Assembly (NCBI GenBank): GCA_014377705.1
Contig: JACMPC010000135.1
Location: 1-64,000 of the forward strand
Length of the DNA: 64,000 nt
Direction of reading: 5' to 3'
Source of the DNA: Dermatophilaceae bacterium
GTDB taxonomy: Bacteria; Actinomycetota; Actinomycetes; Actinomycetales; Dermatophilaceae
The position numbers and the translations under genes are program-made. The notes under the pieces are model-generated. The model made no database searches. It was not told where the DNA came from and was given only the letters and a program-made list of their open reading frames with translations. Positions 1-64,000 of this stretch are shown in pieces; position 1 is the stretch's first letter; each line of letters starts with the position of its first letter.

Positions 1-190
1 CGCCCTGGCGTCGCCCTTCCCCGGCCACGCTGACCGGCTGGCCGGAGCCGCCGACCTCTTCGACTCCGTCCGCTACGGACATCGTCGCGCGAACGCAGAC
101 CAGGCCACCCGGATCCATCGGCTCGACGCCGAGCTGGCCGCGACCCGGCCGATTCTGGCCCCGTCGCCGCCCCCGGGTCTGCCGGTATGA
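1..190 (+). CDS. DUF4129 domain protein, C-terminal fragment
   Basis: Only the last 62 codons are inside the window, read from base 2 to a TGA at 188-190. The fragment contains FDSVRYGHRRA followed by an acidic/aromatic helix and a Pro-rich tail. This resembles the C-terminal end of DUF4129 proteins, membrane proteins whose soluble tail carries an 'FD.vRYG' motif. The stop codon overlaps the ATG of the following DUF4350 gene (ATGA), which implies translational coupling. DUF4129, DUF4350, MoxR and DUF58 genes commonly cluster in Actinobacteria, so context supports the call. The function of the family is not established. The start and membrane part lie outside the window. Confidence 0.7.
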   Translation, partial: ALASPFPGHADRLAGAADLFDSVRYGHRRANADQATRIHRLDAELAATRPILAPSPPPGLPV

Positions 191-1377
191 CGACAACCGC
201 AACCGCCCGGGTCTCCAAACCGGTGAAACACCAACGTCCGCGCTGGCTCACGCCGGTCGTCCTGGTTGCCCTGCTGATAGCGGCTGCCATGGCGGTGACT
301 GCCCTGAACCGGAACGCGCTGCAGAACGACGACGACCTCGACCCGGCAAACCCCGGATACTCCGGGGCTCAGGGTCTGGCTCGCTCCCTGAGCAACCACG
401 GTGTCACGGTGACCATCGTCCGAAGCCAGCGCGAACTGCTCGGCCAGAGGATCGACGGCGCCACGACGGTGACGATCACCAGCCCGAACCAGCTGTCGGG
501 GCGGACGGCGCGAACCGCGTTGACGCACGCCGCCTCTGCCGCCCGCGTGGTGCTGCTCGACGCCGACCGCGAGGTCACCGCAGGCATGGGCCTGCCGGTC
601 GAGTCCCATCGGGCTCAGCTGACGGATGTGGCAGCCGGCTGCCAGAGCACCGCGGTGGGTGCCGCCTTCCGACTTGGCCGGGCTGACCGCGCCTACACGC
701 CCAAGCGGATGTCCAACGGGCACCCCGCCTTGACAACCTGCTTCCCGGACAAGATCGACGGGGGCGGCGCCATGGTCAACCTGCCGGCCATCACGGGACG
801 ACCGGCGGTCACCCTGCTGGGGGATGACAGCCTGATCACCAACGGGGCCATCCTGGACGCCGACAACGCGGCGATCGCCCTGCGCCTGTTCGGACAGGAC
901 GACCGTCTTGTCTGGTACGTCCCCTCGCTAGCTGACATCACCGCAGCCGACAGCACCTCTCGATCCATTGCACCGCCATGGTTCCGGCCGGGACTGTTCC
1001 TGGCCGGCTCAGCCGTTCTGCTGCTCTGCCTCTGGCGGGGACGCCGTCTCGGCCGTCTGGTGACCGAGCCGTTGCCTGTCGTCGTCCGCGCCGTCGAGTC
1101 AACCGAGAGCCGCGGCCGGATGTACCGCAGGTCACGTGACCGGACCAGAGCGCTGGCGGTTCTTCAGCTTGCCACCCGAAGGCGACTCACGGCATACCTC
1201 GGCCTGTCGCCTTCATCTCCGGTCAGCAGCGTGGCGGCGGCCTCTGCCGCGGTCAGCGGCAGGGACCACCATGAGGTCCTGGGTCTGCTGAGCTCAACCG
1301 CGGCACCTGACGACTCGTCGCTCCTGAAACTAGCCAACGCACTCCTGGCACTCGAGAAAGAAGTACGCGGAAGATGA
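187..1377 (+). CDS. DUF4350 domain membrane protein
   Basis: A 396-residue protein with one membrane segment near residues 20-40, a long extracytoplasmic domain, and a second membrane segment near 265-283 followed by an Arg-rich cytoplasmic tail. The segment NPGYSGAQGLARSLSNHGV after the first helix is the usual beginning of the DUF4350 domain. This domain has a glutamine-amidotransferase-like fold without clear catalytic residues. The start ATG overlaps the stop of the upstream DUF4129 gene and the stop overlaps the ATG of the MoxR gene (ATGA), so the three are very likely co-translated. The cluster is thought to act at the envelope. No enzymatic role can be assigned from the sequence. Confidence 0.8.
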   Translation: MTTTATARVSKPVKHQRPRWLTPVVLVALLIAAAMAVTALNRNALQNDDDLDPANPGYSGAQGLARSLSNHGVTVTIVRSQRELLGQRIDGATTVTITSPNQLSGRTARTALTHAASAARVVLLDADREVTAGMGLPVESHRAQLTDVAAGCQSTAVGAAFRLGRADRAYTPKRMSNGHPALTTCFPDKIDGGGAMVNLPAITGRPAVTLLGDDSLITNGAILDADNAAIALRLFGQDDRLVWYVPSLADITAADSTSRSIAPPWFRPGLFLAGSAVLLLCLWRGRRLGRLVTEPLPVVVRAVESTESRGRMYRRSRDRTRALAVLQLATRRRLTAYLGLSPSSPVSSVAAASAAVSGRDHHEVLGLLSSTAAPDDSSLLKLANALLALEKEVRGR

Positions 1378-2384
1378 CCGACATCAACCAGCCAGCTCAG
1401 GATCACCCGTCCCCCGACACCCCCCGCGCATCCTCGGACCAAGCCCGTAGGGCGCTGCTTGCGGTCCGCCGCGAGGTCGCCAAGGCGGTGGTCGGACAGG
1501 ACGCCGCGGTGTCTGGCATCATCATCGCGCTGCTGAGTCGAGGCCACATCCTGCTCGAGGGTGTTCCCGGGGTGGCCAAGACCCTCCTCGTGCGTGCCGT
1601 GGCGGCCGCGCTCGACATCGAGACCAAGCGGGTGCAGTTCACCCCCGACCTGATGCCAGGCGACCTCACCGGCTCGCTGATCTACGATCCGCACAGCGCC
1701 GAGTTCTCCTTCCGCAAAGGCCCTGTCTTCACCAACCTGCTGCTCGCCGACGAGATCAACCGGACGCCGCCCAAGACCCAGTCCGCGCTGCTGGAGTCGA
1801 TGGAGGAGCGTCAGGTCTCGGTCGACGGCGCGCCCAGGCCGCTGCCGTGGCCTTTCATGGTCGCCGCCACGCAGAACCCCGTCGAGTACGAGGGCACCTA
1901 CCCGCTGCCCGAGGCGCAGCTCGACCGGTTCCTGCTCAAGGTCGAGCTGCCACTGCCCCCACGCGAGGATGAGATCAATGTGGTTCGCCGTCACGCGTCC
2001 GGCTTCGACCCCCGCGACCTGGCTGCGGCCGGCCTGCGCCCTGTCGCCGGGCCGGCGGACCTCGACGCCGCGGTGGCAGCAGTCCGGACCGTGACAGTGT
2101 CACCAGAGGTCACCGGCTACATCGTCGACATCGCCAGGGCAACCCGACAGTCCCCGTCACTGTCTCTGGGCGCCAGCCCGCGAGGCGCCACCGCGCTGAT
2201 GTCGACCAGCCGGGCCTGGGCCTGGCTGAGCGGCCGGGAGTTCGTGACCCCCGACGACGTCAAGGCGCTTGCGCACGCGACATTGGCCCACAGGCTTGCG
2301 CTGCAGCCGGAGGCCGAGCTTGAGGGCGTCAGCATCGGGTCGGTACTGGCCAGCGCCCTGTCCTCCGTGCCTGTCCCCCGCTGA
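1374..2384 (+). CDS. MoxR-family AAA+ ATPase
   Basis: A 336-residue AAA+ ATPase of the MoxR type. Walker A is GVPGVAKT (63-70) and Walker B is LLLADEIN (122-129), followed by the family segment TPPKTQSALLESMEE. The sensor region has ATQNPVEYEGTYPLPEAQLD, and the C-terminal lid ends in the usual PDDVKALA helix. MoxR ATPases act as chaperone-like partners of von Willebrand-type proteins, and the next gene encodes the expected DUF58 partner. The start overlaps the DUF4350 stop by 4 bp. All motifs are intact and the length is normal, so family assignment is secure. The client protein is not known. Confidence 0.95.
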   Translation: MTDINQPAQDHPSPDTPRASSDQARRALLAVRREVAKAVVGQDAAVSGIIIALLSRGHILLEGVPGVAKTLLVRAVAAALDIETKRVQFTPDLMPGDLTGSLIYDPHSAEFSFRKGPVFTNLLLADEINRTPPKTQSALLESMEERQVSVDGAPRPLPWPFMVAATQNPVEYEGTYPLPEAQLDRFLLKVELPLPPREDEINVVRRHASGFDPRDLAAAGLRPVAGPADLDAAVAAVRTVTVSPEVTGYIVDIARATRQSPSLSLGASPRGATALMSTSRAWAWLSGREFVTPDDVKALAHATLAHRLALQPEAELEGVSIGSVLASALSSVPVPR

Positions 2385-2418
2385 CCGCTGACATGTCTCC
2401 AGCGATCCCTGGTCTGGT

Positions 2419-3750
2419 ATGGCCTTCGTGGGCGTGGCCTTCGTGGGCGTGGTCCTCGTGGCCCTGACCGGGCGCGCGCCTGCGCTGCTGCTGCTGGGGC
2501 TGGTCGCCGTCTTCCTCCAGCCGACGATGGGCACCGTCCTGATCTGGTGGCTGGTCACCCTCTGCGCCGTCGGCCTTGATCTGTTGCTGGCGCTAAGTCC
2601 CCGCCAACTGGTGCTCAGCCGCGATCGGGTACCCCAGGTCAGGCTCGGGGTGCGTGGGTCTACCACGCTGCGCCTGGCGAACCCGACGTCGCGAGCTCTG
2701 CGCGGCATCGTCCGCGACGCCTGGCAACCCTCCGCCGGAGCGCGAGACGACCGGCACGCCGTCACCGTCCGCCGCGGCGAGCACGTCGCCCTGGTGACCC
2801 AGCTGACCCCCACCCGTCGCGGCGACCGGAGAGCAGACCGGGTCACGGTTCGCAGTGTGGGTCCGCTCGGGCTGGCCGCCCGACAGCGCTCTTTCCCGGT
2901 CGAGGGGGCCATCCGCGCGCTGCCGCCGTTCACGTCGCGCAAGCACCTGCCAAGCCGCCTGGCTATTCTGCGCCAGCTCGATGGCCGCTCGGCAGTTCGC
3001 GTGCGCGGTGCCGGCACGGAGTTCGACTCGCTGCGCGACTACGTTGTCGGGGACGACGTGCGCAGCATCGACTGGCGGGCCACGGCCCGCCGCAACGCTG
3101 TCGTCGTACGCACCTGGCAGCCCGAGCGTGACCGACGGCTGATTCTGGTCCTGGACACCTCACGAACCTCCGCCGGGCGAGTGGGTGACATGCCGCGTCT
3201 GGATGCGGCCATGGACGCCTCACTGCTGCTGGCCGCTCTGGCGTCTCGTGCAGGCGACAAGGTGGACTTCCTCGCAGGCGACAGGCAGGTGCGTGCCCGG
3301 CTCGGCGGCGCCAGCCGCAAGACTCTTCTGGGCGATCTCGTGACGGCGATGGCCCCACTGGAGCCGGCCCTGCTGGAAGCCGACTGGTCGATGATGGCCG
3401 GAGCGATCTCTGCCTTGAGCCGCCGTCGCTCACTGGTGGTCCTGCTGACCCCACTCGAGCCCGCGGCCATCGAGGAGAGCCTGCTACCAACCCTCGCCAC
3501 GCTCACCCGTCACCACCGGGTAATCCTTGCTTCCGTGGCCGATCCTGCCCTCGCCTCGATGGCCTCAGACGTCAGCAGCACCTCACGGGTGTACGACGCT
3601 GCGGCTGCTGAACGCACCATCGGCCTGCGCAAGCGGACGGCCGAGGTTCTGAGGCGTCTCGGGGTTCACGTGATCGATGCCGAGCCGGATCACCTTCCGA
3701 TTGCCCTGACTGACCACTACCTGCTGTTGAAGAGCCGGGGCCTGCTGTAG
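2419..3750 (+). CDS. DUF58 domain protein (vWA-like partner of MoxR)
   Basis: A 443-residue protein. Two adjacent membrane segments lie within the first ~55 residues, followed by a beta-rich domain, then the DUF58 signature EFDSLRDYVVGDDVRSIDW and a von Willebrand A-like region beginning RRLILVLDTS. In this family the DxS-type site resembles a metal-ion adhesion site. The ATG at 2419 is the only start in this frame after an upstream stop at 2389-2391, and no good ribosome site precedes it; translation may depend on the MoxR gene 34 bp upstream. DUF58 proteins pair with MoxR ATPases. The biological role in this organism is unknown. Confidence 0.88.
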   Translation: MAFVGVAFVGVVLVALTGRAPALLLLGLVAVFLQPTMGTVLIWWLVTLCAVGLDLLLALSPRQLVLSRDRVPQVRLGVRGSTTLRLANPTSRALRGIVRDAWQPSAGARDDRHAVTVRRGEHVALVTQLTPTRRGDRRADRVTVRSVGPLGLAARQRSFPVEGAIRALPPFTSRKHLPSRLAILRQLDGRSAVRVRGAGTEFDSLRDYVVGDDVRSIDWRATARRNAVVVRTWQPERDRRLILVLDTSRTSAGRVGDMPRLDAAMDASLLLAALASRAGDKVDFLAGDRQVRARLGGASRKTLLGDLVTAMAPLEPALLEADWSMMAGAISALSRRRSLVVLLTPLEPAAIEESLLPTLATLTRHHRVILASVADPALASMASDVSSTSRVYDAAAAERTIGLRKRTAEVLRRLGVHVIDAEPDHLPIALTDHYLLLKSRGLL

Positions 3751-3766
3751 TTATCGAACCGGGGTC

Positions 3767-3781
3767 ACCTCGTGCCGAGGT
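3767..3781. terminator. Short hairpin between convergent DUF58 and SpoIIM genes
   Basis: ACCTCG-TGC-CGAGGT is a perfect 6-bp stem with a 3-base loop, lying 16 bp after the DUF58 stop and 49 bp before the stop of the opposite-strand SpoIIM gene. A short T-rich stretch follows on the plus strand. Its place between convergent genes fits a bidirectional terminator. The stem is short, so this is tentative. Confidence 0.4.
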
Positions 3782-3829
3782 TTGACGTGAATTTGGCGCA
3801 CGGTCCCTAGGTTTGGGGTTTGGGAATCT

Positions 3830-4831
3830 TTAGGCGACTGTGGGGGCTGTGTCGCCGGCGTCCCGGGCGGAGATGTCGCCAGTCGCGCCCCGGTGGAAGG
3901 CCCGGCGCCCGAGAGTGAACACGTAGGTGAGGAAAGCTGTCTCGACGAGGACGCCGATGCTGATGCGCGCCCAGGTGGGCAGCGGCGAGGGCGTCACGAA
4001 GGCCTCGACGACTCCCGAGACAGCCAGCACGACGACCAGCCCGAGAGCTACGGCCATGGCCGAGCGGCCTTCTTCGGCAAGGGCTCTCGACCGGGTTCGC
4101 GGACCGGGTTCGATCCAGGCCCAGAAGAGACGAAGCCCGGTCGCACCGGCCACGAACACCGCCGTCAGCTCCAGCAGCCCGTGAGGCAGGATCAGACCGA
4201 AGAACAGGGAGCCGCGGCCATGGTTGATCATGATCGCGCCTATGAACCCCAGGTTGAGGACGTTCTCGAAGAGCAGGTAGACCACCGGGAAGCCGAGGAC
4301 TCCAGAGGCGATGCAGATAGCCGTCAGCCAGGCGTTGTGCGTCCAGACCAGCGCGGCGAAGTTCGTCGCCGCGAACTCGCTGTAGTAGCTCTCGAAGCCC
4401 GTGTTGACGAGCTTGTCGACCTCAGCCGGCGACATCAGCGATGACTCGAACTGCGGGTGCGAGAGGAACCACCAGCCGATGACCACGGCCAGCACCACGT
4501 TCACCAGGGCTATCGGGATCCACCACCGGCGGGTCCGGTAGAGGGCGGCAGGGAAGGTCTCGGTGAAGAAACCTCCCAGGTCCGACCAGGCCACCGATCT
4601 CGTCCCGGCCGACCGCGTCCGGGCCCGGGCGAGCAGCGAGGACAGGTAGATCACCAGGCTCGGGTCTGGGGCTGACGAACGCACCACGGACAGATGGGTG
4701 GCCACCCGTTGGTAGAGGTCGAGAATCTCGTCCGCCTCGGCTCCGCTGGCCGACCCGTGGCGCGCCAGGTGCTCCAGGCGGGTCCACTCGCCATGGTGCG
4801 CTTCGACGAAAGCATCCAGATCCACGTTCAC
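3830..4831 (-). CDS. Stage II sporulation protein M (SpoIIM) family membrane protein
   Basis: A 333-residue integral membrane protein with about five to six hydrophobic segments. It starts VNVDLDAFVEAHHGEWTRLE, the normal beginning of actinobacterial SpoIIM-family (DUF95) proteins, and contains the NHGRGSLFFGLILPHGLLEL segment typical of the family. The GTG at 4829-4831 is chosen because it begins this conserved N-terminus and leaves 72 bp to the divergent RDD gene. A longer frame would run into that gene. In non-sporulating Actinobacteria the family sits beside MoxR/DUF58/RDD genes, as here, and probably belongs to the same envelope module. The name does not imply sporulation. Confidence 0.85.
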   Translation of the reverse strand: MNVDLDAFVEAHHGEWTRLEHLARHGSASGAEADEILDLYQRVATHLSVVRSSAPDPSLVIYLSSLLARARTRSAGTRSVAWSDLGGFFTETFPAALYRTRRWWIPIALVNVVLAVVIGWWFLSHPQFESSLMSPAEVDKLVNTGFESYYSEFAATNFAALVWTHNAWLTAICIASGVLGFPVVYLLFENVLNLGFIGAIMINHGRGSLFFGLILPHGLLELTAVFVAGATGLRLFWAWIEPGPRTRSRALAEEGRSAMAVALGLVVVLAVSGVVEAFVTPSPLPTWARISIGVLVETAFLTYVFTLGRRAFHRGATGDISARDAGDTAPTVA

Positions 4832-4903
4832 ACTGTATTCGCGGTCCCGCCCGTCCGCCGGGCCCGGCCAGATACGCTGACCTGTCATGAGCAGGAGCGC
4901 GAT

Positions 4904-5731
4904 ATGAGCAGCAGCACCGTCGGCGTCGGCGCCGACGACCTGGTGACCGGTGAGGCAGTCGCCCTGGAGCTGCCGGCGGCCGGTATCGCACTGCATGCGC
5001 TCTCGGGCTTCCTAGACGTGACGGTGGCGATTCTGGCCCTGATGATCGCCCTGTTCGTCACCCCGCTGATCACCCAGGGCGCCGACGACGCCGTCTTCGG
5101 CGCCGTGACCACTGTGCTCCTGGTCATGGTCTTCGTCGTCCTGCCGACCTCGCTGGAGACCCTCACCCGCGGCCGCTCGGTGGGCAAGTTCGCCACCGGC
5201 CTGAGGACCGTCCGCGACGATGCCGGGCCAATCGGGTTTCGCCATGCCCTGACCCGCGCGCTTGTCGGTTTCGTGGAGATCTGGCTTCTGTTCTGCGTTC
5301 CTGCCCTGGTGAGCGGATTGGTGAGCTCCAAGGGCAAGCGGCTGGGCGACCATGCCGCCGGCACCTATGTGGTGCGGGAACGGGTCCACCTGTCCTTGCC
5401 GCCGCCTCCGATGATGCCGCGGGAGCTGGCCGCCTGGGCATCCGCTGCGGACATCGCTCGCCTGCCGGACGGCCTGGCCATGGCCCTGCGGCAGTTCGTC
5501 ATGCGCGCGCCACTGCTGAGTCCGGGCTCGCGTGCTGCCATCGGCGTTCAGCTGTACGACGAGGTGCTCACCTACCTGGCCCCGGCGCCCCCGGCTGGCA
5601 TCCACCCCGAGCTCGTGCTCGCCGCGGTCATCGCCGACCGGCGACGGCGCGACGGGATCCGGCTACGGCGAGACGCCACACTGCGCCGTCGCCTCATCCC
5701 GGCCGACCCGATCGACTCGCCACCGCGGTAG
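4904..5731 (+). CDS. RDD family membrane protein
   Basis: A 275-residue protein. Hydrophobic segments lie at about 30-50, 60-80 and 120-145, with the family landmarks GRSVGKFATGLRTV and KGKRLGDHAAGTYVV. The C-terminal ~100 residues are soluble and Arg-rich. The ATG at 4904 follows CAGGAG at 4892-4897 with good spacing. RDD proteins are membrane proteins of unclear function, some linked to ion or solute transport. The arginine usually found in the first helix appears to be replaced (ALHALSGFLD), an uncertain reading. It is divergent from SpoIIM, so the two probably share a promoter region of about 72 bp. Confidence 0.85.
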   Translation: MSSSTVGVGADDLVTGEAVALELPAAGIALHALSGFLDVTVAILALMIALFVTPLITQGADDAVFGAVTTVLLVMVFVVLPTSLETLTRGRSVGKFATGLRTVRDDAGPIGFRHALTRALVGFVEIWLLFCVPALVSGLVSSKGKRLGDHAAGTYVVRERVHLSLPPPPMMPRELAAWASAADIARLPDGLAMALRQFVMRAPLLSPGSRAAIGVQLYDEVLTYLAPAPPAGIHPELVLAAVIADRRRRDGIRLRRDATLRRRLIPADPIDSPPR

Positions 5732-5744
5732 TCCCGGTCCTCGT

Positions 5745-5764
5745 TCGGGCGCGCCCGCGCCCGA
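5745..5764. terminator. GC-rich hairpin between convergent RDD and add genes
   Basis: CGGGCGCG-CC-CGCGCCCG is a perfect 8-bp stem, extended by a T-A pair, in the 59-bp gap between the RDD stop and the opposite-strand adenosine deaminase stop. It may terminate both transcripts. No U-tract follows. Confidence 0.45.
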
Positions 5765-5790
5765 GGGGGCGGGCGAGCGCGCCAGGGCCG

Positions 5791-6939
5791 TCAGGCGTCG
5801 CCCAGAGCCGCGTACCCCGGCTTGACCACGTCGTCGATGATTGCCAGACGCTCGTCGAACGGGATGAACGCCGACTTCAGCGCGTTGATCGTGGCCCAGC
5901 GCAGATCCCCCAGGGTCCACCCCGCCTCGCCGACCAGTAGCGACATCTCACGGGTCATCGAGGTACCACTCATCAACCGGTTGTCAGTGTTGACGGTGAC
6001 CCGGAACCGAAGCCTTTTCAACAACGAGATCGGATGGAGAGCAACGGACTCGGCGGCGCCGGTCTGGACATTGCTGCTCGGACACATCTCGAGCGGGATT
6101 CGCCGGTCCCGCACGTATCCCGCGAGCCCGCCGAGAGTCACCTCGGAGGGATCGGCATGGGCCGCATAGGCCACCTCGCCGGGGTCCCCCTGGAAGCCGG
6201 AGGTCCCCACACCGCCGGAGACGAACTGAAGGTCGTCGACGATGCGCACGCCATGACCAAGGCGATCGGCCCCGCACCACTGAATCGCCTCCCAGATGCT
6301 GGGGAGCCCGAACGCCTCGCCTGCGTGAATCGTGAAATGGGCGTTCTCCCGGCGGAGGTACTCGAACGCGTCCAGGTGCCGGGTGGGCGGAAACCCTGCC
6401 TCAGCGCCGGCGATGTCGAAGCCCGCGACCCCCTGACCGCGGTATCGCACGACAAGCTCGGCGATCTGGCTGCTCTTGGCCGCGTGGCGCATCGCCGTCA
6501 ACAGGGCGGTGACCCGGATCCCCCGACCGGCGTCGGCAGCAATCCGCTCGCCGTCCCGGAAGCCGGCGTTCACCGCCTCGACCACGTCCTCCAGCGACAG
6601 GCCATCGACCAGGTGCTGCTCGGGGGCGTAGCGAACCTCGGCGTAGACCGTGCCGTCATCCGCGAGATCCTGCACGCACTCGCTGGCGACCCGGTGCAGA
6701 CCGGCCACCGTCTGCATCACCGCCAAAGTCTGCTCGAACGTCATGAGGTAGCGCTCCAGCGAGCCCGAGTCCGCGCTGTCCCGGAACCAGGCGCCGAGCG
6801 AGCCCGCCTCGCGGGCCGGAAGTCCCTGATAGCCAATGGTATCGGCGAGCTCGATGATCGTCTGCGGACGCAGACCGCCGTCCAGGTGGTCATGCAGCAG
6901 TGCCTTCGGGGCACGGCGCAGGGTGTCGTCGGTAGTCAC
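5791..6939 (-). CDS. add: Adenosine deaminase
   Basis: A 382-residue metal-dependent hydrolase that converts adenosine or deoxyadenosine to inosine or deoxyinosine. The zinc ligands are visible in order: HDH near residue 16, the HAGE motif, the GHGVRI histidine, and the TVNTDNR segment with the metal-binding aspartate. The start is a GTG directly abutting the TGA of the cupin gene, so the two are coupled. It is the last gene of the nucleoside uptake and salvage operon, which also holds deoA and cdd. Length and motifs are typical, with no sign of damage. Confidence 0.95.
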
Positions 6940-7293
6940 TCAGTCCTCGCGGTTGACGATGTCTGGGGCGAACGCGGGCAGGCAGACGGCGACGTACTCG
7001 GCGCCTTCGGGTCCGCACGAGTATCGGATGCGCTCGCCGGCGCTGGTCAGGATCGACTGCCCCGCCACTGCGGTGACGGGGCCGTCCTCGTGATCGACAG
7101 TCACCGAACCCGACAGCACCAGGGTGATCTCGTCGAACTCCGGTCTCTGGTAGGGCTCGTCCCAGTTGGCGGGCGCGACCATGTGAGCGACCGAGACGGC
7201 CACGCTGCCGGTATTGACCCGGCCGACATGCTCACTGATGATCTTGCCGCCCGGGACGGGGATCTGCGTTGGTTCACTGATGAGTCGAGGCAC
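6940..7293 (-). CDS. Small cupin-domain protein
   Basis: A 117-residue single-domain cupin. The stretch EFDEITLVLSGSVTVDHEDG followed by AGQSILTSAGERIRYS matches the two cupin motifs, though the usual His-x-His of motif 1 is absent (EFDEI). Metal binding may therefore be altered. It starts at GTG 7293 behind AGGGTGAAGG, and its stop abuts the GTG of add. It lies between deoA and add inside the nucleoside salvage operon, which suggests a role in handling a purine, pyrimidine or sugar-phosphate intermediate. I cannot assign a substrate. Confidence 0.75.
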   Translation of the reverse strand: MPRLISEPTQIPVPGGKIISEHVGRVNTGSVAVSVAHMVAPANWDEPYQRPEFDEITLVLSGSVTVDHEDGPVTAVAGQSILTSAGERIRYSCGPEGAEYVAVCLPAFAPDIVNRED

Positions 7294-7364
7294 GCCTTCA
7301 CCCTAGTCCGAGCGCACGACCTAGACCTCACGCCATCACGCGCGTGGGGGTTGAACCTGTGGCT

Positions 7365-8660
7365 TCAGCTGATCCGGTCGATCACCAGCGGCAGAAGATC
7401 AGGACGGGAACCCTCTGGCGCAATGAGGCACGCGCCATCCAACGCCTCGATCGCCCGGTCGAACCGCCCCGGGGTGTCGGTGTGCAGCGTCATCAGCGGA
7501 TCGCCGGACCGAAGGACTGCTCCGGGCTTGGCATGCATCTCGATGCCGGCGCCGGCCTGGACCTTGTCCTCCTTGCGGGCCCGCCCTGCGCCGAGCCGCC
7601 ACGCCGCGATGCCGATCTGCAGGGCGTCGAGCCGGGTGAGCACCCCGGACCCGGGAGCCAGGATCTGGTGGGTCTCCCTGGCCACGGGAAGCGGCGCGGA
7701 GGGGTCACCACCCTGGGCGGCAATCATTCGACGCCATACGTCCATGGCCCGCCCGTCCCTGAGCGCATCGGCTGGGTCGACGTCACCACGGCCTGCGGCG
7801 GCGAGCATCTCCCGCGCCAGCACCAGCGTCAGCTCCACGACATCCGGCGGGCCGCCACCGGCCAGCACCTCGACCGACTCACGGACCTCGAGAGCGTTGC
7901 CAGCCGTCAGACCGAGCGGGGTCGCCATGTTGGTCAGCAGCGCCACCGTGCTCACCCCGGCGTCCTTGCCAAGATCGACCATCGTCCTGGCAAGCTCACG
8001 GGCCGAGTCGACGTCCTTCATGAACGCGCCGGACCCGACCTTGACGTCGAGCACGAGCGCACCCGTGCCCTCAGCGATCTTCTTGCTCATGATCGAGCTC
8101 GCGATCAGCGGGATGGCTTCCACCGTTCCGGTGACGTCGCGCAGGGCGTAGAGCTTCTTGTCCGCGGGCGCCAGACCGTCACCTGCTGCGCAGATCACCG
8201 CGCCGACCTCCTCGAGCTGACGCATCATCTCGTCGTTGGACACCGTGGCGCTCCAGCCCGGGATGGACTCGAGCTTGTCGAGCGTCCCGCCGGTGTGACC
8301 CAGCCCGCGACCGGACAGCTGAGGGACCGCCACGCCGCAGGCCGCCACCAGGGGCGCCAGCGGCAGCGTGATCTTGTCTCCGACCCCGCCGGTCGAGTGC
8401 TTGTCCGAGGTCGGGCGCGACAACCCCGAGAAGTCCATCCGCTCACCGGAAGCAATCATCGCGGCGGTCCAGCGGGAGATCTCGCGACGGTTCATCCCGT
8501 TGAGCAGGATCGCCATGGCCAGGGAGGACATCTGCTCGTCGGCCACCACCCCGCGTGTGTACGCGTCGATGACCCAGTCGATCTGTGGGTCACTCAGCTC
8601 CTGCATGCCGCGCTTGGCGACGATGACGTCAACGGCATCGAAGGCCTCAGCCATGTCCAT
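7365..8660 (-). CDS. deoA: Thymidine phosphorylase
   Basis: A 431-residue nucleoside phosphorylase that releases deoxyribose-1-phosphate from thymidine or deoxyuridine. The family signature SGRGLGHTGGTLDKLE and the phosphate-binding DKHSTGGVGDK are both present. The start at 8660 (MDMAEAFDAV) is preceded by AGAGG. The same frame continues 44 codons upstream, but that part shows no family similarity and lacks a ribosome site. It follows cdd by 52 bp. In this operon imported pyrimidine deoxynucleosides would be deaminated by Cdd and then cleaved here. Confidence 0.95.
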   Translation of the reverse strand: MDMAEAFDAVDVIVAKRGMQELSDPQIDWVIDAYTRGVVADEQMSSLAMAILLNGMNRREISRWTAAMIASGERMDFSGLSRPTSDKHSTGGVGDKITLPLAPLVAACGVAVPQLSGRGLGHTGGTLDKLESIPGWSATVSNDEMMRQLEEVGAVICAAGDGLAPADKKLYALRDVTGTVEAIPLIASSIMSKKIAEGTGALVLDVKVGSGAFMKDVDSARELARTMVDLGKDAGVSTVALLTNMATPLGLTAGNALEVRESVEVLAGGGPPDVVELTLVLAREMLAAAGRGDVDPADALRDGRAMDVWRRMIAAQGGDPSAPLPVARETHQILAPGSGVLTRLDALQIGIAAWRLGAGRARKEDKVQAGAGIEMHAKPGAVLRSGDPLMTLHTDTPGRFDRAIEALDGACLIAPEGSRPDLLPLVIDRIS

Positions 8661-8712
8661 GATCCTCTCGTGTGCGGTACGTCTGTCGTCCGGCTCGCCG
8701 CAGCGGCGCAGG

Positions 8713-9132
8713 TCAGCCCCGGCTCGCGTCGAAGTGGTCGAGATCGTCCCCGCCGAAGGCATCTGGAAGCACCTCGGCCATGGTGCGGACACCGGCGGCG
8801 GTCATGACCTGGCACCTGGCTCCACCGTGCTCCCACAACAGCTGGCGACACCGTCCACACGGCATCAGGGGGTCCCCGTTGCCGTTCACGCAGGCCACCG
8901 CCACCAACCGGCCTCCACCGGTCAGCCGAAGCTGCGAGATCATGCCGCACTCGGCACACAACGCCACCCCGTAGGACGCGTTCTCGACGTTGCAGCCGGA
9001 CACCAGACGCCCGTCGTCGACGAGACCAGCCACCCCCACAGGGAACGTGCTGTATGGCGCGTAGGCCTGGTGCATCGCCTCGATAGCCTTGGCGCGCAAC
9101 AGTTCCCAGTCGATGGACGCAGCCTGGCCCAC
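8713..9132 (-). CDS. cdd: Cytidine deaminase
   Basis: A 139-residue enzyme of the small tetrameric type that deaminates cytidine and deoxycytidine. The zinc site is Cys-Ala-Glu (ALCAECGM) plus PCGRC, with NVENASYG upstream. The start is a GTG at 9130-9132 that shares one base with the TAG of the upstream permease gene, so it is translationally coupled. The frame continues further upstream inside the permease gene but shows no domain similarity there. Its place between transporter and deoA fits pyrimidine nucleoside salvage. Confidence 0.93.
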   Translation of the reverse strand: MGQAASIDWELLRAKAIEAMHQAYAPYSTFPVGVAGLVDDGRLVSGCNVENASYGVALCAECGMISQLRLTGGGRLVAVACVNGNGDPLMPCGRCRQLLWEHGGARCQVMTAAGVRTMAEVLPDAFGGDDLDHFDASRG

Positions 9133-10400
9133 TAGCCGGCCTCTCCCTTTCGATAGGGCTGGCCGTCGGCAGCCGGCATACGCAGCCGCTGCGAGGACAG
9201 TGCGAGAACCAGCAGGGTGGCGACATACGGCGTCATGCCGGTGAACTCGTCCGACACGGTCTCCGAGACGAAGAACCAGCCGGCCACGATGGCGCCTGCG
9301 GCAATAGCCACCGCGCCCTGGATCAGCCTCTGTCTGCGCAGGATCTGCCACAGGCCGATAGCGACCACGAGGACGGCAAGCAGCAGCAGCAGGGCATGGA
9401 CCGTGCTGCCTCCACCGCGCAGCTGAACGGCATCGGTGTAGCCGAACAGGGCCGCACCACCGACCAGGCCACCGGGACGCCAGTTGCCGAAGATCATGGC
9501 CGCCAGGCCGATGAAGCCGCGCCCGCCGGTCTGTCCGTCGCGATAGATGTTGGCGGCGACGAGCGCGAGGTACCCACCGCCGAGTCCGGCCATCGCCCCG
9601 GAGACCAGCACGGCGATGAACTTGTACCTGTACACGTTGACCCCCAGCGTCTCTGCGGCCACAGGGCTCTCACCGCAGGAGCGCAGCCGCAGCCCGAAGG
9701 TCGTGCGCCACAGCACCCACCAGGTCATGAACACCAGCGCCAGGGCGATCAGCGTCAGGATCGACAGGTTCGTCACGAAGGCACCCAGGATGGAGGCCAG
9801 GTCGGAGACGAAGAAGATCTGCTTTTTCTCGAGGGTCGCCAACCCCGGGGAGATACCAGGGATGCTGATGGTGGGCAGCTCACCCAGAGGGGGCGACTGG
9901 GTCGGCCCGCCGCCAGGGGTTCCGGTGAAGGTCCGGGCTGCGAGGTACTTTGCCGCGCCCAGACCGATGATGTTGATCGCCACCCCGGAGACGATGTGGT
10001 CGACGCCGAAGACAACCGTTGCCACCGCGTGGATCGCACCGCCGATCATCCCGCAGAACATGGCGCCGAGCAGGCCGGCCCAGGGGCCGTAGTGGAAGCC
10101 GAAGAACCCGGCACCCCAGGTGCCCAGGATCATCATGCCCTCGAGACCGATGTTGACGACGCCTGCCCGCTCGCTCCACAGACCGCCCAGGCCGGCCAGC
10201 CCGATGGGCACCGCCAGCCCGATGGCTGCCGCCAGGGCCCCTGATGAGGCGAGGTCCTTCGCCCCGGTCACGACGCGCAGTACCGCGATGATCAAGACCG
10301 CGAAGAACACCATGATGGCGATCTGTGCCGGGCTCAGGCGCGGCCTCCGCACGACGCCGGTGATGACCTGGGCACCGGCCTTCAGACCCGCGGTGCTCAT
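9132..10400 (-). CDS. ABC transporter permease, nucleoside (BMP) type
   Basis: A 422-residue inner-membrane protein with about ten hydrophobic segments, of the branched-chain/ribose-like permease superfamily. The block LGGLWSERAGVVNIGLEGMM is typical of the second permease of BMP-family (NupQ/YufQ-like) nucleoside transporters. The segment CGESPVAAETLGVNVYRYKF matches the conserved cytoplasmic loop. The gene overlaps the upstream permease by 4 bp and the downstream cdd by 1 bp. It would form a heterodimeric channel with the neighbouring permease. Nucleoside specificity is inferred from family and operon. Confidence 0.9.
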   Translation of the reverse strand: MSTAGLKAGAQVITGVVRRPRLSPAQIAIMVFFAVLIIAVLRVVTGAKDLASSGALAAAIGLAVPIGLAGLGGLWSERAGVVNIGLEGMMILGTWGAGFFGFHYGPWAGLLGAMFCGMIGGAIHAVATVVFGVDHIVSGVAINIIGLGAAKYLAARTFTGTPGGGPTQSPPLGELPTISIPGISPGLATLEKKQIFFVSDLASILGAFVTNLSILTLIALALVFMTWWVLWRTTFGLRLRSCGESPVAAETLGVNVYRYKFIAVLVSGAMAGLGGGYLALVAANIYRDGQTGGRGFIGLAAMIFGNWRPGGLVGGAALFGYTDAVQLRGGGSTVHALLLLLAVLVVAIGLWQILRRQRLIQGAVAIAAGAIVAGWFFVSETVSDEFTGMTPYVATLLVLALSSQRLRMPAADGQPYRKGEAG

Positions 10401-11511
10401 ACCGGGGCTCCTTCCGGGAGGTGGTGGCCGGGTTGGTCGGAGGAAAGCTGTCTTGCCACGTTCCGCTGCTCCATCCGCAGGCCGGCGCGCCGCACCACCT
10501 CATAGGCGATGACCACGGCCAGCACGATGACACCCTGGATGATGAAGACAAGCTCCGAGCTCACTCCGGCCGTGATCTGAAGGCCGTTGCCCTGTTGTTC
10601 CAGATAGGACCAGAGCAGTGCGCCGAAGGCGATGCCGACCGGGTGGTTGCGCCCCAGCAGGGCGATGGCGATGCCGGCAAACCCGAGGCCGGGCTGGAAG
10701 GTCGTACCGTAGCTGAAGTCCTGGCCGAACAACAGGGGCATACCGACCAGCCCCGCTGCCGCGCCGGACAGCAACATGGCGGTGAGCACCATGCGCTTGA
10801 CGTTGACACCGCTGGCCACGGCCGCCGTCTCGGAGCGACCGGTAGCGCGCAGGTCATAGCCGAAGCGGGTCTTGTTCAGGACAACCCAGTAGGTGACGCC
10901 AACCAGTATCGCCAGCAGGACGAAGCCGTAGACCTTGTTCGGAGTCCCTGAGATCAAGGCGAATCCGGGCACTCTCGACGAGGGCGGGAGCAGCTTGGTG
11001 TTGGTGACGTTGCTCCCGGTTGTCGAGTCGGCGACCTTGAACAGCATGAAGGACACCAGGCCGGTGGCAATGGCGTTGAGCATGATCGTCGAGATCACCT
11101 CGGAGACGCCGCGGCTGAACTTGAGCCAGCCTGCGATGCCTGCCCACAACGCCCCCACGACCACCGCGATGAGTAGCGACACGAAGATGTTGAGCGGGCC
11201 CGGCAGCCAGCCCTGACCGGCGAAGACCGCCGCGGCGAAGGCGGCGATGCGGTACTGCCCGTCGACCCCGATATTGAAGAGGTTCATCCGGAAACCGATC
11301 GCGACGGCGATCGCGGACAGATAGTAGACCGAGGCGCCGTTGATGATCCCGACGATCAGCCGGGGCCGTGGGGCGGTCAGCAACTGCGTCCACACCGCGA
11401 CCACAGGGTCACCGGCCAGCAACAAGACGATCGAGGTGACCACGAAGGCCACCACCAGAGCAAGGACAGGGGCGGCAAGGGCCAGACCAAGTCTGCGCAG
11501 ACTGGCTTTCA

Positions 11512-11515
<4 letters not shown>
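10397..11515 (-). CDS. ABC transporter permease, nucleoside (BMP) type
   Basis: A 372-residue multi-spanning permease of the NupP/YufP type. It contains AIAVAIGFRMNLFNIGVDGQ, the equivalent of the conserved 'FNIGaEGQ' loop, and the cytoplasmic coupling loop ATGRSETAAVASGVNVKRM. The gene overlaps both its neighbours by 4 bp (ATPase upstream, second permease downstream), so subunit stoichiometry is likely fixed by coupled translation. It pairs with the 422-residue permease to move nucleosides delivered by the BMP lipoprotein. Confidence 0.9.
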
Positions 11516-13026
<1,511 letters not shown>

Positions 13027-13047
13027 GACACTCTGCGCAGAGTCGGT

Positions 13048-13062
13048 GATGTCGCACCTCCT
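13048..13062 (-). promoter_or_regulatory. Strong ribosome binding site placed before an in-frame ATC codon
   Basis: On the minus strand AGGAGG (13062-13057) is followed by six bases and then ATC (13050-13048), in frame with the ABC ATPase. Between this ATC and the first conventional start (GTG 13026) lie eight sense codons. No ATG, GTG or TTG in frame has usable spacing to this Shine-Dalgarno sequence. Confidence 0.5.
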
Positions 13063-13195
13063 GGCACGGGGCCCGGCGATTCGGGCGTGATCATGGAACT
13101 GGGTGGGGAGCGAAAGTGTGGAGATTGAAGCATTCGGACAAAAGGCCCGGATGGCACATTACGCGCCGACCCGGGCCCCGTGTCCACCTGATGAC

Positions 13196-14236
13196 CTACG
13201 GCTTGGCCGGAACCACGATCTTGCCGTCGATGATCTGCTGCTTGTACGCATCCAGCTTGGCCTTGATGTCATCCATCTGACCGCCGGTGGTGCTGTAGCC
13301 AACCCCGTTGGCCTTCAGGTCGTAGATCTTGGTGCCGGCAACGAACTTGCCTTCGGTCAGCGACTTGATGAAGTCGAACGTTGCGACGTCGACCTTCTTG
13401 AGCATCGAGGTGATGACGTAGGGCCTTGCTGCGGGCGGCGCGGTCAGCGCCTGGTCGGAGTCGACCCCGATCGCCATCTTCTTCGCGGCGGTCGCCGCGG
13501 TGAACAGGCCACCGCCGGAGCCACCGGCCGCGGCGTAGATCACGTCGGCCCCTTGCTGGTACATGCCCTCGGCCGCGGTCTTGCCCTTGGCCGGGTCACC
13601 GAAACCTGAGAAGTCCGGCGGCTGGGTGAGGTACTTGACCTGGATCTTGATGGCGGGTTTGACCGCCTTTGCGCCCGCCGTGTAGCCGGCCTCGAACTTC
13701 TTGATGAGGTCGGTGTTGACGCCGCCGATGAAGCCGATGTTGGCCGTCTTGGACTTCAGTGCGGCTGCCGCGCCCACCAGGAACGAGCCCTGCTGCTCGG
13801 CGAAGGTGAGGTTCACTATGTTGGGGCCGGTCGCATCGGTGGAGTCGATGAGAGAGATCTTCGCGTCCGGGTTGGCCGCCGCGACCTTCTTGACCGACGG
13901 CGCGTAGGCGAAACCAACAGCCACGACGTCCTTGTATCCGGCGTCGATGAGCTGCTGGAGACGCTCCTCGCGGGCTGACTCGGGCTCACCATTGACCGCG
14001 GTGGCCTCCTTGGTCTCCACACCGAGGTCCTTCTTGGCCTTGTCGAGACCGGCAGCGGCGGCGTCGTTGAACGACTGGTCCCCACGTCCGCCAACGTCAT
14101 AGGCCATACCGATCTTCAGTGCCTTAGCAGAGCTGCTGGCGCCACCGGCACCTGGCGTGCTCTCCGTGCTGCTGCCGCAACCAGCCAGTGCCAGCGCGGC
14201 GACCGACATCGCGGCCGCAACTCTCATCCGACGCAC
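13196..14236 (-). CDS. BMP-family nucleoside-binding lipoprotein
   Basis: A 346-residue secreted solute-binding protein. The N-terminus is a lipoprotein signal with lipobox LAGC (Cys20), and the mature protein begins with a Ser/Gly-rich linker. The body has the BMP-family landmarks GMAYDVGGRGDQSFND, AVGFAYAPSV and QGADVIYAAAGGSGGG. Such proteins bind nucleosides at the outer face of the membrane. The start is GTG 14236 behind AAGGAG with 6-base spacing. It is the first gene of the operon, 169 bp ahead of the ATPase. The larger gap than elsewhere in the operon may allow extra expression of the binding protein. Confidence 0.93.
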   Translation of the reverse strand: MRRMRVAAAMSVAALALAGCGSSTESTPGAGGASSSAKALKIGMAYDVGGRGDQSFNDAAAAGLDKAKKDLGVETKEATAVNGEPESAREERLQQLIDAGYKDVVAVGFAYAPSVKKVAAANPDAKISLIDSTDATGPNIVNLTFAEQQGSFLVGAAAALKSKTANIGFIGGVNTDLIKKFEAGYTAGAKAVKPAIKIQVKYLTQPPDFSGFGDPAKGKTAAEGMYQQGADVIYAAAGGSGGGLFTAATAAKKMAIGVDSDQALTAPPAARPYVITSMLKKVDVATFDFIKSLTEGKFVAGTKIYDLKANGVGYSTTGGQMDDIKAKLDAYKQQIIDGKIVVPAKP

Positions 14237-14339
14237 AAGAAACTCCTTCTGTGAATGGACCCATGAACACGAACTGACCGCGACTCTACCTGCCCCTCAT
14301 CGCCCCAGCCCGTCGGGTTACCGAGCAGTATCCGTACTG

Positions 14340-15572
14340 TTATGTGGCACCGCTTCGCCCGTCTGAACGGGGTGTCAGGGCAGCGCCGGCCAACAGCCTC
14401 GCGCCCATCGCCACCGCGCGCTCATCCACGACCAGATCACCCTGGTGCAGGTCGTGGGTCGCGCCGCCGGGGGTCCGCGTCCCCAACCGTGCCATCGCCC
14501 CTCGCAGCGCCTCCACCTCGAGGTACCAGGCAAAATCCTCACCGCCAAGGGACTGTGCGGTCGGCGTCGGTGCCTGCGGTCCCAGCATCAGCCCCGCAGC
14601 GGTGCGCAACCTCGCCACCGAGTCCGGGTCGTTCACCACCGGCGGCGCCCCCTGCACATGGTTGAGGGTGTAAGACACGCCGTACGGGCGGATCACCGCC
14701 TCGACGACCTCCTCGAGCAATGGCCCGATCTCCCGCCAGACCTGTGCGTCCAGCATCCGCAGGGTCCCGTTGACGGTGCCGAAAGAGGGAATGACGTTCT
14801 CGGCGCTGCCGGAGTGGACGGTCCCCCACACCAGGGCCACGCCGGCCCGGGGGTCAACCCTGCGCGAGAGGACCGCCGGGACGTCGGTGACCACCTTGCC
14901 CAGCGCGTAGATGAGATCCTGGGTCAGGTGCGGGCGTGACGTGTGACCGCCGCGCCCCGCCAAGGTGATGGTGACGCTGTCGGTGGCCGCTGTCAGCGGG
15001 CCGTCACGCAGCCCCACCCGACCCACGTCGAGCGACGGGTCGCAGTGAAGGCTGTAGATGGAGTCGACTCCCTCGATGCCGCCCTGGGCGATCACCCCCA
15101 GGGAACCCCCTGGCGTGACCTCCTCGGCCGGCTGGAAGATCAGTCGAACGCCAAGCCCCTGTGCGGCCAGGAGGTCAGCGTGCTCGTGCAACGCCAGCCC
15201 GGCCCCGAGAACAGCCGCAACGTGCACGTCATGGCCACACCCGTGGCAGACCCCCTCATACTTCGAGGCGAACGGCAGTCCCGTCCGCTCGGCCAGCGGC
15301 AGCGCGTCCAGGTCCGCTCGCAGTGCCACCCGGTATGCCGGGTTGACCGGCCCGATATCCGCGACCAGTCCGGTGCCGTCGAGCAGGCGCACCCGGACCC
15401 CGGCGGCGATCAGCCTGGCTGCTACCCGGCTGGTCGTACGGCTCTCGGCATGCGACAGCTCCGGGTGGGCATGGAGGTCGCGGCGAAACGCCACGATCTC
15501 GTCCTCCAGCGCGGCAACCGTCTGACTCAGGCCCAGCAGGCCGGGAACCTCAGAAGGCGTCATTGGGGACAT
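14340..15572 (-). CDS. M20-family amidohydrolase (aminoacylase/hippurate-hydrolase-like)
   Basis: A ~410-residue zinc or manganese peptidase-like hydrolase. The motifs are [13 protein letters not shown] near the start, the metal-binding [11 protein letters not shown], and [11 protein letters not shown] with the catalytic glutamates. This pattern matches the M20D subfamily, which removes acyl groups from amino acids. The start MSPMTPSEV (15572) is chosen over longer forms. The first codons overlap the 3' end of the mutase gene by about 23 bp, so the two are probably cotranscribed. The physiological substrate cannot be told from sequence. Confidence 0.87.
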
Positions 15573-17142
15573 ACGTGCCCCAGACATCCCGGAGCGCATG
15601 GGCGACCTCGCCACCGGTGGCGCGAGCAGCCAGGGCCTCCTTCATGGGGTGCAGGAGGTTGTCTGTGGTTCCCGCGGTGCTACGCACGGAGTCCAGCGCT
15701 CGCGATACGGCGTCGCTGTCGCGCTCCTTGCGCAGCGCTGCCAGGCGCTCGCACTGGTCGGCCTCGATCCGGGGGTCGACGTGAAGAGTCTCAAAGGGCT
15801 CCTCCTGGTCGAGGGTGTACTTGTTCAGGCCGACCACGGTGCGTTCTTTGTGGTCGATCTCCAGGGCGATGCGGTAGGCCGAGCGCTCGATCTCGGCCTT
15901 CTGGAAGCCCTGCTCGATGGCGGCCACGGCGCCACCCTTGTCCTCGACCGCCTCCATCAGCGCCAGCGCCGCAGTCTCCACGTCATCGGTCATGGACTCC
16001 ATGACATAGGAACCGGCGAACGGGTCGACCGTCTTGCAGACGTCCGTCTCAAAGGCAATGACCTGCTGGGTGCGCAGGGCGAGCCGTGCGGCCTTCTGGC
16101 TGGGAAGCGCGAGGGCCTCGTCGAAGGAGTTGGTGTGCAGCGACTGGGTGCCACCCAGGACCGCGCCCAGGCCCTGAAGCGCGACGCGCACCATGTTGAC
16201 CTCCGGCTGCTGGGCGGTCAGCTGCACCCCGGCGGTCTGGGTGTGGAAGCGCAGCATCTGGGACTTGGGGTTCTTGGCGCCGAACTCGTCCTTCATGATG
16301 TGCGCCCAGATGCGGCGGGCTGCACGGAACTTGGCGACCTCCTCGAGCAGGGTCGTGCGGGCCACGAAGAAGAAGGAGAGGCGGGGGGCGAAGTCATCGA
16401 TGTCCAGGCCCGCGGCCAGTGCGGTGCGGACGTACTCCTTGGCGTTCGCCAGGGTGAAGGCGATCTCCTGCGCAGGCGTGGCACCGGCCTCTGCCATGTG
16501 GTAGCCCGAGATGGAGATGGTGTTCCAGCGTGGCATCTCCTCGTGACAGTAGGAGAAGATGTCGCTGATCAGGCGCAGCGACTCCTTCGGCGGGTAGATG
16601 TACGTGCCACGGGCGATGTACTCCTTGAGCACGTCATTCTGGATAGTGCCGGTGAGCTGCTTGCCGGCCACGCCCTGCTCGGCCGCGGTCAGCTGGTACA
16701 TCAGCAAGAGAGTGGCGGCCGGTGCGTTGATCGTCATCGACGTGCTGACCTTGTCCAGCGGCAGCCCGTTGAACAGGGTGCGCATGTCATCCAGGGAGTC
16801 GATCGCCACGCCGACCTTGCCCACCTCGCCGCTGGCAATCGACTCGTCCGAGTCATAACCCATCTGGGTGGGCAGGTCGAAAGCCACCGAGAGGCCACCG
16901 GTGCCGGCCTTGACCAGCTGGTGGTAACGCTCGTTGGACTCCTTGGCGTTGCCGAACCCGGCGTACTGACGCATCGTCCACGGCCTGCCCGTGTACATCG
17001 TCGGGTACACCCCGCGGGTGAACGGGTACTTGCCCGGAGACCCGAGGCGCTCGGCGGCGTCGAAACCGTCAAGGGCCGACTCCTGGTAGACCTGGGCAAT
17101 AGGTAGGTCGGACTCACTAAGGGCAACGGGGGTTTCAGCCAT
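15550..17142 (-). CDS. Methylmalonyl-CoA mutase large (catalytic) subunit, two-subunit type
   Basis: A 530-residue acyl-CoA mutase catalytic domain without its own B12-binding domain. It interconverts a branched acyl-CoA and its straight-chain isomer by radical chemistry. The substrate-choosing positions are Tyr60 (RQYAGF) and Arg178 ([11 protein letters not shown]), 118 residues apart. This is the same spacing and identity as Tyr89/Arg207 of methylmalonyl-CoA mutase; isobutyryl-CoA mutase has Phe/Gln there. The catalytic His lies in [10 protein letters not shown]. The separate B12-binding subunit is probably the 133-residue gene at 38271-38672. The start at 17142 leaves better spacing to GGTAG than the ATG at 17151. 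The downstream amidohydrolase overlaps it. Confidence 0.88.
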
Positions 17143-17226
17143 GACTGTCATTCTACCGACCGCCTCAGCCCGCCGGTCAGGGGCTAGGCCACGCCCTCAC
17201 GACCGTCGGGACCGGAAGCCCCGAGG

Positions 17227-18351
17227 TCAGGTCAGGCCGGCGCGTCCGGTTGCCTTGAGCAGGTCGACCAGAGCCTTGACGTCCTGGGCATGCGCGCGCG
17301 TGGTCACCAGCACGGCATCGGGGGTGTCGACCACGACGATGTCCTCCAGACCGAGCACGGCGACCGTTCGGCCAGAGCCCGGCACAACCACACCCGTCGC
17401 ATCCTTGGCCAGCACCAGGTCGGCCTCCCCCAGGATCTTGAGCCCGGGGGCGGCTGCGACATCTGGTAGCAGCGAGCCGAGTGAGGCGAAGTCGCCGACG
17501 TCATCCCAGGTGAAGCGCCCCGGCACCACCGCCACGCGGCCGGCAGCCGCGGCAGGTTCCGCCACTGCGTGGTCAATGGCGATCACCTTCAGCCCCGGCC
17601 ACAGCTCGGCCAGGCGGGCCGGTTCCGCCGCGATAGACCGCAGTCCGGCCGCCAACTCGGGGTGAAAACTGGCCAGCAGATCGAGCAGGACCGTGGCCCC
17701 CATGACGAACATCCCTGCGTTCCAGTGGTATTCGCCCGTCTCCAGGAACCCTCGCGCCGTCGCCTCGTCAGGCTTCTCCACAAACGTCCGGACCTGCCGG
17801 CCGTGCGGCGCGCCCGCGATCGACAGCGGGTCGCCGACCCGAATGTAGCCGAATCCCGTTGCGGGGTAGGTCGGTTCGATGCCAATAGTCACGACGTAGC
17901 CCTCGCGCGCGACCGCGACCGCCTCCCGGACACGGTCGACGAACACCTCCGGCTCGCCGATGACATGGTCAGCCGCGAAGGAGCCGATGATGGCATCGGG
18001 ATCGCGCCGTTCGAGAATCGCCGCCGCAAGCCCGATCGCCGCCATCGAGCCGCGGGGCGAGGGCTCTGCCAGGAGGTTGGCCGGGGCCAGCCCGGGGAGC
18101 TGAACCCGCACCGCGGCCTCGTGCAGCACCCCTGTCACGACCAAGATGTGGTCGCCGCACAGAGGCTCCAGCCGGTGCCAGGTCGACTGCAGCAGTGAGC
18201 TCCCGGCGCCCGTCATGTCGTGCAGGAACTTAGGCGACGACGACCGCGAGAAGGGCCACAGCCGGGTCCCCGCACCTCCCGCAGGAATCACCGCCCACAG
18301 CCCGTCAACACCGCCCGTCACCTGTGTCGTACCGTCCGGGATCTCACTCAT
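17227..18351 (-). CDS. Mannose-1-phosphate guanylyltransferase
   Basis: A 374-residue nucleotidyltransferase that makes GDP-mannose from GTP and mannose-1-phosphate. The N-terminus contains VIPAGGAGTRLWPFSRSSSP followed by the catalytic Lys (PKFLH). Further landmarks are FAADHVIGE, VTIGIEPTYPATGFGYI and FVEKPDEATA, ending with WDDVGDFASL. The C-terminal phosphomannose-isomerase domain found in longer ManC proteins is absent, as in most actinobacterial enzymes. It stands alone, ending 85 bp before the mutase start. GDP-mannose would feed mannosylated lipids and glycans of the envelope. Confidence 0.9.
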   Translation of the reverse strand: MSEIPDGTTQVTGGVDGLWAVIPAGGAGTRLWPFSRSSSPKFLHDMTGAGSSLLQSTWHRLEPLCGDHILVVTGVLHEAAVRVQLPGLAPANLLAEPSPRGSMAAIGLAAAILERRDPDAIIGSFAADHVIGEPEVFVDRVREAVAVAREGYVVTIGIEPTYPATGFGYIRVGDPLSIAGAPHGRQVRTFVEKPDEATARGFLETGEYHWNAGMFVMGATVLLDLLASFHPELAAGLRSIAAEPARLAELWPGLKVIAIDHAVAEPAAAAGRVAVVPGRFTWDDVGDFASLGSLLPDVAAAPGLKILGEADLVLAKDATGVVVPGSGRTVAVLGLEDIVVVDTPDAVLVTTRAHAQDVKALVDLLKATGRAGLT

Positions 18352-18518
18352 AGTGCTGGCGACCCTCCCGTTTCAGCGCTTCTGGCCATGTCGCAGACCG
18401 TACAGGCCCTGGAGGCGCCAGCGCCGGGCACCACGCACCCGCCATCCCGGGTCGACCCTGAGGGGTCCCTGAGCGGTCCCTGAGCGGTCACCTCGATCGG
18501 CTAAGATCCTGTGCTCAG

Positions 18519-19655
18519 ATGACATCCTTTCGGTTTGCTGTCCGCGCCCTCGCGCTGAGCCTCGCGCTCCCCGCCACGGGCGCACTCTGCGTGGTGGGTC
18601 CCACCTCCGCCGCAGTTGCGGTCGGCAACCCCATCGGAGGCCGTCAGCTGGCCGCCCGAGGGGTGATCGTGAACCTTACGCCGAGGGTTCCGCCCCCGCC
18701 CGCCATGCCCGCCGCCTCGTTCCTGGTCGCCGACATGGACACCGGGAAGATCCTGGTCGCCAGGGCGCCGCACGAGCGCCACCTGCCGGCCAGCACGCTC
18801 AAGACCCTCACCGCACTGACCCTCATCCCGCTGCTGGACCCGGACAAGTTGATCATGGTGAAACCACAGGACGTGCGCGCCCAGGGCACCCGGGTCGGGA
18901 TCATGTCCGGCACGGCATACAGCGTGGACACCCTCCTGCAGGGGATGTTGATCACCTCCGGCAACGACGCCGCCTACGCCCTGGCCCGCGGGAACGACAG
19001 CCTGGCCGTGACCCTGGCCCAGATGAACGTCACCGCCGCCGGCCTCAACGCCATGGACACCGTGGCCAAGGACCCCAGCGGTCTGGACAAAGCCGGTCAG
19101 AGCAGCAGCGCGTACGACCTGGCGCTGATCGGCCGTGCGGGGATGAAACTACCCAGCTTCCGGCGCATGGTGAGCACCAAGAACGCGACCTTGCCCAACG
19201 GCATGACCGCCGATGGCAAACGGAAGCCCGGCTTGAAGATCAGCAACCACAACAAGCTGCTCTTCAACTATGCGGGCGCAATAGGAATCAAGAACGGCTA
19301 CACGGTCGCCGCCAAGTTCACCTACATCGAGGCGGCCACCCGAGGTGGCAAGACTTACCTGGTGACCGAGATGTCCAGCGCCCAGGCCGGGTGGCGCCCG
19401 ACCGCGGCCATGATGGACTGGGCGTTCGCCCACGGCGCCTCCGTCGCCCCGATCGGCGACCTGGTCGCGCCAGGCAAAGCGGTCCCGCCGAAGCCAAGAC
19501 CCGTGCCGGCCCCTGCCGCCATCCAGGCCCAGACGTCAGCCCAGCTCCCGCTCGAACCGGCACTGCCGTTCTGGGTCGGCGTGGCGGGTGTGGTCGGCTT
19601 GCTGGCCCTGGTCCGCGCTCGATCCCGACGTAGCATCGCCCGCAGACGCCGCTGA
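18519..19655 (+). CDS. D-alanyl-D-alanine carboxypeptidase (S11 family)
   Basis: A 378-residue exported penicillin-binding enzyme that trims the terminal D-Ala of peptidoglycan stem peptides. A signal peptide spans about residues 1-35. The active-site motifs are Ser92-T-L-Lys95, Ser147-Gly-Asn149, and KNG at 258-260 in place of the more usual KTG. A C-terminal membrane helix (about 348-366) with an Arg-rich tail anchors it. It runs convergent to the YihY gene, the two stop codons being separated by only a few bases inside a palindrome. The first ATG is used; no clear ribosome site precedes it. Confidence 0.92.
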   Translation: MTSFRFAVRALALSLALPATGALCVVGPTSAAVAVGNPIGGRQLAARGVIVNLTPRVPPPPAMPAASFLVADMDTGKILVARAPHERHLPASTLKTLTALTLIPLLDPDKLIMVKPQDVRAQGTRVGIMSGTAYSVDTLLQGMLITSGNDAAYALARGNDSLAVTLAQMNVTAAGLNAMDTVAKDPSGLDKAGQSSSAYDLALIGRAGMKLPSFRRMVSTKNATLPNGMTADGKRKPGLKISNHNKLLFNYAGAIGIKNGYTVAAKFTYIEAATRGGKTYLVTEMSSAQAGWRPTAAMMDWAFAHGASVAPIGDLVAPGKAVPPKPRPVPAPAAIQAQTSAQLPLEPALPFWVGVAGVVGLLALVRARSRRSIARRRR

Positions 19656-19666
19656 GCCGGCTCAGC
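19651..19666. terminator. 16-bp perfect palindrome spanning both stop codons
   Basis: GCTGAGCCGGCTCAGC is a perfect 16-bp palindrome. It contains the TGA of the carboxypeptidase on the plus strand and the TGA of the YihY gene on the minus strand. As RNA it has no loop in its perfect form, so a hairpin would need to open a few central pairs. It may act as a compact bidirectional terminator. Confidence 0.4.
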
Positions 19667-20750
19667 CTCTGGCGTGACGGACCAGGGAGCGCAGGCCGCG
19701 AGACAGCGCGCCAGTGGTAGCCATCGCGACGGCACCGAGGACGACCCCGGCACCCAGCGTCGTACGGTCGCCGGACCGTGCTCCGAAGGTCGGCAGCAGG
19801 GGGTCGCGGGTCGTGCGACCCGAGGGCGCACCCGCCGGGGGTGGCCCGGCCTTCGAAACCTGCCTGAGCTCTTGGCCATCAGAGTGTTCTTCGCCGGCCG
19901 CCCGGATCCTGTCGACGTCGTTGGCCGCCCAGGCCGCTGAGATCAGGATCAGCCGGGCGATCAGGTTGAGCCAGACCAGGAGTCCGACCACGATCGCGAA
20001 CGAGGCGAAGAACGGGTTGGCGGTCAACCGCGGCAGCACACTCGCCGCGGTGGCCTTCAGCAGACTGAGCCCGATCCCGCCCACCAGCGCCCCCCGGGAA
20101 AGATATCGCCAGGGCACCTTCACGCCGGAGACGACTCGCAGCAGGAGGATCATCAGGCCGGTATCAGCCAGGACGCTGACCGCGAAGCCCGCCAGGAAGA
20201 GGATCCAGCCCTGGCCTGACAGCCCGACCTGCCCGGCCACCCAGCCGGCGGCGCCTCCGGTCACACTGGTCAGCAACGCGACGACCGCGATGCCCAGGCC
20301 CAGGGTGAAGAGCACACCGAGATCGCGGACCTTGGTCATGACCAGGTTGCCCGCAGACCCCGGCACTCCGAAGACCGCACGGATGCCGTCACGGGTCGCC
20401 CCCAGCCAGCCCAGACCGCTCAGCACCAGGGCGAAGAAGGCGATAACACCAGTGATCGTCAGGGCGACGGCCGGTGGCGTCTGGACCTTGATGAGGCCAT
20501 CAGGATGCTGAGCGTCCTGGATCAACCCCGGCAGGTACCCACTCAGCTGGTCCATGACCGAACCGAACAGGTCGGGGTGACCCCGCAGCACGAATCCGAA
20601 CACCGCGAAGGCGAGCGCGACGGCGGGAAAAACCGAGAAGAAGGCAAAATAGCCGACTCCTGCGGCTAATACGTTTCCGCGCACTGCGGCATAGCGCTTC
20701 CAGGCCAAAGCTGGCTGGCTCCCGGTAAACCGCGCGAACATGGTCTTCAC
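19662..20750 (-). CDS. YihY/BrkB-family membrane protein
   Basis: A 362-residue inner-membrane protein with six hydrophobic segments. The block GNVLAAGVGYFAFFSVFPAV near the N-terminus is characteristic of YihY/virulence-factor BrkB proteins, wrongly called RNase BN in the past. The C-terminal ~80 residues are hydrophilic and end with another hydrophobic stretch. The GTG at 20750 overlaps the TGA of the 2'-5' RNA ligase-like gene (GTGA), deciding the start. The function of the family is not established. Confidence 0.88.
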   Translation of the reverse strand: MKTMFARFTGSQPALAWKRYAAVRGNVLAAGVGYFAFFSVFPAVALAFAVFGFVLRGHPDLFGSVMDQLSGYLPGLIQDAQHPDGLIKVQTPPAVALTITGVIAFFALVLSGLGWLGATRDGIRAVFGVPGSAGNLVMTKVRDLGVLFTLGLGIAVVALLTSVTGGAAGWVAGQVGLSGQGWILFLAGFAVSVLADTGLMILLLRVVSGVKVPWRYLSRGALVGGIGLSLLKATAASVLPRLTANPFFASFAIVVGLLVWLNLIARLILISAAWAANDVDRIRAAGEEHSDGQELRQVSKAGPPPAGAPSGRTTRDPLLPTFGARSGDRTTLGAGVVLGAVAMATTGALSRGLRSLVRHARG

Positions 20751-21289
20751 CGTATCGTGCCTGAGTCGCTCTTCACTCCGGCGCCAAAGTCGAAGGTACT
20801 CACCGAACGCCAGACAAGATCCGCGCCGTGTTCGACCAGGTCGAACGAGCTGACCTCGAACGAGCACTCGTAGGTGGCCAGCTCGCTGAAAGCGCGGTCC
20901 ATCGCCCCCTCATCCACGTGATGGGCGACGGTGACGTGCGGGTGGTAGTAGAAGGCCACCTCCCGCTTCAGCGGGCCGGTGCGGACGGCTCGCTCGATCC
21001 GCTCACAGGCGCTGATGCCCCCGGCCACCTGGACGAAGACCACCGGAGAGATCGGACGGAAGGTGCCGGTGCTGCGCAACAGCATGGTGAACGGCTGCTG
21101 TGCTTCGGCCACCCGCTGGAGATGCTCGCAGATCCGGGGGTTCCTCTCAGCAGCGACCTCGGTCGGCGAGAGCAGCGTGACATGAGGGGAGATGGACTTG
21201 GCCGACGGGTCACCGAAAGAGGCGCGCAGCCGTTGAAGCTCGGTGGAGAAAGGAGCCGGGATGGCAATGGACACGCTGATCATCGTCAT
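20747..21289 (-). CDS. 2'-5' RNA ligase family (2H phosphoesterase) protein
   Basis: A 180-residue protein with the two His-x-Thr motifs of the 2H phosphoesterase superfamily: SPHVTLLSP near residue 37 and HPHVTVAHHV near 120. The spacing suits the two-lobed fold of LigT/CPDase-like enzymes acting on 2',3'-cyclic or 2'-5' phosphodiester bonds. It lies 9 bp after trpS and overlaps YihY by 4 bp, forming trpS-ligT-like-yihY. The physiological substrate is unknown for nearly all bacterial members. Confidence 0.85.
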   Translation of the reverse strand: MTMISVSIAIPAPFSTELQRLRASFGDPSAKSISPHVTLLSPTEVAAERNPRICEHLQRVAEAQQPFTMLLRSTGTFRPISPVVFVQVAGGISACERIERAVRTGPLKREVAFYYHPHVTVAHHVDEGAMDRAFSELATYECSFEVSSFDLVEHGADLVWRSVSTFDFGAGVKSDSGTIR

Positions 21290-21298
21290 CCGCCGCGG

Positions 21299-22916
<1,618 letters not shown>

Positions 22917-23079
22917 GCCGTAAGCATCTGAGCAATTACCCGAATGCTTGATCACTTTAGAATGTTGACAACCGTTTGTGCTTCAGAGCTGACCGATCGG
23001 CTGACCGCATACAGGCGTAGATGGCTCTGGCGGGGCATACGATCGGCACTCCCCCCCGCCGGCTCAGCTCACACCGTGC

Positions 23080-24303
23080 TCAGGCCAGCGCCGCGGCGAG
23101 GTTCTGTTCGATCGCAGCCAGGAAGTCCTCCGTGGTCAGAAAAGCCTGGTCCGGGCCTATCAGCAGGGCGAGGTCCTTGGTCATCTTGCCCTGCTCGACG
23201 GTCTGGACGCAGACCCGCTCGAGGGTCTGCGCGAAGGCCGTCACCTCGGGGGTCCCGTCCAGCTTGCCACGGTGCTTGAGGCCGCCGGTCCACGCGTAGA
23301 TCGAGGCGATCGGGTTGGTGGAGGTGGGCCTGCCCTGCTCATGCTGGCGGAAGTGCCGGGTTACCGTGCCGTGCGCGGCCTCCGCCTCGACGGTCTTGCC
23401 GTCCGGGGTCATCAGCACCGATGTCATCAGGCCAAGCGAGCCGAACCCCTGTGCCACGGTGTCGGACTGCACGTCCCCGTCATAGTTCTTGCACGCCCAG
23501 ACGTAGCCGCCTTCCCACTTCATCGCAGCAGCCACCATGTCGTCGATCAGGCGGTGCTCATAGGTCAGGCCGGCGGCATCGAAAGCCTCCTTGAACTCGG
23601 AGTCGAAGACGTCCTGGAAGATGTCCTTGAAGGTGCCGTCGTACGCCTTGAGGATGGTGTTCTTGGTGGAGAGGTAGACCGGGTACTTACGTTGCAGCCC
23701 GTAGTTCAGCGAGGCGCGGGCGAAGTCCTCGATGGACTTGTTGAAGTTGTACATCCCCATGACCACGCCACCGTCGACCGGCATGTCCACGACGTCCATC
23801 TCAATCGGCTCGCCGGCCGACGGGTCGCTCGGGTGCCAGGAGATCGTCACCTTGCCGGCGCCGGGAACCTTGAAGTTGGTCGCCCGGTACTGGTCGCCGA
23901 AGGCGTGACGACCGATGATGATCGGCTTGGTCCAGCCCGGGACCAGCCGGGGGATGTTGGAGATGATGATCGGCTCGCGGAAGATGGTGCCGCCAAGGAT
24001 GTTGCGGACCGTGCCGTTGGGCGAGCGCCACATCTCCTTGAGACCGAACTCCCTGACCCGGGCCTCGTCGGGGGTGATCGTCGCGCACTTGACGCCGACA
24101 CCGTGCTTCTTGATGGCGTTCGCTGCGTCGATGGTGATCTGGTCGTCGGTCTCGTCGCGCTTCTGGATCGACAGGTCGTAGTACTTGAGGTCGATGTCCA
24201 GGTAGGGGTGGATCAGCCGGTCCTTGATGAACTGCCAGATGATCCGGGTCATCTCATCGCCGTCGAGCTCGACGACGGGGTTCTTCACTGTGATCTTGCT
24301 CAT
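23080..24303 (-). CDS. icd: Isocitrate dehydrogenase, NADP-dependent, homodimeric type
   Basis: A 407-residue enzyme of the TCA cycle that oxidises isocitrate to 2-oxoglutarate. The N-terminus [20 protein letters not shown] and the internal [20 protein letters not shown] are hallmarks of the eukaryotic-like homodimeric NADP type, and not of the 740-residue monomeric enzyme found in many Actinobacteria. It starts at ATG 24303 behind GAGGAG with 8-base spacing. The gene is divergent from mdh, with a 204-bp shared control region containing a palindrome between its likely -35 and -10. Confidence 0.95.
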
Positions 24304-24357
24304 ACCTGTGGCTCCTCGGTTCGACCTCGGGTTGCTTTGATGAACTGGTCCAGAGAT

Positions 24358-24375
24358 TACCTTGATATCAAGATA
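24358..24375. promoter_or_regulatory. Near-palindromic operator between icd and mdh
   Basis: TACCTTGATATCAAGATA contains a perfect 12-bp palindrome (CTTGATATCAAG, 24361-24372), with two more matching pairs outside one mismatch. Reading toward icd, TAATCT follows the palindrome at -10 distance from an ACAAAG-like -35, so a bound protein would cover the icd promoter core. The shape suits a MarR-family dimer. Streptomyces TamR is known to control TCA genes, including icd and mdh, through related palindromes; the match to its site is from memory. Confidence 0.6.
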
Positions 24376-24507
24376 CTTTGTATTCGAACCCGTGGGAGGT
24401 GCACCCCCGGACCACCCGGCCGTACCTCAGGCGGCATGCCGGGTGTTCATGGGGCGCTGCTAACGTCGGCAGGTATCAACACACTCCGTCCGAAGGGGCA
24501 CAGCACC

Positions 24508-25500
24508 GTGAGCACTACTCCAGTCAAAGTCGCCATCACCGGCGCAGCGGGCCAGATCGGCTACAGCCTGCTCTTCCATATCGCCAGTGGTGCCCTGTTC
24601 GGCAAGGACACCCCCGTGGAGCTGCGGCTTCTTGAGATCACCCCGGCCCTGAAGACCCTCGAGGGCGTCGTCATGGAGCTCGACGACTGCGCCTTCCCGA
24701 CGCTGGCCGGCATCCAGATCGGCGACGACCCGAACACCATCTTCGAGGGCGTCAACCTAGCCCTGCTCGTCGGCGCCCGCCCGCGCGGCCCCGGCATGGA
24801 GCGCAGCGACCTGCTCGAGGCCAACGGCGCGATCTTCACCGGCCAGGGCAAGGCCCTCAACGACCACGCGGCCGATGACGTCCGCATCGCGGTGACCGGG
24901 AACCCGGCCAACACCAACGCCCTCATCGCGATGAGCAATGCCCCTGACATCCCCCGCGAGCGCTTCTCGGCACTGACGCGTCTCGACCACAACCGTGCCC
25001 TCGCACAGCTGGCCGCCAAGACCGGCGTCAGCACCAACGACATCGCCAAGATGACGATCTGGGGCAACCACTCGGCGACCCAGTACCCGGACATCTTCCA
25101 CGCCGAGGTCAACGGCCAGAACGCGGCACAGCTGGTCAACGACCAGGCCTGGCTGGAGACCGACTTCATCCCGACCGTCCAGAAGAGGGGTGCGGCCATC
25201 ATCGCCGCACGCGGCTCCTCCTCGGCCGCCTCAGCCGCTTCGTCGACCGTCGACAGCGCCCGCGACTGGATGAGTGGCTCCCCCGAGGGTGACTGGCTCT
25301 CGATGGCCGTCGTGTCAGATGGTTCCTACGGGGTCCCCGAGGGCCTGATCTCGTCCTTCCCGGTGACCACCAAGGACGGCAGCTGGGAGATCGTCCAGGG
25401 CCTGGAGATCAACGACTTCTCCCGTGCCCGCATCGACGCCTCGACCGCCGAGCTGGCAGAGGAGCGCGACGCCGTCAAGAGCATGGGCCTGATCAAGTAG
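24508..25500 (+). CDS. mdh: Malate dehydrogenase
   Basis: A 330-residue NAD-dependent enzyme of the actinobacterial/cytosolic MDH type. The nucleotide-binding motif is [16 protein letters not shown], the mobile loop carries [15 protein letters not shown], and the catalytic His is in [13 protein letters not shown]. The GTG start at 24508 lies behind GAAGGGG. The same frame is open far upstream through the antisense of icd, but that part is not MDH. The 5' leader is over 100 bases from the shared icd/mdh operator. A strong hairpin follows the stop. Confidence 0.95.
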
Positions 25501-25523
25501 CCTGGTAGGTCCGGTCTCCGTAC

Positions 25524-25562
25524 GCCTCTGCCCGCCCGCACCCCGTGCCGGCGGGCAGAGGC
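25524..25562. terminator. Strong bidirectional terminator after mdh
   Basis: GCCTCTGCCCGCC (25524-25536) and GGCGGGCAGAGGC (25550-25562) form a perfect 13-bp stem with a 13-base loop. It lies 24 bp after the mdh stop and 17 bp from the stop of the convergent DUF3017 gene. It can fold in both directions; the AT-rich tail (ATATTCCTT) is on the mdh side. Confidence 0.75.
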
Positions 25563-25578
25563 ATATTCCTTCCACGGC

Positions 25579-25848
25579 TCAGCCCCGCGGTTGCAGATCC
25601 AGAGTGATGACGATGACGAACAGGGCGATCGCCATACCGAGAAGGAACAGCACATCGGCGGCGCGAGAACGTACGACCAGCGCGCCGGCCCGCCCCTTCG
25701 GCAGCACAAGCCTGATCACCGCGCCGCCAAACACGGCACCACAGAGAACGAACCCACCCCAGCGCACCGAGCCGAAGCCGATCACCAGCACACCGGAGAT
25801 CATCGCGGCAGCAACCAGCCACAACGCGCCGAAGCGGGCAGAGGTCAT
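25579..25848 (-). CDS. DUF3017 small membrane protein
   Basis: An 89-residue protein with three hydrophobic segments (about 7-25, 29-48 and 64-84) separated by a basic loop [14 protein letters not shown]. This size and pattern, directly after folD, match DUF3017. The ATG at 25848 overlaps the folD TGA (ATGA); the open frame extends further upstream but only into folD. Function is unknown. Its fixed place behind folD in related genomes suggests a housekeeping membrane role. Confidence 0.85.
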
Positions 25849-26717
25849 CGACGGGACGCACGCTCGGCAGCCTCGGCGGCATCCACGACGTTTCTGAGCA
25901 GCATGGCTCGCGTCATCGGCCCCACGCCCCCGGGGTTGGGGGTCAGCCAGCCAGCGACCTCGGCCACGTCCGGGTGGACGTCGCCGACCACCCGTGACGT
26001 CCCGTCGTCGCCGATCTCGCGGCTGACTCCCACGTCGATCACCGCTGCTCCGGGCTTGACCATCTCGGCCCTGATGATGGCGGCCACCCCGGCCGCGGCG
26101 ACCACGATGTCCGCGCTGGCCACGTGCCTGTCCAGGTCGTGGGTTCCCGTGTGGCACAACGTGACGGTGGCGTTCTCACTGCGCCGGGTCAGCAACAGGC
26201 CAAGGGGCCGGCCCACGGTGAGGCCGCGCCCGACGACGACCACCTGGGCACCGGCGATCGGGACGTCATAGCGGCGCAGCAGCTCGATGATGCCCACCGG
26301 GGTGCATGGCAGGGGTGCTGCCTGCCCCAGGACCAGACAGCCGAGATTGTACGGGTGCAGCCCGTCAACGTCCTTGACCGGATCCACCCGGGACAGCAGG
26401 GCGAACTCGTCGAGCCCGGTCGGCTGCTGGACCAGGTACCCGGTGCACGCAGGATCCGAGTTGAGCTGGTCCAGGACGGCCTCGACCTCGGACTGGGTGG
26501 CGCCGGTGGGCAGGTCATGCCGGATGCTTGCGATACCGATCTCGGCGCAGTCCTTGTGCTTGGCATTGACGTACCACCGGGTTCCGGGGTCCTCCCCGAC
26601 CCGCACGGTCCCCAGACCCGGGACGATACCCCGCCCCGCCAGCGATGCGATCCGGTCCTTCAGCTCGTCCTTGATCGTTGCCAGGGTCGCCTTGCCATCC
26701 AGGATCTGCGCGGTCAT
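25845..26717 (-). CDS. folD: Methylenetetrahydrofolate dehydrogenase / methenyltetrahydrofolate cyclohydrolase
   Basis: A 290-residue bifunctional enzyme of one-carbon metabolism. It contains [19 protein letters not shown] with the catalytic Lys and Tyr, [21 protein letters not shown], the dinucleotide site [17 protein letters not shown], and the C-terminal [21 protein letters not shown] 26717 has GGAAAG nine bases upstream; the ATG three codons earlier would be too close to it. It is divergent from the kinase gene with about 100 bp between starts. Formyl-THF from this pathway feeds PurN and PurH nearby. Confidence 0.95.
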
Positions 26718-26819
26718 GCGCTGCATCTTTCCACAGGGGGGCACCGGCCGACCTTTCCGGTCCCCCGTCCGTGAGAAACTGCAGGGGAGGCCGTCGCCTC
26801 GGCATGCAAGAGACACGGG

Positions 26820-28214
26820 GTGAGCGTGGCAGTGGGCAAGGACGGCCCGGCAACCCCTCGCCCGGAGGGCGGCTCGCGGGTCGAGGACGGTGACGCGCCC
26901 GACGGGTACGAGAACCTCACCCGCATCGACCAGGGTGGCTTCGCCGTGGTCTATCGCGGACGCGACACCCGCTTCGACCGGACGGTCGCGCTCAAGATCC
27001 TGCGCTCGGACAGTCTCGGCGAACGTCAGCTGCGGCGTTTCAGGGCCGAGTGCCTGGCCATCGGCCGGGTCTCCTCGCACCCGAACATCGTGACCGTCTA
27101 CGACGCGGGCACCACCGCAGGCCGCCGCCCATGGCTGGCGATGGAATACTGCTCAGGAGGCTCGCTGGCACACAAGCTGGCCAGAGTGGGCCCGCTGCCG
27201 GTGGCCGAGGTCGTCTTCATCGGCGCCCGGCTGTGTGGCGCCCTCGGTGCCGCCCACGGGGCCAGCATCCTGCATCGGGACGTGAAGCCGCGCAACGTGT
27301 TGCTGACGTCCTACGGCGAGCCCGCCCTGGCCGACTTCGGGATCGCCAATGTGGTCGCCGAGGACGACAACATGACCGAGACAGCGGCCTACACGGTGGT
27401 TCACGCTGCCCCGGAGATCCTCGAGGGCAAGGCGGGCACCGCCGCGGCGGACATCTACTCGCTCGGCTCGACCCTCTACACGCTGCTGGCCGGCCAGGCG
27501 CCGTTCGCCAGGGAGGCCAGCACCGGTCTGGCCCCGCTGGTCACTCGCATCCTGCGCAACGACCTCCCGGTCATCGCCCGTCACGGCGTCCCGCCCGAGC
27601 TCGAGAAGCTGCTGCGCAGATCCATGTCCGCAAGGCCACAGGATCGCCCCACGTCCGCGGAGCTCGGTGCCAGCCTCACCAGCCTGGGCCAGCGGCTGAG
27701 CGCAGCCGAGGATGCGCTGCCGTCCACGCACGAACCGCTGGTGCCAGTGGCGTCGCCGGTCAGCGCCAGACGCCTGCTCGTCATTGTCGGCGGCACCGTG
27801 GCAGCCCTGGCAGCCGTGGTGATGGCGTTCATGGTGTGGGGACTGGGCTCCCACACCGACGAACCCCGCCAGAGTTCGTCGAGCGCCTCGTCAGCCGGCA
27901 CCAGACAGGCTGCAGCCAGGTACGCCCCGACCGGACTGGCCGTGGCCAGGGGCCGCAGCGGGGGCGAGCTCATCGTGTCCTGGAACATGCCGATCCGCCC
28001 CGACGTCATGGCCACGGTGATCTACCAGGGACCTGGCACCACCAGGGCAAGGGCGATCTTCAACTACGGCACCAGCCCGACAACGGCGCCGCACGTGACC
28101 ATGCAGGGGCTGCCGGGCGGCCGCATGGTGTGCCTGTGCGCCGCGCACTTGGTGTCGATCGACAACAAGATCATCACCGCCATGAGCCGTCCGGTGTGCG
28201 CGGCACCGCGATAG
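26820..28214 (+). CDS. Receptor-type Ser/Thr protein kinase with fibronectin III-like outer domain
   Basis: A 464-residue one-pass membrane kinase. The kinase domain (about 30-290) has a glycine-rich loop [16 protein letters not shown] (Lys59), HRDVKPRN (152-159), DFG (172-174) and APE (197-199), so it should be active. A membrane helix lies at about 319-342 and a Ser-rich linker at 350-365. The outer part (369-462) begins [10 protein letters not shown], has SWNMP and ends SRPVCAAP, a beta-sandwich pattern like fibronectin III. It is not a PASTA repeat. The gene lies between folD and purH, an unusual insertion into an otherwise metabolic block. Its ligand and targets are unknown. Confidence 0.88.
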
Positions 28215-28225
28215 CACAGCACTTG

Positions 28226-28296
28226 CCCAGCGCGTCCCGGCGCATCCCAGCGCGTCCCAGCGCGTCCCAGCATTAGCCCAGCGCGTCCCAGCCTCG
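28226..28296. repeat. Tandem 10-bp repeats (CCCAGCGCGT)
   Basis: About six to seven imperfect copies of CCCAGCGCGT, at 28226, 28236 (CCCGGCGCAT), 28246, 28256, 28266 (CCCAGCATTA), 28277 and 28287. They fill the gap between the convergent kinase and purH stops. No coding frame uses them. Confidence 0.8.
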
Positions 28297-28319
28297 CCCA
28301 CCCGGACCGACCTCCGAGC

Positions 28320-29945
28320 TCAGTGCGCGAAGTGCCGGGTGCCCGTGAAGTACATGGTGATACCGGCCGCCGTCGCAGCCTCGATGACCTCGGGGTCGCG
28401 AACAGACCCACCGGGCTGGACGACGGCATGGACACCAGCGTCCAAGAGCACCTGCAAGCCGTCGGCGAACGGGAAGAACGCGTCCGAGGCCGCCACGGAG
28501 CCGGCCGCACGGTCCGAACCGGCGCGGGTGACCGCCAGATGACAGGAGTCCACCCGGTTGACCTGGCCCATCCCGACCCCCACGCTGGCCCCGGCCTTGA
28601 CGAGCAGGATGGCGTTGGACTTGACCGCCCTGATGGCCCGCCAGGCGAATCCCAGGTCGGCCAGCGTGGCCGCGTCGGCCGGGTCACCACAGACCAGCCT
28701 CCAGCGAGATGGGTCATCACCACCGGCTCCCTCGGCATCGGCAGCGCCGCCCACCCCGTCCCCTACGACAGCGTCGATCCTGTCGCGAGTCTGCATGAGG
28801 ATCCCGCCGCTGACCGCCCGAAAGTCGACCTGCTCGGCACCCCGCTCCATCCCCTCCGGCAGCTGCAGCAGACGAATCGACTTCTTGCGCTGGAGGATCT
28901 CGCGTGCCGCCGGCTCGAATGCCGGAGCAACCACGACCTCGGTGAAAACCTTGGCAACCTCCTCCGCCATCGCCGCCGTGACAGTGCGGTTGGCCGCGAT
29001 GACGCCGCCGAACGCCGACTGCGGGTCGCAGGCATGAGCGCGCTGGTAGGCCGTGGCAATGTCGGCGCCGATCGCGATGCCGCAGGGGTTGGCGTGCTTG
29101 ATGATGGCCACGGCCGGATCGGCCTGGTCGTAGGCCGCGCGCTGGGCGGCATCGGCGTCGATGAAGTTGTTGTAGGACATCTCCTTGCCGTGAAGCAGCT
29201 CGGCAGTCGCGATACCAGGGCGCCAGTGGGCGTACAGGGCGGCCTTCTGGTGCGGGTTCTCGCCGTAGCGAAGGACGTTCGCCCGGTTCCAGGTGGCGCC
29301 CACCCACGCCGGGAACCCGGTGCCATCACTGGTGTCGGCCAGCACGCTGCCCATCCAGCTGGCGACGGCGAGGTCGTAGCTGGCCGTGTGCACGAAAGCC
29401 TCTGCCGCGAGCGTCTTGCGCTGGCCGAGGGTGAAGCCGCCGCCACGGACGGCGACCAGCACCGAGCCGTACTCCGCGGGGTTCGTTACGATCGTGACAC
29501 TTGCATGGTTCTTGGCTGCGGCTCGCACCATCGAGGGGCCACCAATATCGATCTGTTCGATGCACTCCTGCTGATTGGCTCCGGCGTTCACCGTATCGGT
29601 GAACGGGTAGAGGTTGGAGACAACCAGGTCGAACGGCTCGATACCGAGGTCGGCGAGCTGCGCGAGGTGGGCGGGGTTGCCGGTGTCGGCCAGGATCCCG
29701 GCATGGATAGCCGGGTGCAGGGTCTTGACCCGACCGTCGAGGCACTCGGGGAAGCCGGTGAGGTCCTCGACCCGGGTCACCGGAACGCCGGCGTCAGCGA
29801 TCCGGGCGGCCGTGGAACCCGTCGACACCAGGGCGACTCCCGCTTCATGCAGGCCGCGGGCCAACACCTCCAGACCTGTCTTGTCATAGACGGAGATGAG
29901 CGCCCGGTGAACGGCACGCTTGCCGGAAGCCTTCGACTCGCTCAC
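28320..29945 (-). CDS. purH: Bifunctional AICAR transformylase / IMP cyclohydrolase
   Basis: A 541-residue enzyme catalysing the last two steps of IMP synthesis. The N-terminal IMP cyclohydrolase part has [20 protein letters not shown] and [16 protein letters not shown]. The transformylase part has [14 protein letters not shown] and [12 protein letters not shown] with the catalytic Lys-His. A segment near [20 protein letters not shown] is Gly/Ala/Asp-rich and longer than usual. The ATG overlaps the purN stop by 4 bp (ATGA). It is expressed with purN. Confidence 0.96.
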
Positions 29946-30574
29946 GAGATGGTGACCTTTCGTTCGGTGACGGAGAAACCATTGCGGACCATCCGGCCCA
30001 CGTAGTCGACGAGCATCTGGCGCTCCTGCGTCTTGATGCGTTCGTGCAGGATCTCGACGGTGTCGTCATCGTGCACGCTGACGGCCCGCTGAGCCACGAT
30101 CGGGCCCGTGTCCACCCCGGCGTCGACCACGAAGAGCGTGCAGCCGGTGACCTTCACGCCATAGTCGAGTGCCTCCCGGGGGCCCTGGATCCCGGGGAAG
30201 GACGGCGAGAGAGCGGGATGGGTGTTGACGGTGCGCCCGCCAAACTGCGCCAGGAACGCGTCACCAGCCAGCCTCATGAAACCGGCCAGAACCACGAGGT
30301 CGGGCCGGTATGCCGCCACCTGCGAGGTCAGTGCCGCATCCCACTGCGCCCGGGTGGCGAAGTCGGCGACCCGGCAGACAAAGGTGGGGACCCCCGCACG
30401 CCGCGCGCGGCTCAGGCCCTGGATGTCGCCGCGATCAGCACCGACCGCGGCGATCCGCACCCCGTATGCGGGGTGGGTCGCGGCGTCGATGAGCGCCTGG
30501 AGGTTCGAGCCGTGGCCCGAGACGAGAACCACCACGGACCCGGCGGTCGACCCGGTGGTCGGCATGTTCCTCAC
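29942..30574 (-). CDS. purN: Phosphoribosylglycinamide formyltransferase
   Basis: A 210-residue GAR transformylase using 10-formyl-THF. It contains [25 protein letters not shown] and [12 protein letters not shown], the folate/GAR site motif with the catalytic Asn-His, then [17 protein letters not shown] with the catalytic Asp. The second histidine motif is usually N-I-H-P-S-L-L-P, here N-T-H-P-A-L-S-P, still with the key residues. ATG 30565, behind GAGG, is an alternative to the GTG at 30574. The stop overlaps purH. Confidence 0.95.
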
Positions 30575-30620
30575 GATGGGAGACGATATCTGACAACAGA
30601 CCTACCCTGCCCACCCTCCC

Positions 30621-31052
30621 ATGCCTGGAGACACCTTGGCCCCGCCCCGCAAGTCACCTGCCCTGCCGCCCGGGGTGGCGCACTCGCGTCGGGCCGCCCT
30701 GCTGATGCTGACCGGGCTCATCGCCGCGGGATCCCCGCTGCCATACAGCGCGGCGGCCCTGATCCCCCTGGCCTGGGCGGGGTTCGAGTCAGTTCTCGCG
30801 ATCCGGGCCAGGTCTGCGGGCGGGGCGCCGGCTCGCAGCGTCGCGTCCAGCGTGGTCGGTCTTGTCCTGGTGTGCCTGCTCGCCGCGATGGTGCTGTTGC
30901 CCTATGCCTTCTACGGCACGGTGAAAACCCTTCAGGACTGCACCCAGGGGGCGAATACCGCGGTGGCCGCGGCGGACTGCAACTCTCGCTATGGCAGTCT
31001 CGAGTCGATCGTCGGCGGATTTCTCAGGTTCGGGCAGCGCGCAGGTGGCTGA
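30621..31052 (+). CDS. Small actinobacterial membrane protein, unknown function
   Basis: A 143-residue protein with two to three hydrophobic segments (about 24-42, 45-60 and 76-100) and a C-terminal extracytoplasmic stretch LQDCTQGANTAVAAADCNSR holding two cysteines likely to pair. I recognise this 'C..GANT..A...C' tail from short hypothetical proteins of Micrococcales but know no function. It is divergent from purN (46 bp) and its last 29 bases overlap the 3' end of the DUF6350 gene on the other strand. The codon pattern agrees with a real gene, but it is less certain than its neighbours. Confidence 0.6.
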   Translation: MPGDTLAPPRKSPALPPGVAHSRRAALLMLTGLIAAGSPLPYSAAALIPLAWAGFESVLAIRARSAGGAPARSVASSVVGLVLVCLLAAMVLLPYAFYGTVKTLQDCTQGANTAVAAADCNSRYGSLESIVGGFLRFGQRAGG

Positions 31053-32286
31053 GGCCGACAACGACCGCCGCTCCGAGCAGTAGCTCCGCAAGCACCGCCG
31101 CCCCGAACAGCAACGACGGCGCGCCCACCCCGCTGAGCCGTGCGGCACCCAGCGAACCGCCGGCCAGGACGCTGGCCAAGGTGAGGAGCAGCGAGGCAAC
31201 CGCGCACGCCGCACCTGCCACCGTTGCCTTCACCCGCCAGGACGAGAGCCGGGCCACGGCACGAAGGGCCCGCCAACCGACCAGTGACCCGGCCGCAACC
31301 GGAACCAGGACGCTGAACCACAGACCGGCCGGTAGCTGACCGGGGGCCGGCACGGCGCCCAGCCCGGGGATGAGCGGCAGCAGGCCGGGGTTGGACTGTG
31401 ACCAGGTGATGGCGGTCCCCTCACCGAGGCCGAAGCCCGGACCCGCCATCCACGAGGCGGCCCAGAGCGCGACGTTCGGCAGGACCATCAGCTGGCCGAG
31501 GCTGATCACGACGACTCCGACCGGATCGGGCCCGAGTGCGTCATACAGCCTGCTGATCCGGCCCAGGTGCGTCACGACCATCACCAGAGTCAATGCCGCC
31601 CCGGCACCGAAGACCGCGAAGGCGCCCCACAGCCCCGGACGGACGGCCCGGCGCAGATGGATGGGCACCCGGTTCTTCAGCACCGTGGCGAGGCCGGGCG
31701 CCACCGCACCGACCTGGCCCCGAAACTCCATCGTGAGGGCGATCAGGACTGAGACCACGCCCACCACGGCCGTCCCCGCGACAGCACCCCCCAGCGAGGC
31801 GCTGAGGGGGTCGCCGGCCGTGGCGAGGGTCACGACCAGTCCCATGGCGGCGTACGCGAAGACGAAGGCGACGCCTGCGTCAGCGACGTCACGACGCAGG
31901 CCTCCACACTTCTGCAACCTGCTGGGACGACCATCATCGAGCTGCATGAGCATCTGGCGGGCCGCGACAGTAGCCACGAGGACTGATAGGGCCGCGAGCA
32001 GCAGGGGCGTCAGCGAGATGGTGGCGGACCCGGCGCTCAGCTGTGCGCCGTTGGCCAGCAGCCAGACGCAGGAACCCACCGAGAGTGCCTGGGTCCAGCT
32101 GACGGTGCTCTTCGGGCTGGCGACCCAGGCGAGCAGCACGGGCAGCACGATGACGAGCAACGACACCAGCGCGGCCGAGACACCCGACATCGCCGCGCTC
32201 AACCGGAGAGGGCCACCTACCATCGCCTCCGAGGATGACGGGGGGGAGGTGACATTGAGGTTGCGCACGCGATCGAAGAGGCTCAT
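31024..32286 (-). CDS. DUF6350 family multi-spanning membrane protein
   Basis: A ~420-residue protein with about ten hydrophobic segments and almost no soluble domains. The GSCVWLLANGAQLSAGSATI segment and the WSQSNPGLLPLIPGLGAVPA loop fit DUF6350, a membrane family that in Actinobacteria usually sits next to purN/purH or sucC/sucD, as here. ATG 32286 (MSLFDRVRN) is chosen; a GTG ten codons earlier is possible. The function is not known. Confidence 0.82.
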   Translation of the reverse strand: MSLFDRVRNLNVTSPPSSSEAMVGGPLRLSAAMSGVSAALVSLLVIVLPVLLAWVASPKSTVSWTQALSVGSCVWLLANGAQLSAGSATISLTPLLLAALSVLVATVAARQMLMQLDDGRPSRLQKCGGLRRDVADAGVAFVFAYAAMGLVVTLATAGDPLSASLGGAVAGTAVVGVVSVLIALTMEFRGQVGAVAPGLATVLKNRVPIHLRRAVRPGLWGAFAVFGAGAALTLVMVVTHLGRISRLYDALGPDPVGVVVISLGQLMVLPNVALWAASWMAGPGFGLGEGTAITWSQSNPGLLPLIPGLGAVPAPGQLPAGLWFSVLVPVAAGSLVGWRALRAVARLSSWRVKATVAGAACAVASLLLTLASVLAGGSLGAARLSGVGAPSLLFGAAVLAELLLGAAVVVGLSHLRAART

Positions 32287-32375
32287 CAGGAGTCTATGGT
32301 CGCTGCTGACGGCCACAACCCCACACGGGGCGCGCCGCGCGGGCCCAGATTACCCCTGCCTGGGAGATGTCCAGG

Positions 32376-35267
32376 TCAGAGCACCTGGGCGAATGTGCCC
32401 CAGCCAACACCGATCTTTGTCACGGCTCCGGCAAAACCACCCAGGCCATTGCCGCGGTACAGGTACAGCTCGCCAGTGGGCTTCACCGCCACCAGATCGG
32501 TCTTGCCATCACCGCTGAAGTCGCCCGGGGAGAACACCCTGGAGAACGTGCCCCACCCGCTACCGATCTTCATCCCTACCCCGGCAAGACCACCCAGACC
32601 ACTGCCCCGATACAGGTACAGGTCGCCGTTGGTCATGGCCGCCACCAGGTCAGCCTTGCCATCACCACTGAAGTCACGGGGAGAGAACACCTTCGTGAAC
32701 ACCCCCCGGACAACACCAGTCTGTGTCCCGGCTCCGGCAAAGCCACCCAGACCATTGCCCCGGTACAGGTACAGCTCGCCGCCGGGCTTCACGGCCACCA
32801 GGTCAGCCTTGCCATCACCACTGAAGTCGCCCGGGGAGAACACCCTGGAGAACATGCTCCACCCGCTACCGATCTTCACCCCTGCCCCGGCAAAACCACC
32901 CAGACCGTTGCCCCGGTACAGGTACAGCTCGCCGTGCGGCTTGACCGCCGCCACGTCGGCCCTGCCATCACCACTGAAGTCGCCAGGAGCGAACACCTTC
33001 GAGAACATGTTCCACCCTGCACCGATCTTCACCCCTGCCCCGGCAAAACCACCCAGACCACTGCCCCGGTAGAGGTACAGGTCGCCATTGGTCCTGGCCG
33101 CCAGCAGGTCGATCTTGCCGTCACCGCTGAAGTCCAACGGCGACGTGGTCACCGCAAGGTCGTCGAGAACGAACGAGGTGGCCGCCGACGCGTCCTCGTC
33201 GCCGGAGAAGGACAGCGAGATCGTCTGGCCGGCATACGCCGACAGGTTCACCGTCTTGAGCTGGTACCTGCCTGACGCGTTGAGGTTGGACAGGGTCTGC
33301 AGCATGGTCGAGCCCGCCCGGACCGTCAACGTGTCGAACGCCTGGTCGTTCGGGGACTCGGACGTTCCGATGAGCACGTAGTACGACAGGATTGCTCGCC
33401 TGCCCGCCGGTATTGTCACCAGCTGCGAGATCGAGTCGTGGGACTCCGCGCCGGTTCCGCACAACCAGGCGTCCCAGGCCCCGGAATGGGCGGCGCCCGA
33501 TCCTGGCCTGTTGATGATGGGAATCCCGCCAGAAGGAGTCGCGGACCAGAGGGTGTTGCCCGACTCGAATCCAGGGTTGCGCAGCAGGTTGTTGCCCAGC
33601 GGGGGTGGCGTGGTCATGCCACAGGTCGCCGCTCCGGGCGGCACTGCGATCGCCGAGAAAGAGGCCGCGATGCCCACGCACTCGGCCGACCCGGCGCCGT
33701 ACAGGTCCTTGGCGGACTGGATGGCTCCCTCCCGGGCTGCGGCGTAGGTGCTGCTCGAGGTGAGGTACGTCGTCAGCGTCCGATACCAGATCCGGGCGGC
33801 CTTGTCCCGGCCGACCGGGGTCACCGTCGAGGAGTTACACGTCGGGCTGTTGTAGGAGACACCGTTGAGGACCTTGGCCCCCGACCCCTCGGAGGCCAGG
33901 TAGAACCAGTGGTTCAACGGCCCTGCCGAGAGGTGCACGTCCATGCCGCCCAAGGTGGGAGACCAGCAGTCCGGCGAGACATTGTCGCGGGAGGGCCGGT
34001 CCAGGTAGCGCAGCGGCGTCCCGTCGCCATTGAGGTTGATCAGCTCGCCGATGAGGTAGTCCGGGGTGTCGACGGCGTTTGCCGCGTACCACTCCACGGA
34101 CGTGCCGAAGATGTCCGAGGTCGCCTCGTCCAGGCCCCCGGCCTCACCCACCCCGACCAGCGCGGCGGTGTTCTCGGTGACGCCATGAGTCATCTCATGG
34201 CCTGCCACGTCGAGCTCGACGACGGGGTGGGCGTTGCCCGCCCCGTCGCCGTAGGTCATCTGGGTGCCATCCCAGAACGCGTTGAGGTAGCCGTTGCCGT
34301 AGTGGACTCGTGAACGTGCGCCGACCCCGTTGTTCCGGATGCCGTTGCGGCCGAGGACGTTTTTGAAATAGTTGAAGGTCTTCCCCGCGCCATAGTGGGC
34401 ATCGACCCCGGCCGAGGCCCGATCGGTGACCGCGCCATTGCCCCAGGCGTTGTCAGCGTCGGTGAAGGTTGTTCCCGGAACATTGAAGATATCGCCGCCC
34501 AAGCCGTTTCCGAGGCCGTTGAGATCCGTGGTGTAGTTGCCCACTGCGTTCCTCATCGAGTAGTGGCCGGGGGTACCAGTGGTGTCGATGGGCACCGTAC
34601 CCACGTAGATGCCGTTACCGGTGCCGTTCACGATCTCGTCCCAGGACGACATCGTGGCACCAGTGCCGGCATCGACAATGGTGTGCACCCGGCTGGGCGT
34701 CTGGTCGGCACGCACACCGGTGGTGAGCACGTCATAGGCCAGCCTCGGCTTCGCCTTGCCGGACCCGCCCGGGGAGTAGACGACCAGCTCACCCTTGGTC
34801 GCCGCAGCACCCTGCTGCATCAACGAAGCCTTCCGGCCACCCGCAGCCCGGGCCGCCGACAGGCTGAGCTTCGGGGTGGTCGAGGCCACCACCACCTCAG
34901 GGGAGCCGTTCCAGCTGACTGCCTTGATCTTGCCGGACCTGACCCGGTGGCTCACCAAGTCGCCACCGACGACCCGCAACCCGCGATAGGTCCGGTCGTA
35001 CCGCACATTGGTCGTGCCGTCAGGATCGGTGATGACATCCCTGACCACGAGGTCCTCAGCGCCGTCCAGGCCCAGGGCCCGCTCGGTGGAGCCAGCGCGG
35101 GACTGCTCGACAGCAATCCTGCCAGCCCTACCAGAGGGCGACGACGCAGAGGAAGACGGCGTCGAAGTCGGCGTCGGGGTCGGCGCGCCATAGGCCGTCA
35201 CAGACCCGCTCGCCATGACCACGGCAAGAAGAACCCCGGATGCCACGCTGAGTCTCAGACAACGCAA
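32376..35267 (-). CDS. Secreted M4 (thermolysin-type) metalloprotease with C-terminal FG-GAP repeats
   Basis: A ~963-residue secreted zinc protease. A signal peptide (1-28) and Ser/Thr/Pro-rich linker precede an FTP/PepSY-type propeptide (about 45-210). The M4 catalytic domain holds HEMTH (357-361), GGLDEATSD (Glu381 as third zinc ligand) and the transition-state His453 in LNHWFY. Then come a jelly-roll-like region starting NLLRNPGFESG (about 556-705) and five ~51-residue FG-GAP/VCBS-like repeats (DFSGDGKxDLxA). The TTG at 35267 has AAGGAG eight bases upstream; the ATG at 35327 coincides with the likely -10 box, so it is rejected. It interrupts an otherwise conserved metabolic block. Confidence 0.9.
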   Translation of the reverse strand: MRCLRLSVASGVLLAVVMASGSVTAYGAPTPTPTSTPSSSASSPSGRAGRIAVEQSRAGSTERALGLDGAEDLVVRDVITDPDGTTNVRYDRTYRGLRVVGGDLVSHRVRSGKIKAVSWNGSPEVVVASTTPKLSLSAARAAGGRKASLMQQGAAATKGELVVYSPGGSGKAKPRLAYDVLTTGVRADQTPSRVHTIVDAGTGATMSSWDEIVNGTGNGIYVGTVPIDTTGTPGHYSMRNAVGNYTTDLNGLGNGLGGDIFNVPGTTFTDADNAWGNGAVTDRASAGVDAHYGAGKTFNYFKNVLGRNGIRNNGVGARSRVHYGNGYLNAFWDGTQMTYGDGAGNAHPVVELDVAGHEMTHGVTENTAALVGVGEAGGLDEATSDIFGTSVEWYAANAVDTPDYLIGELINLNGDGTPLRYLDRPSRDNVSPDCWSPTLGGMDVHLSAGPLNHWFYLASEGSGAKVLNGVSYNSPTCNSSTVTPVGRDKAARIWYRTLTTYLTSSSTYAAAREGAIQSAKDLYGAGSAECVGIAASFSAIAVPPGAATCGMTTPPPLGNNLLRNPGFESGNTLWSATPSGGIPIINRPGSGAAHSGAWDAWLCGTGAESHDSISQLVTIPAGRRAILSYYVLIGTSESPNDQAFDTLTVRAGSTMLQTLSNLNASGRYQLKTVNLSAYAGQTISLSFSGDEDASAATSFVLDDLAVTTSPLDFSGDGKIDLLAARTNGDLYLYRGSGLGGFAGAGVKIGAGWNMFSKVFAPGDFSGDGRADVAAVKPHGELYLYRGNGLGGFAGAGVKIGSGWSMFSRVFSPGDFSGDGKADLVAVKPGGELYLYRGNGLGGFAGAGTQTGVVRGVFTKVFSPRDFSGDGKADLVAAMTNGDLYLYRGSGLGGLAGVGMKIGSGWGTFSRVFSPGDFSGDGKTDLVAVKPTGELYLYRGNGLGGFAGAVTKIGVGWGTFAQVL
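32379..33137. repeat. Five tandem ~153-bp coding repeats (FG-GAP blades)
   Basis: The 3' end of the metalloprotease gene is five tandem units of about 153 bp, each encoding DFSGDG(K/R)xDLxA followed by GDLYLYRG or GELYLYRG, GLGGFAG and a GW-F-VF spacer. Units differ by only a few residues, so recombination between them is likely. The Asp-rich loop of each unit resembles a calcium-binding FG-GAP loop. Confidence 0.85.
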
Positions 35268-35325
35268 GGGCGCATCTCCTTCGGTGGGGCCGGCGCCTGG
35301 CGCTCGCCAGCGTGATGGCACCGTC

Positions 35326-35370
35326 ATTGTGATGAGCGTTTCGGGTGCTGTCAAAATGACTTGTTGACAG
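35326..35370. promoter_or_regulatory. Divergent promoters with back-to-back TTGACA boxes
   Basis: Toward the protease (minus strand): TTGACA at 35354-35349, a 17-base spacer, then CACAAT at 35331-35326. Toward the lipoprotein (plus strand): TTGACA at 35364-35369, with no clear -10. The arms CTGTCA (35348-35353) and TGACAG (35365-35370) form an inverted repeat with an 11-base centre. One regulator could control both genes. Confidence 0.6.
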
Positions 35371-35403
35371 GAGTGTCCCCGCCCATGAGTGCAGGATGGA
35401 CTA

Positions 35404-35865
35404 ATGCGATCTCCCGCCCTCGCCCCGTTCTGCCTGGCCGTCGCGGTGGCCACGACCGCCTGCGGCTCCCCGAAGGATTCGCCCAGTATGTCCCAGCCCG
35501 CGGTCTTCCCGCTGACGATCACGCGGATCGGTGGGGTCGCCGGTTTTCATGACGTTCTGGTCGTCAACGGGGAGGGACTTGTGTCGGTCACCCAGAAGGG
35601 CAGGACACGATGGCAGTGCAGGCTCACGCCGGTGGCTGCCAGGCGGGTGGCCACGGCCACCTCCGCCCTGCCGTGGCCTCGACTCACGGCTAGCAGCACC
35701 AGCGCCGGCTTCTCCGATGATCTGGTGACCTTGGTTCAGTCACCCGCGGGCGGTCCGGTCAGGCTGGAGGACCCGCAAACCGGTGCTGCGGGCACGATCT
35801 TCAACGAGCTGATCAACGATCTGCGCGGCGGCTGGTCGGCCTCTGGCATGTGCAGGCCGGTCTGA
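35404..35865 (+). CDS. Small lipoprotein, possible emfourin-like M4 protease inhibitor
   Basis: A 153-residue exported protein. The signal ends at Cys20 (ATTAC), a slightly atypical lipobox. The mature domain starts LTITRIGGVAGFHDVLVV and continues with beta-strand-like segments and LTPVAARRVATATSALPW. The 'R-x-GG-x-AG' beginning and the size resemble emfourin-type inhibitors of M4 peptidases, often encoded beside their target. Here the M4 protease gene is immediately divergent (136 bp between starts). This relation is inference from pattern and context; the alternative is an unrelated hypothetical lipoprotein. AGGA lies nine bases before the ATG. Confidence 0.6.
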   Translation: MRSPALAPFCLAVAVATTACGSPKDSPSMSQPAVFPLTITRIGGVAGFHDVLVVNGEGLVSVTQKGRTRWQCRLTPVAARRVATATSALPWPRLTASSTSAGFSDDLVTLVQSPAGGPVRLEDPQTGAAGTIFNELINDLRGGWSASGMCRPV

Positions 35866-35947
35866 CTGCGAGGATGCCCGCCGTCGGAGCAGGTGGAATC
35901 GGGTGCAAAGCCAAGGGTCTTGGGTCGGGGTCAATGCCGGGACAGCG

Positions 35948-35986
35948 CGTTGGGCCGGTCACCTCGACGAGGTGACCGGCCCAACG
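35948..35986. terminator. Strong hairpin terminator after sucD
   Basis: GTTGGGCCGGTCACCTC (35949-35965) and its exact reverse complement (35969-35985) form a perfect 17-bp stem, 18 with the flanking C-G pair, closing a 3-base loop. It begins 19 bp after the sucD stop. No U-run follows, as is common in GC-rich genomes. It may also end transcription from the opposite lipoprotein gene. Confidence 0.8.
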
Positions 35987-36004
35987 AGCCGTCTCACGAC
36001 AGGA

Positions 36005-36895
36005 TCAGACCAGCTTCTTCATGACCTCACGCATCAGCTCCGCGGTCGCGGACGGCGTCTTGCCGACCTTGACCCCGGCGGCCTCGAGGGCCTCCTGCTT
36101 GGCAGCAGCGGTGCCGGACGAACCGGACACGATGGCGCCCGCGTGACCCATGGTCTTGCCCTCAGGGGCGGTGAAGCCGGCCACGTAGCCGACAACCGGC
36201 TTGGTGACGTGCTCCTTGATGTAGGCCGCTGCCCGCTCCTCGGCGTCCCCGCCGATCTCACCGATCATGACGATCGCATCGGTGTCGGGGTCGTTCTGGA
36301 ATGCCTCGAGGCAGTCGATGTGGGTGGTCCCGATGATCGGGTCCCCGCCGATGCCCACAGCGGTTGAGAATCCGAAGTCTCGCAGCTCATAGATCATCTG
36401 GTAGGTCAGAGTGCCCGACTTGGAGACGAGCCCGATGCGTCCGGCGCCAGCGATCGTCGATGGGATGATTCCCGCGTTGGATGCGCCGGGGCTGATGATC
36501 CCGGGGCAGTTGGGGCCAATGATGCGCGTCCCGCCGGACTGCTTCGCGTAGGTCCAGAACTCGGCGCTGTCCTTGACTGCGACGCCCTCGGTGATGACGA
36601 CGGCAAGCGGGATCTTGGCGTCGATGGCCTCCATCACAGCGGCCTTGGTGAACTTGGCCGGGACGAAGACGACGGTCACGTCGGCACCGGTGGCCTCGAC
36701 AGCCTCAGCCACCGAACCGAAGACCGGTATGGAGACCCCCGAGTCGAACTCGACTTTCTGTCCGCCCTTGCCGGGAGTCACGCCACCGACGATATTGGTG
36801 CCCGAGGCCAGCATGAGCTGGGTGTGCTTCTGGCCCTCGGAGCCGGTCATGCCCTGCACGATGACCTTGGAGCTTGCGGTAAGGAAAATAGCCAT
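36005..36895 (-). CDS. sucD: Succinyl-CoA synthetase, alpha subunit
   Basis: A 296-residue subunit carrying the CoA site and the phosphorylated histidine. Landmarks are [42 protein letters not shown], and [13 protein letters not shown] with the active His. With SucC it interconverts succinyl-CoA and succinate with nucleotide phosphorylation. The start is 14 bp after the sucC stop, so the two are one operon, followed by a strong hairpin. Confidence 0.97.
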
Positions 36896-36909
36896 GGTGA
36901 TTGCGCCTT

Positions 36910-38109
36910 TCAGTTCTTGTCGGCGGCGTAAGCCAGTTCGGCGGCCTTGCGGGCGGCGCCATCCATGGTTTCTTCGACGGTCACCAGAGGGTGCGCGGCG
37001 TCGGCGAGGATACGACGGCCTTCGTCGACGTTGTTGCCGTCCAGTCGAACGACCAGTGGCTTGGTGGCCTCGTCACCGAGGACCTTAAGGGCACCCACGA
37101 TGCCGTGGGCGACAGCGTCACAGGAGGTGATGCCGCCGAAGACGTTGACGAACACCGACTTGACCTGCTCGTCGCCCAGGATGATGTGCAACCCGTCGGT
37201 CATGACCTTCGCGGATGCGCCGCCACCGATGTCGAGGAAGTTGGCCGGCTCCGGGTGCTCGCCCGGCCCGCCGAACTCCTCACCGGCGTAGGCAACGCAG
37301 TCCAGGGTCGACATGACAAGGCCTGCGCCGTTGCCGATGATGCCCACAGAGCCGCTGAGCTTGACGTAGTTGAGGTCCTTAGCCTTGGCCGCAGCCTCGA
37401 GCGGGTCGGCCGAGGCCTTGTCCTCGAGCGCTGCGTGGCCGGGGTGACGGAACCCGGCGTTGTCGTCGAGAGTGACCTTGCCGTCGAGGGCCACGATCGT
37501 GCCGTCAGCAGTCTTGACCAGCGGGTTGACCTCGACCAGCGTGGCGTCCTCGTCGCGGTAGACCGTCCACAGCTTCTGGATAGCTTCTGCAATCTGTCCC
37601 TTGACGTCCTCGTCGAAGTTCGCCGCTTCGACGATCTCCTTCGCCTTGGCCGAGTCGATACCCACGATCGGGTCCACCGGAATGCGGGCCAGAGCCTCGG
37701 GACGCTCGACGGCGAGCACCTCGATCTCCACGCCGCCCTCCTTGCTGGCCATGGCCAGGGAGGAGCGGTTCGCCCGGTCGAGCAGGACAGAGAAGTAGTA
37801 CTCCTGCTCGATCTGCGCACCAGCGGCGATCATCACCTTGTGCACCGTGTGGCCCTTGATGCCCATGCCGAGTATCTGAGAGGCAGCCTCGGCTGCCTCG
37901 TCAGGAGACTTGGCAACCTTGACTCCGCCAGCCTTGCCACGTCCGCCAACCTTGACCTGCGCCTTGACGACCACCACTGCGCGGCTGCCGGCACCGATTG
38001 TCACCGCCGCCGCGCGTGCTTCCTCAACGGTCTCGGCGACGATGCCAGCCAGCACCGGCACTCCGTGCGCCTCGAACATGTCGCGCGCTTGGTATTCGAA
38101 CAGGTCCAC
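36910..38109 (-). CDS. sucC: Succinyl-CoA synthetase, beta subunit
   Basis: A 399-residue ATP-grasp subunit. It starts [20 protein letters not shown], the universal SucC N-terminus, at GTG 38109 behind GAGGA; a longer frame upstream has no similarity. Other landmarks are [27 protein letters not shown] and [12 protein letters not shown]. It couples with SucD in the TCA cycle. About 160 bp upstream on the same strand is the B12-binding mutase subunit, whose partner enzyme makes succinyl-CoA. Confidence 0.97.
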
Positions 38110-38270
38110 GAGTTCATCCTCATCTTCGCCGGGAACATCTCCTCGGATGGTAATCCGCAACCCCGCCCGGCAGTTGCGCAGGGGTGCCCCGGATGAGACG
38201 AACCACATTGACCGATGACGTCAACGAGCCCTGAAAACAGCGGCGGGCAGCGACTTCAGCCAGCCGGACC

Positions 38271-38672
38271 TCAGCTGGCGTGGACGTTGGTGCGAACCCA
38301 CTCCACGATGTCCGTGGTCGTCGCACCGGGAGTGAAGACCTTGGCGACACCGAGCTTGCCCAGCTCAGGGATGTCCGCCTCCGGGATGATGCCGCCACCG
38401 AACACGACGATGTCCTTGGCGTCACGCTCGGCGAGCAGCGCCGCGACCTTGGCGAACAACGTCATATGGGCACCAGACAGGACCGAGAGGCCAACGGCGT
38501 CAGCGTCCTCCTGGATGGCGGCTTCGACGATCTGCTCGGGGGTCTGGTGCAGACCGGTGTAGACGACCTCCATGCCGGCGTCACGCAAGGCACGGGCTAC
38601 TACTTTCGCCCCCCGGTCGTGTCCGTCAAGCCCGGGTTTTGCCACAACAATCCGTAACGGAGATTCGTTCAT
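38271..38672 (-). CDS. B12-binding small subunit of a two-subunit acyl-CoA mutase
   Basis: A 133-residue stand-alone cobalamin-binding domain. The base-off motif D16-G-H18-D-R-G21 is in [12 protein letters not shown], followed by the expected SxL (LSVLSGAH) and GGG (VVFGGGIIP) motifs. There is no catalytic domain attached, so it should work with the 530-residue mutase subunit encoded at 15550-17142. It lies upstream of sucC on the same strand, fitting a methylmalonyl-CoA to succinyl-CoA route. The ATG at 38672 starts the conserved region directly. Confidence 0.9.
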
Positions 38673-38826
38673 AGGCTGAAGACTACAATCCGCCGGTCGG
38701 GACTGCTCACCCGGCGATGGTCAGGGCACCTGGTCCGCAAGGCAAACTCCGCCGCAGCAGTCCCGCAGATGTCGCCTGCGCTTGCTCTCGACAACCGGAT
38801 TGTCCTGCTACTACCGTTGCACGACC

Positions 38827-39825
38827 ATGTTCGAGAGTCCAGCGTCACAACCACGGGAACCGGCTCACCAGCCCGGGCGACTAGCGAGCCTGCAGGCCAA
38901 CAGCCGCAGCGCCCTTGAGCGCGCTCGGGACGCGGTCCTGGTGACGGCCCAGGGGACCTCTGACGTCCTCAGTGGTGCCGCCAGGGCCCTGCTGACGCCG
39001 TCCGGTGTGGCCGGCGCCGCCGTCGAGCTGGTCTGGGCAAGCACCCATGTCGCGCTCTACCCGCTCGGGCTGCTGGGCGGCCCGGACAGCTACGAGGGGC
39101 ACGGATACAGCGTGCAGGAGCTCCCACCCATGCAACGCGGGCTGGTGATCGGCGACGTCGAGGCGGCCGGCACACCGATCCTGCTGGTGCACGGCATGAT
39201 CGACAACCGCTCCATCTTCAGCCGGCTGCGTCGGGGGCTTCGGCGACGCGGTTTCGGCAGGGTCGTCTCCATCAACTACTCCCCGCTGACCTCCGATGTG
39301 CGTGTCGCCGCAGCCTGGCTTGCCGAGGAGGTCGAGTCTCTGGTGGCCGAGACCGGCTACGAACGGGTGCACGTCGTGGGCCACAGCCTCGGCGGCCTGA
39401 TCGCCCGGTACTACGTCACCCGCCTGGGCGGTGACCAGAGAGTGCACACGCTGGTCACCCTGGGCACACCGCACGGAGGGACCTTCAACGCCTATGCGTT
39501 GCCGTCTCACCTGTGCCGGCAGCTGCGACCCGGCAGCCCGCTCATGCGCGAGCTCGGCGCCCCGGTGCCGGCCTGCGGGACCCGGTTCGTGGCCTACTGG
39601 TCCGACCTGGACCAGCTGGTCTTTCCGCAACGCAATGCCAAGCTGAATCACCCGGATCTGACCGTTCGCAATATCGGGGTTCATGGAACCGGCCATATGA
39701 GCCTGCCCATCAACGGGGACGTCGTTCACGGGATCTCGACCATGCTGGCGCACCTGGGCGCCGACGGAAGCCTGCTCACGGCTGGCGTCACCGAGCTCAG
39801 GGGCAGGGCCTGCCGCCGACCCTGA
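38827..39825 (+). CDS. Alpha/beta-hydrolase, lipase/esterase-like
   Basis: A ~332-residue protein. The first ~90 residues are helical and amphipathic and may touch the membrane. The hydrolase core begins TPILLVHGMIDNRSIF (oxyanion region) and has the nucleophile elbow GHSLGG. A later His in VHGTGHMSLP probably completes the triad. The segment LGTPHGGTFNA is typical of PGAP1-like and triacylglycerol lipases. No signal peptide is apparent. ATG 38827 is preferred; an ATG 15 codons earlier is possible. The substrate is unknown. Confidence 0.8.
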   Translation: MFESPASQPREPAHQPGRLASLQANSRSALERARDAVLVTAQGTSDVLSGAARALLTPSGVAGAAVELVWASTHVALYPLGLLGGPDSYEGHGYSVQELPPMQRGLVIGDVEAAGTPILLVHGMIDNRSIFSRLRRGLRRRGFGRVVSINYSPLTSDVRVAAAWLAEEVESLVAETGYERVHVVGHSLGGLIARYYVTRLGGDQRVHTLVTLGTPHGGTFNAYALPSHLCRQLRPGSPLMRELGAPVPACGTRFVAYWSDLDQLVFPQRNAKLNHPDLTVRNIGVHGTGHMSLPINGDVVHGISTMLAHLGADGSLLTAGVTELRGRACRRP

Positions 39826-39913
39826 CCCGAACCTGACCGGCTCCTGCGCTGCCCGTGACTCGACCCCGCCCGCGCCGCAGTGGTGCTGTCGAGGAAGCCA
39901 CCTAATGGTGCGG

Positions 39914-39966
39914 AATCTCAATAGATGAAAGGTAAAGAATTGTCAAATTAGGGATAGCAAATAAGT
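39914..39966 (+). promoter_or_regulatory. AT-rich promoter-like stretch upstream of the M23 peptidase gene
   Basis: In the 188-bp gap before the M23 gene about 50 bases are strikingly AT-rich for this genome, and they include TTGTCA at 39940-39945. A weak TAAGTC lies 16 bases later. This is a likely promoter or regulator site. I looked for a cyclic-di-AMP riboswitch here and did not see its conserved core. Confidence 0.4.
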
Positions 39967-40013
39967 CGCGCTAACCTCAACTCGTCCATATTCGCTCCCG
40001 TGAGGTTTTGCCT

Positions 40014-40829
40014 GTGTCGCACAGTCCGCATGATGCCCGCCACCGTGCACGCCACCAGGCAACACCCAAACCACGCCGCCTCGTCGCCGGCCTGGCGCTG
40101 CCCACCTCAGTCGCTGTGGCGCTGATGTTCTGCGCGACCGGCGCAGCGGTGGCAACGTCCTCCAAGGCCCAGTCTGCCGGCTTTGGCCAGAGGGCCGCGA
40201 CCCTGGCCTCACCGCGGACCACGGCAGCCTCACCCGATGCCCTGGGCGCCCGCCACCTCAAAGAAATCGCTCTCGCCCAGGCCGTCGCACGTGACAGCCG
40301 GGCCAAAACGGTCGCGCGTGACGTGGCCGTCGTCCGGGCCGGCACTGTCGCCCGTGGAGTCGAGCGCAAGAAGCTCGCGGCGAGGGCCGTGGAGGCCAAG
40401 CGGGCGGCGAGGGCCGTAGAGGCCAAGCGGGCGCTGGTTCGCAGCTGGCGGCTGCCGATCACGAACCCCGTCAAGACGTCCGGCTTCGGCTATCGTTGGG
40501 GCCGCCTGCACGCAGGCGAGGACTTCGCGGTCTCTGTCGGAACCCCCCTGGCGTCCATGTCGACCGGCAAGGTGGACTTCGCCGGCCCGATCTCCGGGTA
40601 CGGCATCCTGGTCAGGATTCGCTACTGGGACGGGACCATCAGCTACTACGGGCACATGTCGAGTGTCTCGGTCAACAAGGGTGACTCCGTTGACCCCGGA
40701 CAGGTCGTCGGGCGGTCGGGCAACACCGGCCACTCGACCGGTCCGCACCTGCACCTGGAGATCCACCCCGACGGCGGCGACCCCGTTGATCCCGGACCCT
40801 GGCTCACGCGTCACAACATCGCCTCCTAG
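40014..40829 (+). CDS. Exported M23-family (LytM-like) peptidoglycan endopeptidase
   Basis: A 271-residue exported protein. A signal/anchor lies near residues 28-50, followed by an Ala/Arg/Lys-rich helical region with a repeated AARAVEAKRA motif (about 115-140), likely coiled coil. The C-terminal M23 domain has the zinc ligands His and Asp in LHAGEDFAV and the HLH of GPHLHLEI, all intact. It should cleave peptide cross-bridges or regulate hydrolases. GTG 40014 sits eight bases after GAGG; the TTG two codons earlier is too close. Confidence 0.88.
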   Translation: MSHSPHDARHRARHQATPKPRRLVAGLALPTSVAVALMFCATGAAVATSSKAQSAGFGQRAATLASPRTTAASPDALGARHLKEIALAQAVARDSRAKTVARDVAVVRAGTVARGVERKKLAARAVEAKRAARAVEAKRALVRSWRLPITNPVKTSGFGYRWGRLHAGEDFAVSVGTPLASMSTGKVDFAGPISGYGILVRIRYWDGTISYYGHMSSVSVNKGDSVDPGQVVGRSGNTGHSTGPHLHLEIHPDGGDPVDPGPWLTRHNIAS

Positions 40830-40935
40830 CCAGCCTCGCGCCGCAGGGCCCCGGCAACACACTCTCACGGGTCCCCCGCCAAGCCACCCGCCGGCGTCAG
40901 GGCGACCCGCCCTCGGAGGTTCGCCGGCAGGGTGT

Positions 40936-43338
40936 TCAGAGCTTCTCGAGCGGGGCGTAGCGCAGAAGCAGCCGCTTGACCCCGGTTTGGGTCCCGAAGT
41001 CGACATGCGCCATGGCCTTGTCACCCTCACCCTCGACCCGCACCACCGTGCCCAGGCCGAACGAGTCGTGGCTGACCCGGTCGCCGGACCGCAGCAAGAT
41101 CATCGGCCGGTTCCCCGGAGACCAGACCCCGGGACGCCCTGCCAGGGTCGCCACGGCCGGGGCGGATGCCGACCGCATACCGGTGGTCTCGGTGCGCTGC
41201 CAGTCGAGCAGGTCAGCGGGAATCTCATCAAGGAAGCGCGACGCCGGGTTGTACTGCGGCGATCCCCACCCTGAGCGCACGATCGCCCTCGAGAGGTGCA
41301 GCCGCTCGCGGGCGCGGGTGATACCGACATAGGCCAGGCGCCGCTCCTCCTCAAGCTCCTTGTTGTCGCCCAGCGCGCGCACATGGGGGAAGGTACCGTC
41401 CTCCATCCCGGTGAGGAAGACGACCGGGAACTCCAGGCCCTTGGCGGTGTGCAGGGTCATCAGCGTCACCACGCCATTGTCGACACCGGCGGCCGCGTCA
41501 TCAGAGCCGCCGGGGATCTCGTCGGCGTCGGCAACCAGCGAGACCCGCTCGAGAAAGGCCTCCAGCGAGCCCTCCGGCTCTGACTCGTCGAACTCCCGCC
41601 CCACCGCAACCAGCTCGGCGAGGTTCTCGACCCGGGTCTCGTCCTGCGGGTCCTGGCTCGCCCGGAGCTCGGCGAGGTAGCCGGTCTGCTCGACCACCGC
41701 CTCCAGCAGGTTCCCCACCCCTGAGCCGCCTTCGTGGACCGTTCGGAGCGCCTCGAGCAGAGAGGTGAAGGCCGTGATCGCGGTCAGCGAACGGGTCGCG
41801 ATGCCCACGGCGTCCTGCGGGTGACCCAGGGCAGCGACAAAGGGTATGCGCTCACGTTCCGCGAGCTGGGCGATACAGGCAACTGCTCGATCACCGATGC
41901 CCCGTTTGGGGACGTTGAGGATCCGTCGCAGGTTGACCGTGTCGGTGGGGTTGGAGATCACCCGCAGGTAGGCGAGCGCATCCTTGACCTCTCGCCGCTC
42001 GTAGAAGCGTGTCCCGCCCACGACCTTGTAGGGCAGCCCGACCCGGACGAACACCTCCTCGATGGCGCGCGACTGGGCGTTGGTGCGGTAGAAGACGGCC
42101 ACGTCCCTGGGCTTCACACCGTGCTTATCGCCGAGGCTGTCGATCTGCCGGGCGACGAAGGCGGCTTCGTCATGCTCGGAGTCTGCGACGTAGCCCACGA
42201 TCTTTGCGCCGTCACCGGAGTCGGTCCAGAGGTTCTTGATCCGGCGGTCGGAGTTCTTGGCGATCACGGCGTTGGCCGCGCGCAGGATGGTCTGGGTCGA
42301 GCGGTAGTTCTGCTCGAGCAGGATGGTCCGGGCGTCCGGGTAGTCCTGCTCGAACTCGACGATGTTGCGGATGGTCGCGCCGCGGAAGGCATAGATCGAC
42401 TGGTCGGCGTCGCCCACAACGGCCAGCTCAGCCGGGGGGAGGGCGCCGGGCTCGCTGCCCGTGTGGCCGACCAGCTCGCGCACGAGCTGGTACTGGGCGG
42501 TGTTGGTGTCCTGGTACTCGTCGACCATGACGTGCCGGAAACGCCGGTGGTAGTACTCGGCGACGTCGGGAAAGGCCTGGAGGATGTTCACCGTCACCAT
42601 GATCAGGTCGTCGAAGTCCATCGCGTTGGCCTGGCGCAGGCGAGCCTGGTACATCCGGTAGGCCTCGGCGACCATCCGCTCGTGATGGCTGGCCTCACCG
42701 AGGCCGGAGGAGTAGGTCTCCTCGTCGATCAGGTCGTTCTTGAGGTTGGACACCTGCGCGGAGAACGCCCGGGGGCGATACCGCTTGGGGTCCAGGTCGA
42801 GATCGCGCAGCACCATCGACATGAGGCGCTGGCTGTCGGCGGCGTCATAGATCGAGAAGGTCGACTTGAGCCCGACATGGGAGGCTTCCCGGCGCAGGAT
42901 CCGGACGCAGGCGGAGTGGAACGTCGAGACCCACATGCCGTGGCTGCGGGCGCCGATCAGAGAGGCGACGCGGTCGCGCATCTCGCCGGCGGCCTTGTTG
43001 GTGAAGGTGATCGCAAGGATCTGGCCCGGCCGGACCTCGCGCGCCGCCAGGAGGTGCGCGATCCGATGGGCCAGGACCCTGGTCTTGCCCGAGCCCGCAC
43101 CTGCGACGATCAACAGCGGCGCCCCCTGGTGCACGACCGCGGCCCGCTGCTGGGGGTTGAGCCCCATGAGCAGCATCTCCGGGTCGCGACTGACAGGGGC
43201 GGCGGAACCATGATCTCCGTCAGGTGCTGGCTCACCTCCGGCCTCCGCCCACGTCGGGACGCCATGGTGGTTCACCTCTGCGCTGGCGGCGGCAGGGCTG
43301 AGCCCGGGCAGGGAGAAGTCGCCAAAAAGAGTACTCAT
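40936..43338 (-). CDS. pcrA: UvrD/Rep-family DNA helicase PcrA
   Basis: An 800-residue superfamily 1A helicase that moves 3'-5' on DNA and removes stalled RNA polymerase and recombination filaments. Walker A is GAGSGKT (80-86), motif II is VDEYQDTNTAQY, motif III is GDADQSIYAFRGA, and motif VI is YVGITRARERL. The C-terminal ~50 residues (GDRVSHDSFGLGTVV) form the PcrA-type Tudor domain that contacts RNA polymerase. A ~55-residue N-terminal extension is unconserved. ATG 43338 is used; the frame continues upstream without similarity. Confidence 0.95.
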   Translation of the reverse strand: MSTLFGDFSLPGLSPAAASAEVNHHGVPTWAEAGGEPAPDGDHGSAAPVSRDPEMLLMGLNPQQRAAVVHQGAPLLIVAGAGSGKTRVLAHRIAHLLAAREVRPGQILAITFTNKAAGEMRDRVASLIGARSHGMWVSTFHSACVRILRREASHVGLKSTFSIYDAADSQRLMSMVLRDLDLDPKRYRPRAFSAQVSNLKNDLIDEETYSSGLGEASHHERMVAEAYRMYQARLRQANAMDFDDLIMVTVNILQAFPDVAEYYHRRFRHVMVDEYQDTNTAQYQLVRELVGHTGSEPGALPPAELAVVGDADQSIYAFRGATIRNIVEFEQDYPDARTILLEQNYRSTQTILRAANAVIAKNSDRRIKNLWTDSGDGAKIVGYVADSEHDEAAFVARQIDSLGDKHGVKPRDVAVFYRTNAQSRAIEEVFVRVGLPYKVVGGTRFYERREVKDALAYLRVISNPTDTVNLRRILNVPKRGIGDRAVACIAQLAERERIPFVAALGHPQDAVGIATRSLTAITAFTSLLEALRTVHEGGSGVGNLLEAVVEQTGYLAELRASQDPQDETRVENLAELVAVGREFDESEPEGSLEAFLERVSLVADADEIPGGSDDAAAGVDNGVVTLMTLHTAKGLEFPVVFLTGMEDGTFPHVRALGDNKELEEERRLAYVGITRARERLHLSRAIVRSGWGSPQYNPASRFLDEIPADLLDWQRTETTGMRSASAPAVATLAGRPGVWSPGNRPMILLRSGDRVSHDSFGLGTVVRVEGEGDKAMAHVDFGTQTGVKRLLLRYAPLEKL

Positions 43339-43415
43339 CGTGAGATCAACCCTACGTGTAGCGGGCGACAGCACAGCGCGCCAACTTCGCCGTTCTCGGC
43401 GCCCGGGCAACCGGG

Positions 43416-43937
43416 TCAGTCTCTTTCGGACTCCCCGGCCCGATTCCCGCCAGTCCCGCTGGTGGAACCCGCACCCTGGGACCAGACCGCGGTCGCCCCG
43501 CTGTGCCCGATCCGCACCGCCTGCACGACCGTCCCGGCCGAGGCCAGGACCGCGGTCACGGCCAGCAGGAGCGCGACCCACCTGGGAGCGCGCGGGGCCG
43601 CCGCCGCGCGCTCGTTCCAGCTCCACCACGTCAGGACGGCCGCGATAAGGAACAGTGCGAACACCCAGGGCACCAGGCCCTCGGCCAGGTCGGCATGGGT
43701 CTAGATCAGCGAGGTCTGCTTGACCCGGTCCTGCAGTGCCTCGCCGGACTGGGTGGAGAGGGGCACGAGGACCAGCGCCACCGCGGCAAGGCCGAGCGGT
43801 AGGAAGCGGGCCCCTCGGCGGAACGACGGCCACAGGGCGGCCAGGGCGACCACGAGCGCAGCGCTCGGGACGATGACCTCCGTCGCGTGAACGACAAGGG
43901 GGTGCAGCGGAAGTCCCATGATGGTGTCGAACATCAT
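43416..43937 (-). pseudogene. DUF2231 membrane protein, interrupted by an in-frame TAG
   Basis: Two consecutive pieces in one frame together make a normal ~170-residue DUF2231 protein: an N-terminal half (MGLPLHPLVVHATEV, two membrane helices, ending VKQTSLI) and a C-terminal half (THADLAEGLVPWVFALFLIA, two helices). They are separated by a single TAG at 43703-43701 with no frame shift. At this position a Glu (GAG) would suit the family, so one substitution would explain the break. AGGAGA precedes the start. Unless there is readthrough or a sequencing error, only a truncated two-helix product is made. Confidence 0.75.
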
Positions 43938-44065
43938 TCTCCTGGGGTAGATGCCTCAATGCCGGATTCTCGTGCGGGACCGCCGACGGGTCCGCGCGGG
44001 CGGAACCGAACCTACCGCGGTGGCCGGTCACGCGGCTGAACTGAGACGTGGCCTACCCTCGGGGC

Positions 44066-44611
44066 GTGACGACTCGACATACGGAATCGGAGACAGAGGG
44101 CTCGCGGGGCAGGTCGATCCGGACCGCGGAGCGAGACGACGTGCCTGCCATCCTCGGGCTGGTCCACGAGCTGGCGCTCTACGAGAAGGCTCCCGAAGCG
44201 GTCGAGGCGACACCTGGACACTTCCGCGCAGCCCTGTTCCCGCAGGCGGGCGCGCCCACCGCTTTCGCCCACGTCGCCGTCGTGGACGGGACAGTCGTCG
44301 GTGTGGCGATCTGGTACGTCACCTTCTCGACCTGGCTGGGACGCGGCGGGATCTGGCTCGAGGACCTCTACGTCTCGCCGGAACATCGCGGATCAGGCCT
44401 GGGCAAGGCCATGCTGGCGATGCTGGCGGCCGTGTGCGCCGCACGAGGCTATGGCCGCCTCGACTGGTCGGTGCTGAGATGGAACACGCCCTCGATCGGC
44501 TTCTACGACTCGATCGGGGGGCAGCCGCTGGACGAGTGGCTCACCTATCGGCTCGAAGGCCCGGCTCTGGACGCTCTGGCCGGGGCAGCCCCGGCCATGT
44601 CATCGGGTTGA
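44066..44611 (+). CDS. GNAT-family N-acetyltransferase (SSAT/thialysine-acetyltransferase-like)
   Basis: A ~181-residue GNAT. It contains VHELALYEKAPEAVEAT, then IWLEDLYVSPEHRGSGLGKA with the acetyl-CoA pyrophosphate loop, and WSVLRWNTPSIGFYDSIG. This order is typical of the spermidine/spermine or thialysine acetyltransferase type, which acetylates small primary amines. GTG 44066 is chosen over GTG 44048. Short imperfect repeats follow its stop. Confidence 0.85.
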   Translation: MTTRHTESETEGSRGRSIRTAERDDVPAILGLVHELALYEKAPEAVEATPGHFRAALFPQAGAPTAFAHVAVVDGTVVGVAIWYVTFSTWLGRGGIWLEDLYVSPEHRGSGLGKAMLAMLAAVCAARGYGRLDWSVLRWNTPSIGFYDSIGGQPLDEWLTYRLEGPALDALAGAAPAMSSG

Positions 44612-44641
44612 GTTTCCCTCCGCTCGCATCCTCGGACCGGG

Positions 44642-44683
44642 TTCAGACCCAGTTCAGCCCCCTTCAGACCCAGCTCAAACCCA
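44642..44683. repeat. Two imperfect 21-bp tandem repeats
   Basis: TTCAGACCCAGTTCAG plus spacer recurs once with a 21-bp period (TTCAGACCCAGCTCAA) in the gap between the GNAT and PIG-L genes. It is non-coding and of unknown role. Confidence 0.5.
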
Positions 44684-44725
44684 TTCAGCCACACTGACCG
44701 GACTCACCCAACGTAGGCTGGCCGC

Positions 44726-45478
44726 ATGACCCAGCGGACCTTCGGCCAGCCAGCCAGTCCGCGGCCCGACCATGAGATCCAGCGAATCCTGGTGGTGGCC
44801 GCCCATCCGGACGACTGCGACTTCGGCGCGGCCGGGACCATCGCCGGCTGGGTCGACGCCGGCGTGAGCGTCTCGATCCTCCTGTGCACCCACGGTGAGC
44901 AGGGCGGCTTCGAGGACAACAACCGAGAGCAGATGCCGACCATCCGCGAGCGCGAGCAGGGGGCCGCCTCCGCAGCGCTCGGCGTGACGGACGTGCGATT
45001 CCTTCCAGGACATCGCGACGGCTGGCTGGAGCCTTCGTGGGAGCTGCAACGCCAGATCGTCGAGGTCATCCGGGACGTCCGGCCCCAGCGGGCCCTGATC
45101 CAGTCCCCCGAGCGACGGTACGACCGGATTCAGGGATCCCATCCTGACCACCTTGCCGCGGGCGAGGCGGCCATCCGAGCCATCTACCCCGCTGCCGAGA
45201 ACCGGTACGCCTGGTCCGAGCTCATTGACCAGGGCCTGGAACCCTGGCATGTCAGCGAGGTCTGGATCATGGCTCACCCACAGGTGTCCCACGCCGTGGA
45301 TATGACCGACACCTTCGACCGCAAGGTCGCGGCACTGCAGGCTCATGCCTCCCAGACCGCTCACATGGGCGACCAGCTCGAGGAGTTCCTGCGAGGCTGG
45401 GGCGCCCGGGTGGCCGAGACGTTCGGACTCGGCCCGGGCCGGCTGGGCGAGAGCTTCCAGATCATGGATCTGGGCTGA
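44726..45478 (+). CDS. PIG-L family deacetylase
   Basis: A 250-residue zinc deacetylase of the LmbE/PIG-L family. The metal site is AHPDDCD near residue 26 with the later GSHPDHLAAG, and THGEQGGFEDNN lies near the active site. Members remove acetyl from GlcNAc-type sugars (MshB, Mca) but many substrates are unknown. This one lacks features that would let me call it MshB. It lies 4 bp ahead of the DedA gene and is probably co-transcribed. Confidence 0.88.
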   Translation: MTQRTFGQPASPRPDHEIQRILVVAAHPDDCDFGAAGTIAGWVDAGVSVSILLCTHGEQGGFEDNNREQMPTIREREQGAASAALGVTDVRFLPGHRDGWLEPSWELQRQIVEVIRDVRPQRALIQSPERRYDRIQGSHPDHLAAGEAAIRAIYPAAENRYAWSELIDQGLEPWHVSEVWIMAHPQVSHAVDMTDTFDRKVAALQAHASQTAHMGDQLEEFLRGWGARVAETFGLGPGRLGESFQIMDLG

Positions 45479-45482
45479 GCCG

Positions 45483-46214
45483 GTGAATGTCGACGCCCTC
45501 CTGATCAGCGTCTCCCCCCTGGTCGTCTATCTGCTGGTGGGACTGGTGATCGGGCTCGAGAGCATGGGCATCCCGCTGCCGGGCGAGGTGATCCTGGTGT
45601 CGGCGGCCCTGCTGGCAGCCCGCCAGGAGCTCGACATCTCCCCGGTCGGCGTCGCCGTGGCGGCCAGCGCCGGGGCCATCGTCGGCGACAGTATCGGCTA
45701 TCTGGCCGGGCGGCACTGGGGGGACCGGATGTTCACCGTCCTGGGACGCCGGTTCCCCAGGCATGCGAGCCCGGAAAGGGTCTCCTACACCGAGCACGTG
45801 TTCGCCCGGTATGGCGTGTGGGCCGTCTTCTTCGGCCGTTTCGTGGCGCTGCTCCGGATCTTCGCCGGGCCGGTGGCCGGTGCCCTGCGCATGCCCTACC
45901 CGCGCTTCCTGGCTGCCAATGCCCTCGGCGGGGTCGTCTGGGCCTGCGGGACCACGGCGGCGATCTACGCCCTGGGCACGAGGGCCGAGGACTGGCTCAA
46001 GGAATCGTCCTGGATCGGGCTTGTCCTGGCCGTCGCTGTCGCCATCGTCGTCTCGACCGTATTCCGGCGACGGCTGGAGCGGGCCGTGGCACGCCACGCC
46101 TCGGGGCGGGTGTCCCCTCAGTCCGCCGGGCAGGCAACCCACAGTGGGCGGCTCGAGAAAGTCAGCTCACAGGAGGTGCCGCCCGACGGCCCAGGCGGTC
46201 AGCTCATGACGTGA
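45483..46214 (+). CDS. DedA family membrane protein
   Basis: A 243-residue inner-membrane protein with about five hydrophobic segments. The conserved glutamate region is ESMGIPLPGEVILVSAALLA, and FFGRFVALLRIFAGPVAGAL is the family's arginine-containing motif. DedA proteins are implicated in lipid scrambling of undecaprenyl-phosphate or phosphatidylethanolamine and in membrane-potential balance. GTG 45483 follows the PIG-L stop by 4 bp. The 3' end overlaps the opposite-strand response regulator by 48 bp, an unusually long convergent overlap. Confidence 0.88.
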   Translation: MNVDALLISVSPLVVYLLVGLVIGLESMGIPLPGEVILVSAALLAARQELDISPVGVAVAASAGAIVGDSIGYLAGRHWGDRMFTVLGRRFPRHASPERVSYTEHVFARYGVWAVFFGRFVALLRIFAGPVAGALRMPYPRFLAANALGGVVWACGTTAAIYALGTRAEDWLKESSWIGLVLAVAVAIVVSTVFRRRLERAVARHASGRVSPQSAGQATHSGRLEKVSSQEVPPDGPGGQLMT

Positions 46215-46856
46215 GGACAGCTGCAGCTTGCGCAGCACCGAGGAGACATGGGTCTCCACGGTCTTGATCGAGATGAAGAGCTCCTTGGCAACCTCCTTGT
46301 ACTGGTAGCCGCGAGCGATGAGCCTCATCACCTCACGCTCACGCGCGCTGAGCCGGTCGAGCTCCTCGTCGATCACGGCGACCTCACCGGCCGCTGCGCC
46401 AAAGGCATCCAGGACGAAACCCGCCAGGCGCGGGCTGAACACGGCGTCACCGTCGGCAACCCGTCGGATCGCCTCGGTCAGGTCCTGACCGCCGATCGTC
46501 TTGGTGACGTAGCCGCGCGCGCCTGCCCGGATGACCGCGATGACGTCCTCCGCCGCATCGGACACCGACAGGGCCAGGAAGCGGACCGGCTCACCGGACC
46601 CGGTTGTGACTGACCCCGATCCGGTGATCACGTCGCTGCCCCCGTGGCCGTTCCCCCCGGGCAGGTGCACGTCCAGCAGGACGACATCGGGTCTGGTGGC
46701 GGCGACCACGACGATCGCCTCGTCGACGTCGCCGGCCTCCCCCACGATCAGCATCGACTCATCGAGCTCAGCCTTGACCCCGGAACGGAACATGCGGTGG
46801 TCATCGACCAGGACGAGCCTGATCGCAGTGGTCAGCGAATGCCGTGGCGCGTTCAT
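46167..46856 (-). CDS. NarL/LuxR-type response regulator
   Basis: A 229-residue two-component regulator. The receiver domain has VLVDDHRMFRSGV, the phosphoacceptor Asp in VVLLDVHLPGG, and a conserved Lys in GYVTKTI. A loop GHGGSDVITGSGSVTTGSGE inside the receiver is longer than normal. The DNA-binding LuxR domain is LSAREREVMRLIARGYQYKE through VETHVSSVLRKL. It shares one base with the stop/start junction of the PspC kinase and is its partner. Confidence 0.92.
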   Translation of the reverse strand: MNAPRHSLTTAIRLVLVDDHRMFRSGVKAELDESMLIVGEAGDVDEAIVVVAATRPDVVLLDVHLPGGNGHGGSDVITGSGSVTTGSGEPVRFLALSVSDAAEDVIAVIRAGARGYVTKTIGGQDLTEAIRRVADGDAVFSPRLAGFVLDAFGAAAGEVAVIDEELDRLSAREREVMRLIARGYQYKEVAKELFISIKTVETHVSSVLRKLQLSSRHELTAWAVGRHLL

Positions 46857-48217
46857 CAGCGGGTCCCTTCGGTTTCTGGTGAGGATGGGGGGTCTGCCGG
46901 CGAACCAGAGCTCGGCTGCGCCATGGAGTCTGACGCGGCCGCGGAGTCCGGCTGGGCCATGGAGTCTGGCGCGGCCGTCACGGGCAGGGTGATCGAGACC
47001 TCGGTGCCATGCTCCAGCCGGCGTATTCCTGCCGAGCCGCCATGCCGCCGCATGCGGCCAAGGATCGACTCACGGACGCCGAAGCGATCCTGCGGCACGT
47101 CCGCCAGGTCGAAACCCGGGCCGTGGTCCCGCACGAACGCCTCGACGACCCCCGGGCCCACCTCGACATAGACCGAAACCGGCGCGGCGCCGTGCCGCAC
47201 GGCATTGAGCAACGCCTCACGCAGCGCCCGCACCAACGCAGTTCCGCCGGGATCCAGCGTGCGATCACCGGTGACCACCAGCTCGATCGGGATGCCCCGG
47301 AGGTCCTCCACCTCGTGCGCGACCGCGGTCACCGCGGAGGCGAGGCTCGCCTGCGAGCCGACCGGGCCGGCATACAGCCAGCCGCGCAGCTCCCGCTCCT
47401 GGGCACGGGCCAGCCGGACCACCTCGGCGGGGTCACCAGCCTTGCGCTGGATCAGCGCGAGAGTCTGCAGGACGGAGTCATGCAGGTGTGCGGCGATGTC
47501 CGCGCGCTCGGTCTCACGGATCCGCTGGGTCTGCTCGGTGCGCAGGTCGGTCCAGAGACGCACCCCCCACGGCGCCGCGATCAGGGCCGCGCCGACCAGA
47601 ACCGCCACCGCCGCGATCCCCACATCCCACAGGCCGGCCAGCCCACGACCCTGGGTCGCCAGAACGACAACACCCACCGTGGCCAGCGTGATACCTATCC
47701 CCAGCCGTATCAGGCCTGCCCGTCGTCCGGCGGACCCCGTGTCCCGTGCCAGCCATCTGTCCCGTTCCGCATCGTCGAGCTTCGACCACGCGAGCACGGC
47801 GCCGGCGGCCACGGCCAGCAGCGGGATGAGCACGCCCAGACGCAGGTTGAGCCCCTGTTGCTGGGCGAAGAACACGCCCCCGACCACCAGCAGCCCCAGC
47901 CCGACGACCAGGTTGCGCACAGGCTCGCCGGCCGATCGGCTCGTCGCCGCCTCATCGGCACCCGGAGTGAGATCCTGGCCCAGCGACTGGGGCGTGAGCG
48001 CCCACAGAAAGAGGTAGGCCACGATGCCCGCGCCGCCCGCCAGGCAGGACAGCAGGAACGCCCACCGCACATAACGCACGTTGAGCCCGAGGTGCTCGGC
48101 GAGCCCGGCACAGACCCCGGCGAGGTGGCGGCCAGGGACCGGCCGCTCCATCCGGGGCACCGGCCGACGGGCACCGGGAACAATCGGTGACTGCGGAAGC
48201 TGGTATGGCCTGGGCAC
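46856..48217 (-). CDS. PspC-domain sensor histidine kinase (LiaS/NarX-like)
   Basis: A ~453-residue membrane kinase. An N-terminal PspC domain (GRHLAGVCAGLAEHLG through VAYLFLWALTPQ) is followed by several membrane helices and an HisKA_3-type phosphoacceptor ERADIAAHLHDSVLQTLALI, with the ATP site NAVRHGA and DHGPGFDL. The last ~30 residues are a Ser/Asp/Pro-rich tail with a repeated DSMAQPDS-like motif. GTG 48217 has GAGG eight bases upstream; GTG 48262 is an alternative. Envelope stress is the likely signal. Confidence 0.9.
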   Translation of the reverse strand: MPRPYQLPQSPIVPGARRPVPRMERPVPGRHLAGVCAGLAEHLGLNVRYVRWAFLLSCLAGGAGIVAYLFLWALTPQSLGQDLTPGADEAATSRSAGEPVRNLVVGLGLLVVGGVFFAQQQGLNLRLGVLIPLLAVAAGAVLAWSKLDDAERDRWLARDTGSAGRRAGLIRLGIGITLATVGVVVLATQGRGLAGLWDVGIAAVAVLVGAALIAAPWGVRLWTDLRTEQTQRIRETERADIAAHLHDSVLQTLALIQRKAGDPAEVVRLARAQERELRGWLYAGPVGSQASLASAVTAVAHEVEDLRGIPIELVVTGDRTLDPGGTALVRALREALLNAVRHGAAPVSVYVEVGPGVVEAFVRDHGPGFDLADVPQDRFGVRESILGRMRRHGGSAGIRRLEHGTEVSITLPVTAAPDSMAQPDSAAASDSMAQPSSGSPADPPSSPETEGTR

Positions 48218-48267
48218 GGTTCCATCCTCGCCCACATCCTGGGCCCGGGAGTCCCGGGACACCGATC

Positions 48268-48297
48268 TCAGGGTCAGATCAGGGTCGGGTCAGGGTC
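48268..48297. promoter_or_regulatory. Three 11-bp-phased direct repeats in the PspC divergent promoter
   Basis: TCAGGGTC occurs at 48268, 48279 and 48290, exactly 11 bp apart, between the PspC kinase and the divergent PspC/LiaF-like gene. ATCAGG (48278-48283) and CCTGAT (48301-48306) also form an inverted repeat. Helical phasing suggests a protein-binding site, perhaps for the adjacent response regulator. Confidence 0.5.
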
Positions 48298-48341
48298 GAA
48301 CCTGATGGCACACGCCTGCCCGGCAGCCCAGAATCGTTGAT

Positions 48342-49628
48342 ATGAGCGAACAGAGCACTTCCCACCCTGAAACGGGAGTGGACAGGTTTTTTACGGCCTT
48401 GCGTGGTCTCGGCATCCGGCGCCGCACCGATAACAAATGGATCGCCGGCGTGTGTTCCGGGCTGGCCGACCGGCTCCGCATCGACCCGGTGATCGTCCGC
48501 GCGGCCCTGGTACTCCTGTCTGTGCTGGGCGGCGCCGGTATCACCGTCTACCTCGTCGCCTGGGCTCTGCTGCCCAACGACAGGGACGAGATCGTGGCCC
48601 AACGTGCGCTCCGGGACGGGGACGGCGGCTCCATCGTGCTCATCGTGCTCGCGGCGCTGGCACTGTTCGGAGGCTCGTTGTTCACCGGCCCGTGGTGGGG
48701 CGGCAACGACGGCTGGGGCTTCCCGTGGGGGCTGGTCTTTGTCGGTCTGCTCATCTGGTGGCTGGTGAGGCGATCGGGCAACCAGCCCGACGCCGACCAG
48801 AGAGTCATGTCCCAGCGAACCGGCAGCCCCGGCAGCGCAACCCCTCCTCCGCGCACTTCCGGTCCCTGGCCGGCGCCGTCCGGCCAGTCGCCGCAAACAG
48901 GCGGAGCGACGGGACAGCAGACGCAGGTCTTCCCGCAGACCCAGGTCATCCCGAGAGCGCAGGTGCCCAAGCGGCCGCGCCGTCGATCCGGCGGGCCGCT
49001 GATGGCCCTGATCGCCATCGGCGTGATCCTGGCGACCTATGGCTCCCTGGTCTGGGCAGGCAACGCCTTCACCTGGCCCGGTGACCACCACACGATCGCC
49101 TTCGCGGGCGCTCTGGCTGCAGTCGGACTGCTGACGTTCGTCCTCGGGATCGCCGGCTGGCGAGCCGGTTTCGTCACCTTCCTGGCGGTGGTCCTGGCCA
49201 TCACCGCCTGGTCCAGCAGCGTGGTGCCCACTGGCATCCAGCTGGGCGGACGGGTCGGGGACGCCATCTGGAAGCCGGCCTCGGTGAGCTCCACCGCCAA
49301 CTACCACCTGGGCGTTGGTGACGGTGTCCTCGATCTGGGCAACCTGCCCACCGAAGGGCTCAGCGAGAAGCTTGGCGAGGCCAGGGTCCCGGCATACGTG
49401 GGGCTTGGTGAGCTGAAGGTGATCGTGCCCGAAGGCCTGACCGTCAGGGTCGTGGGCCATGTGGGCCTGGGCGAGATCCTGATGCCCGGCGAAACCCAGA
49501 ACGACGCAGGAAACGGCGGGCAGGGTGGCACCGACGTATCCCGGTCAGTGACCGTGGGTGACGGACCAGCCGAGGTCGTGGTCGATGCCGGAGTAGGCAT
49601 CGGACAGCTCACAGTGGTGAAGGAGTAG
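48342..49628 (+). CDS. PspC-domain protein with C-terminal LiaF/toastrack-like domain
   Basis: A 428-residue membrane protein. An N-terminal PspC domain (NKWIAGVCSGLADRLRIDPV) is followed by further helices around 95-110 and 115-135, a Gln/Pro-rich linker, two or three more helices, and a C-terminal beta-rich domain (GVGDGVLDLGNLP, then VGLGELKVIVPEGL) resembling the LiaF/DUF2154 'toastrack' fold. In Bacilli LiaF restrains the LiaRS system. Here the kinase/regulator pair is encoded divergently. It is followed after 4 bp by a small membrane protein gene. Confidence 0.87.
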   Translation: MSEQSTSHPETGVDRFFTALRGLGIRRRTDNKWIAGVCSGLADRLRIDPVIVRAALVLLSVLGGAGITVYLVAWALLPNDRDEIVAQRALRDGDGGSIVLIVLAALALFGGSLFTGPWWGGNDGWGFPWGLVFVGLLIWWLVRRSGNQPDADQRVMSQRTGSPGSATPPPRTSGPWPAPSGQSPQTGGATGQQTQVFPQTQVIPRAQVPKRPRRRSGGPLMALIAIGVILATYGSLVWAGNAFTWPGDHHTIAFAGALAAVGLLTFVLGIAGWRAGFVTFLAVVLAITAWSSSVVPTGIQLGGRVGDAIWKPASVSSTANYHLGVGDGVLDLGNLPTEGLSEKLGEARVPAYVGLGELKVIVPEGLTVRVVGHVGLGEILMPGETQNDAGNGGQGGTDVSRSVTVGDGPAEVVVDAGVGIGQLTVVKE

Positions 49629-49632
49629 GACG

Positions 49633-50055
49633 ATGGAATACAACGAATCCGCAACGCCGTCATCCCCGGAAGGCAACCCTGTTCAGGACAACGTGGGCGT
49701 CGGCAAGGTCGGCACCGACGAGTCCGGCACCCAGACCACAAGAATCGAGACAACTGGCACCGAGAGTACGAGGGCAGGCACAGCTGGCGTGGAATCTGCC
49801 AGTGTGGGAACGGCGAGTGCCGCAGGAGTCAGTGCCACGGAGGTCAAGGCACCCTCGCGTCCCAGAGGGCCCAACGCCTCAGCGATCGTCGTCGGGCTGG
49901 TAGCCCTGCTATTCGCCGGGCTCATCATCGCCAGGGAGACGCTGAACTGGCGGGTCGACTGGTCACGGCTGGGGCCGGGCGTGATCGTCGGCGTCGGGGT
50001 CGTGCTGGTGCTGATCGGGGCCATCGGCCTCATCCGGCGCCATGACGACGCCTGA
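49633..50055 (+). CDS. Small membrane protein in the PspC operon, unknown function
   Basis: A 140-residue protein. The first ~75 residues are Thr/Ser/Gly/Glu-rich and low complexity with repeated 'GTxSxxxGT' patterns. Two membrane helices follow (about 82-98 and 112-132), and the last residues are basic and acidic (IRRHDDA). The gap to the PspC/LiaF-like gene is 4 bp, with GGAGTAGGACG before the ATG, so they are co-expressed. I recognise similar short proteins downstream of actinobacterial PspC genes, but no function is known. Confidence 0.7.
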   Translation: MEYNESATPSSPEGNPVQDNVGVGKVGTDESGTQTTRIETTGTESTRAGTAGVESASVGTASAAGVSATEVKAPSRPRGPNASAIVVGLVALLFAGLIIARETLNWRVDWSRLGPGVIVGVGVVLVLIGAIGLIRRHDDA

Positions 50056-50071
50056 CCTCACCGATCACCGA

Positions 50072-50821
50072 TCACCGGCCATCCGCCCCTGCCACCTCGC
50101 CCAGGATCTCGGCGAAGCCGGACGTGAGGTCGACCGGACCGAGGTCGGCCGGCAGCACCCAGGCGGCGGCAGCCGTCGTGCCACCCACGTCGTGAACGAC
50201 CGGTTCGGTCGGCTCAGGGCACTGCGCGCGGTAGACGACCCGCACCGCGTGAAAGTCCTCGAGCCGGCCACCGGGTGCCCGGCCGACCCAGCGGCTCGTC
50301 CGGACCAGGGCGAGCTCAGGCACCTCGATCAGCTGGCCGCTCTCCTCCCAGACCTCCCGCACCACGGCCCGCTCCGGCGCCTCACCGGCCTCGAGGCCAC
50401 CACCTGGCAGTCCCCACCTGCCCTCGGCCCCGGTCTGGTCGGAGAACTGCGTCAACAGGTACCCGCGGGGGCTGGTCACCACGGCGTACGCCGCCACCCG
50501 CTGGCGTCGCAGCGCCACCTCGCCCTCGAGCAGGTCAGGGTCGTCATCTCGCCGGGCAGGGGCTCCCACCGTCAGCGGCACAGCCTCTCCCTGCTGATTC
50601 TTGGAAGGGTCAACCGGCTCAACCACAAAAGTCAGCGTCAGAACGTGTCTCTCGACGGGGTGTGTCAGCACGTCACGTACCCGCAGCACCTCCCAGCCAT
50701 GAACCGCGAGCAGCCTGGGCGGGTCGTCGCCATGACCCAGTGCCAGACGGGCGACCTCTGCCCCGCCGGCGTCGATCCCCACCACGACAAGGCGGGACCC
50801 CGCCAACGGGTCGGAGGTCAA
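50072..50821 (-). CDS. NUDIX hydrolase with N-terminal extension
   Basis: A 249-residue protein. The NUDIX box GGGLEAGEAPERAVVREVWE ESG is complete (G-x5-E-x7-R-E-x2-E-E-x-G), at about residues 138-160. The first ~100 residues are a separate domain of unknown type. NUDIX enzymes cleave nucleoside-diphosphate derivatives; the substrate is not predictable. It overlaps the upstream glycosyltransferase gene by 4 bp, so the two are translationally coupled. A sugar-nucleotide substrate would therefore make sense, but this is inference. Confidence 0.85.
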   Translation of the reverse strand: MTSDPLAGSRLVVVGIDAGGAEVARLALGHGDDPPRLLAVHGWEVLRVRDVLTHPVERHVLTLTFVVEPVDPSKNQQGEAVPLTVGAPARRDDDPDLLEGEVALRRQRVAAYAVVTSPRGYLLTQFSDQTGAEGRWGLPGGGLEAGEAPERAVVREVWEESGQLIEVPELALVRTSRWVGRAPGGRLEDFHAVRVVYRAQCPEPTEPVVHDVGGTTAAAAWVLPADLGPVDLTSGFAEILGEVAGADGR

Positions 50822-51996
50822 GACCCGTTCCCCCGTGCTGACCCGCTCGCAGGCCCCTCGGCGGCAAGGGCGACGGCACGGCGGTACTCCGCCTCGGCGC
50901 GATCCAGGACCCTGTCCCAGGACTGTTCCGGGGGCGTGCCCCGGTTGTATGCCGTCATTGAAGCCAGCAGACCGTTGTCTGTGGCCAGACGGGCAAGGCA
51001 GTCGGCCATCGCGCCGTCGCTCGCGGCGAGATACCCGTTCAGGCCGTCCGTGACGAACTCCTGGACGCCGCTGCCACGCCGGCCCACGACCGGCAGCCCC
51101 ACTGTGCGCGCCTCCAGCGCGGCAATGCCGAAGGACTCCAGGGGGGCGGGGGCGACGAAGACGTCTGAGGCGGCATACTTCTCCCGGAGCTCCTCGCGGG
51201 TGACCCTGCCCGGCAGGGCGACCCAGCCGGCCAAGTCGTGGGCGGCGATGAAACGCCCGAGCCGGCCGCGGTCCGGACCGTCGCCGAAGATCTCCACACT
51301 GATCCCGATGTCGGCCGGGACCAGCGCGCGAACTCGGGCCATGATGCGCAGCAACGGGATCGGTCTTTTGCGGGAAGCCAGCCGCATCGCGGTGACGACC
51401 CTCAACCCGTCGCCCGGCTCGCGCACCGACGCCTGTCCCCCCGGCATCGCCCAGCGGTCGACGTCGATTCCGTTGGACAGGACATTGACCACGCTGCCGG
51501 CGCCCACCATCCGTTGCAGCGGCTCTGCGGCCACAGCTGAGACGGCGTTCATGGCGACGCCGAGGTCGGCCCAGCCGCGCACGTACCCGGCCGCGCGGAT
51601 CGCCGGCTCGAGCCGGCCGATCATGCAGTGCCAGGTCATCGCGGTCGGCAGGCCCAGATCCGTGGTCACCCTGGTGCAGTCCACGGCGAAGGGGCTCACC
51701 ACCCCCATATGGACATGGGCAACGTCGAACCCCCCACCGATGAGCCTCTCGCGCAGCAGACCCGGGGCCAGAGGGTTCACCGGCAGCTCGAACGGCAACC
51801 TGAGCGCCAGCCGGTGAACCGTGACACCGTCGACCTCGTCGAGAAATCCGCCCCGCTCACCACGGCTGCCAGGGGTGGCCGTGAACACGACGACCTCGTG
51901 CCCACGACCCATCAGCCGCCCGGCGAGATCATGGACCTGCACCTCGATCCCGCCCAGGCGGGGTAGATAGCAGTCAGACAGCAGTGCGATCTTCAC
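50818..51996 (-). CDS. GT4-family glycosyltransferase (PimA/PimB-like)
   Basis: A 392-residue retaining glycosyltransferase of the GT-B fold. The N-terminus VKIALLSDCYLPRLGGIEVQ has the glycine-rich loop, and the C-terminal domain has VVTAMRLASRKRPIPLL, EIFGDGPDRGRL and PAPLESFGIAALEARTVGLP with the E-x7-E nucleotide-sugar motif. GTG 51996 begins the conserved N-terminus. Its start is only 35 bp from the divergent PIG-L deacetylase. It probably transfers a sugar to a lipid or small molecule; acceptor unknown. Confidence 0.88.
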   Translation of the reverse strand: MKIALLSDCYLPRLGGIEVQVHDLAGRLMGRGHEVVVFTATPGSRGERGGFLDEVDGVTVHRLALRLPFELPVNPLAPGLLRERLIGGGFDVAHVHMGVVSPFAVDCTRVTTDLGLPTAMTWHCMIGRLEPAIRAAGYVRGWADLGVAMNAVSAVAAEPLQRMVGAGSVVNVLSNGIDVDRWAMPGGQASVREPGDGLRVVTAMRLASRKRPIPLLRIMARVRALVPADIGISVEIFGDGPDRGRLGRFIAAHDLAGWVALPGRVTREELREKYAASDVFVAPAPLESFGIAALEARTVGLPVVGRRGSGVQEFVTDGLNGYLAASDGAMADCLARLATDNGLLASMTAYNRGTPPEQSWDRVLDRAEAEYRRAVALAAEGPASGSARGNGS

Positions 51997-52031
51997 GGAA
52001 CCCAGCGTCGCATGAGACAGGATGGAACCAG

Positions 52032-52853
52032 ATGGCGCACACCCTCTTGGCGTTTCACGCCCACCCCGACGACGAGGCACTGCTCACCGCCGGGACGATG
52101 GCGCGCGCCGCCGCGCAGGGCCACCGGGTGATCCTGGTCGTGGCCACCGACGGCAACGAGGGCCTGGCGTCCGGCAGCTTCGCCGCCGACGGCCGGCTGG
52201 GCGAGCGCCGGATGGACGAGCTGCGGGAGAGCGCAAGGGCACTGGGGGTGGCGCGGGTGGAGCATCTCGGCTATGCCGACAGCGGACTGGGGCCGGCGAC
52301 CATGCCGGATCCCCCGGGGCAGACCCGGTTCGTCAGAGCCGATACGAACGCGGCTGCCGGACGCCTGGCCAACCTCCTGCTCGAGGAGTCCGTCGACGTG
52401 CTCCTGACCTATGACGCGAACGGCGGCTACGGCCACCGGGACCATCTACAGGCTCATCGCGTCGCCACGCGGGCGGCTGAGCTTGCCCATACTCCGCGGG
52501 TGCTGCAGGCGACGGTGCCGCGCGACACGATCTGTCGGGCGATCGCCCTGGTTGGCAAGGTCTACCGGTTCCCCGCGGCCTTTGACCCCGCCACCTTCCA
52601 GCGCGCGTTCAGCCCGAAGGCAGCCATCACGCACAGGGTCAACGTCATCAGGTTCGCCCCGGCCAAGCGGGCCTCGATGCGGGCCCACGCCTCACAGGCC
52701 AGCGCCGAGGGCGGCGCGGACCGCACCCTGGCGGCCTTCCTGCGGATCCCGCGACCCCTGTATGACGTGGTCTTCGGCCGCGAGTGGTTCGTCGACCCGG
52801 CCCACCCACCCGGCGCGCCTGTTGCCCGCGACGTGTTCGCCGGTCTGCCATGA
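52032..52853 (+). CDS. PIG-L family deacetylase
   Basis: A 273-residue zinc-dependent deacetylase. The metal motif is FHAHPDDEALLTAG (residues 7-20), followed by VVATDGNEGLASG and the distal GGYGHRDHLQAHRVA. This is closer to classical MshB/LmbE enzymes than the PIG-L protein at 44726, but mycothiol specificity cannot be claimed. The ATG at 52032 lies behind AGGATGGA. A GT4 glycosyltransferase is immediately divergent, and a flippase-like gene follows after 19 bp. A glycosylation-deacetylation-translocation module is plausible. Confidence 0.87.
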   Translation: MAHTLLAFHAHPDDEALLTAGTMARAAAQGHRVILVVATDGNEGLASGSFAADGRLGERRMDELRESARALGVARVEHLGYADSGLGPATMPDPPGQTRFVRADTNAAAGRLANLLLEESVDVLLTYDANGGYGHRDHLQAHRVATRAAELAHTPRVLQATVPRDTICRAIALVGKVYRFPAAFDPATFQRAFSPKAAITHRVNVIRFAPAKRASMRAHASQASAEGGADRTLAAFLRIPRPLYDVVFGREWFVDPAHPPGAPVARDVFAGLP

Positions 52854-52872
52854 CCTCCCGCCGGGGATCAGG

Positions 52873-53988
52873 GTGACCGACGACAGCTCGGTCGAGGGTA
52901 GGGCATGGCGCCCGACCCGCACGCAGATGGTGCAGGGCGTGCCAAGCATCATCCTGGCGATCGTGCTGGTGGTGTGGTGGCTGCCGAAGGTCGCGCAGAC
53001 CTCGTGGGGCGCGGTGTTCAGCACCCTGGAACAGCTCGACCCAGGGTCCGTCCTGATGCTCTACGGGCTGATGTGTCTCGGGCTCTGGAGCTACACCTTC
53101 ACCCTCACCGGCTCGCTGCCCGGACTGCGTCACCCGCAGGCGCTGATCGTGAACCTGTGCGGGTCGTCGGCGGGCAACTTCCTGCCCGGGGGGGGTGCCG
53201 CCGGCGTAGCCGTGAGCTATGCAGCCCTCCGGTCCTGGGGCTTCTCCCGACGCGCCATCTCGACCTCCGTCATCGTCACCGGCGTCTGGAACTTCCTGGC
53301 CCGGATGATCCTCCCGGTGACCGCCCTGACCGCCCTTCTGGTCGCCGGGGGTCACCTGCCCCTCACGGTGATCCGGGGCGGGCTCATCGGCGCGACCGCG
53401 GGCCTGGTGCTGCTGGGGCTCTTCATCGCCCTGCTCGCCAGCGAGAGGGTCACGCGCACCCTCGGCCGGGCGCTGAACCGGGTGCTGCGACTGCTGCACC
53501 GAAGGTTCACATCCCTGCACGAGGTCGCCGTCGAGGACTTCATCGCGGACCAGCGGGTGCGCATCGTCACGGTGGTGCGCGGCCACGGAGCCAAGATGAC
53601 CCTGGGTCTGGCCGGGTACTTCGCCGTCTTCTACGTGCTCTTCTGGCAGAGCCTGCACATCGTCGGGTTGCGGATGACCTTCTCGCACATGTTCGCCGCC
53701 TACGCCGTGGGGCGGCTGTTGTCGGCCATCGGCGTCACCCCCGGTGGCGTGGGAGTGACCGAAGGTGGCGCCGTCGCCGTCCTGATCGCTTTCGGCGCCG
53801 ACCCGGCGCCGGCTCTGTCCGGCGTCGTGCTCTTCTCGCTGTACACCCACGTGATGGAGATCCCGTTGGGCGCGCTGGCCTTGGCAGGATGGGCCGTCTC
53901 AAAAAAAACGGCGCCAACCGACGGCCACAGAGCCACCGGCGCGCCCTCCCCGGGCAGCTCGCCTTCCGAAGAAAAGCCCGGGAGCTGA
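52873..53988 (+). CDS. Lysylphosphatidylglycerol synthase-type flippase domain protein (UPF0104/YbhN-like)
   Basis: A 371-residue membrane protein with about eight helices. It contains NLCGSSAGNFLPGGGAAGVA and the C-terminal SAIGVTPGGVGVTEGGAVAV, the conserved glycine-rich re-entrant motifs of the MprF-flippase/YbhN family. No synthase domain is attached. GTG 52873 is used. A run of eight A bases at 53901-53908 lies in the last codons and encodes Ser-Lys-Lys. It follows PIG-L and may move a modified lipid across the membrane. Confidence 0.85.
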   Translation: MTDDSSVEGRAWRPTRTQMVQGVPSIILAIVLVVWWLPKVAQTSWGAVFSTLEQLDPGSVLMLYGLMCLGLWSYTFTLTGSLPGLRHPQALIVNLCGSSAGNFLPGGGAAGVAVSYAALRSWGFSRRAISTSVIVTGVWNFLARMILPVTALTALLVAGGHLPLTVIRGGLIGATAGLVLLGLFIALLASERVTRTLGRALNRVLRLLHRRFTSLHEVAVEDFIADQRVRIVTVVRGHGAKMTLGLAGYFAVFYVLFWQSLHIVGLRMTFSHMFAAYAVGRLLSAIGVTPGGVGVTEGGAVAVLIAFGADPAPALSGVVLFSLYTHVMEIPLGALALAGWAVSKKTAPTDGHRATGAPSPGSSPSEEKPGS

Positions 53989-53991
53989 CCT

Positions 53992-54050
53992 AGGGTTTCC
54001 TGCTTCCAGGGTTTCCTGCTTCCAGGGTTTCCTGCTTCCAGGGTTTCCTG
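53992..54050. repeat. Tandem 16-bp repeats (AGGGTTTCCTGCTTCC)
   Basis: Three exact copies of AGGGTTTCCTGCTTCC at 53992, 54008 and 54024 are followed by a partial fourth copy (54040-54050). They fill the gap between the flippase-like gene and the convergent gatD gene. Non-coding. Confidence 0.88.
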
Positions 54051-54121
54051 CCCAGGGTCTGCTCACCCCGGTTCCACTGCAGAGGGTTTGCCGGCCCGAG
54101 GCTCGCTGCTCCAGGTGTGGT

Positions 54122-54907
54122 TCAGCCGGCGAGGCGGCGTACCTGGCGCGTCCTTGCCTGATTCGCGAACACATCGTCGATCTGGCCAGGCACGAACGGT
54201 TCGCCGAGGGCCCGCTCGACCGCCAGCTTGATCAGCGCATCGGCGAACGCAGGGTTGGCAGGCAGGACCGGGCCGTGCAGGTAGGACCCGAACACGTTGC
54301 CGGTGACAGCGCCCTCGGTCCGGTCGGTCCCGTTGTTGCCCATGCCCGACCTGACCCGGCCGAAGGGCCGCTGCCCGGCGCCGAGCTCCGTTGAGCCGGA
54401 ATGGTTCTCGTAGCCGACCACGTCCCCGTACACCGTCTCGAGCACGACCGGTCCGATCATGCGCCTGGCGTTCCCCTGGGTCGTGACGTCGAGGATGCCG
54501 ATGCCCGGGAGCCGCTCGCCCTCGATGGTGATGAAGGCGTTGCCGAAGAGCTGGTACATGCCGCAGATCATCAGCATCGGGGCACCGTCAGCCGCCAGGA
54601 CACGCAGAACCTCGGAATTTCGGGCCAAATCGTTCTCGACCCGCGCCTGCCCGCTGTCCTGGCCGCCTCCGCCCAGGACGAGATGTGCATCGGCCGGGAA
54701 GTCGTTGCCCGGGTGATGCTGGTGGACCAGGGGCTCGTAGCCGTGCCACCTCAGCCGACTCGCCAGGGCGCGGGTGTTGCCGAGGTCGCCGTAGATGCTC
54801 ATCTCGCGTGGATAGATGTGCACCACCTTGATCTGGCCCTTGCTGACCAACGGGCCGCCGGTCTGGTGACTGACGCTCTGGTGACTGACGCTCTGGTGGT
54901 TGCTCAC
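54122..54907 (-). CDS. gatD: Lipid II isoglutaminyl synthase, glutamine amidotransferase subunit
   Basis: A 261-residue CobB/CobQ-like glutaminase that supplies ammonia to MurT for amidation of the peptidoglycan stem D-Glu. The catalytic Cys115 is in MLMICGMYQLFG and the catalytic His211 in SYLHGPVLPANP. The first 20 residues contain a repeat (HQSVSHQSVSHQ) encoded by tandem 15-bp units, absent from typical GatD. Even so the GTG at 54907 overlaps the murT stop (GTGA), so this start is probably used. It is downstream of murT in one operon. Confidence 0.92.
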   Translation of the reverse strand: MSNHQSVSHQSVSHQTGGPLVSKGQIKVVHIYPREMSIYGDLGNTRALASRLRWHGYEPLVHQHHPGNDFPADAHLVLGGGGQDSGQARVENDLARNSEVLRVLAADGAPMLMICGMYQLFGNAFITIEGERLPGIGILDVTTQGNARRMIGPVVLETVYGDVVGYENHSGSTELGAGQRPFGRVRSGMGNNGTDRTEGAVTGNVFGSYLHGPVLPANPAFADALIKLAVERALGEPFVPGQIDDVFANQARTRQVRRLAG

Positions 54908-56217
54908 AGCCGGGCCTCCTCTCCGAAGTTGGGCAGACCGTAGCGGCCGGCCAGGTTGCGGCGCAGCGCCATCATCGCGGTGTACGTGCAGAAGATGCGC
55001 TTAGGCTCATTTTTGTATGTCGCCAGGAAACGTTCCAGCGCGGCCTCAAGGTCCGGCTCGACCTGCGCCACTGCCACGTCGTCATACTGCAGTCGCAGCG
55101 CCATGTCGTAGGCCCGGACCCCGCTGGTGAGCGCGACTCCCCTGCCCTGCAACGACTCGAAGCTGACGTCATACAGCCAGGACACGTCCCGGCCGTCGGC
55201 GTAGTCGTCGTTGATCGCGACCATCGTGGTGACCGGCGTGTTCCCGTAGGTGCTCAGCGCAACGGTGAAGCCGGCCGGGTTCTTGACCAGCACGAGCTCC
55301 AGCGGCTGACCGTCCGCGTTGATGATCTCCCCGCGCCCGAACGGAGGCTGGACCCTCTCCAGGGCGGCGACCGCGGTGGCATTGCGAAACTCGCTGCCGA
55401 GCAACGCCCTGGCGGTGGACGTGGCGGCGGTGGCATTGATCATGGCCGCCAGCCCGCGCTGGTTGAGGACCATGGGCCCGACCTGGTCGGCGGCGCCGAA
55501 ACGCACCTCGAAGCTCCGCTCGTCATGAGGCTTGAGCAGCCCGTCGGCGTCGGTCGGCTCGGGGGGCGTGAAGTCGTCCTCGAACCGGACATCCGCCTCC
55601 TGCAGCTCCGGGAGCCGGTCCGCGATGGAGGGGTCGACCCCGAAGTAGGTGACCAGGACGCCGTCCGGCACGCGCCCGGCGATCCGCGATACGAACGAGT
55701 CGTTGAGGTTGAGAACCACCCCGGTGGTGGTCTGCGCCGCAAGCTCGCCGAGCAGCCTGGCGGTGTGGTCGATCTCGGCGAACCGGTCGAGCTGGTCGCG
55801 AGCGACGTTGAGCAGCAGCGAGTGTGTCGGCCTCACCTCGGCGGCGAACTTCAGCGCGTGGGCCTCGTCGAGCTCCAGAACCGCAAGGTCCGCCTTGAGC
55901 CGGCCCGAGAGCGACAGCTCGGACAGCATCGCGGAGATGACGCCGCGGGTGAAGTTGCTGCCGGTGGGGTTGGTGAACACGGTGAGCCCGTGCTCACGAA
56001 GAATCGCGACGAGCATCTTGGTCGTCGTGGTCTTGCCGTTGGTCCCGGTCACCACCACGACGCCGCCCGCCAGGTCCGCCAGAGCGTGGCTGAGAAAACG
56101 CGGGTCCAGCTTCTCCACCACCAGTCCGGGCATCGCCGAACCGCCACCCCGCATCCTCGATGCCACCCGTGCCATCTTGCCTGCCGCCACTGCCACCGAA
56201 GTCCTGAGCACCGTCAC
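54904..56217 (-). CDS. murT: Lipid II isoglutaminyl synthase, Mur ligase-like subunit
   Basis: A 437-residue Mur-ligase-type ATPase that activates the D-Glu carboxylate of lipid II. The P-loop is VTGTNGKTTTTKM, followed by NPTGSNFTRGV, and the C-terminal domain contains NDDYADGRDVSWLYDV with the Asp thought to complete the GatD active site. The Cys4 zinc ribbon of S. aureus and S. pneumoniae MurT is missing: the only cysteine is in RIFCTYTAMM, and the ribbon region is an acidic loop (FEDDFTPPEP). It is translationally coupled to gatD. Confidence 0.93.
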   Translation of the reverse strand: MTVLRTSVAVAAGKMARVASRMRGGGSAMPGLVVEKLDPRFLSHALADLAGGVVVVTGTNGKTTTTKMLVAILREHGLTVFTNPTGSNFTRGVISAMLSELSLSGRLKADLAVLELDEAHALKFAAEVRPTHSLLLNVARDQLDRFAEIDHTARLLGELAAQTTTGVVLNLNDSFVSRIAGRVPDGVLVTYFGVDPSIADRLPELQEADVRFEDDFTPPEPTDADGLLKPHDERSFEVRFGAADQVGPMVLNQRGLAAMINATAATSTARALLGSEFRNATAVAALERVQPPFGRGEIINADGQPLELVLVKNPAGFTVALSTYGNTPVTTMVAINDDYADGRDVSWLYDVSFESLQGRGVALTSGVRAYDMALRLQYDDVAVAQVEPDLEAALERFLATYKNEPKRIFCTYTAMMALRRNLAGRYGLPNFGEEARL

Positions 56218-56255
56218 ACCCTAGCCAAGGCGGCCAGCGCGTTGCCGTGCCTGTC

Positions 56256-57089
56256 TCACCCGAGGTGATGATCGGCCACGCGGGCAGCTGCGGCAACGAC
56301 GATCGCACAGGCCAGACCGATGGACCCGAGCGAGATCATGGCCAGCCACAGGTCAGGCAGACCCGGTGGTGGACGGGCTCCCCACCACACCAGGACCAGG
56401 CTGACCGTCCAGGCCCCGATAAGGCCTCCCACCAGAGTCAAGGTGCTGCTCGCAGGAATGAGGGGGCGACGCCTGACCAGCCCGGCGACCAGGAGCCCGA
56501 GAGCTGCCCACACCATGCACAGGAAGACTGCGGCAACGACGTCCGAGGGCCGGTGCCACCTGCCGAGAACCAGCGCCAACCCGACCAGGGTGGCGGCTGC
56601 GGACACCCCGATCGCCACCATCGAGCGCCAGGCTGATGGAGCGACGACGACCGCCGCGAGCGCGAGCGAGAACGCGACCGTCATGTGCTGGCTCGGCAGC
56701 CCGTTCGTTCCCGGGCTCACCCCGGGACGGGTGAAAACGTCGTGCTGAAGGACCTGCGCGGTGACGTTGGCTCCCGTGACCACGGTCCCAGCGCCCAGCC
56801 AGAGGCCCAGCCTGGGTCGCACCAGGGCCGGCAACGCGCAGGCCAGCGCCAGCAGAAGAATCGACCAGCGCGCCGAGCCTCTCAGGTCCGAATGAAGCTG
56901 ACGGTGCGCAAGCGTGGTGCTGCTGACTGCGTCCAGCAGTTTCGCGTCCAGGCCAACCCCGGACGAGGTGCGCAGTGCCACGTAGGACGTCGCGGCCAGC
57001 CCCAGCAGGGCAAGCACTGCCAACACGCTGACGGCGGCCAGGAAGGGCCTCCACGGGGCTCGCGCGGGGTGCTTACCTCCTTCAACCAT
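56256..57089 (-). CDS. PAP2-family membrane phosphatase (copy 1)
   Basis: A ~277-residue membrane phosphatase with six to seven helices. Motif 2 is GLPSQHMTVAFS, where the usual PSGH has Gln for Gly, and motif 3 is GRWHRPSDVVAA, with the catalytic His and Asp spacing (H-x3-D) intact. The family dephosphorylates lipid phosphates such as undecaprenyl pyrophosphate. ATG 57089 (MVEGGKHP) is used; a Shine-Dalgarno-like AAGGAGG lies just inside the coding start without a following start codon. It shares long identical stretches with the next gene, for example SAWRS and VISLGSIGLACA, so they are tandem duplicates. Confidence 0.83.
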   Translation of the reverse strand: MVEGGKHPARAPWRPFLAAVSVLAVLALLGLAATSYVALRTSSGVGLDAKLLDAVSSTTLAHRQLHSDLRGSARWSILLLALACALPALVRPRLGLWLGAGTVVTGANVTAQVLQHDVFTRPGVSPGTNGLPSQHMTVAFSLALAAVVVAPSAWRSMVAIGVSAAATLVGLALVLGRWHRPSDVVAAVFLCMVWAALGLLVAGLVRRRPLIPASSTLTLVGGLIGAWTVSLVLVWWGARPPPGLPDLWLAMISLGSIGLACAIVVAAAARVADHHLG

Positions 57090-57323
57090 GGCTTCGGTCA
57101 CCACCCTCAACAGTCCCCCTCAACCACGTCGGTCCCCCGGCGATGACTCGGTCCGCCAGGGATGGCCTTGTCTATCATCGCTGGCGACTGATCTCGCAGC
57201 GAAGCCGCGCCATCGACGCGGGGAGATGGTGATGGTCTGGTCCGCCATCCCATGCAGGGTCGCCAATGACCCGAGAGCGGTCACGAGCAGCGTCACCCCC
57301 GCCAGACCGCTGTCGTTCCCCTC

Positions 57324-58175
57324 TCACCCGAGGTAGCGGTCGGCGACGTGGGCGACCACGCCAACACAGGCCGCGCAGGCCAGGCCGATGGACCCGAGCG
57401 AGATGACGCCCAGCCCGAGGTCGCGCAGACCGGGCTCCGGCCGTACCCCCCAGGATGCCAGCAGCGCGCCGACCACCGAGGCGCCGACGAGCGCCGCGAG
57501 GTGGAGGGAGCCTGTCGCCACGTTGGTGGGGGGACGGCGTCGCGCGAGCGCCGCGACCAGCAGCCCGGCCGCCGCCCACAGGCCGCACACAAAGGTCGCC
57601 GCGATGACGTGCGAGGGGTGATGCCACCTGCCCAAGACCGTCGCCACACCTACCAGGACCGCAGTCGCAGTCACGCCAACCGCCACTGTCGAGCGCCAGG
57701 CCGATGGGGCGACGATCACCGCCGCCAGTGCTATCGAGAGGGCGACCGTCGCATGTCCGCTCGGCAGGCCGTTCGGTGAACTGGCCAGATCGAAAGAAGC
57801 GAACACGTCATACTTGAGAATCTGGGTAGAGAGGTTCGCACCCCCGATGACAACCAGGGCACCCAGCGCGAGATCGAAGCGCCAGCGCAGCGCAGCAAGC
57901 GTCACGCAGGCCGCCAGCGACAGGGCAACCGAGCCGACCGACACCAGGCTCAATCCACCGTACAGGCGGCTCAGGGTCAGTGCGGGGCTGCTGAGGGCAT
58001 CCAGCGCCGCACTGTCGAGGCGTATCCCCCGGGAAGTGCGTAAGGCCACGTAAGCCGTCGCGGCCAGTCCCAGAATGCCCACGATGGCGAGCGTGCTCAC
58101 GGCCGTCAGGAAGGGCCTCCATGTCGCTTGAGCAGAGCCCGCACGTCCGTCAGCCGAGATGGCGTCGATGACCAA
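57324..58175 (-). CDS. PAP2-family membrane phosphatase (copy 2)
   Basis: A ~283-residue paralogue of the preceding gene. Motif 2 is a standard GLPSGHATVALS, but motif 3 reads GRWHHPSHVIAA: the Asp of H-x3-D is replaced by His. The copies therefore differ at opposite motifs. The start is uncertain; TTG 58175 gives the same length as copy 1 and is used here, while the open frame reaches 58316 with Trp/Cys-rich residues unlike its paralogue. No good ribosome site is seen. The gap between the two genes is 234 bp. Confidence 0.78.
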   Translation of the reverse strand: MVIDAISADGRAGSAQATWRPFLTAVSTLAIVGILGLAATAYVALRTSRGIRLDSAALDALSSPALTLSRLYGGLSLVSVGSVALSLAACVTLAALRWRFDLALGALVVIGGANLSTQILKYDVFASFDLASSPNGLPSGHATVALSIALAAVIVAPSAWRSTVAVGVTATAVLVGVATVLGRWHHPSHVIAATFVCGLWAAAGLLVAALARRRPPTNVATGSLHLAALVGASVVGALLASWGVRPEPGLRDLGLGVISLGSIGLACAACVGVVAHVADRYLG

Positions 58176-58298
58176 CCCCCCAGTTCCCCACCCCTGGCGC
58201 GTCAGCCCGGGGCGTTGGTGGTCTCCATCATCCCTCAAGCTCGAGCCTTTGCCAGTTCTACACCAGGCCGGCCAGCACTGCGCCGAGGCAACCGATAC

Positions 58299-58440
58299 CT
58301 CGCAGTCAGCCCGCACTCAACGTCGCAGTCAAAGTCGCAGTCAGCGCGCCCGCCAACGTCGCAGTCAGCACGCCGCCAACGTCGCAGTCAGGCCGCCGCC
58401 AACGTCGCAGTCGGCGCGCAGTCAAGCGTCTCGGTCAGCG
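58299..58440. repeat. Tandem repeats with AACGTCGCAGTCA core
   Basis: At least six copies of a GTCGCAGTCA core recur here. The spacing is 10-12 bp in the first part, then about 22-24 bp where CCGCCAACGTCGCAGTCAG units alternate. The array ends inside the last codons of the DUF559 gene on the minus strand (stop at 58435), so it lies immediately 3' of that gene. Confidence 0.8.
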
Positions 58441-59349
58441 TCGCTGGAATGCGTCACCGATGAGCCTCGCGACCGACGCCGGGTCATGAAGGTCCCGCCA
58501 GGTAAGCCGGACCACCTGATATCCGATCGATCTCAGCGCATCCTCCCGGCGCTTCTCCCGGAACAACGCGTCTCTGCCGTCGGCTCCTTCGTACTTGACC
58601 CGGCCGTCAAACTCAACGATCACTCGCTGCTCGCGAAAGAGGAAGTCGACGCGACCCACGAGGTCTCCGCGACCGTCGCGAATCTCTGCCTGAAGCTCAG
58701 GAGCCGGCAGTGCCAGCCCTGCGAACACCAGTCGCGACCAGGACTCGCCCGGAGACTCTGACCTGCCGTCCGCCATCTCGACTACGCGCGCCGACTGTCT
58801 TGCATGACCCGGCGAGGCCAGGGCGCCGGCCAGGTTCCCGGCGGTCACCAGGCCACGGGCCAGTGCCGCATCGGCGGCAATGAGGCCGGCTCGCAGTCCG
58901 TTGCAGGACGCCGTCTGGACAACGGCCAACGCTGGACGCACGACCAGCACGCCGCCGCGCACCGCGGTATCAGAAGCCAAGACGGCTGCATGCACGTGCA
59001 GCCGCCGGTCCCGACGAGACTTGCCCCGCCCAACCTGGCTGACGTGGACGGGACCGAGGTCGGTGGTGACCACGGGCAGGCCCAGAGTCGCCACGGCGGA
59101 CAGATGGCTGACGGCGTAGGACCGCCCCAGCGAGCGGGCCACCGCCCGAGCCTCGAAGAGGTGCCGGGTGACCGTGTCGCACTCCCGGTGCCGACTGCCT
59201 TCGACGAAGGCACCCGCCCGAACCCGGACCAGATCGCCAGCCCGGACGAGGGCCGTCACCCCGTGCCGGCCGTAGCCGCAGTCGGACAGGTCACTGGTGA
59301 GCACGACCCCGTAGAGAGCAACGAGACGCAGGCGCAATAGCTCGTTCAC
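58435..59349 (-). CDS. AbiEi-type antitoxin domain fused to DUF559 (Vsr-like) nuclease domain
   Basis: A 304-residue protein. The N-terminal part (RLRLVALYGVVLTSDL then VTALVRAGDLVRVRAGAFV) is the winged-helix domain of AbiEi family antitoxins. A middle region with SHLSAVATLGLPV follows. The C-terminal domain GRVDFLFREQRVIVEFDGRV resembles DUF559/very-short-patch-repair endonucleases with Asp and Glu metal ligands. This two-part architecture is frequent in Actinobacteria, usually without an adjacent AbiEii toxin; none is seen here. Its function may be DNA processing or defence. Confidence 0.82.
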   Translation of the reverse strand: MNELLRLRLVALYGVVLTSDLSDCGYGRHGVTALVRAGDLVRVRAGAFVEGSRHRECDTVTRHLFEARAVARSLGRSYAVSHLSAVATLGLPVVTTDLGPVHVSQVGRGKSRRDRRLHVHAAVLASDTAVRGGVLVVRPALAVVQTASCNGLRAGLIAADAALARGLVTAGNLAGALASPGHARQSARVVEMADGRSESPGESWSRLVFAGLALPAPELQAEIRDGRGDLVGRVDFLFREQRVIVEFDGRVKYEGADGRDALFREKRREDALRSIGYQVVRLTWRDLHDPASVARLIGDAFQRR

Positions 59350-59518
59350 CCGACCAGCCTCGCCGGATCAGCGGGGCTGTGACACGCGATAGCCTCACGC
59401 TGTGGACAACGGGACCCGACCCGACACCCCTGTGCACAGCAGACTCCGAGCGCCCCACGGATTCCGTAACGCCCCGGTTCCCGCGCACCCGTGCCGAGCC
59501 CCCCCGATTTCCGAGCGA

Positions 59519-59577
59519 CCCACACCACGACGCGCACCTGCTCCGGGTAACCCACGCCACGACGCGCACCTGCTCCG
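59519..59577. repeat. Direct repeat, two 27-bp copies with 32-bp period
   Basis: The 27-bp element starting CCCACACCACGACGCG at 59519 recurs at 59551 with one mismatch and the shared ending CACCTGCTCCGG. Only two copies and a 5-bp spacer are present, so it is not a CRISPR array. Confidence 0.75.
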
Positions 59578-59744
59578 GCGACCCGAACGACCGTCCGCAC
59601 CCCCGGTCAGGGCGCCCAGACTCCGCCCGACCCTCGGGATGCCGCAGTTGCCTACGGGATCCCGTTGGCTTGGCGGAATCTCGTGGCCGACCGGTCAGAG
59701 TCGGGGAATGTCGTGGCCGGCGGAGTTGCGGCTGGCCGGGACGT

Positions 59745-59830
59745 GGTTGGCCGGGGTTGTGATTGGCCGGGGTTGTGATTGGCCGGGGTTGTGATTGGCC
59801 GGGGTTGTGGCCGGCGGGTTGTGGCCGGGT
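59745..59830. repeat. Tandem 16-bp repeats (GATTGGCCGGGGTTGT)
   Basis: Four units of GATTGGCCGGGGTTGT (59745, 59761, 59777, 59793; the first with GG for GA) are followed by degenerate GGCCGGCGGGTTGT copies up to about 59830. They end 16 bp from the guaA stop codon. Non-coding. Confidence 0.88.
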
Positions 59831-59846
59831 GGGTCAGGGTTGCGGG

Positions 59847-61517
59847 TTACTCCCACTCGATGGTGCCCGGGGGCTTGCTCGTCACGTCGAGGACCACCCG
59901 GTTGACCTCGGGCACCTCGTTGGTGATCCGGGTCGAGATCCTGGCCAGCACGTCGTAGGGCACCCTGGTCCAGTCGGCGGTCATCGCGTCCTCGGAGGAG
60001 ACCGGGCGCAGCACGATCGGGTGCCCGTAGGTGCGGCCATCACCTTGGACACCAACGGATCTCACGTCCGCCAGCAGGACCACCGGGCACTGCCAGATGT
60101 CGCGGTCGAGGCCGGCGGAGGTCAGCTCCTCGCGGGAGATCGCGTCCGCCGCGCGCAGGATGGAGAGCCGCTGCGCCGTCACCGCACCGACGATCCGGAT
60201 GGCCAGGCCGGGGCCTGGGAACGGCTGACGCCAGACGATCGCCTCGGGCACGCCGAGCTCGAGACCGACCTGGCGGACCTCGTCCTTGAACAGCATGCGC
60301 AACGGCTCGATCAGCTTGAACTGCAGGTCATCCGGCAGCCCGCCCACGTTGTGGTGCGACTTGATGTTGGCAGTGCCGGAGCCACCGCCGGACTCCACCA
60401 CATCCGGATAGAGCGTGCCCTGAACGAGCCACTCGACCGGATGACGGGCGGCATCGGTCGACCCAGCGCCAGACCCAGCACGAGTTCCGTCGGATTGCCC
60501 AGTAGAGGTCCGGGCACCAGACCCCGCAGCCGTGCTATCCGCTGGTCTCACCAGGTCGCGGGCCGCCTGCTCGAAGCAGCGGATGAACTCCCGGCCGATG
60601 ATCTTGCGCTTCTGCTCAGGGTCTGAGACCCCGGCCAGCGCGTTCAGGAACTGCTCCCGGGCATCGACGACGACCAGCGAGACCCCGGTGGCGGCGACGA
60701 ACTCCTGCTCGACCTGCTCGGCCTCCCCGGAGCGCAGCAGCCCGTGGTCGACGAACACACAGGTCAGCTGGTCGCCGACGGCGCGCTGCACCAGGGCTGC
60801 GGCAACCGAGGAGTCGACCCCGCCGGAGAGCGCGCACAGCACCCGGCTCGAGCCGATCTGGGCACGGACCGCGGCCACCTGGTCCTCGACGACGTTGGAC
60901 GCCGTCCAGTCCGCGGCCAGACCGGCCCCGTGGATGAGGAAGTTCTCCAGCACCCGCTGGCCGTAGGTGGTGTGCAGGACCTCGGGGTGCCACTGCACGC
61001 CATACAGCCGGCGCTCGTCGTCCTCGAAGGCGGCGACCGGCGCACCCGCGCTGGAGGCGGTGACCTTCATCCCGGCCGGCGCCGCGGTGACCGAGTCGCC
61101 GTGGGACATCCAGACCGACTGCTCGGCGACCTGACCGTTGAAGAGCGTCGAGGTGAGGTCGAGGACCGTCGCCTGGGTCGAGCCGTACTCGCCGAGTCCG
61201 GTGTGCGCCACCGTCCCGCCGAGGGCCTGGACCATCGCCTGGAACCCGTAGCACATGCCGAACACCGGGACCCCCGCCGTGAGCAGCGCGACATCCAGAG
61301 AGGGCGCACCCTCGGCGTAGACCGACGACGGCCCGCCGGACAGGACGATCGCGGCCGGGTTCTTCGCCAGCATGGCCGCGACCGGCATCGTGTGCGGCAC
61401 GACCTCGCTGTAGACGTTGGCCTCGCGCACCCGGCGGGCGATCAGCTGGGCATACTGCGCCCCGAAGTCGACGACGAGCACGGGCCGGGCGGACAGTTCA
61501 GGAAGGGCTTCAGTCAC
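59847..61517 (-). CDS. guaA: GMP synthase (glutamine-hydrolysing)
   Basis: A 556-residue enzyme converting XMP to GMP with glutamine. The class I glutaminase domain has Cys89 in [10 protein letters not shown] and His177 in [10 protein letters not shown]. The synthetase domain has the PP-loop SGGVDSS (231-237) and [13 protein letters not shown], and the C-terminus is [10 protein letters not shown]. Residues 323-360 are a Ser/Thr/Gly/Ala-rich insertion (for example [18 protein letters not shown]) where most GuaA proteins have a short loop. The remainder is intact. The gene overlaps the DUF3817 gene by 8 bp. Confidence 0.95.
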
Positions 61518-61881
61518 CGGGTAAGGCTACCGGTGCATCTTGGGCATCAATCTGGGCCTCGACCTCGCGCACGACCCTGCGTTCGACGATGAAGGGCAGC
61601 ACCGGGACAAATCCGGACATCATGATCAGGACCATCCGCGGCAGGCTCCAACCCACCTTGAAACCGAGGTTGGCGATCGAGACGACGTAGCCGAAGTAGA
61701 TGGCGCCGTGAATCGGGCTCCATACCGCGGAGGCCCCGCCCTTGCCGAACCCTCCGTTGATCACGATGATCCCGATGAGCACGAACAAGGCGCATCCCGC
61801 CGTGATCGCCATGACCTTGAACAACCCGAGGGCCTTTCGTGCCGCGACCACATCGCGTATCGGGCGCAACTGCTCAGACAT
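61510..61881 (-). CDS. DUF3817 membrane protein
   Basis: A 123-residue protein with three to four hydrophobic segments. It contains [33 protein letters not shown] and [12 protein letters not shown], the signature of DUF3817, a family usually found beside guaA in Actinobacteria. It overlaps guaA and the SURF1 gene by 8 bp each, so the three are probably co-translated. The function is unknown. Confidence 0.88.
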
Positions 61882-62671
61882 TCGTTACCTTTCGTGATTC
61901 ACCGACGGGAGCCATGGCCTTGTCCAGGTAGTGGCTGTCGGCGTAGTCGTCTCGCACCATCCTCCACCACATGTACCCGGCGAAGAGCGCGAAGACCCAC
62001 CACTGCAGCGCGTATGCCGCGTTGCGCCAGGAGAGCCCGCTGTTGACCAGGGCCGGTGGAGGCACCCGCCGCATCGCCGGGGCCGCGGCTGACGTCACGT
62101 CCGGCTGCTCGGCGGTGGCGAAGACGAAGGCGTTGTACAGGCTGCCCGGCCAGCGGTTGACCAGAGCCGAAAGGTCCAGGACTGCCAGCTGTCCGTCCAG
62201 CAGCCTGGGTCCGTCGTGCACGGTGGTCTGCGACTCACCCAGCGCCAGGGTCCCGGACACGGTGACCCGGGCGGCCGGCCGGGGCGGGAGCGCCTGCTTC
62301 GGATCCGTCACGAACCCCCGCACCACGGCGATCCGCGCTCCGGTGGCCTGCACCACCAGCGGCGTCACGACCCAGTAGCCGGCCTGGCCGCGCAGCCGGC
62401 GCGGGGTCACCAGGACCTGCGCGGGCCCGTCATACCGGCCCGTCGCGGTGATCCGGCGTCCGGTGCCGTCCAGGGGAAACGGACCTTGGGGAGTCAGCAC
62501 AGCCGCGAGGTCGACGACCGGACGCAGGGGCGCGGAACGCACCTGCTCGGCGGTTCCCTTGTCGCGGGCCACGTTGAGCTGCCAGAGGCCGAGCATGCCG
62601 AAGGTGAGCATCACCAGGACCACGATCGCCAGCAGCCCCAGCCATCGAGGCTTCAACGCGGTCCGCAGCAC
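61874..62671 (-). CDS. SURF1 family protein (cytochrome c oxidase assembly)
   Basis: A 265-residue membrane protein with the SURF1 topology: an N-terminal helix (LAIVVLVMLTFGMLGLWQLN), an extracytoplasmic domain containing the YWVVTPLVV and VVRGFV segments, and a C-terminal helix ending WWRMVRDDY. SURF1 helps assemble cytochrome aa3 oxidase. It starts at 62671, is followed by the DUF3817 gene with an 8-bp overlap, and lies 9 bp after the beta-propeller gene. Confidence 0.9.
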   Translation of the reverse strand: MLRTALKPRWLGLLAIVVLVMLTFGMLGLWQLNVARDKGTAEQVRSAPLRPVVDLAAVLTPQGPFPLDGTGRRITATGRYDGPAQVLVTPRRLRGQAGYWVVTPLVVQATGARIAVVRGFVTDPKQALPPRPAARVTVSGTLALGESQTTVHDGPRLLDGQLAVLDLSALVNRWPGSLYNAFVFATAEQPDVTSAAAPAMRRVPPPALVNSGLSWRNAAYALQWWVFALFAGYMWWRMVRDDYADSHYLDKAMAPVGESRKVTNV

Positions 62672-62680
62672 CAGCCAAGG

Positions 62681-63982
62681 CTAATTCACCGGAGCCGCCG
62701 CCGCATCCGGCTGGGGCTTCACTGCCTTGTTGTCGTCGAAGACCATGATGCTGCCGCCGTAGCAGGCGACCCAGACCGAACCTGTCGTCGGCTCGTAGGC
62801 GATGCCGATCGGGTGGAGGTCGGTGGCCGACCTCTCCATCTGCCTCAGGTCCGACGTGCGCAGCTTGGACACTGTCGACGACTCGTAGTTGACGACGTAG
62901 ACGGCCCTGCCGTCGCTGGAGATCGCCAGCGAGCGGGGCTGCTCACCGGTGGAGACCGACGTGAGCACGCGGCCGGTCCTGGCATCGACCTTGCTCACGG
63001 TGCTAGAGCTGTTGTTGGTGACGTAGAGGTACTTGCCGGCCGGGGAGATCACGATGTGGCGGGGGCCGTTGCCGGTCCGGGCGAAGGTCGAGACCTTCCT
63101 GGAGGCCAGGTCGACCCTGGCGATCCGCTGGCTGCCCATCACCGCGACGAAGGCGGTCCTGCTGTCCGGGGTGATCGCGATGCCCCTCGGGTAGGCGCCG
63201 CCGACCGGGATGGTGGCCACCAGCCTGGCCGACCTGATGTCGACCACCGACATGGTCCACGAGCACCAGTTGGTCACCAGCACTGTGGAGTCGTCGGGAG
63301 TCACGGCCACGTACTTCGGGACCGCGCCGACCTCGATGACCTGGTCGATCTCGAGCGTCGTGGTGTCGATCCGGTAGAGGAAGCTCTTGTCGGGGGCCGA
63401 CTCGGGGCTGCAGGAGTCGAGTCCCTCCGGTCCGAACCCCTTCCCGTACATAGAGTAGTTGGAGACGTAGAGATGTTTGCCGTTATGGGTGAAGGCGGCC
63501 TCCACCGGCGAGCCCCTGGAAGTGCCAGGGTGGCCCCCGATCCCGAACTTCGAGAGATCGACAGAGTCGTCGATGGACTTCTTGAGCTTCCCGTCGGGGG
63601 TGAAGACCGAGATCGTGTGCGTGTACATCATGTTCTGCGCCGTGACCATGCCGAACGGAGAGGCCACGACGGACTTCGGGCTCAGCTGCCCGGTGATCCG
63701 CTCGCGCCGGACGAACGCGGTCTGGTCGGCCGGCAGCAGGACGGCCTGGGTCAGGCCAGTGGTCGTCGCCGTCTTGGCCCGCGAAGCCTCAGCCTTTGCC
63801 GTCTCAGCCTTCGAGGCCGCGGCCTTCGATGTCTCAGCCCTGGTGCTGGCCGTGACGACGGCAGGGCTCGTCGAGTCCCTGGCGATGGAGTTCTGGGTGA
63901 CCAGGGTTGCGACCGCCAGCGCGGTGATGGCGACACCGACGACAACGCGCCGTCGACGAACAAAGGGTCCGGTGCGGATCAT
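62681..63982 (-). CDS. YVTN-type seven-bladed beta-propeller protein, membrane anchored
   Basis: A 433-residue exported protein. After a basic start a signal-anchor helix lies at about 12-30, followed by an Ala/Lys/Glu repeat region (ETSKAAASKAETAKAE) that is likely helical. The rest is a beta-propeller of YVTN/YncE-like blades with recurring G-P-x-I-x-I-SPAGKYLYVTNN and DSRTAFVAV patterns. Two cysteines in LVTNWCSWTMSV and VACYGG could pair. The ATG at 63982 lies nine bases after GGAGGG. Such propellers bind ligands or proteins outside the cell; function unknown. Confidence 0.85.
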   Translation of the reverse strand: MIRTGPFVRRRRVVVGVAITALAVATLVTQNSIARDSTSPAVVTASTRAETSKAAASKAETAKAEASRAKTATTTGLTQAVLLPADQTAFVRRERITGQLSPKSVVASPFGMVTAQNMMYTHTISVFTPDGKLKKSIDDSVDLSKFGIGGHPGTSRGSPVEAAFTHNGKHLYVSNYSMYGKGFGPEGLDSCSPESAPDKSFLYRIDTTTLEIDQVIEVGAVPKYVAVTPDDSTVLVTNWCSWTMSVVDIRSARLVATIPVGGAYPRGIAITPDSRTAFVAVMGSQRIARVDLASRKVSTFARTGNGPRHIVISPAGKYLYVTNNSSSTVSKVDARTGRVLTSVSTGEQPRSLAISSDGRAVYVVNYESSTVSKLRTSDLRQMERSATDLHPIGIAYEPTTGSVWVACYGGSIMVFDDNKAVKPQPDAAAAPVN

Positions 63983-64000
63983 CGTGGTGTGCCCTCCGTG

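Follow-up and report, generated by a model that had tools for sequence, protein, structure and literature searches.

Emfourin (M4in; PF20242), described in Serratia proteamaculans and represented by PDB 6zyg, has been reported as an inhibitor of the intracellular M4 protease protealysin, in whose operon it is encoded, and it binds the enzyme 1:1 at the active-site region (PMC9505478). A second group of described systems comprises the immunity proteins PA0261 and Tpi1, which neutralise the thermolysin-like gluzincins VgrG2b and Tpe1, encoded adjacent to them, by complex formation (PMC6899460). In addition, an exported actinobacterial inhibitor is known to act on a secreted metalloprotease (PMC4757070). 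Here we describe a window, that is, a stretch of 64,000 nucleotides from the genome of a Dermatophilaceae bacterium, in which the gene for a secreted M4 protease lies beside the gene for a small lipoprotein (Table 1). We consider, with a probability of roughly two in three, that this lipoprotein belongs to the emfourin superfamily as an exported, lipid-anchored form and would inhibit the neighbouring secreted M4 protease at the cell surface. Inhibition of the neighbour is its most likely activity because the protein is homologous to emfourin, and it would act locally, at the cell surface, because the protein is exported and probably lipid-anchored. Like emfourin, it has an M4 neighbour; unlike the emfourin gene, its own gene is on the strand opposite to that of the protease, and the partner is a secreted pre-pro M4 enzyme which is not protealysin-like. 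With PA0261 and Tpi1 it shares a place in the envelope, some of those proteins being lipoproteins, as well as a thermolysin-like gluzincin encoded alongside. However, they belong to Gram-negative effector-immunity systems with type VI delivery, as opposed to secretion by a signal peptide, and no sequence relation to them was seen here. The inhibitor of PMC4757070 is likewise exported and actinobacterial, but it is soluble, dimeric and without a lipid anchor.

The earlier note on this DNA placed an M4 protease gene and a lipoprotein gene divergently on either side of a 136-bp gap, and both are found there when the protease is started at TTG 35267. This codon is the likely start, with ATG 35327 as the alternative; it is preferred because GAAGGAG lies just 5' of it and because the promoter would overlap the ATG. 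As expected of secreted thermolysin-family enzymes, the protease carries a signal peptide, an FTP propeptide, Peptidase_M4 (1.1e-46) and Peptidase_M4_C (4e-40) domains in Pfam, and an HExxH...E motif, which is complete as HEMTH...E in the translation, where HEMTH and GGLDEATSDIFG are both read. A MAM-like domain, the match to which is weak, and five FG-GAP repeats follow. One sigma-70-like promoter was found in the gap by the promoter scan, against 0.1 expected in shuffles. The pair is flanked by a membrane-protein gene (31024-32316), which we take to be DUF6350, and by sucD, with the order swapped. The earlier note also regarded the intergenic region as a control region shared by the two genes. 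This arrangement is particular to the lineage of the window; what is conserved is not a shared control region, since the genes of relatives are mostly tail to tail, and a shared divergent promoter as a conserved feature was accordingly rejected.

Table 1. Features of the M4 protease-lipoprotein locus in the window
Feature	Position	Strand	Description and basis
Secreted M4 (thermolysin-type) metalloprotease	32376..35267	-	963 aa from TTG 35267; Pfam, SD, promoter position
153-bp tandem repeats	32428..33134	-	Encode the FG-GAP repeats at the protease C-terminus; Tandem Repeats Finder, Pfam FG-GAP_3 (five stretches)
Divergent intergenic region, 136 bp	35268..35403	.	Gap from TTG 35267 to ATG 35404
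Sigma-70-like promoter TTGACA-17-CACAAT	35354-35326	-	Points at the protease; promoter scan
Lipoprotein with emfourin-like domain	35404..35865	+	153 aa from ATG 35404; translation, alignment A1, AF2, hhalign
Codons of the beta1-loop-beta2 motif TITRIGGVAGFHDV (R-x-GG-[hydrophobic]-A-G)	35515..35556	+	Conserved in A1 and in emfourins

The signal peptide of the lipoprotein ends VATTAC, followed by GS, and the predicted mature N-terminus is Cys20. TRIGGVAGF, which had been taken for the mature start, corresponds to residues 40-48 and follows a linker, the emfourin-like core extending over approximately residues 34-153. The predicted lipobox VATTAC is slightly atypical, with T at -3; relatives in the same genus have MTAC. 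Of the 33 named relatives encoded at loci that were fetched with the M4 sequence, 31 fit a lipobox pattern and 32 have two cysteines. Homologues in two genomes of the same genus are 70% and 59% identical in amino acids, and dN/dS within the genus is about 0.33-0.5. The gene is therefore more than a chance open reading frame; purifying selection acts on it within the genus, and by the same measure selection on the M4 gene there is similar.

Kinship with emfourin becomes apparent through comparison of whole families. The window lipoprotein alone had no match in Pfam, NCBIfam or PDB sequences in single-sequence searches and thus did not reach the gathering score (27 bits) of PF20242; contig scans with the single lipoprotein sequence and with the lipoprotein alignment yielded nothing usable. 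In a sample of 100 genomes of the source organism's family, about one third contained homologues (34 by a single-sequence search, 30 by a profile search), and 24 members were aligned (A1). Twenty-one canonical emfourins from the same family, gathered with the Pfam model PF20242, formed a second alignment (A2), whose source loci pass PF20242 and whose profile matches PDB 6zyg, the protealysin-associated protein. In hhalign, A1 matched A2 over 89 columns with a probability of 93.3% (E 2.7e-7, score 42.9), as compared with a probability of at most 1.34% and a score of at most 16 in 200 column-shuffled controls and 10.5 in a reversed control. When distant homologues from other actinomycete families were included, the probability rose to 97.4% (E 1.3e-11), and for the distant members alone it was 98.5%, with 88-89 columns aligned across comparisons. 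Emfourin was the best Pfam family for all ten distant homologues scanned, four of which passed the gathering score with 27.8-37.8 bits, while a weak Emfourin match was seen in one of the 24 members of A1 (E 0.028). In A1, the R, GG, A and Cys positions are invariant and G and D near-invariant, and most of the invariant positions belong to R-x-GG-[IVF]-A-G, the first beta turn. R-x-GG-x-x-G is invariant in the canonical emfourins, and the emfourin motif D-x-F-x-Y is present in several of the distant lipoprotein homologues. The canonical emfourins are set apart as a clade of their own in a tree of the core columns (support 0.976). By these sequence comparisons, the lipoprotein appears to be a divergent, exported and homologous relative of emfourin, which falls outside the family by the Pfam cut-off.

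The predicted structures agree with this placement. An AF2 model built on A1 (pLDDT 95, pTM 0.87) has strands at 4-10, 15-21, 26-30 and 37-41, a helix at 43-55, strands at 74-80 and 83-87, a helix at 91-107 and a final strand at 117-119 (domain numbering). The model of the canonical emfourin of the same genome (pLDDT 86) has strands at 2-8 and 15-21, a helix at 27-42, strands at 56-63 and 66-73, and a helix at 82-91. Compared by DSSP only, the two AF2 models have the topologies E-E-(E-E)-H-E-E-H-(E) and E-E-H-E-E-H, respectively, and in both the R-x-GG loop sits between strands. On these models, the domain of the lipoprotein reads as the emfourin core of beta-beta-alpha-beta-beta-alpha to which are added a beta-hairpin behind strand 2, a strand at the C-terminus and a conserved pair of cysteines, C39 and C117 (domain numbering), which could form a disulphide. 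The lipoprotein thus has in common with emfourin the predicted core, the loop and the profile homology, and differs from it by these additions as well as by its lipoprotein signal and linker. In Foldseek, the lipoprotein model had no significant fold match in the PDB, 6zyg not being among the best 50. The control model of the emfourin likewise lacked 6zyg among its best 50, and this search was therefore set aside; the emfourin model weakly resembles SSI proteins (TM 0.40-0.45, E about 0.17), below significance. The emfourin kinship put forward in the earlier note is thus borne out by the profile-profile match, by the four distant members above the Pfam cut-off and by the same predicted core.

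The association with secreted M4 genes extends well beyond the window. By coordinates, a secreted-type M4 domain is encoded no more than 3 kb from 21 of the 31 lipoprotein loci of the 100 family genomes, and at a 22nd (G005) the adjacent M4 gene is without part of the catalytic domain in the assembly (tblastn). The co-occurrence of the two genes across these genomes has a Fisher p of 1.4e-5, uncorrected for relatedness. Twenty of the 21 positioned pairs are convergent, the exception being that of the window. Outside the family, an M4 gene is adjacent in five genomes (G114, G423, G440, G465 and G557) of three families, with convergent orientation in f27 and divergent orientation in f16 and f53. 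In a reverse survey, in which 79 loci were fetched with the M4 sequence alone, the lipoprotein was found within about 1.7 kb of the M4 gene in 33, all convergent and many from Kribbella, while none of the last 28, mostly from Streptomyces, has it. Seen from either gene, the co-occurrence in relatives about which the earlier note had asked is strong. Conceivably, the lipoprotein nevertheless serves the envelope in an unrelated way and stays near the M4 gene by inherited synteny, since part of the family pairs share a single syntenic position between sucC and mcmB. The other family pairs are located elsewhere, and pairs are found in several contexts and in both orientations across families, which is why inherited synteny was not accepted as the whole explanation; moreover, the agreement in profile and topology with an inhibitor of M4 enzymes would have to be a coincidence. 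We regard an unrelated function as very improbable.

The linkage is also broken in both directions. Seven other family genomes have the lipoprotein and no typical secreted M4, and two of the orphans (G030 and G043) remain at the sucC-mcmB site; 18 family genomes have a secreted M4 and no lipoprotein, and there is none within several kb of the second secreted M4 gene of the window genome (contig C193). Lipoproteins without M4, and M4 enzymes without lipoprotein, may mean that the lipoprotein protects against foreign proteases, that there is cross-protection, or that it has another role. The persistence of orphans suits an emfourin-type inhibitor whose main target is either a foreign protease (that of a competitor, predator or host) or a different secreted peptidase, its linkage to M4 then resulting from a shared protease locus. 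One such peptidase would be the secreted M28 aminopeptidase whose gene lies between the M4 gene and the lipoprotein gene in Kribbella catacumbae and in Luteipulveratus. In most Dermatophilaceae loci, however, the lipoprotein gene directly adjoins the M4 gene, with no room for the M28 gene because the gaps are only about 24-207 bp, and the known target of emfourin is an M4 enzyme (PMC9505478). Such a different main target is thus unlikely. The many homologous M4 enzymes that occur without a lipoprotein speak, in turn, against a chaperone or maturation role, in which the lipoprotein would assist folding or maturation of the M4 precursor at the membrane and the emfourin fold would be reused. Conservation of a membrane-anchored partner next to an exported protease would fit a foldase as well, but an FTP propeptide motif, which belongs to the usual intramolecular chaperone, is already present in the protease, and the family kinship of the lipoprotein is to an inhibitor, so that a chaperone role seems quite unlikely.

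The lipoprotein is not the only emfourin relative of this genome, a possibility that was considered and rejected. Another contig (C76) encodes a protealysin-like M4 enzyme of 363 aa without an apparent signal peptide and, directly downstream on the same strand, a canonical emfourin of 96 aa. This operon resembles the locus in the window in that an M4 gene has an emfourin beside it in the same organism; it differs in that its pair is presumably cytoplasmic, whereas the pair of the window is exported. With this separate pair in the genome, the inside and the outside of the cell would therefore each have their own.

If the lipoprotein inhibits its neighbour, the following course of events can be envisaged. 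After export, Cys20 would be lipidated in this organism, with the inhibitory domain standing off the membrane on a linker of about 15-20 residues. The R-x-GG-[hydrophobic]-A-G loop is the candidate inhibitory element, as judged from its conservation: as the conserved beta1-beta2 loop R-x-G-G-[I/V/F]-A-G, it would enter the active-site cleft of the M4 enzyme, where its hydrophobic residue would possibly occupy the S1' pocket. A hydrophobic residue suits the S1' pocket of M4 enzymes, in keeping with the specificity of thermolysin. Enzyme molecules lost from the cell by diffusion would remain active, whereas protease emerging at the membrane, or returning to it, would be held in check. In this manner the membrane-tethered protein would probably shield the surface of a soil actinobacterium from the M4 protease that it exports itself, and perhaps the M4 proteases of its neighbours would be inhibited as well.

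To our knowledge, it is poorly known, beyond propeptides, how bacteria that export broad-specificity thermolysin-type proteases spare their own surface proteins. The lipoprotein is a concrete candidate for such self-protection, with many natural pairs available in cultured Kribbella, Terrabacter, Intrasporangium and Phycicoccus. More tentatively, although we take the prospect seriously, it may represent a new and widespread class of membrane-anchored emfourins which, in Actinomycetes, renders the cell surface immune to secreted M4 proteases, in parallel to the intracellular protealysin-emfourin pairs of the same cell, by means of a substrate-mimicking GG-[hydrophobic]-A-G loop, with the orphans guarding against the M4 proteases of neighbours. 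The lipoprotein would add to the emfourin family of intracellular operon partners a form that is exported, probably lipid-anchored and mostly overlooked by current Pfam and NCBIfam profiles.

In the region 31024-36895 of the window, the pair formed by the secreted M4 protease gene and the emfourin-like lipoprotein gene has a membrane-protein gene on one side and sucD on the other. The corresponding pair in relatives is often found between sucC and mcmB, with the M4 and lipoprotein genes in the reverse order; this difference in site and gene order may reflect a rearrangement or an assembly effect. In the relative's genome G005, the M4 adjoining the same-genus lipoprotein is missing about 90 residues of its catalytic domain in the assembly used.

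The window genome encodes a second secreted M4, whose catalytic region is 79% identical to that of the window M4, and no lipoprotein gene was found within several kb on either side of it. Related emfourin-like domains, in secreted or lipoprotein form, are also encoded by 7-10 Mb actinomycete genomes (L111-L122), mostly with no M4 in the vicinity. The top PDB matches of the canonical emfourin model were SSI-family protease inhibitors (sermetstatin and SSTI), at TM 0.40-0.45 and E about 0.17, below significance.

Between the M4 and lipoprotein genes of Luteipulveratus and Kribbella catacumbae lies a gene for a secreted M28 aminopeptidase, whose C-terminal domain resembles that of the M4.

Coordinates of M4, M28 and emfourin genes within the fetched loci
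Feature	Locus and position	Strand	Source
M4 adjoining same-genus lipoprotein	L062:2281-3918		G005
Second secreted M4, with FG-GAP repeats	L104:6951-10229	-	window genome (G000), contig C193
Secreted M28 aminopeptidase	L140:6539-7963		Luteipulveratus
Secreted M28 aminopeptidase	L185:6535-7953		Kribbella catacumbae
Canonical emfourin (AlphaFold model m9e20998d2011)	L031:1106-1396		window genome
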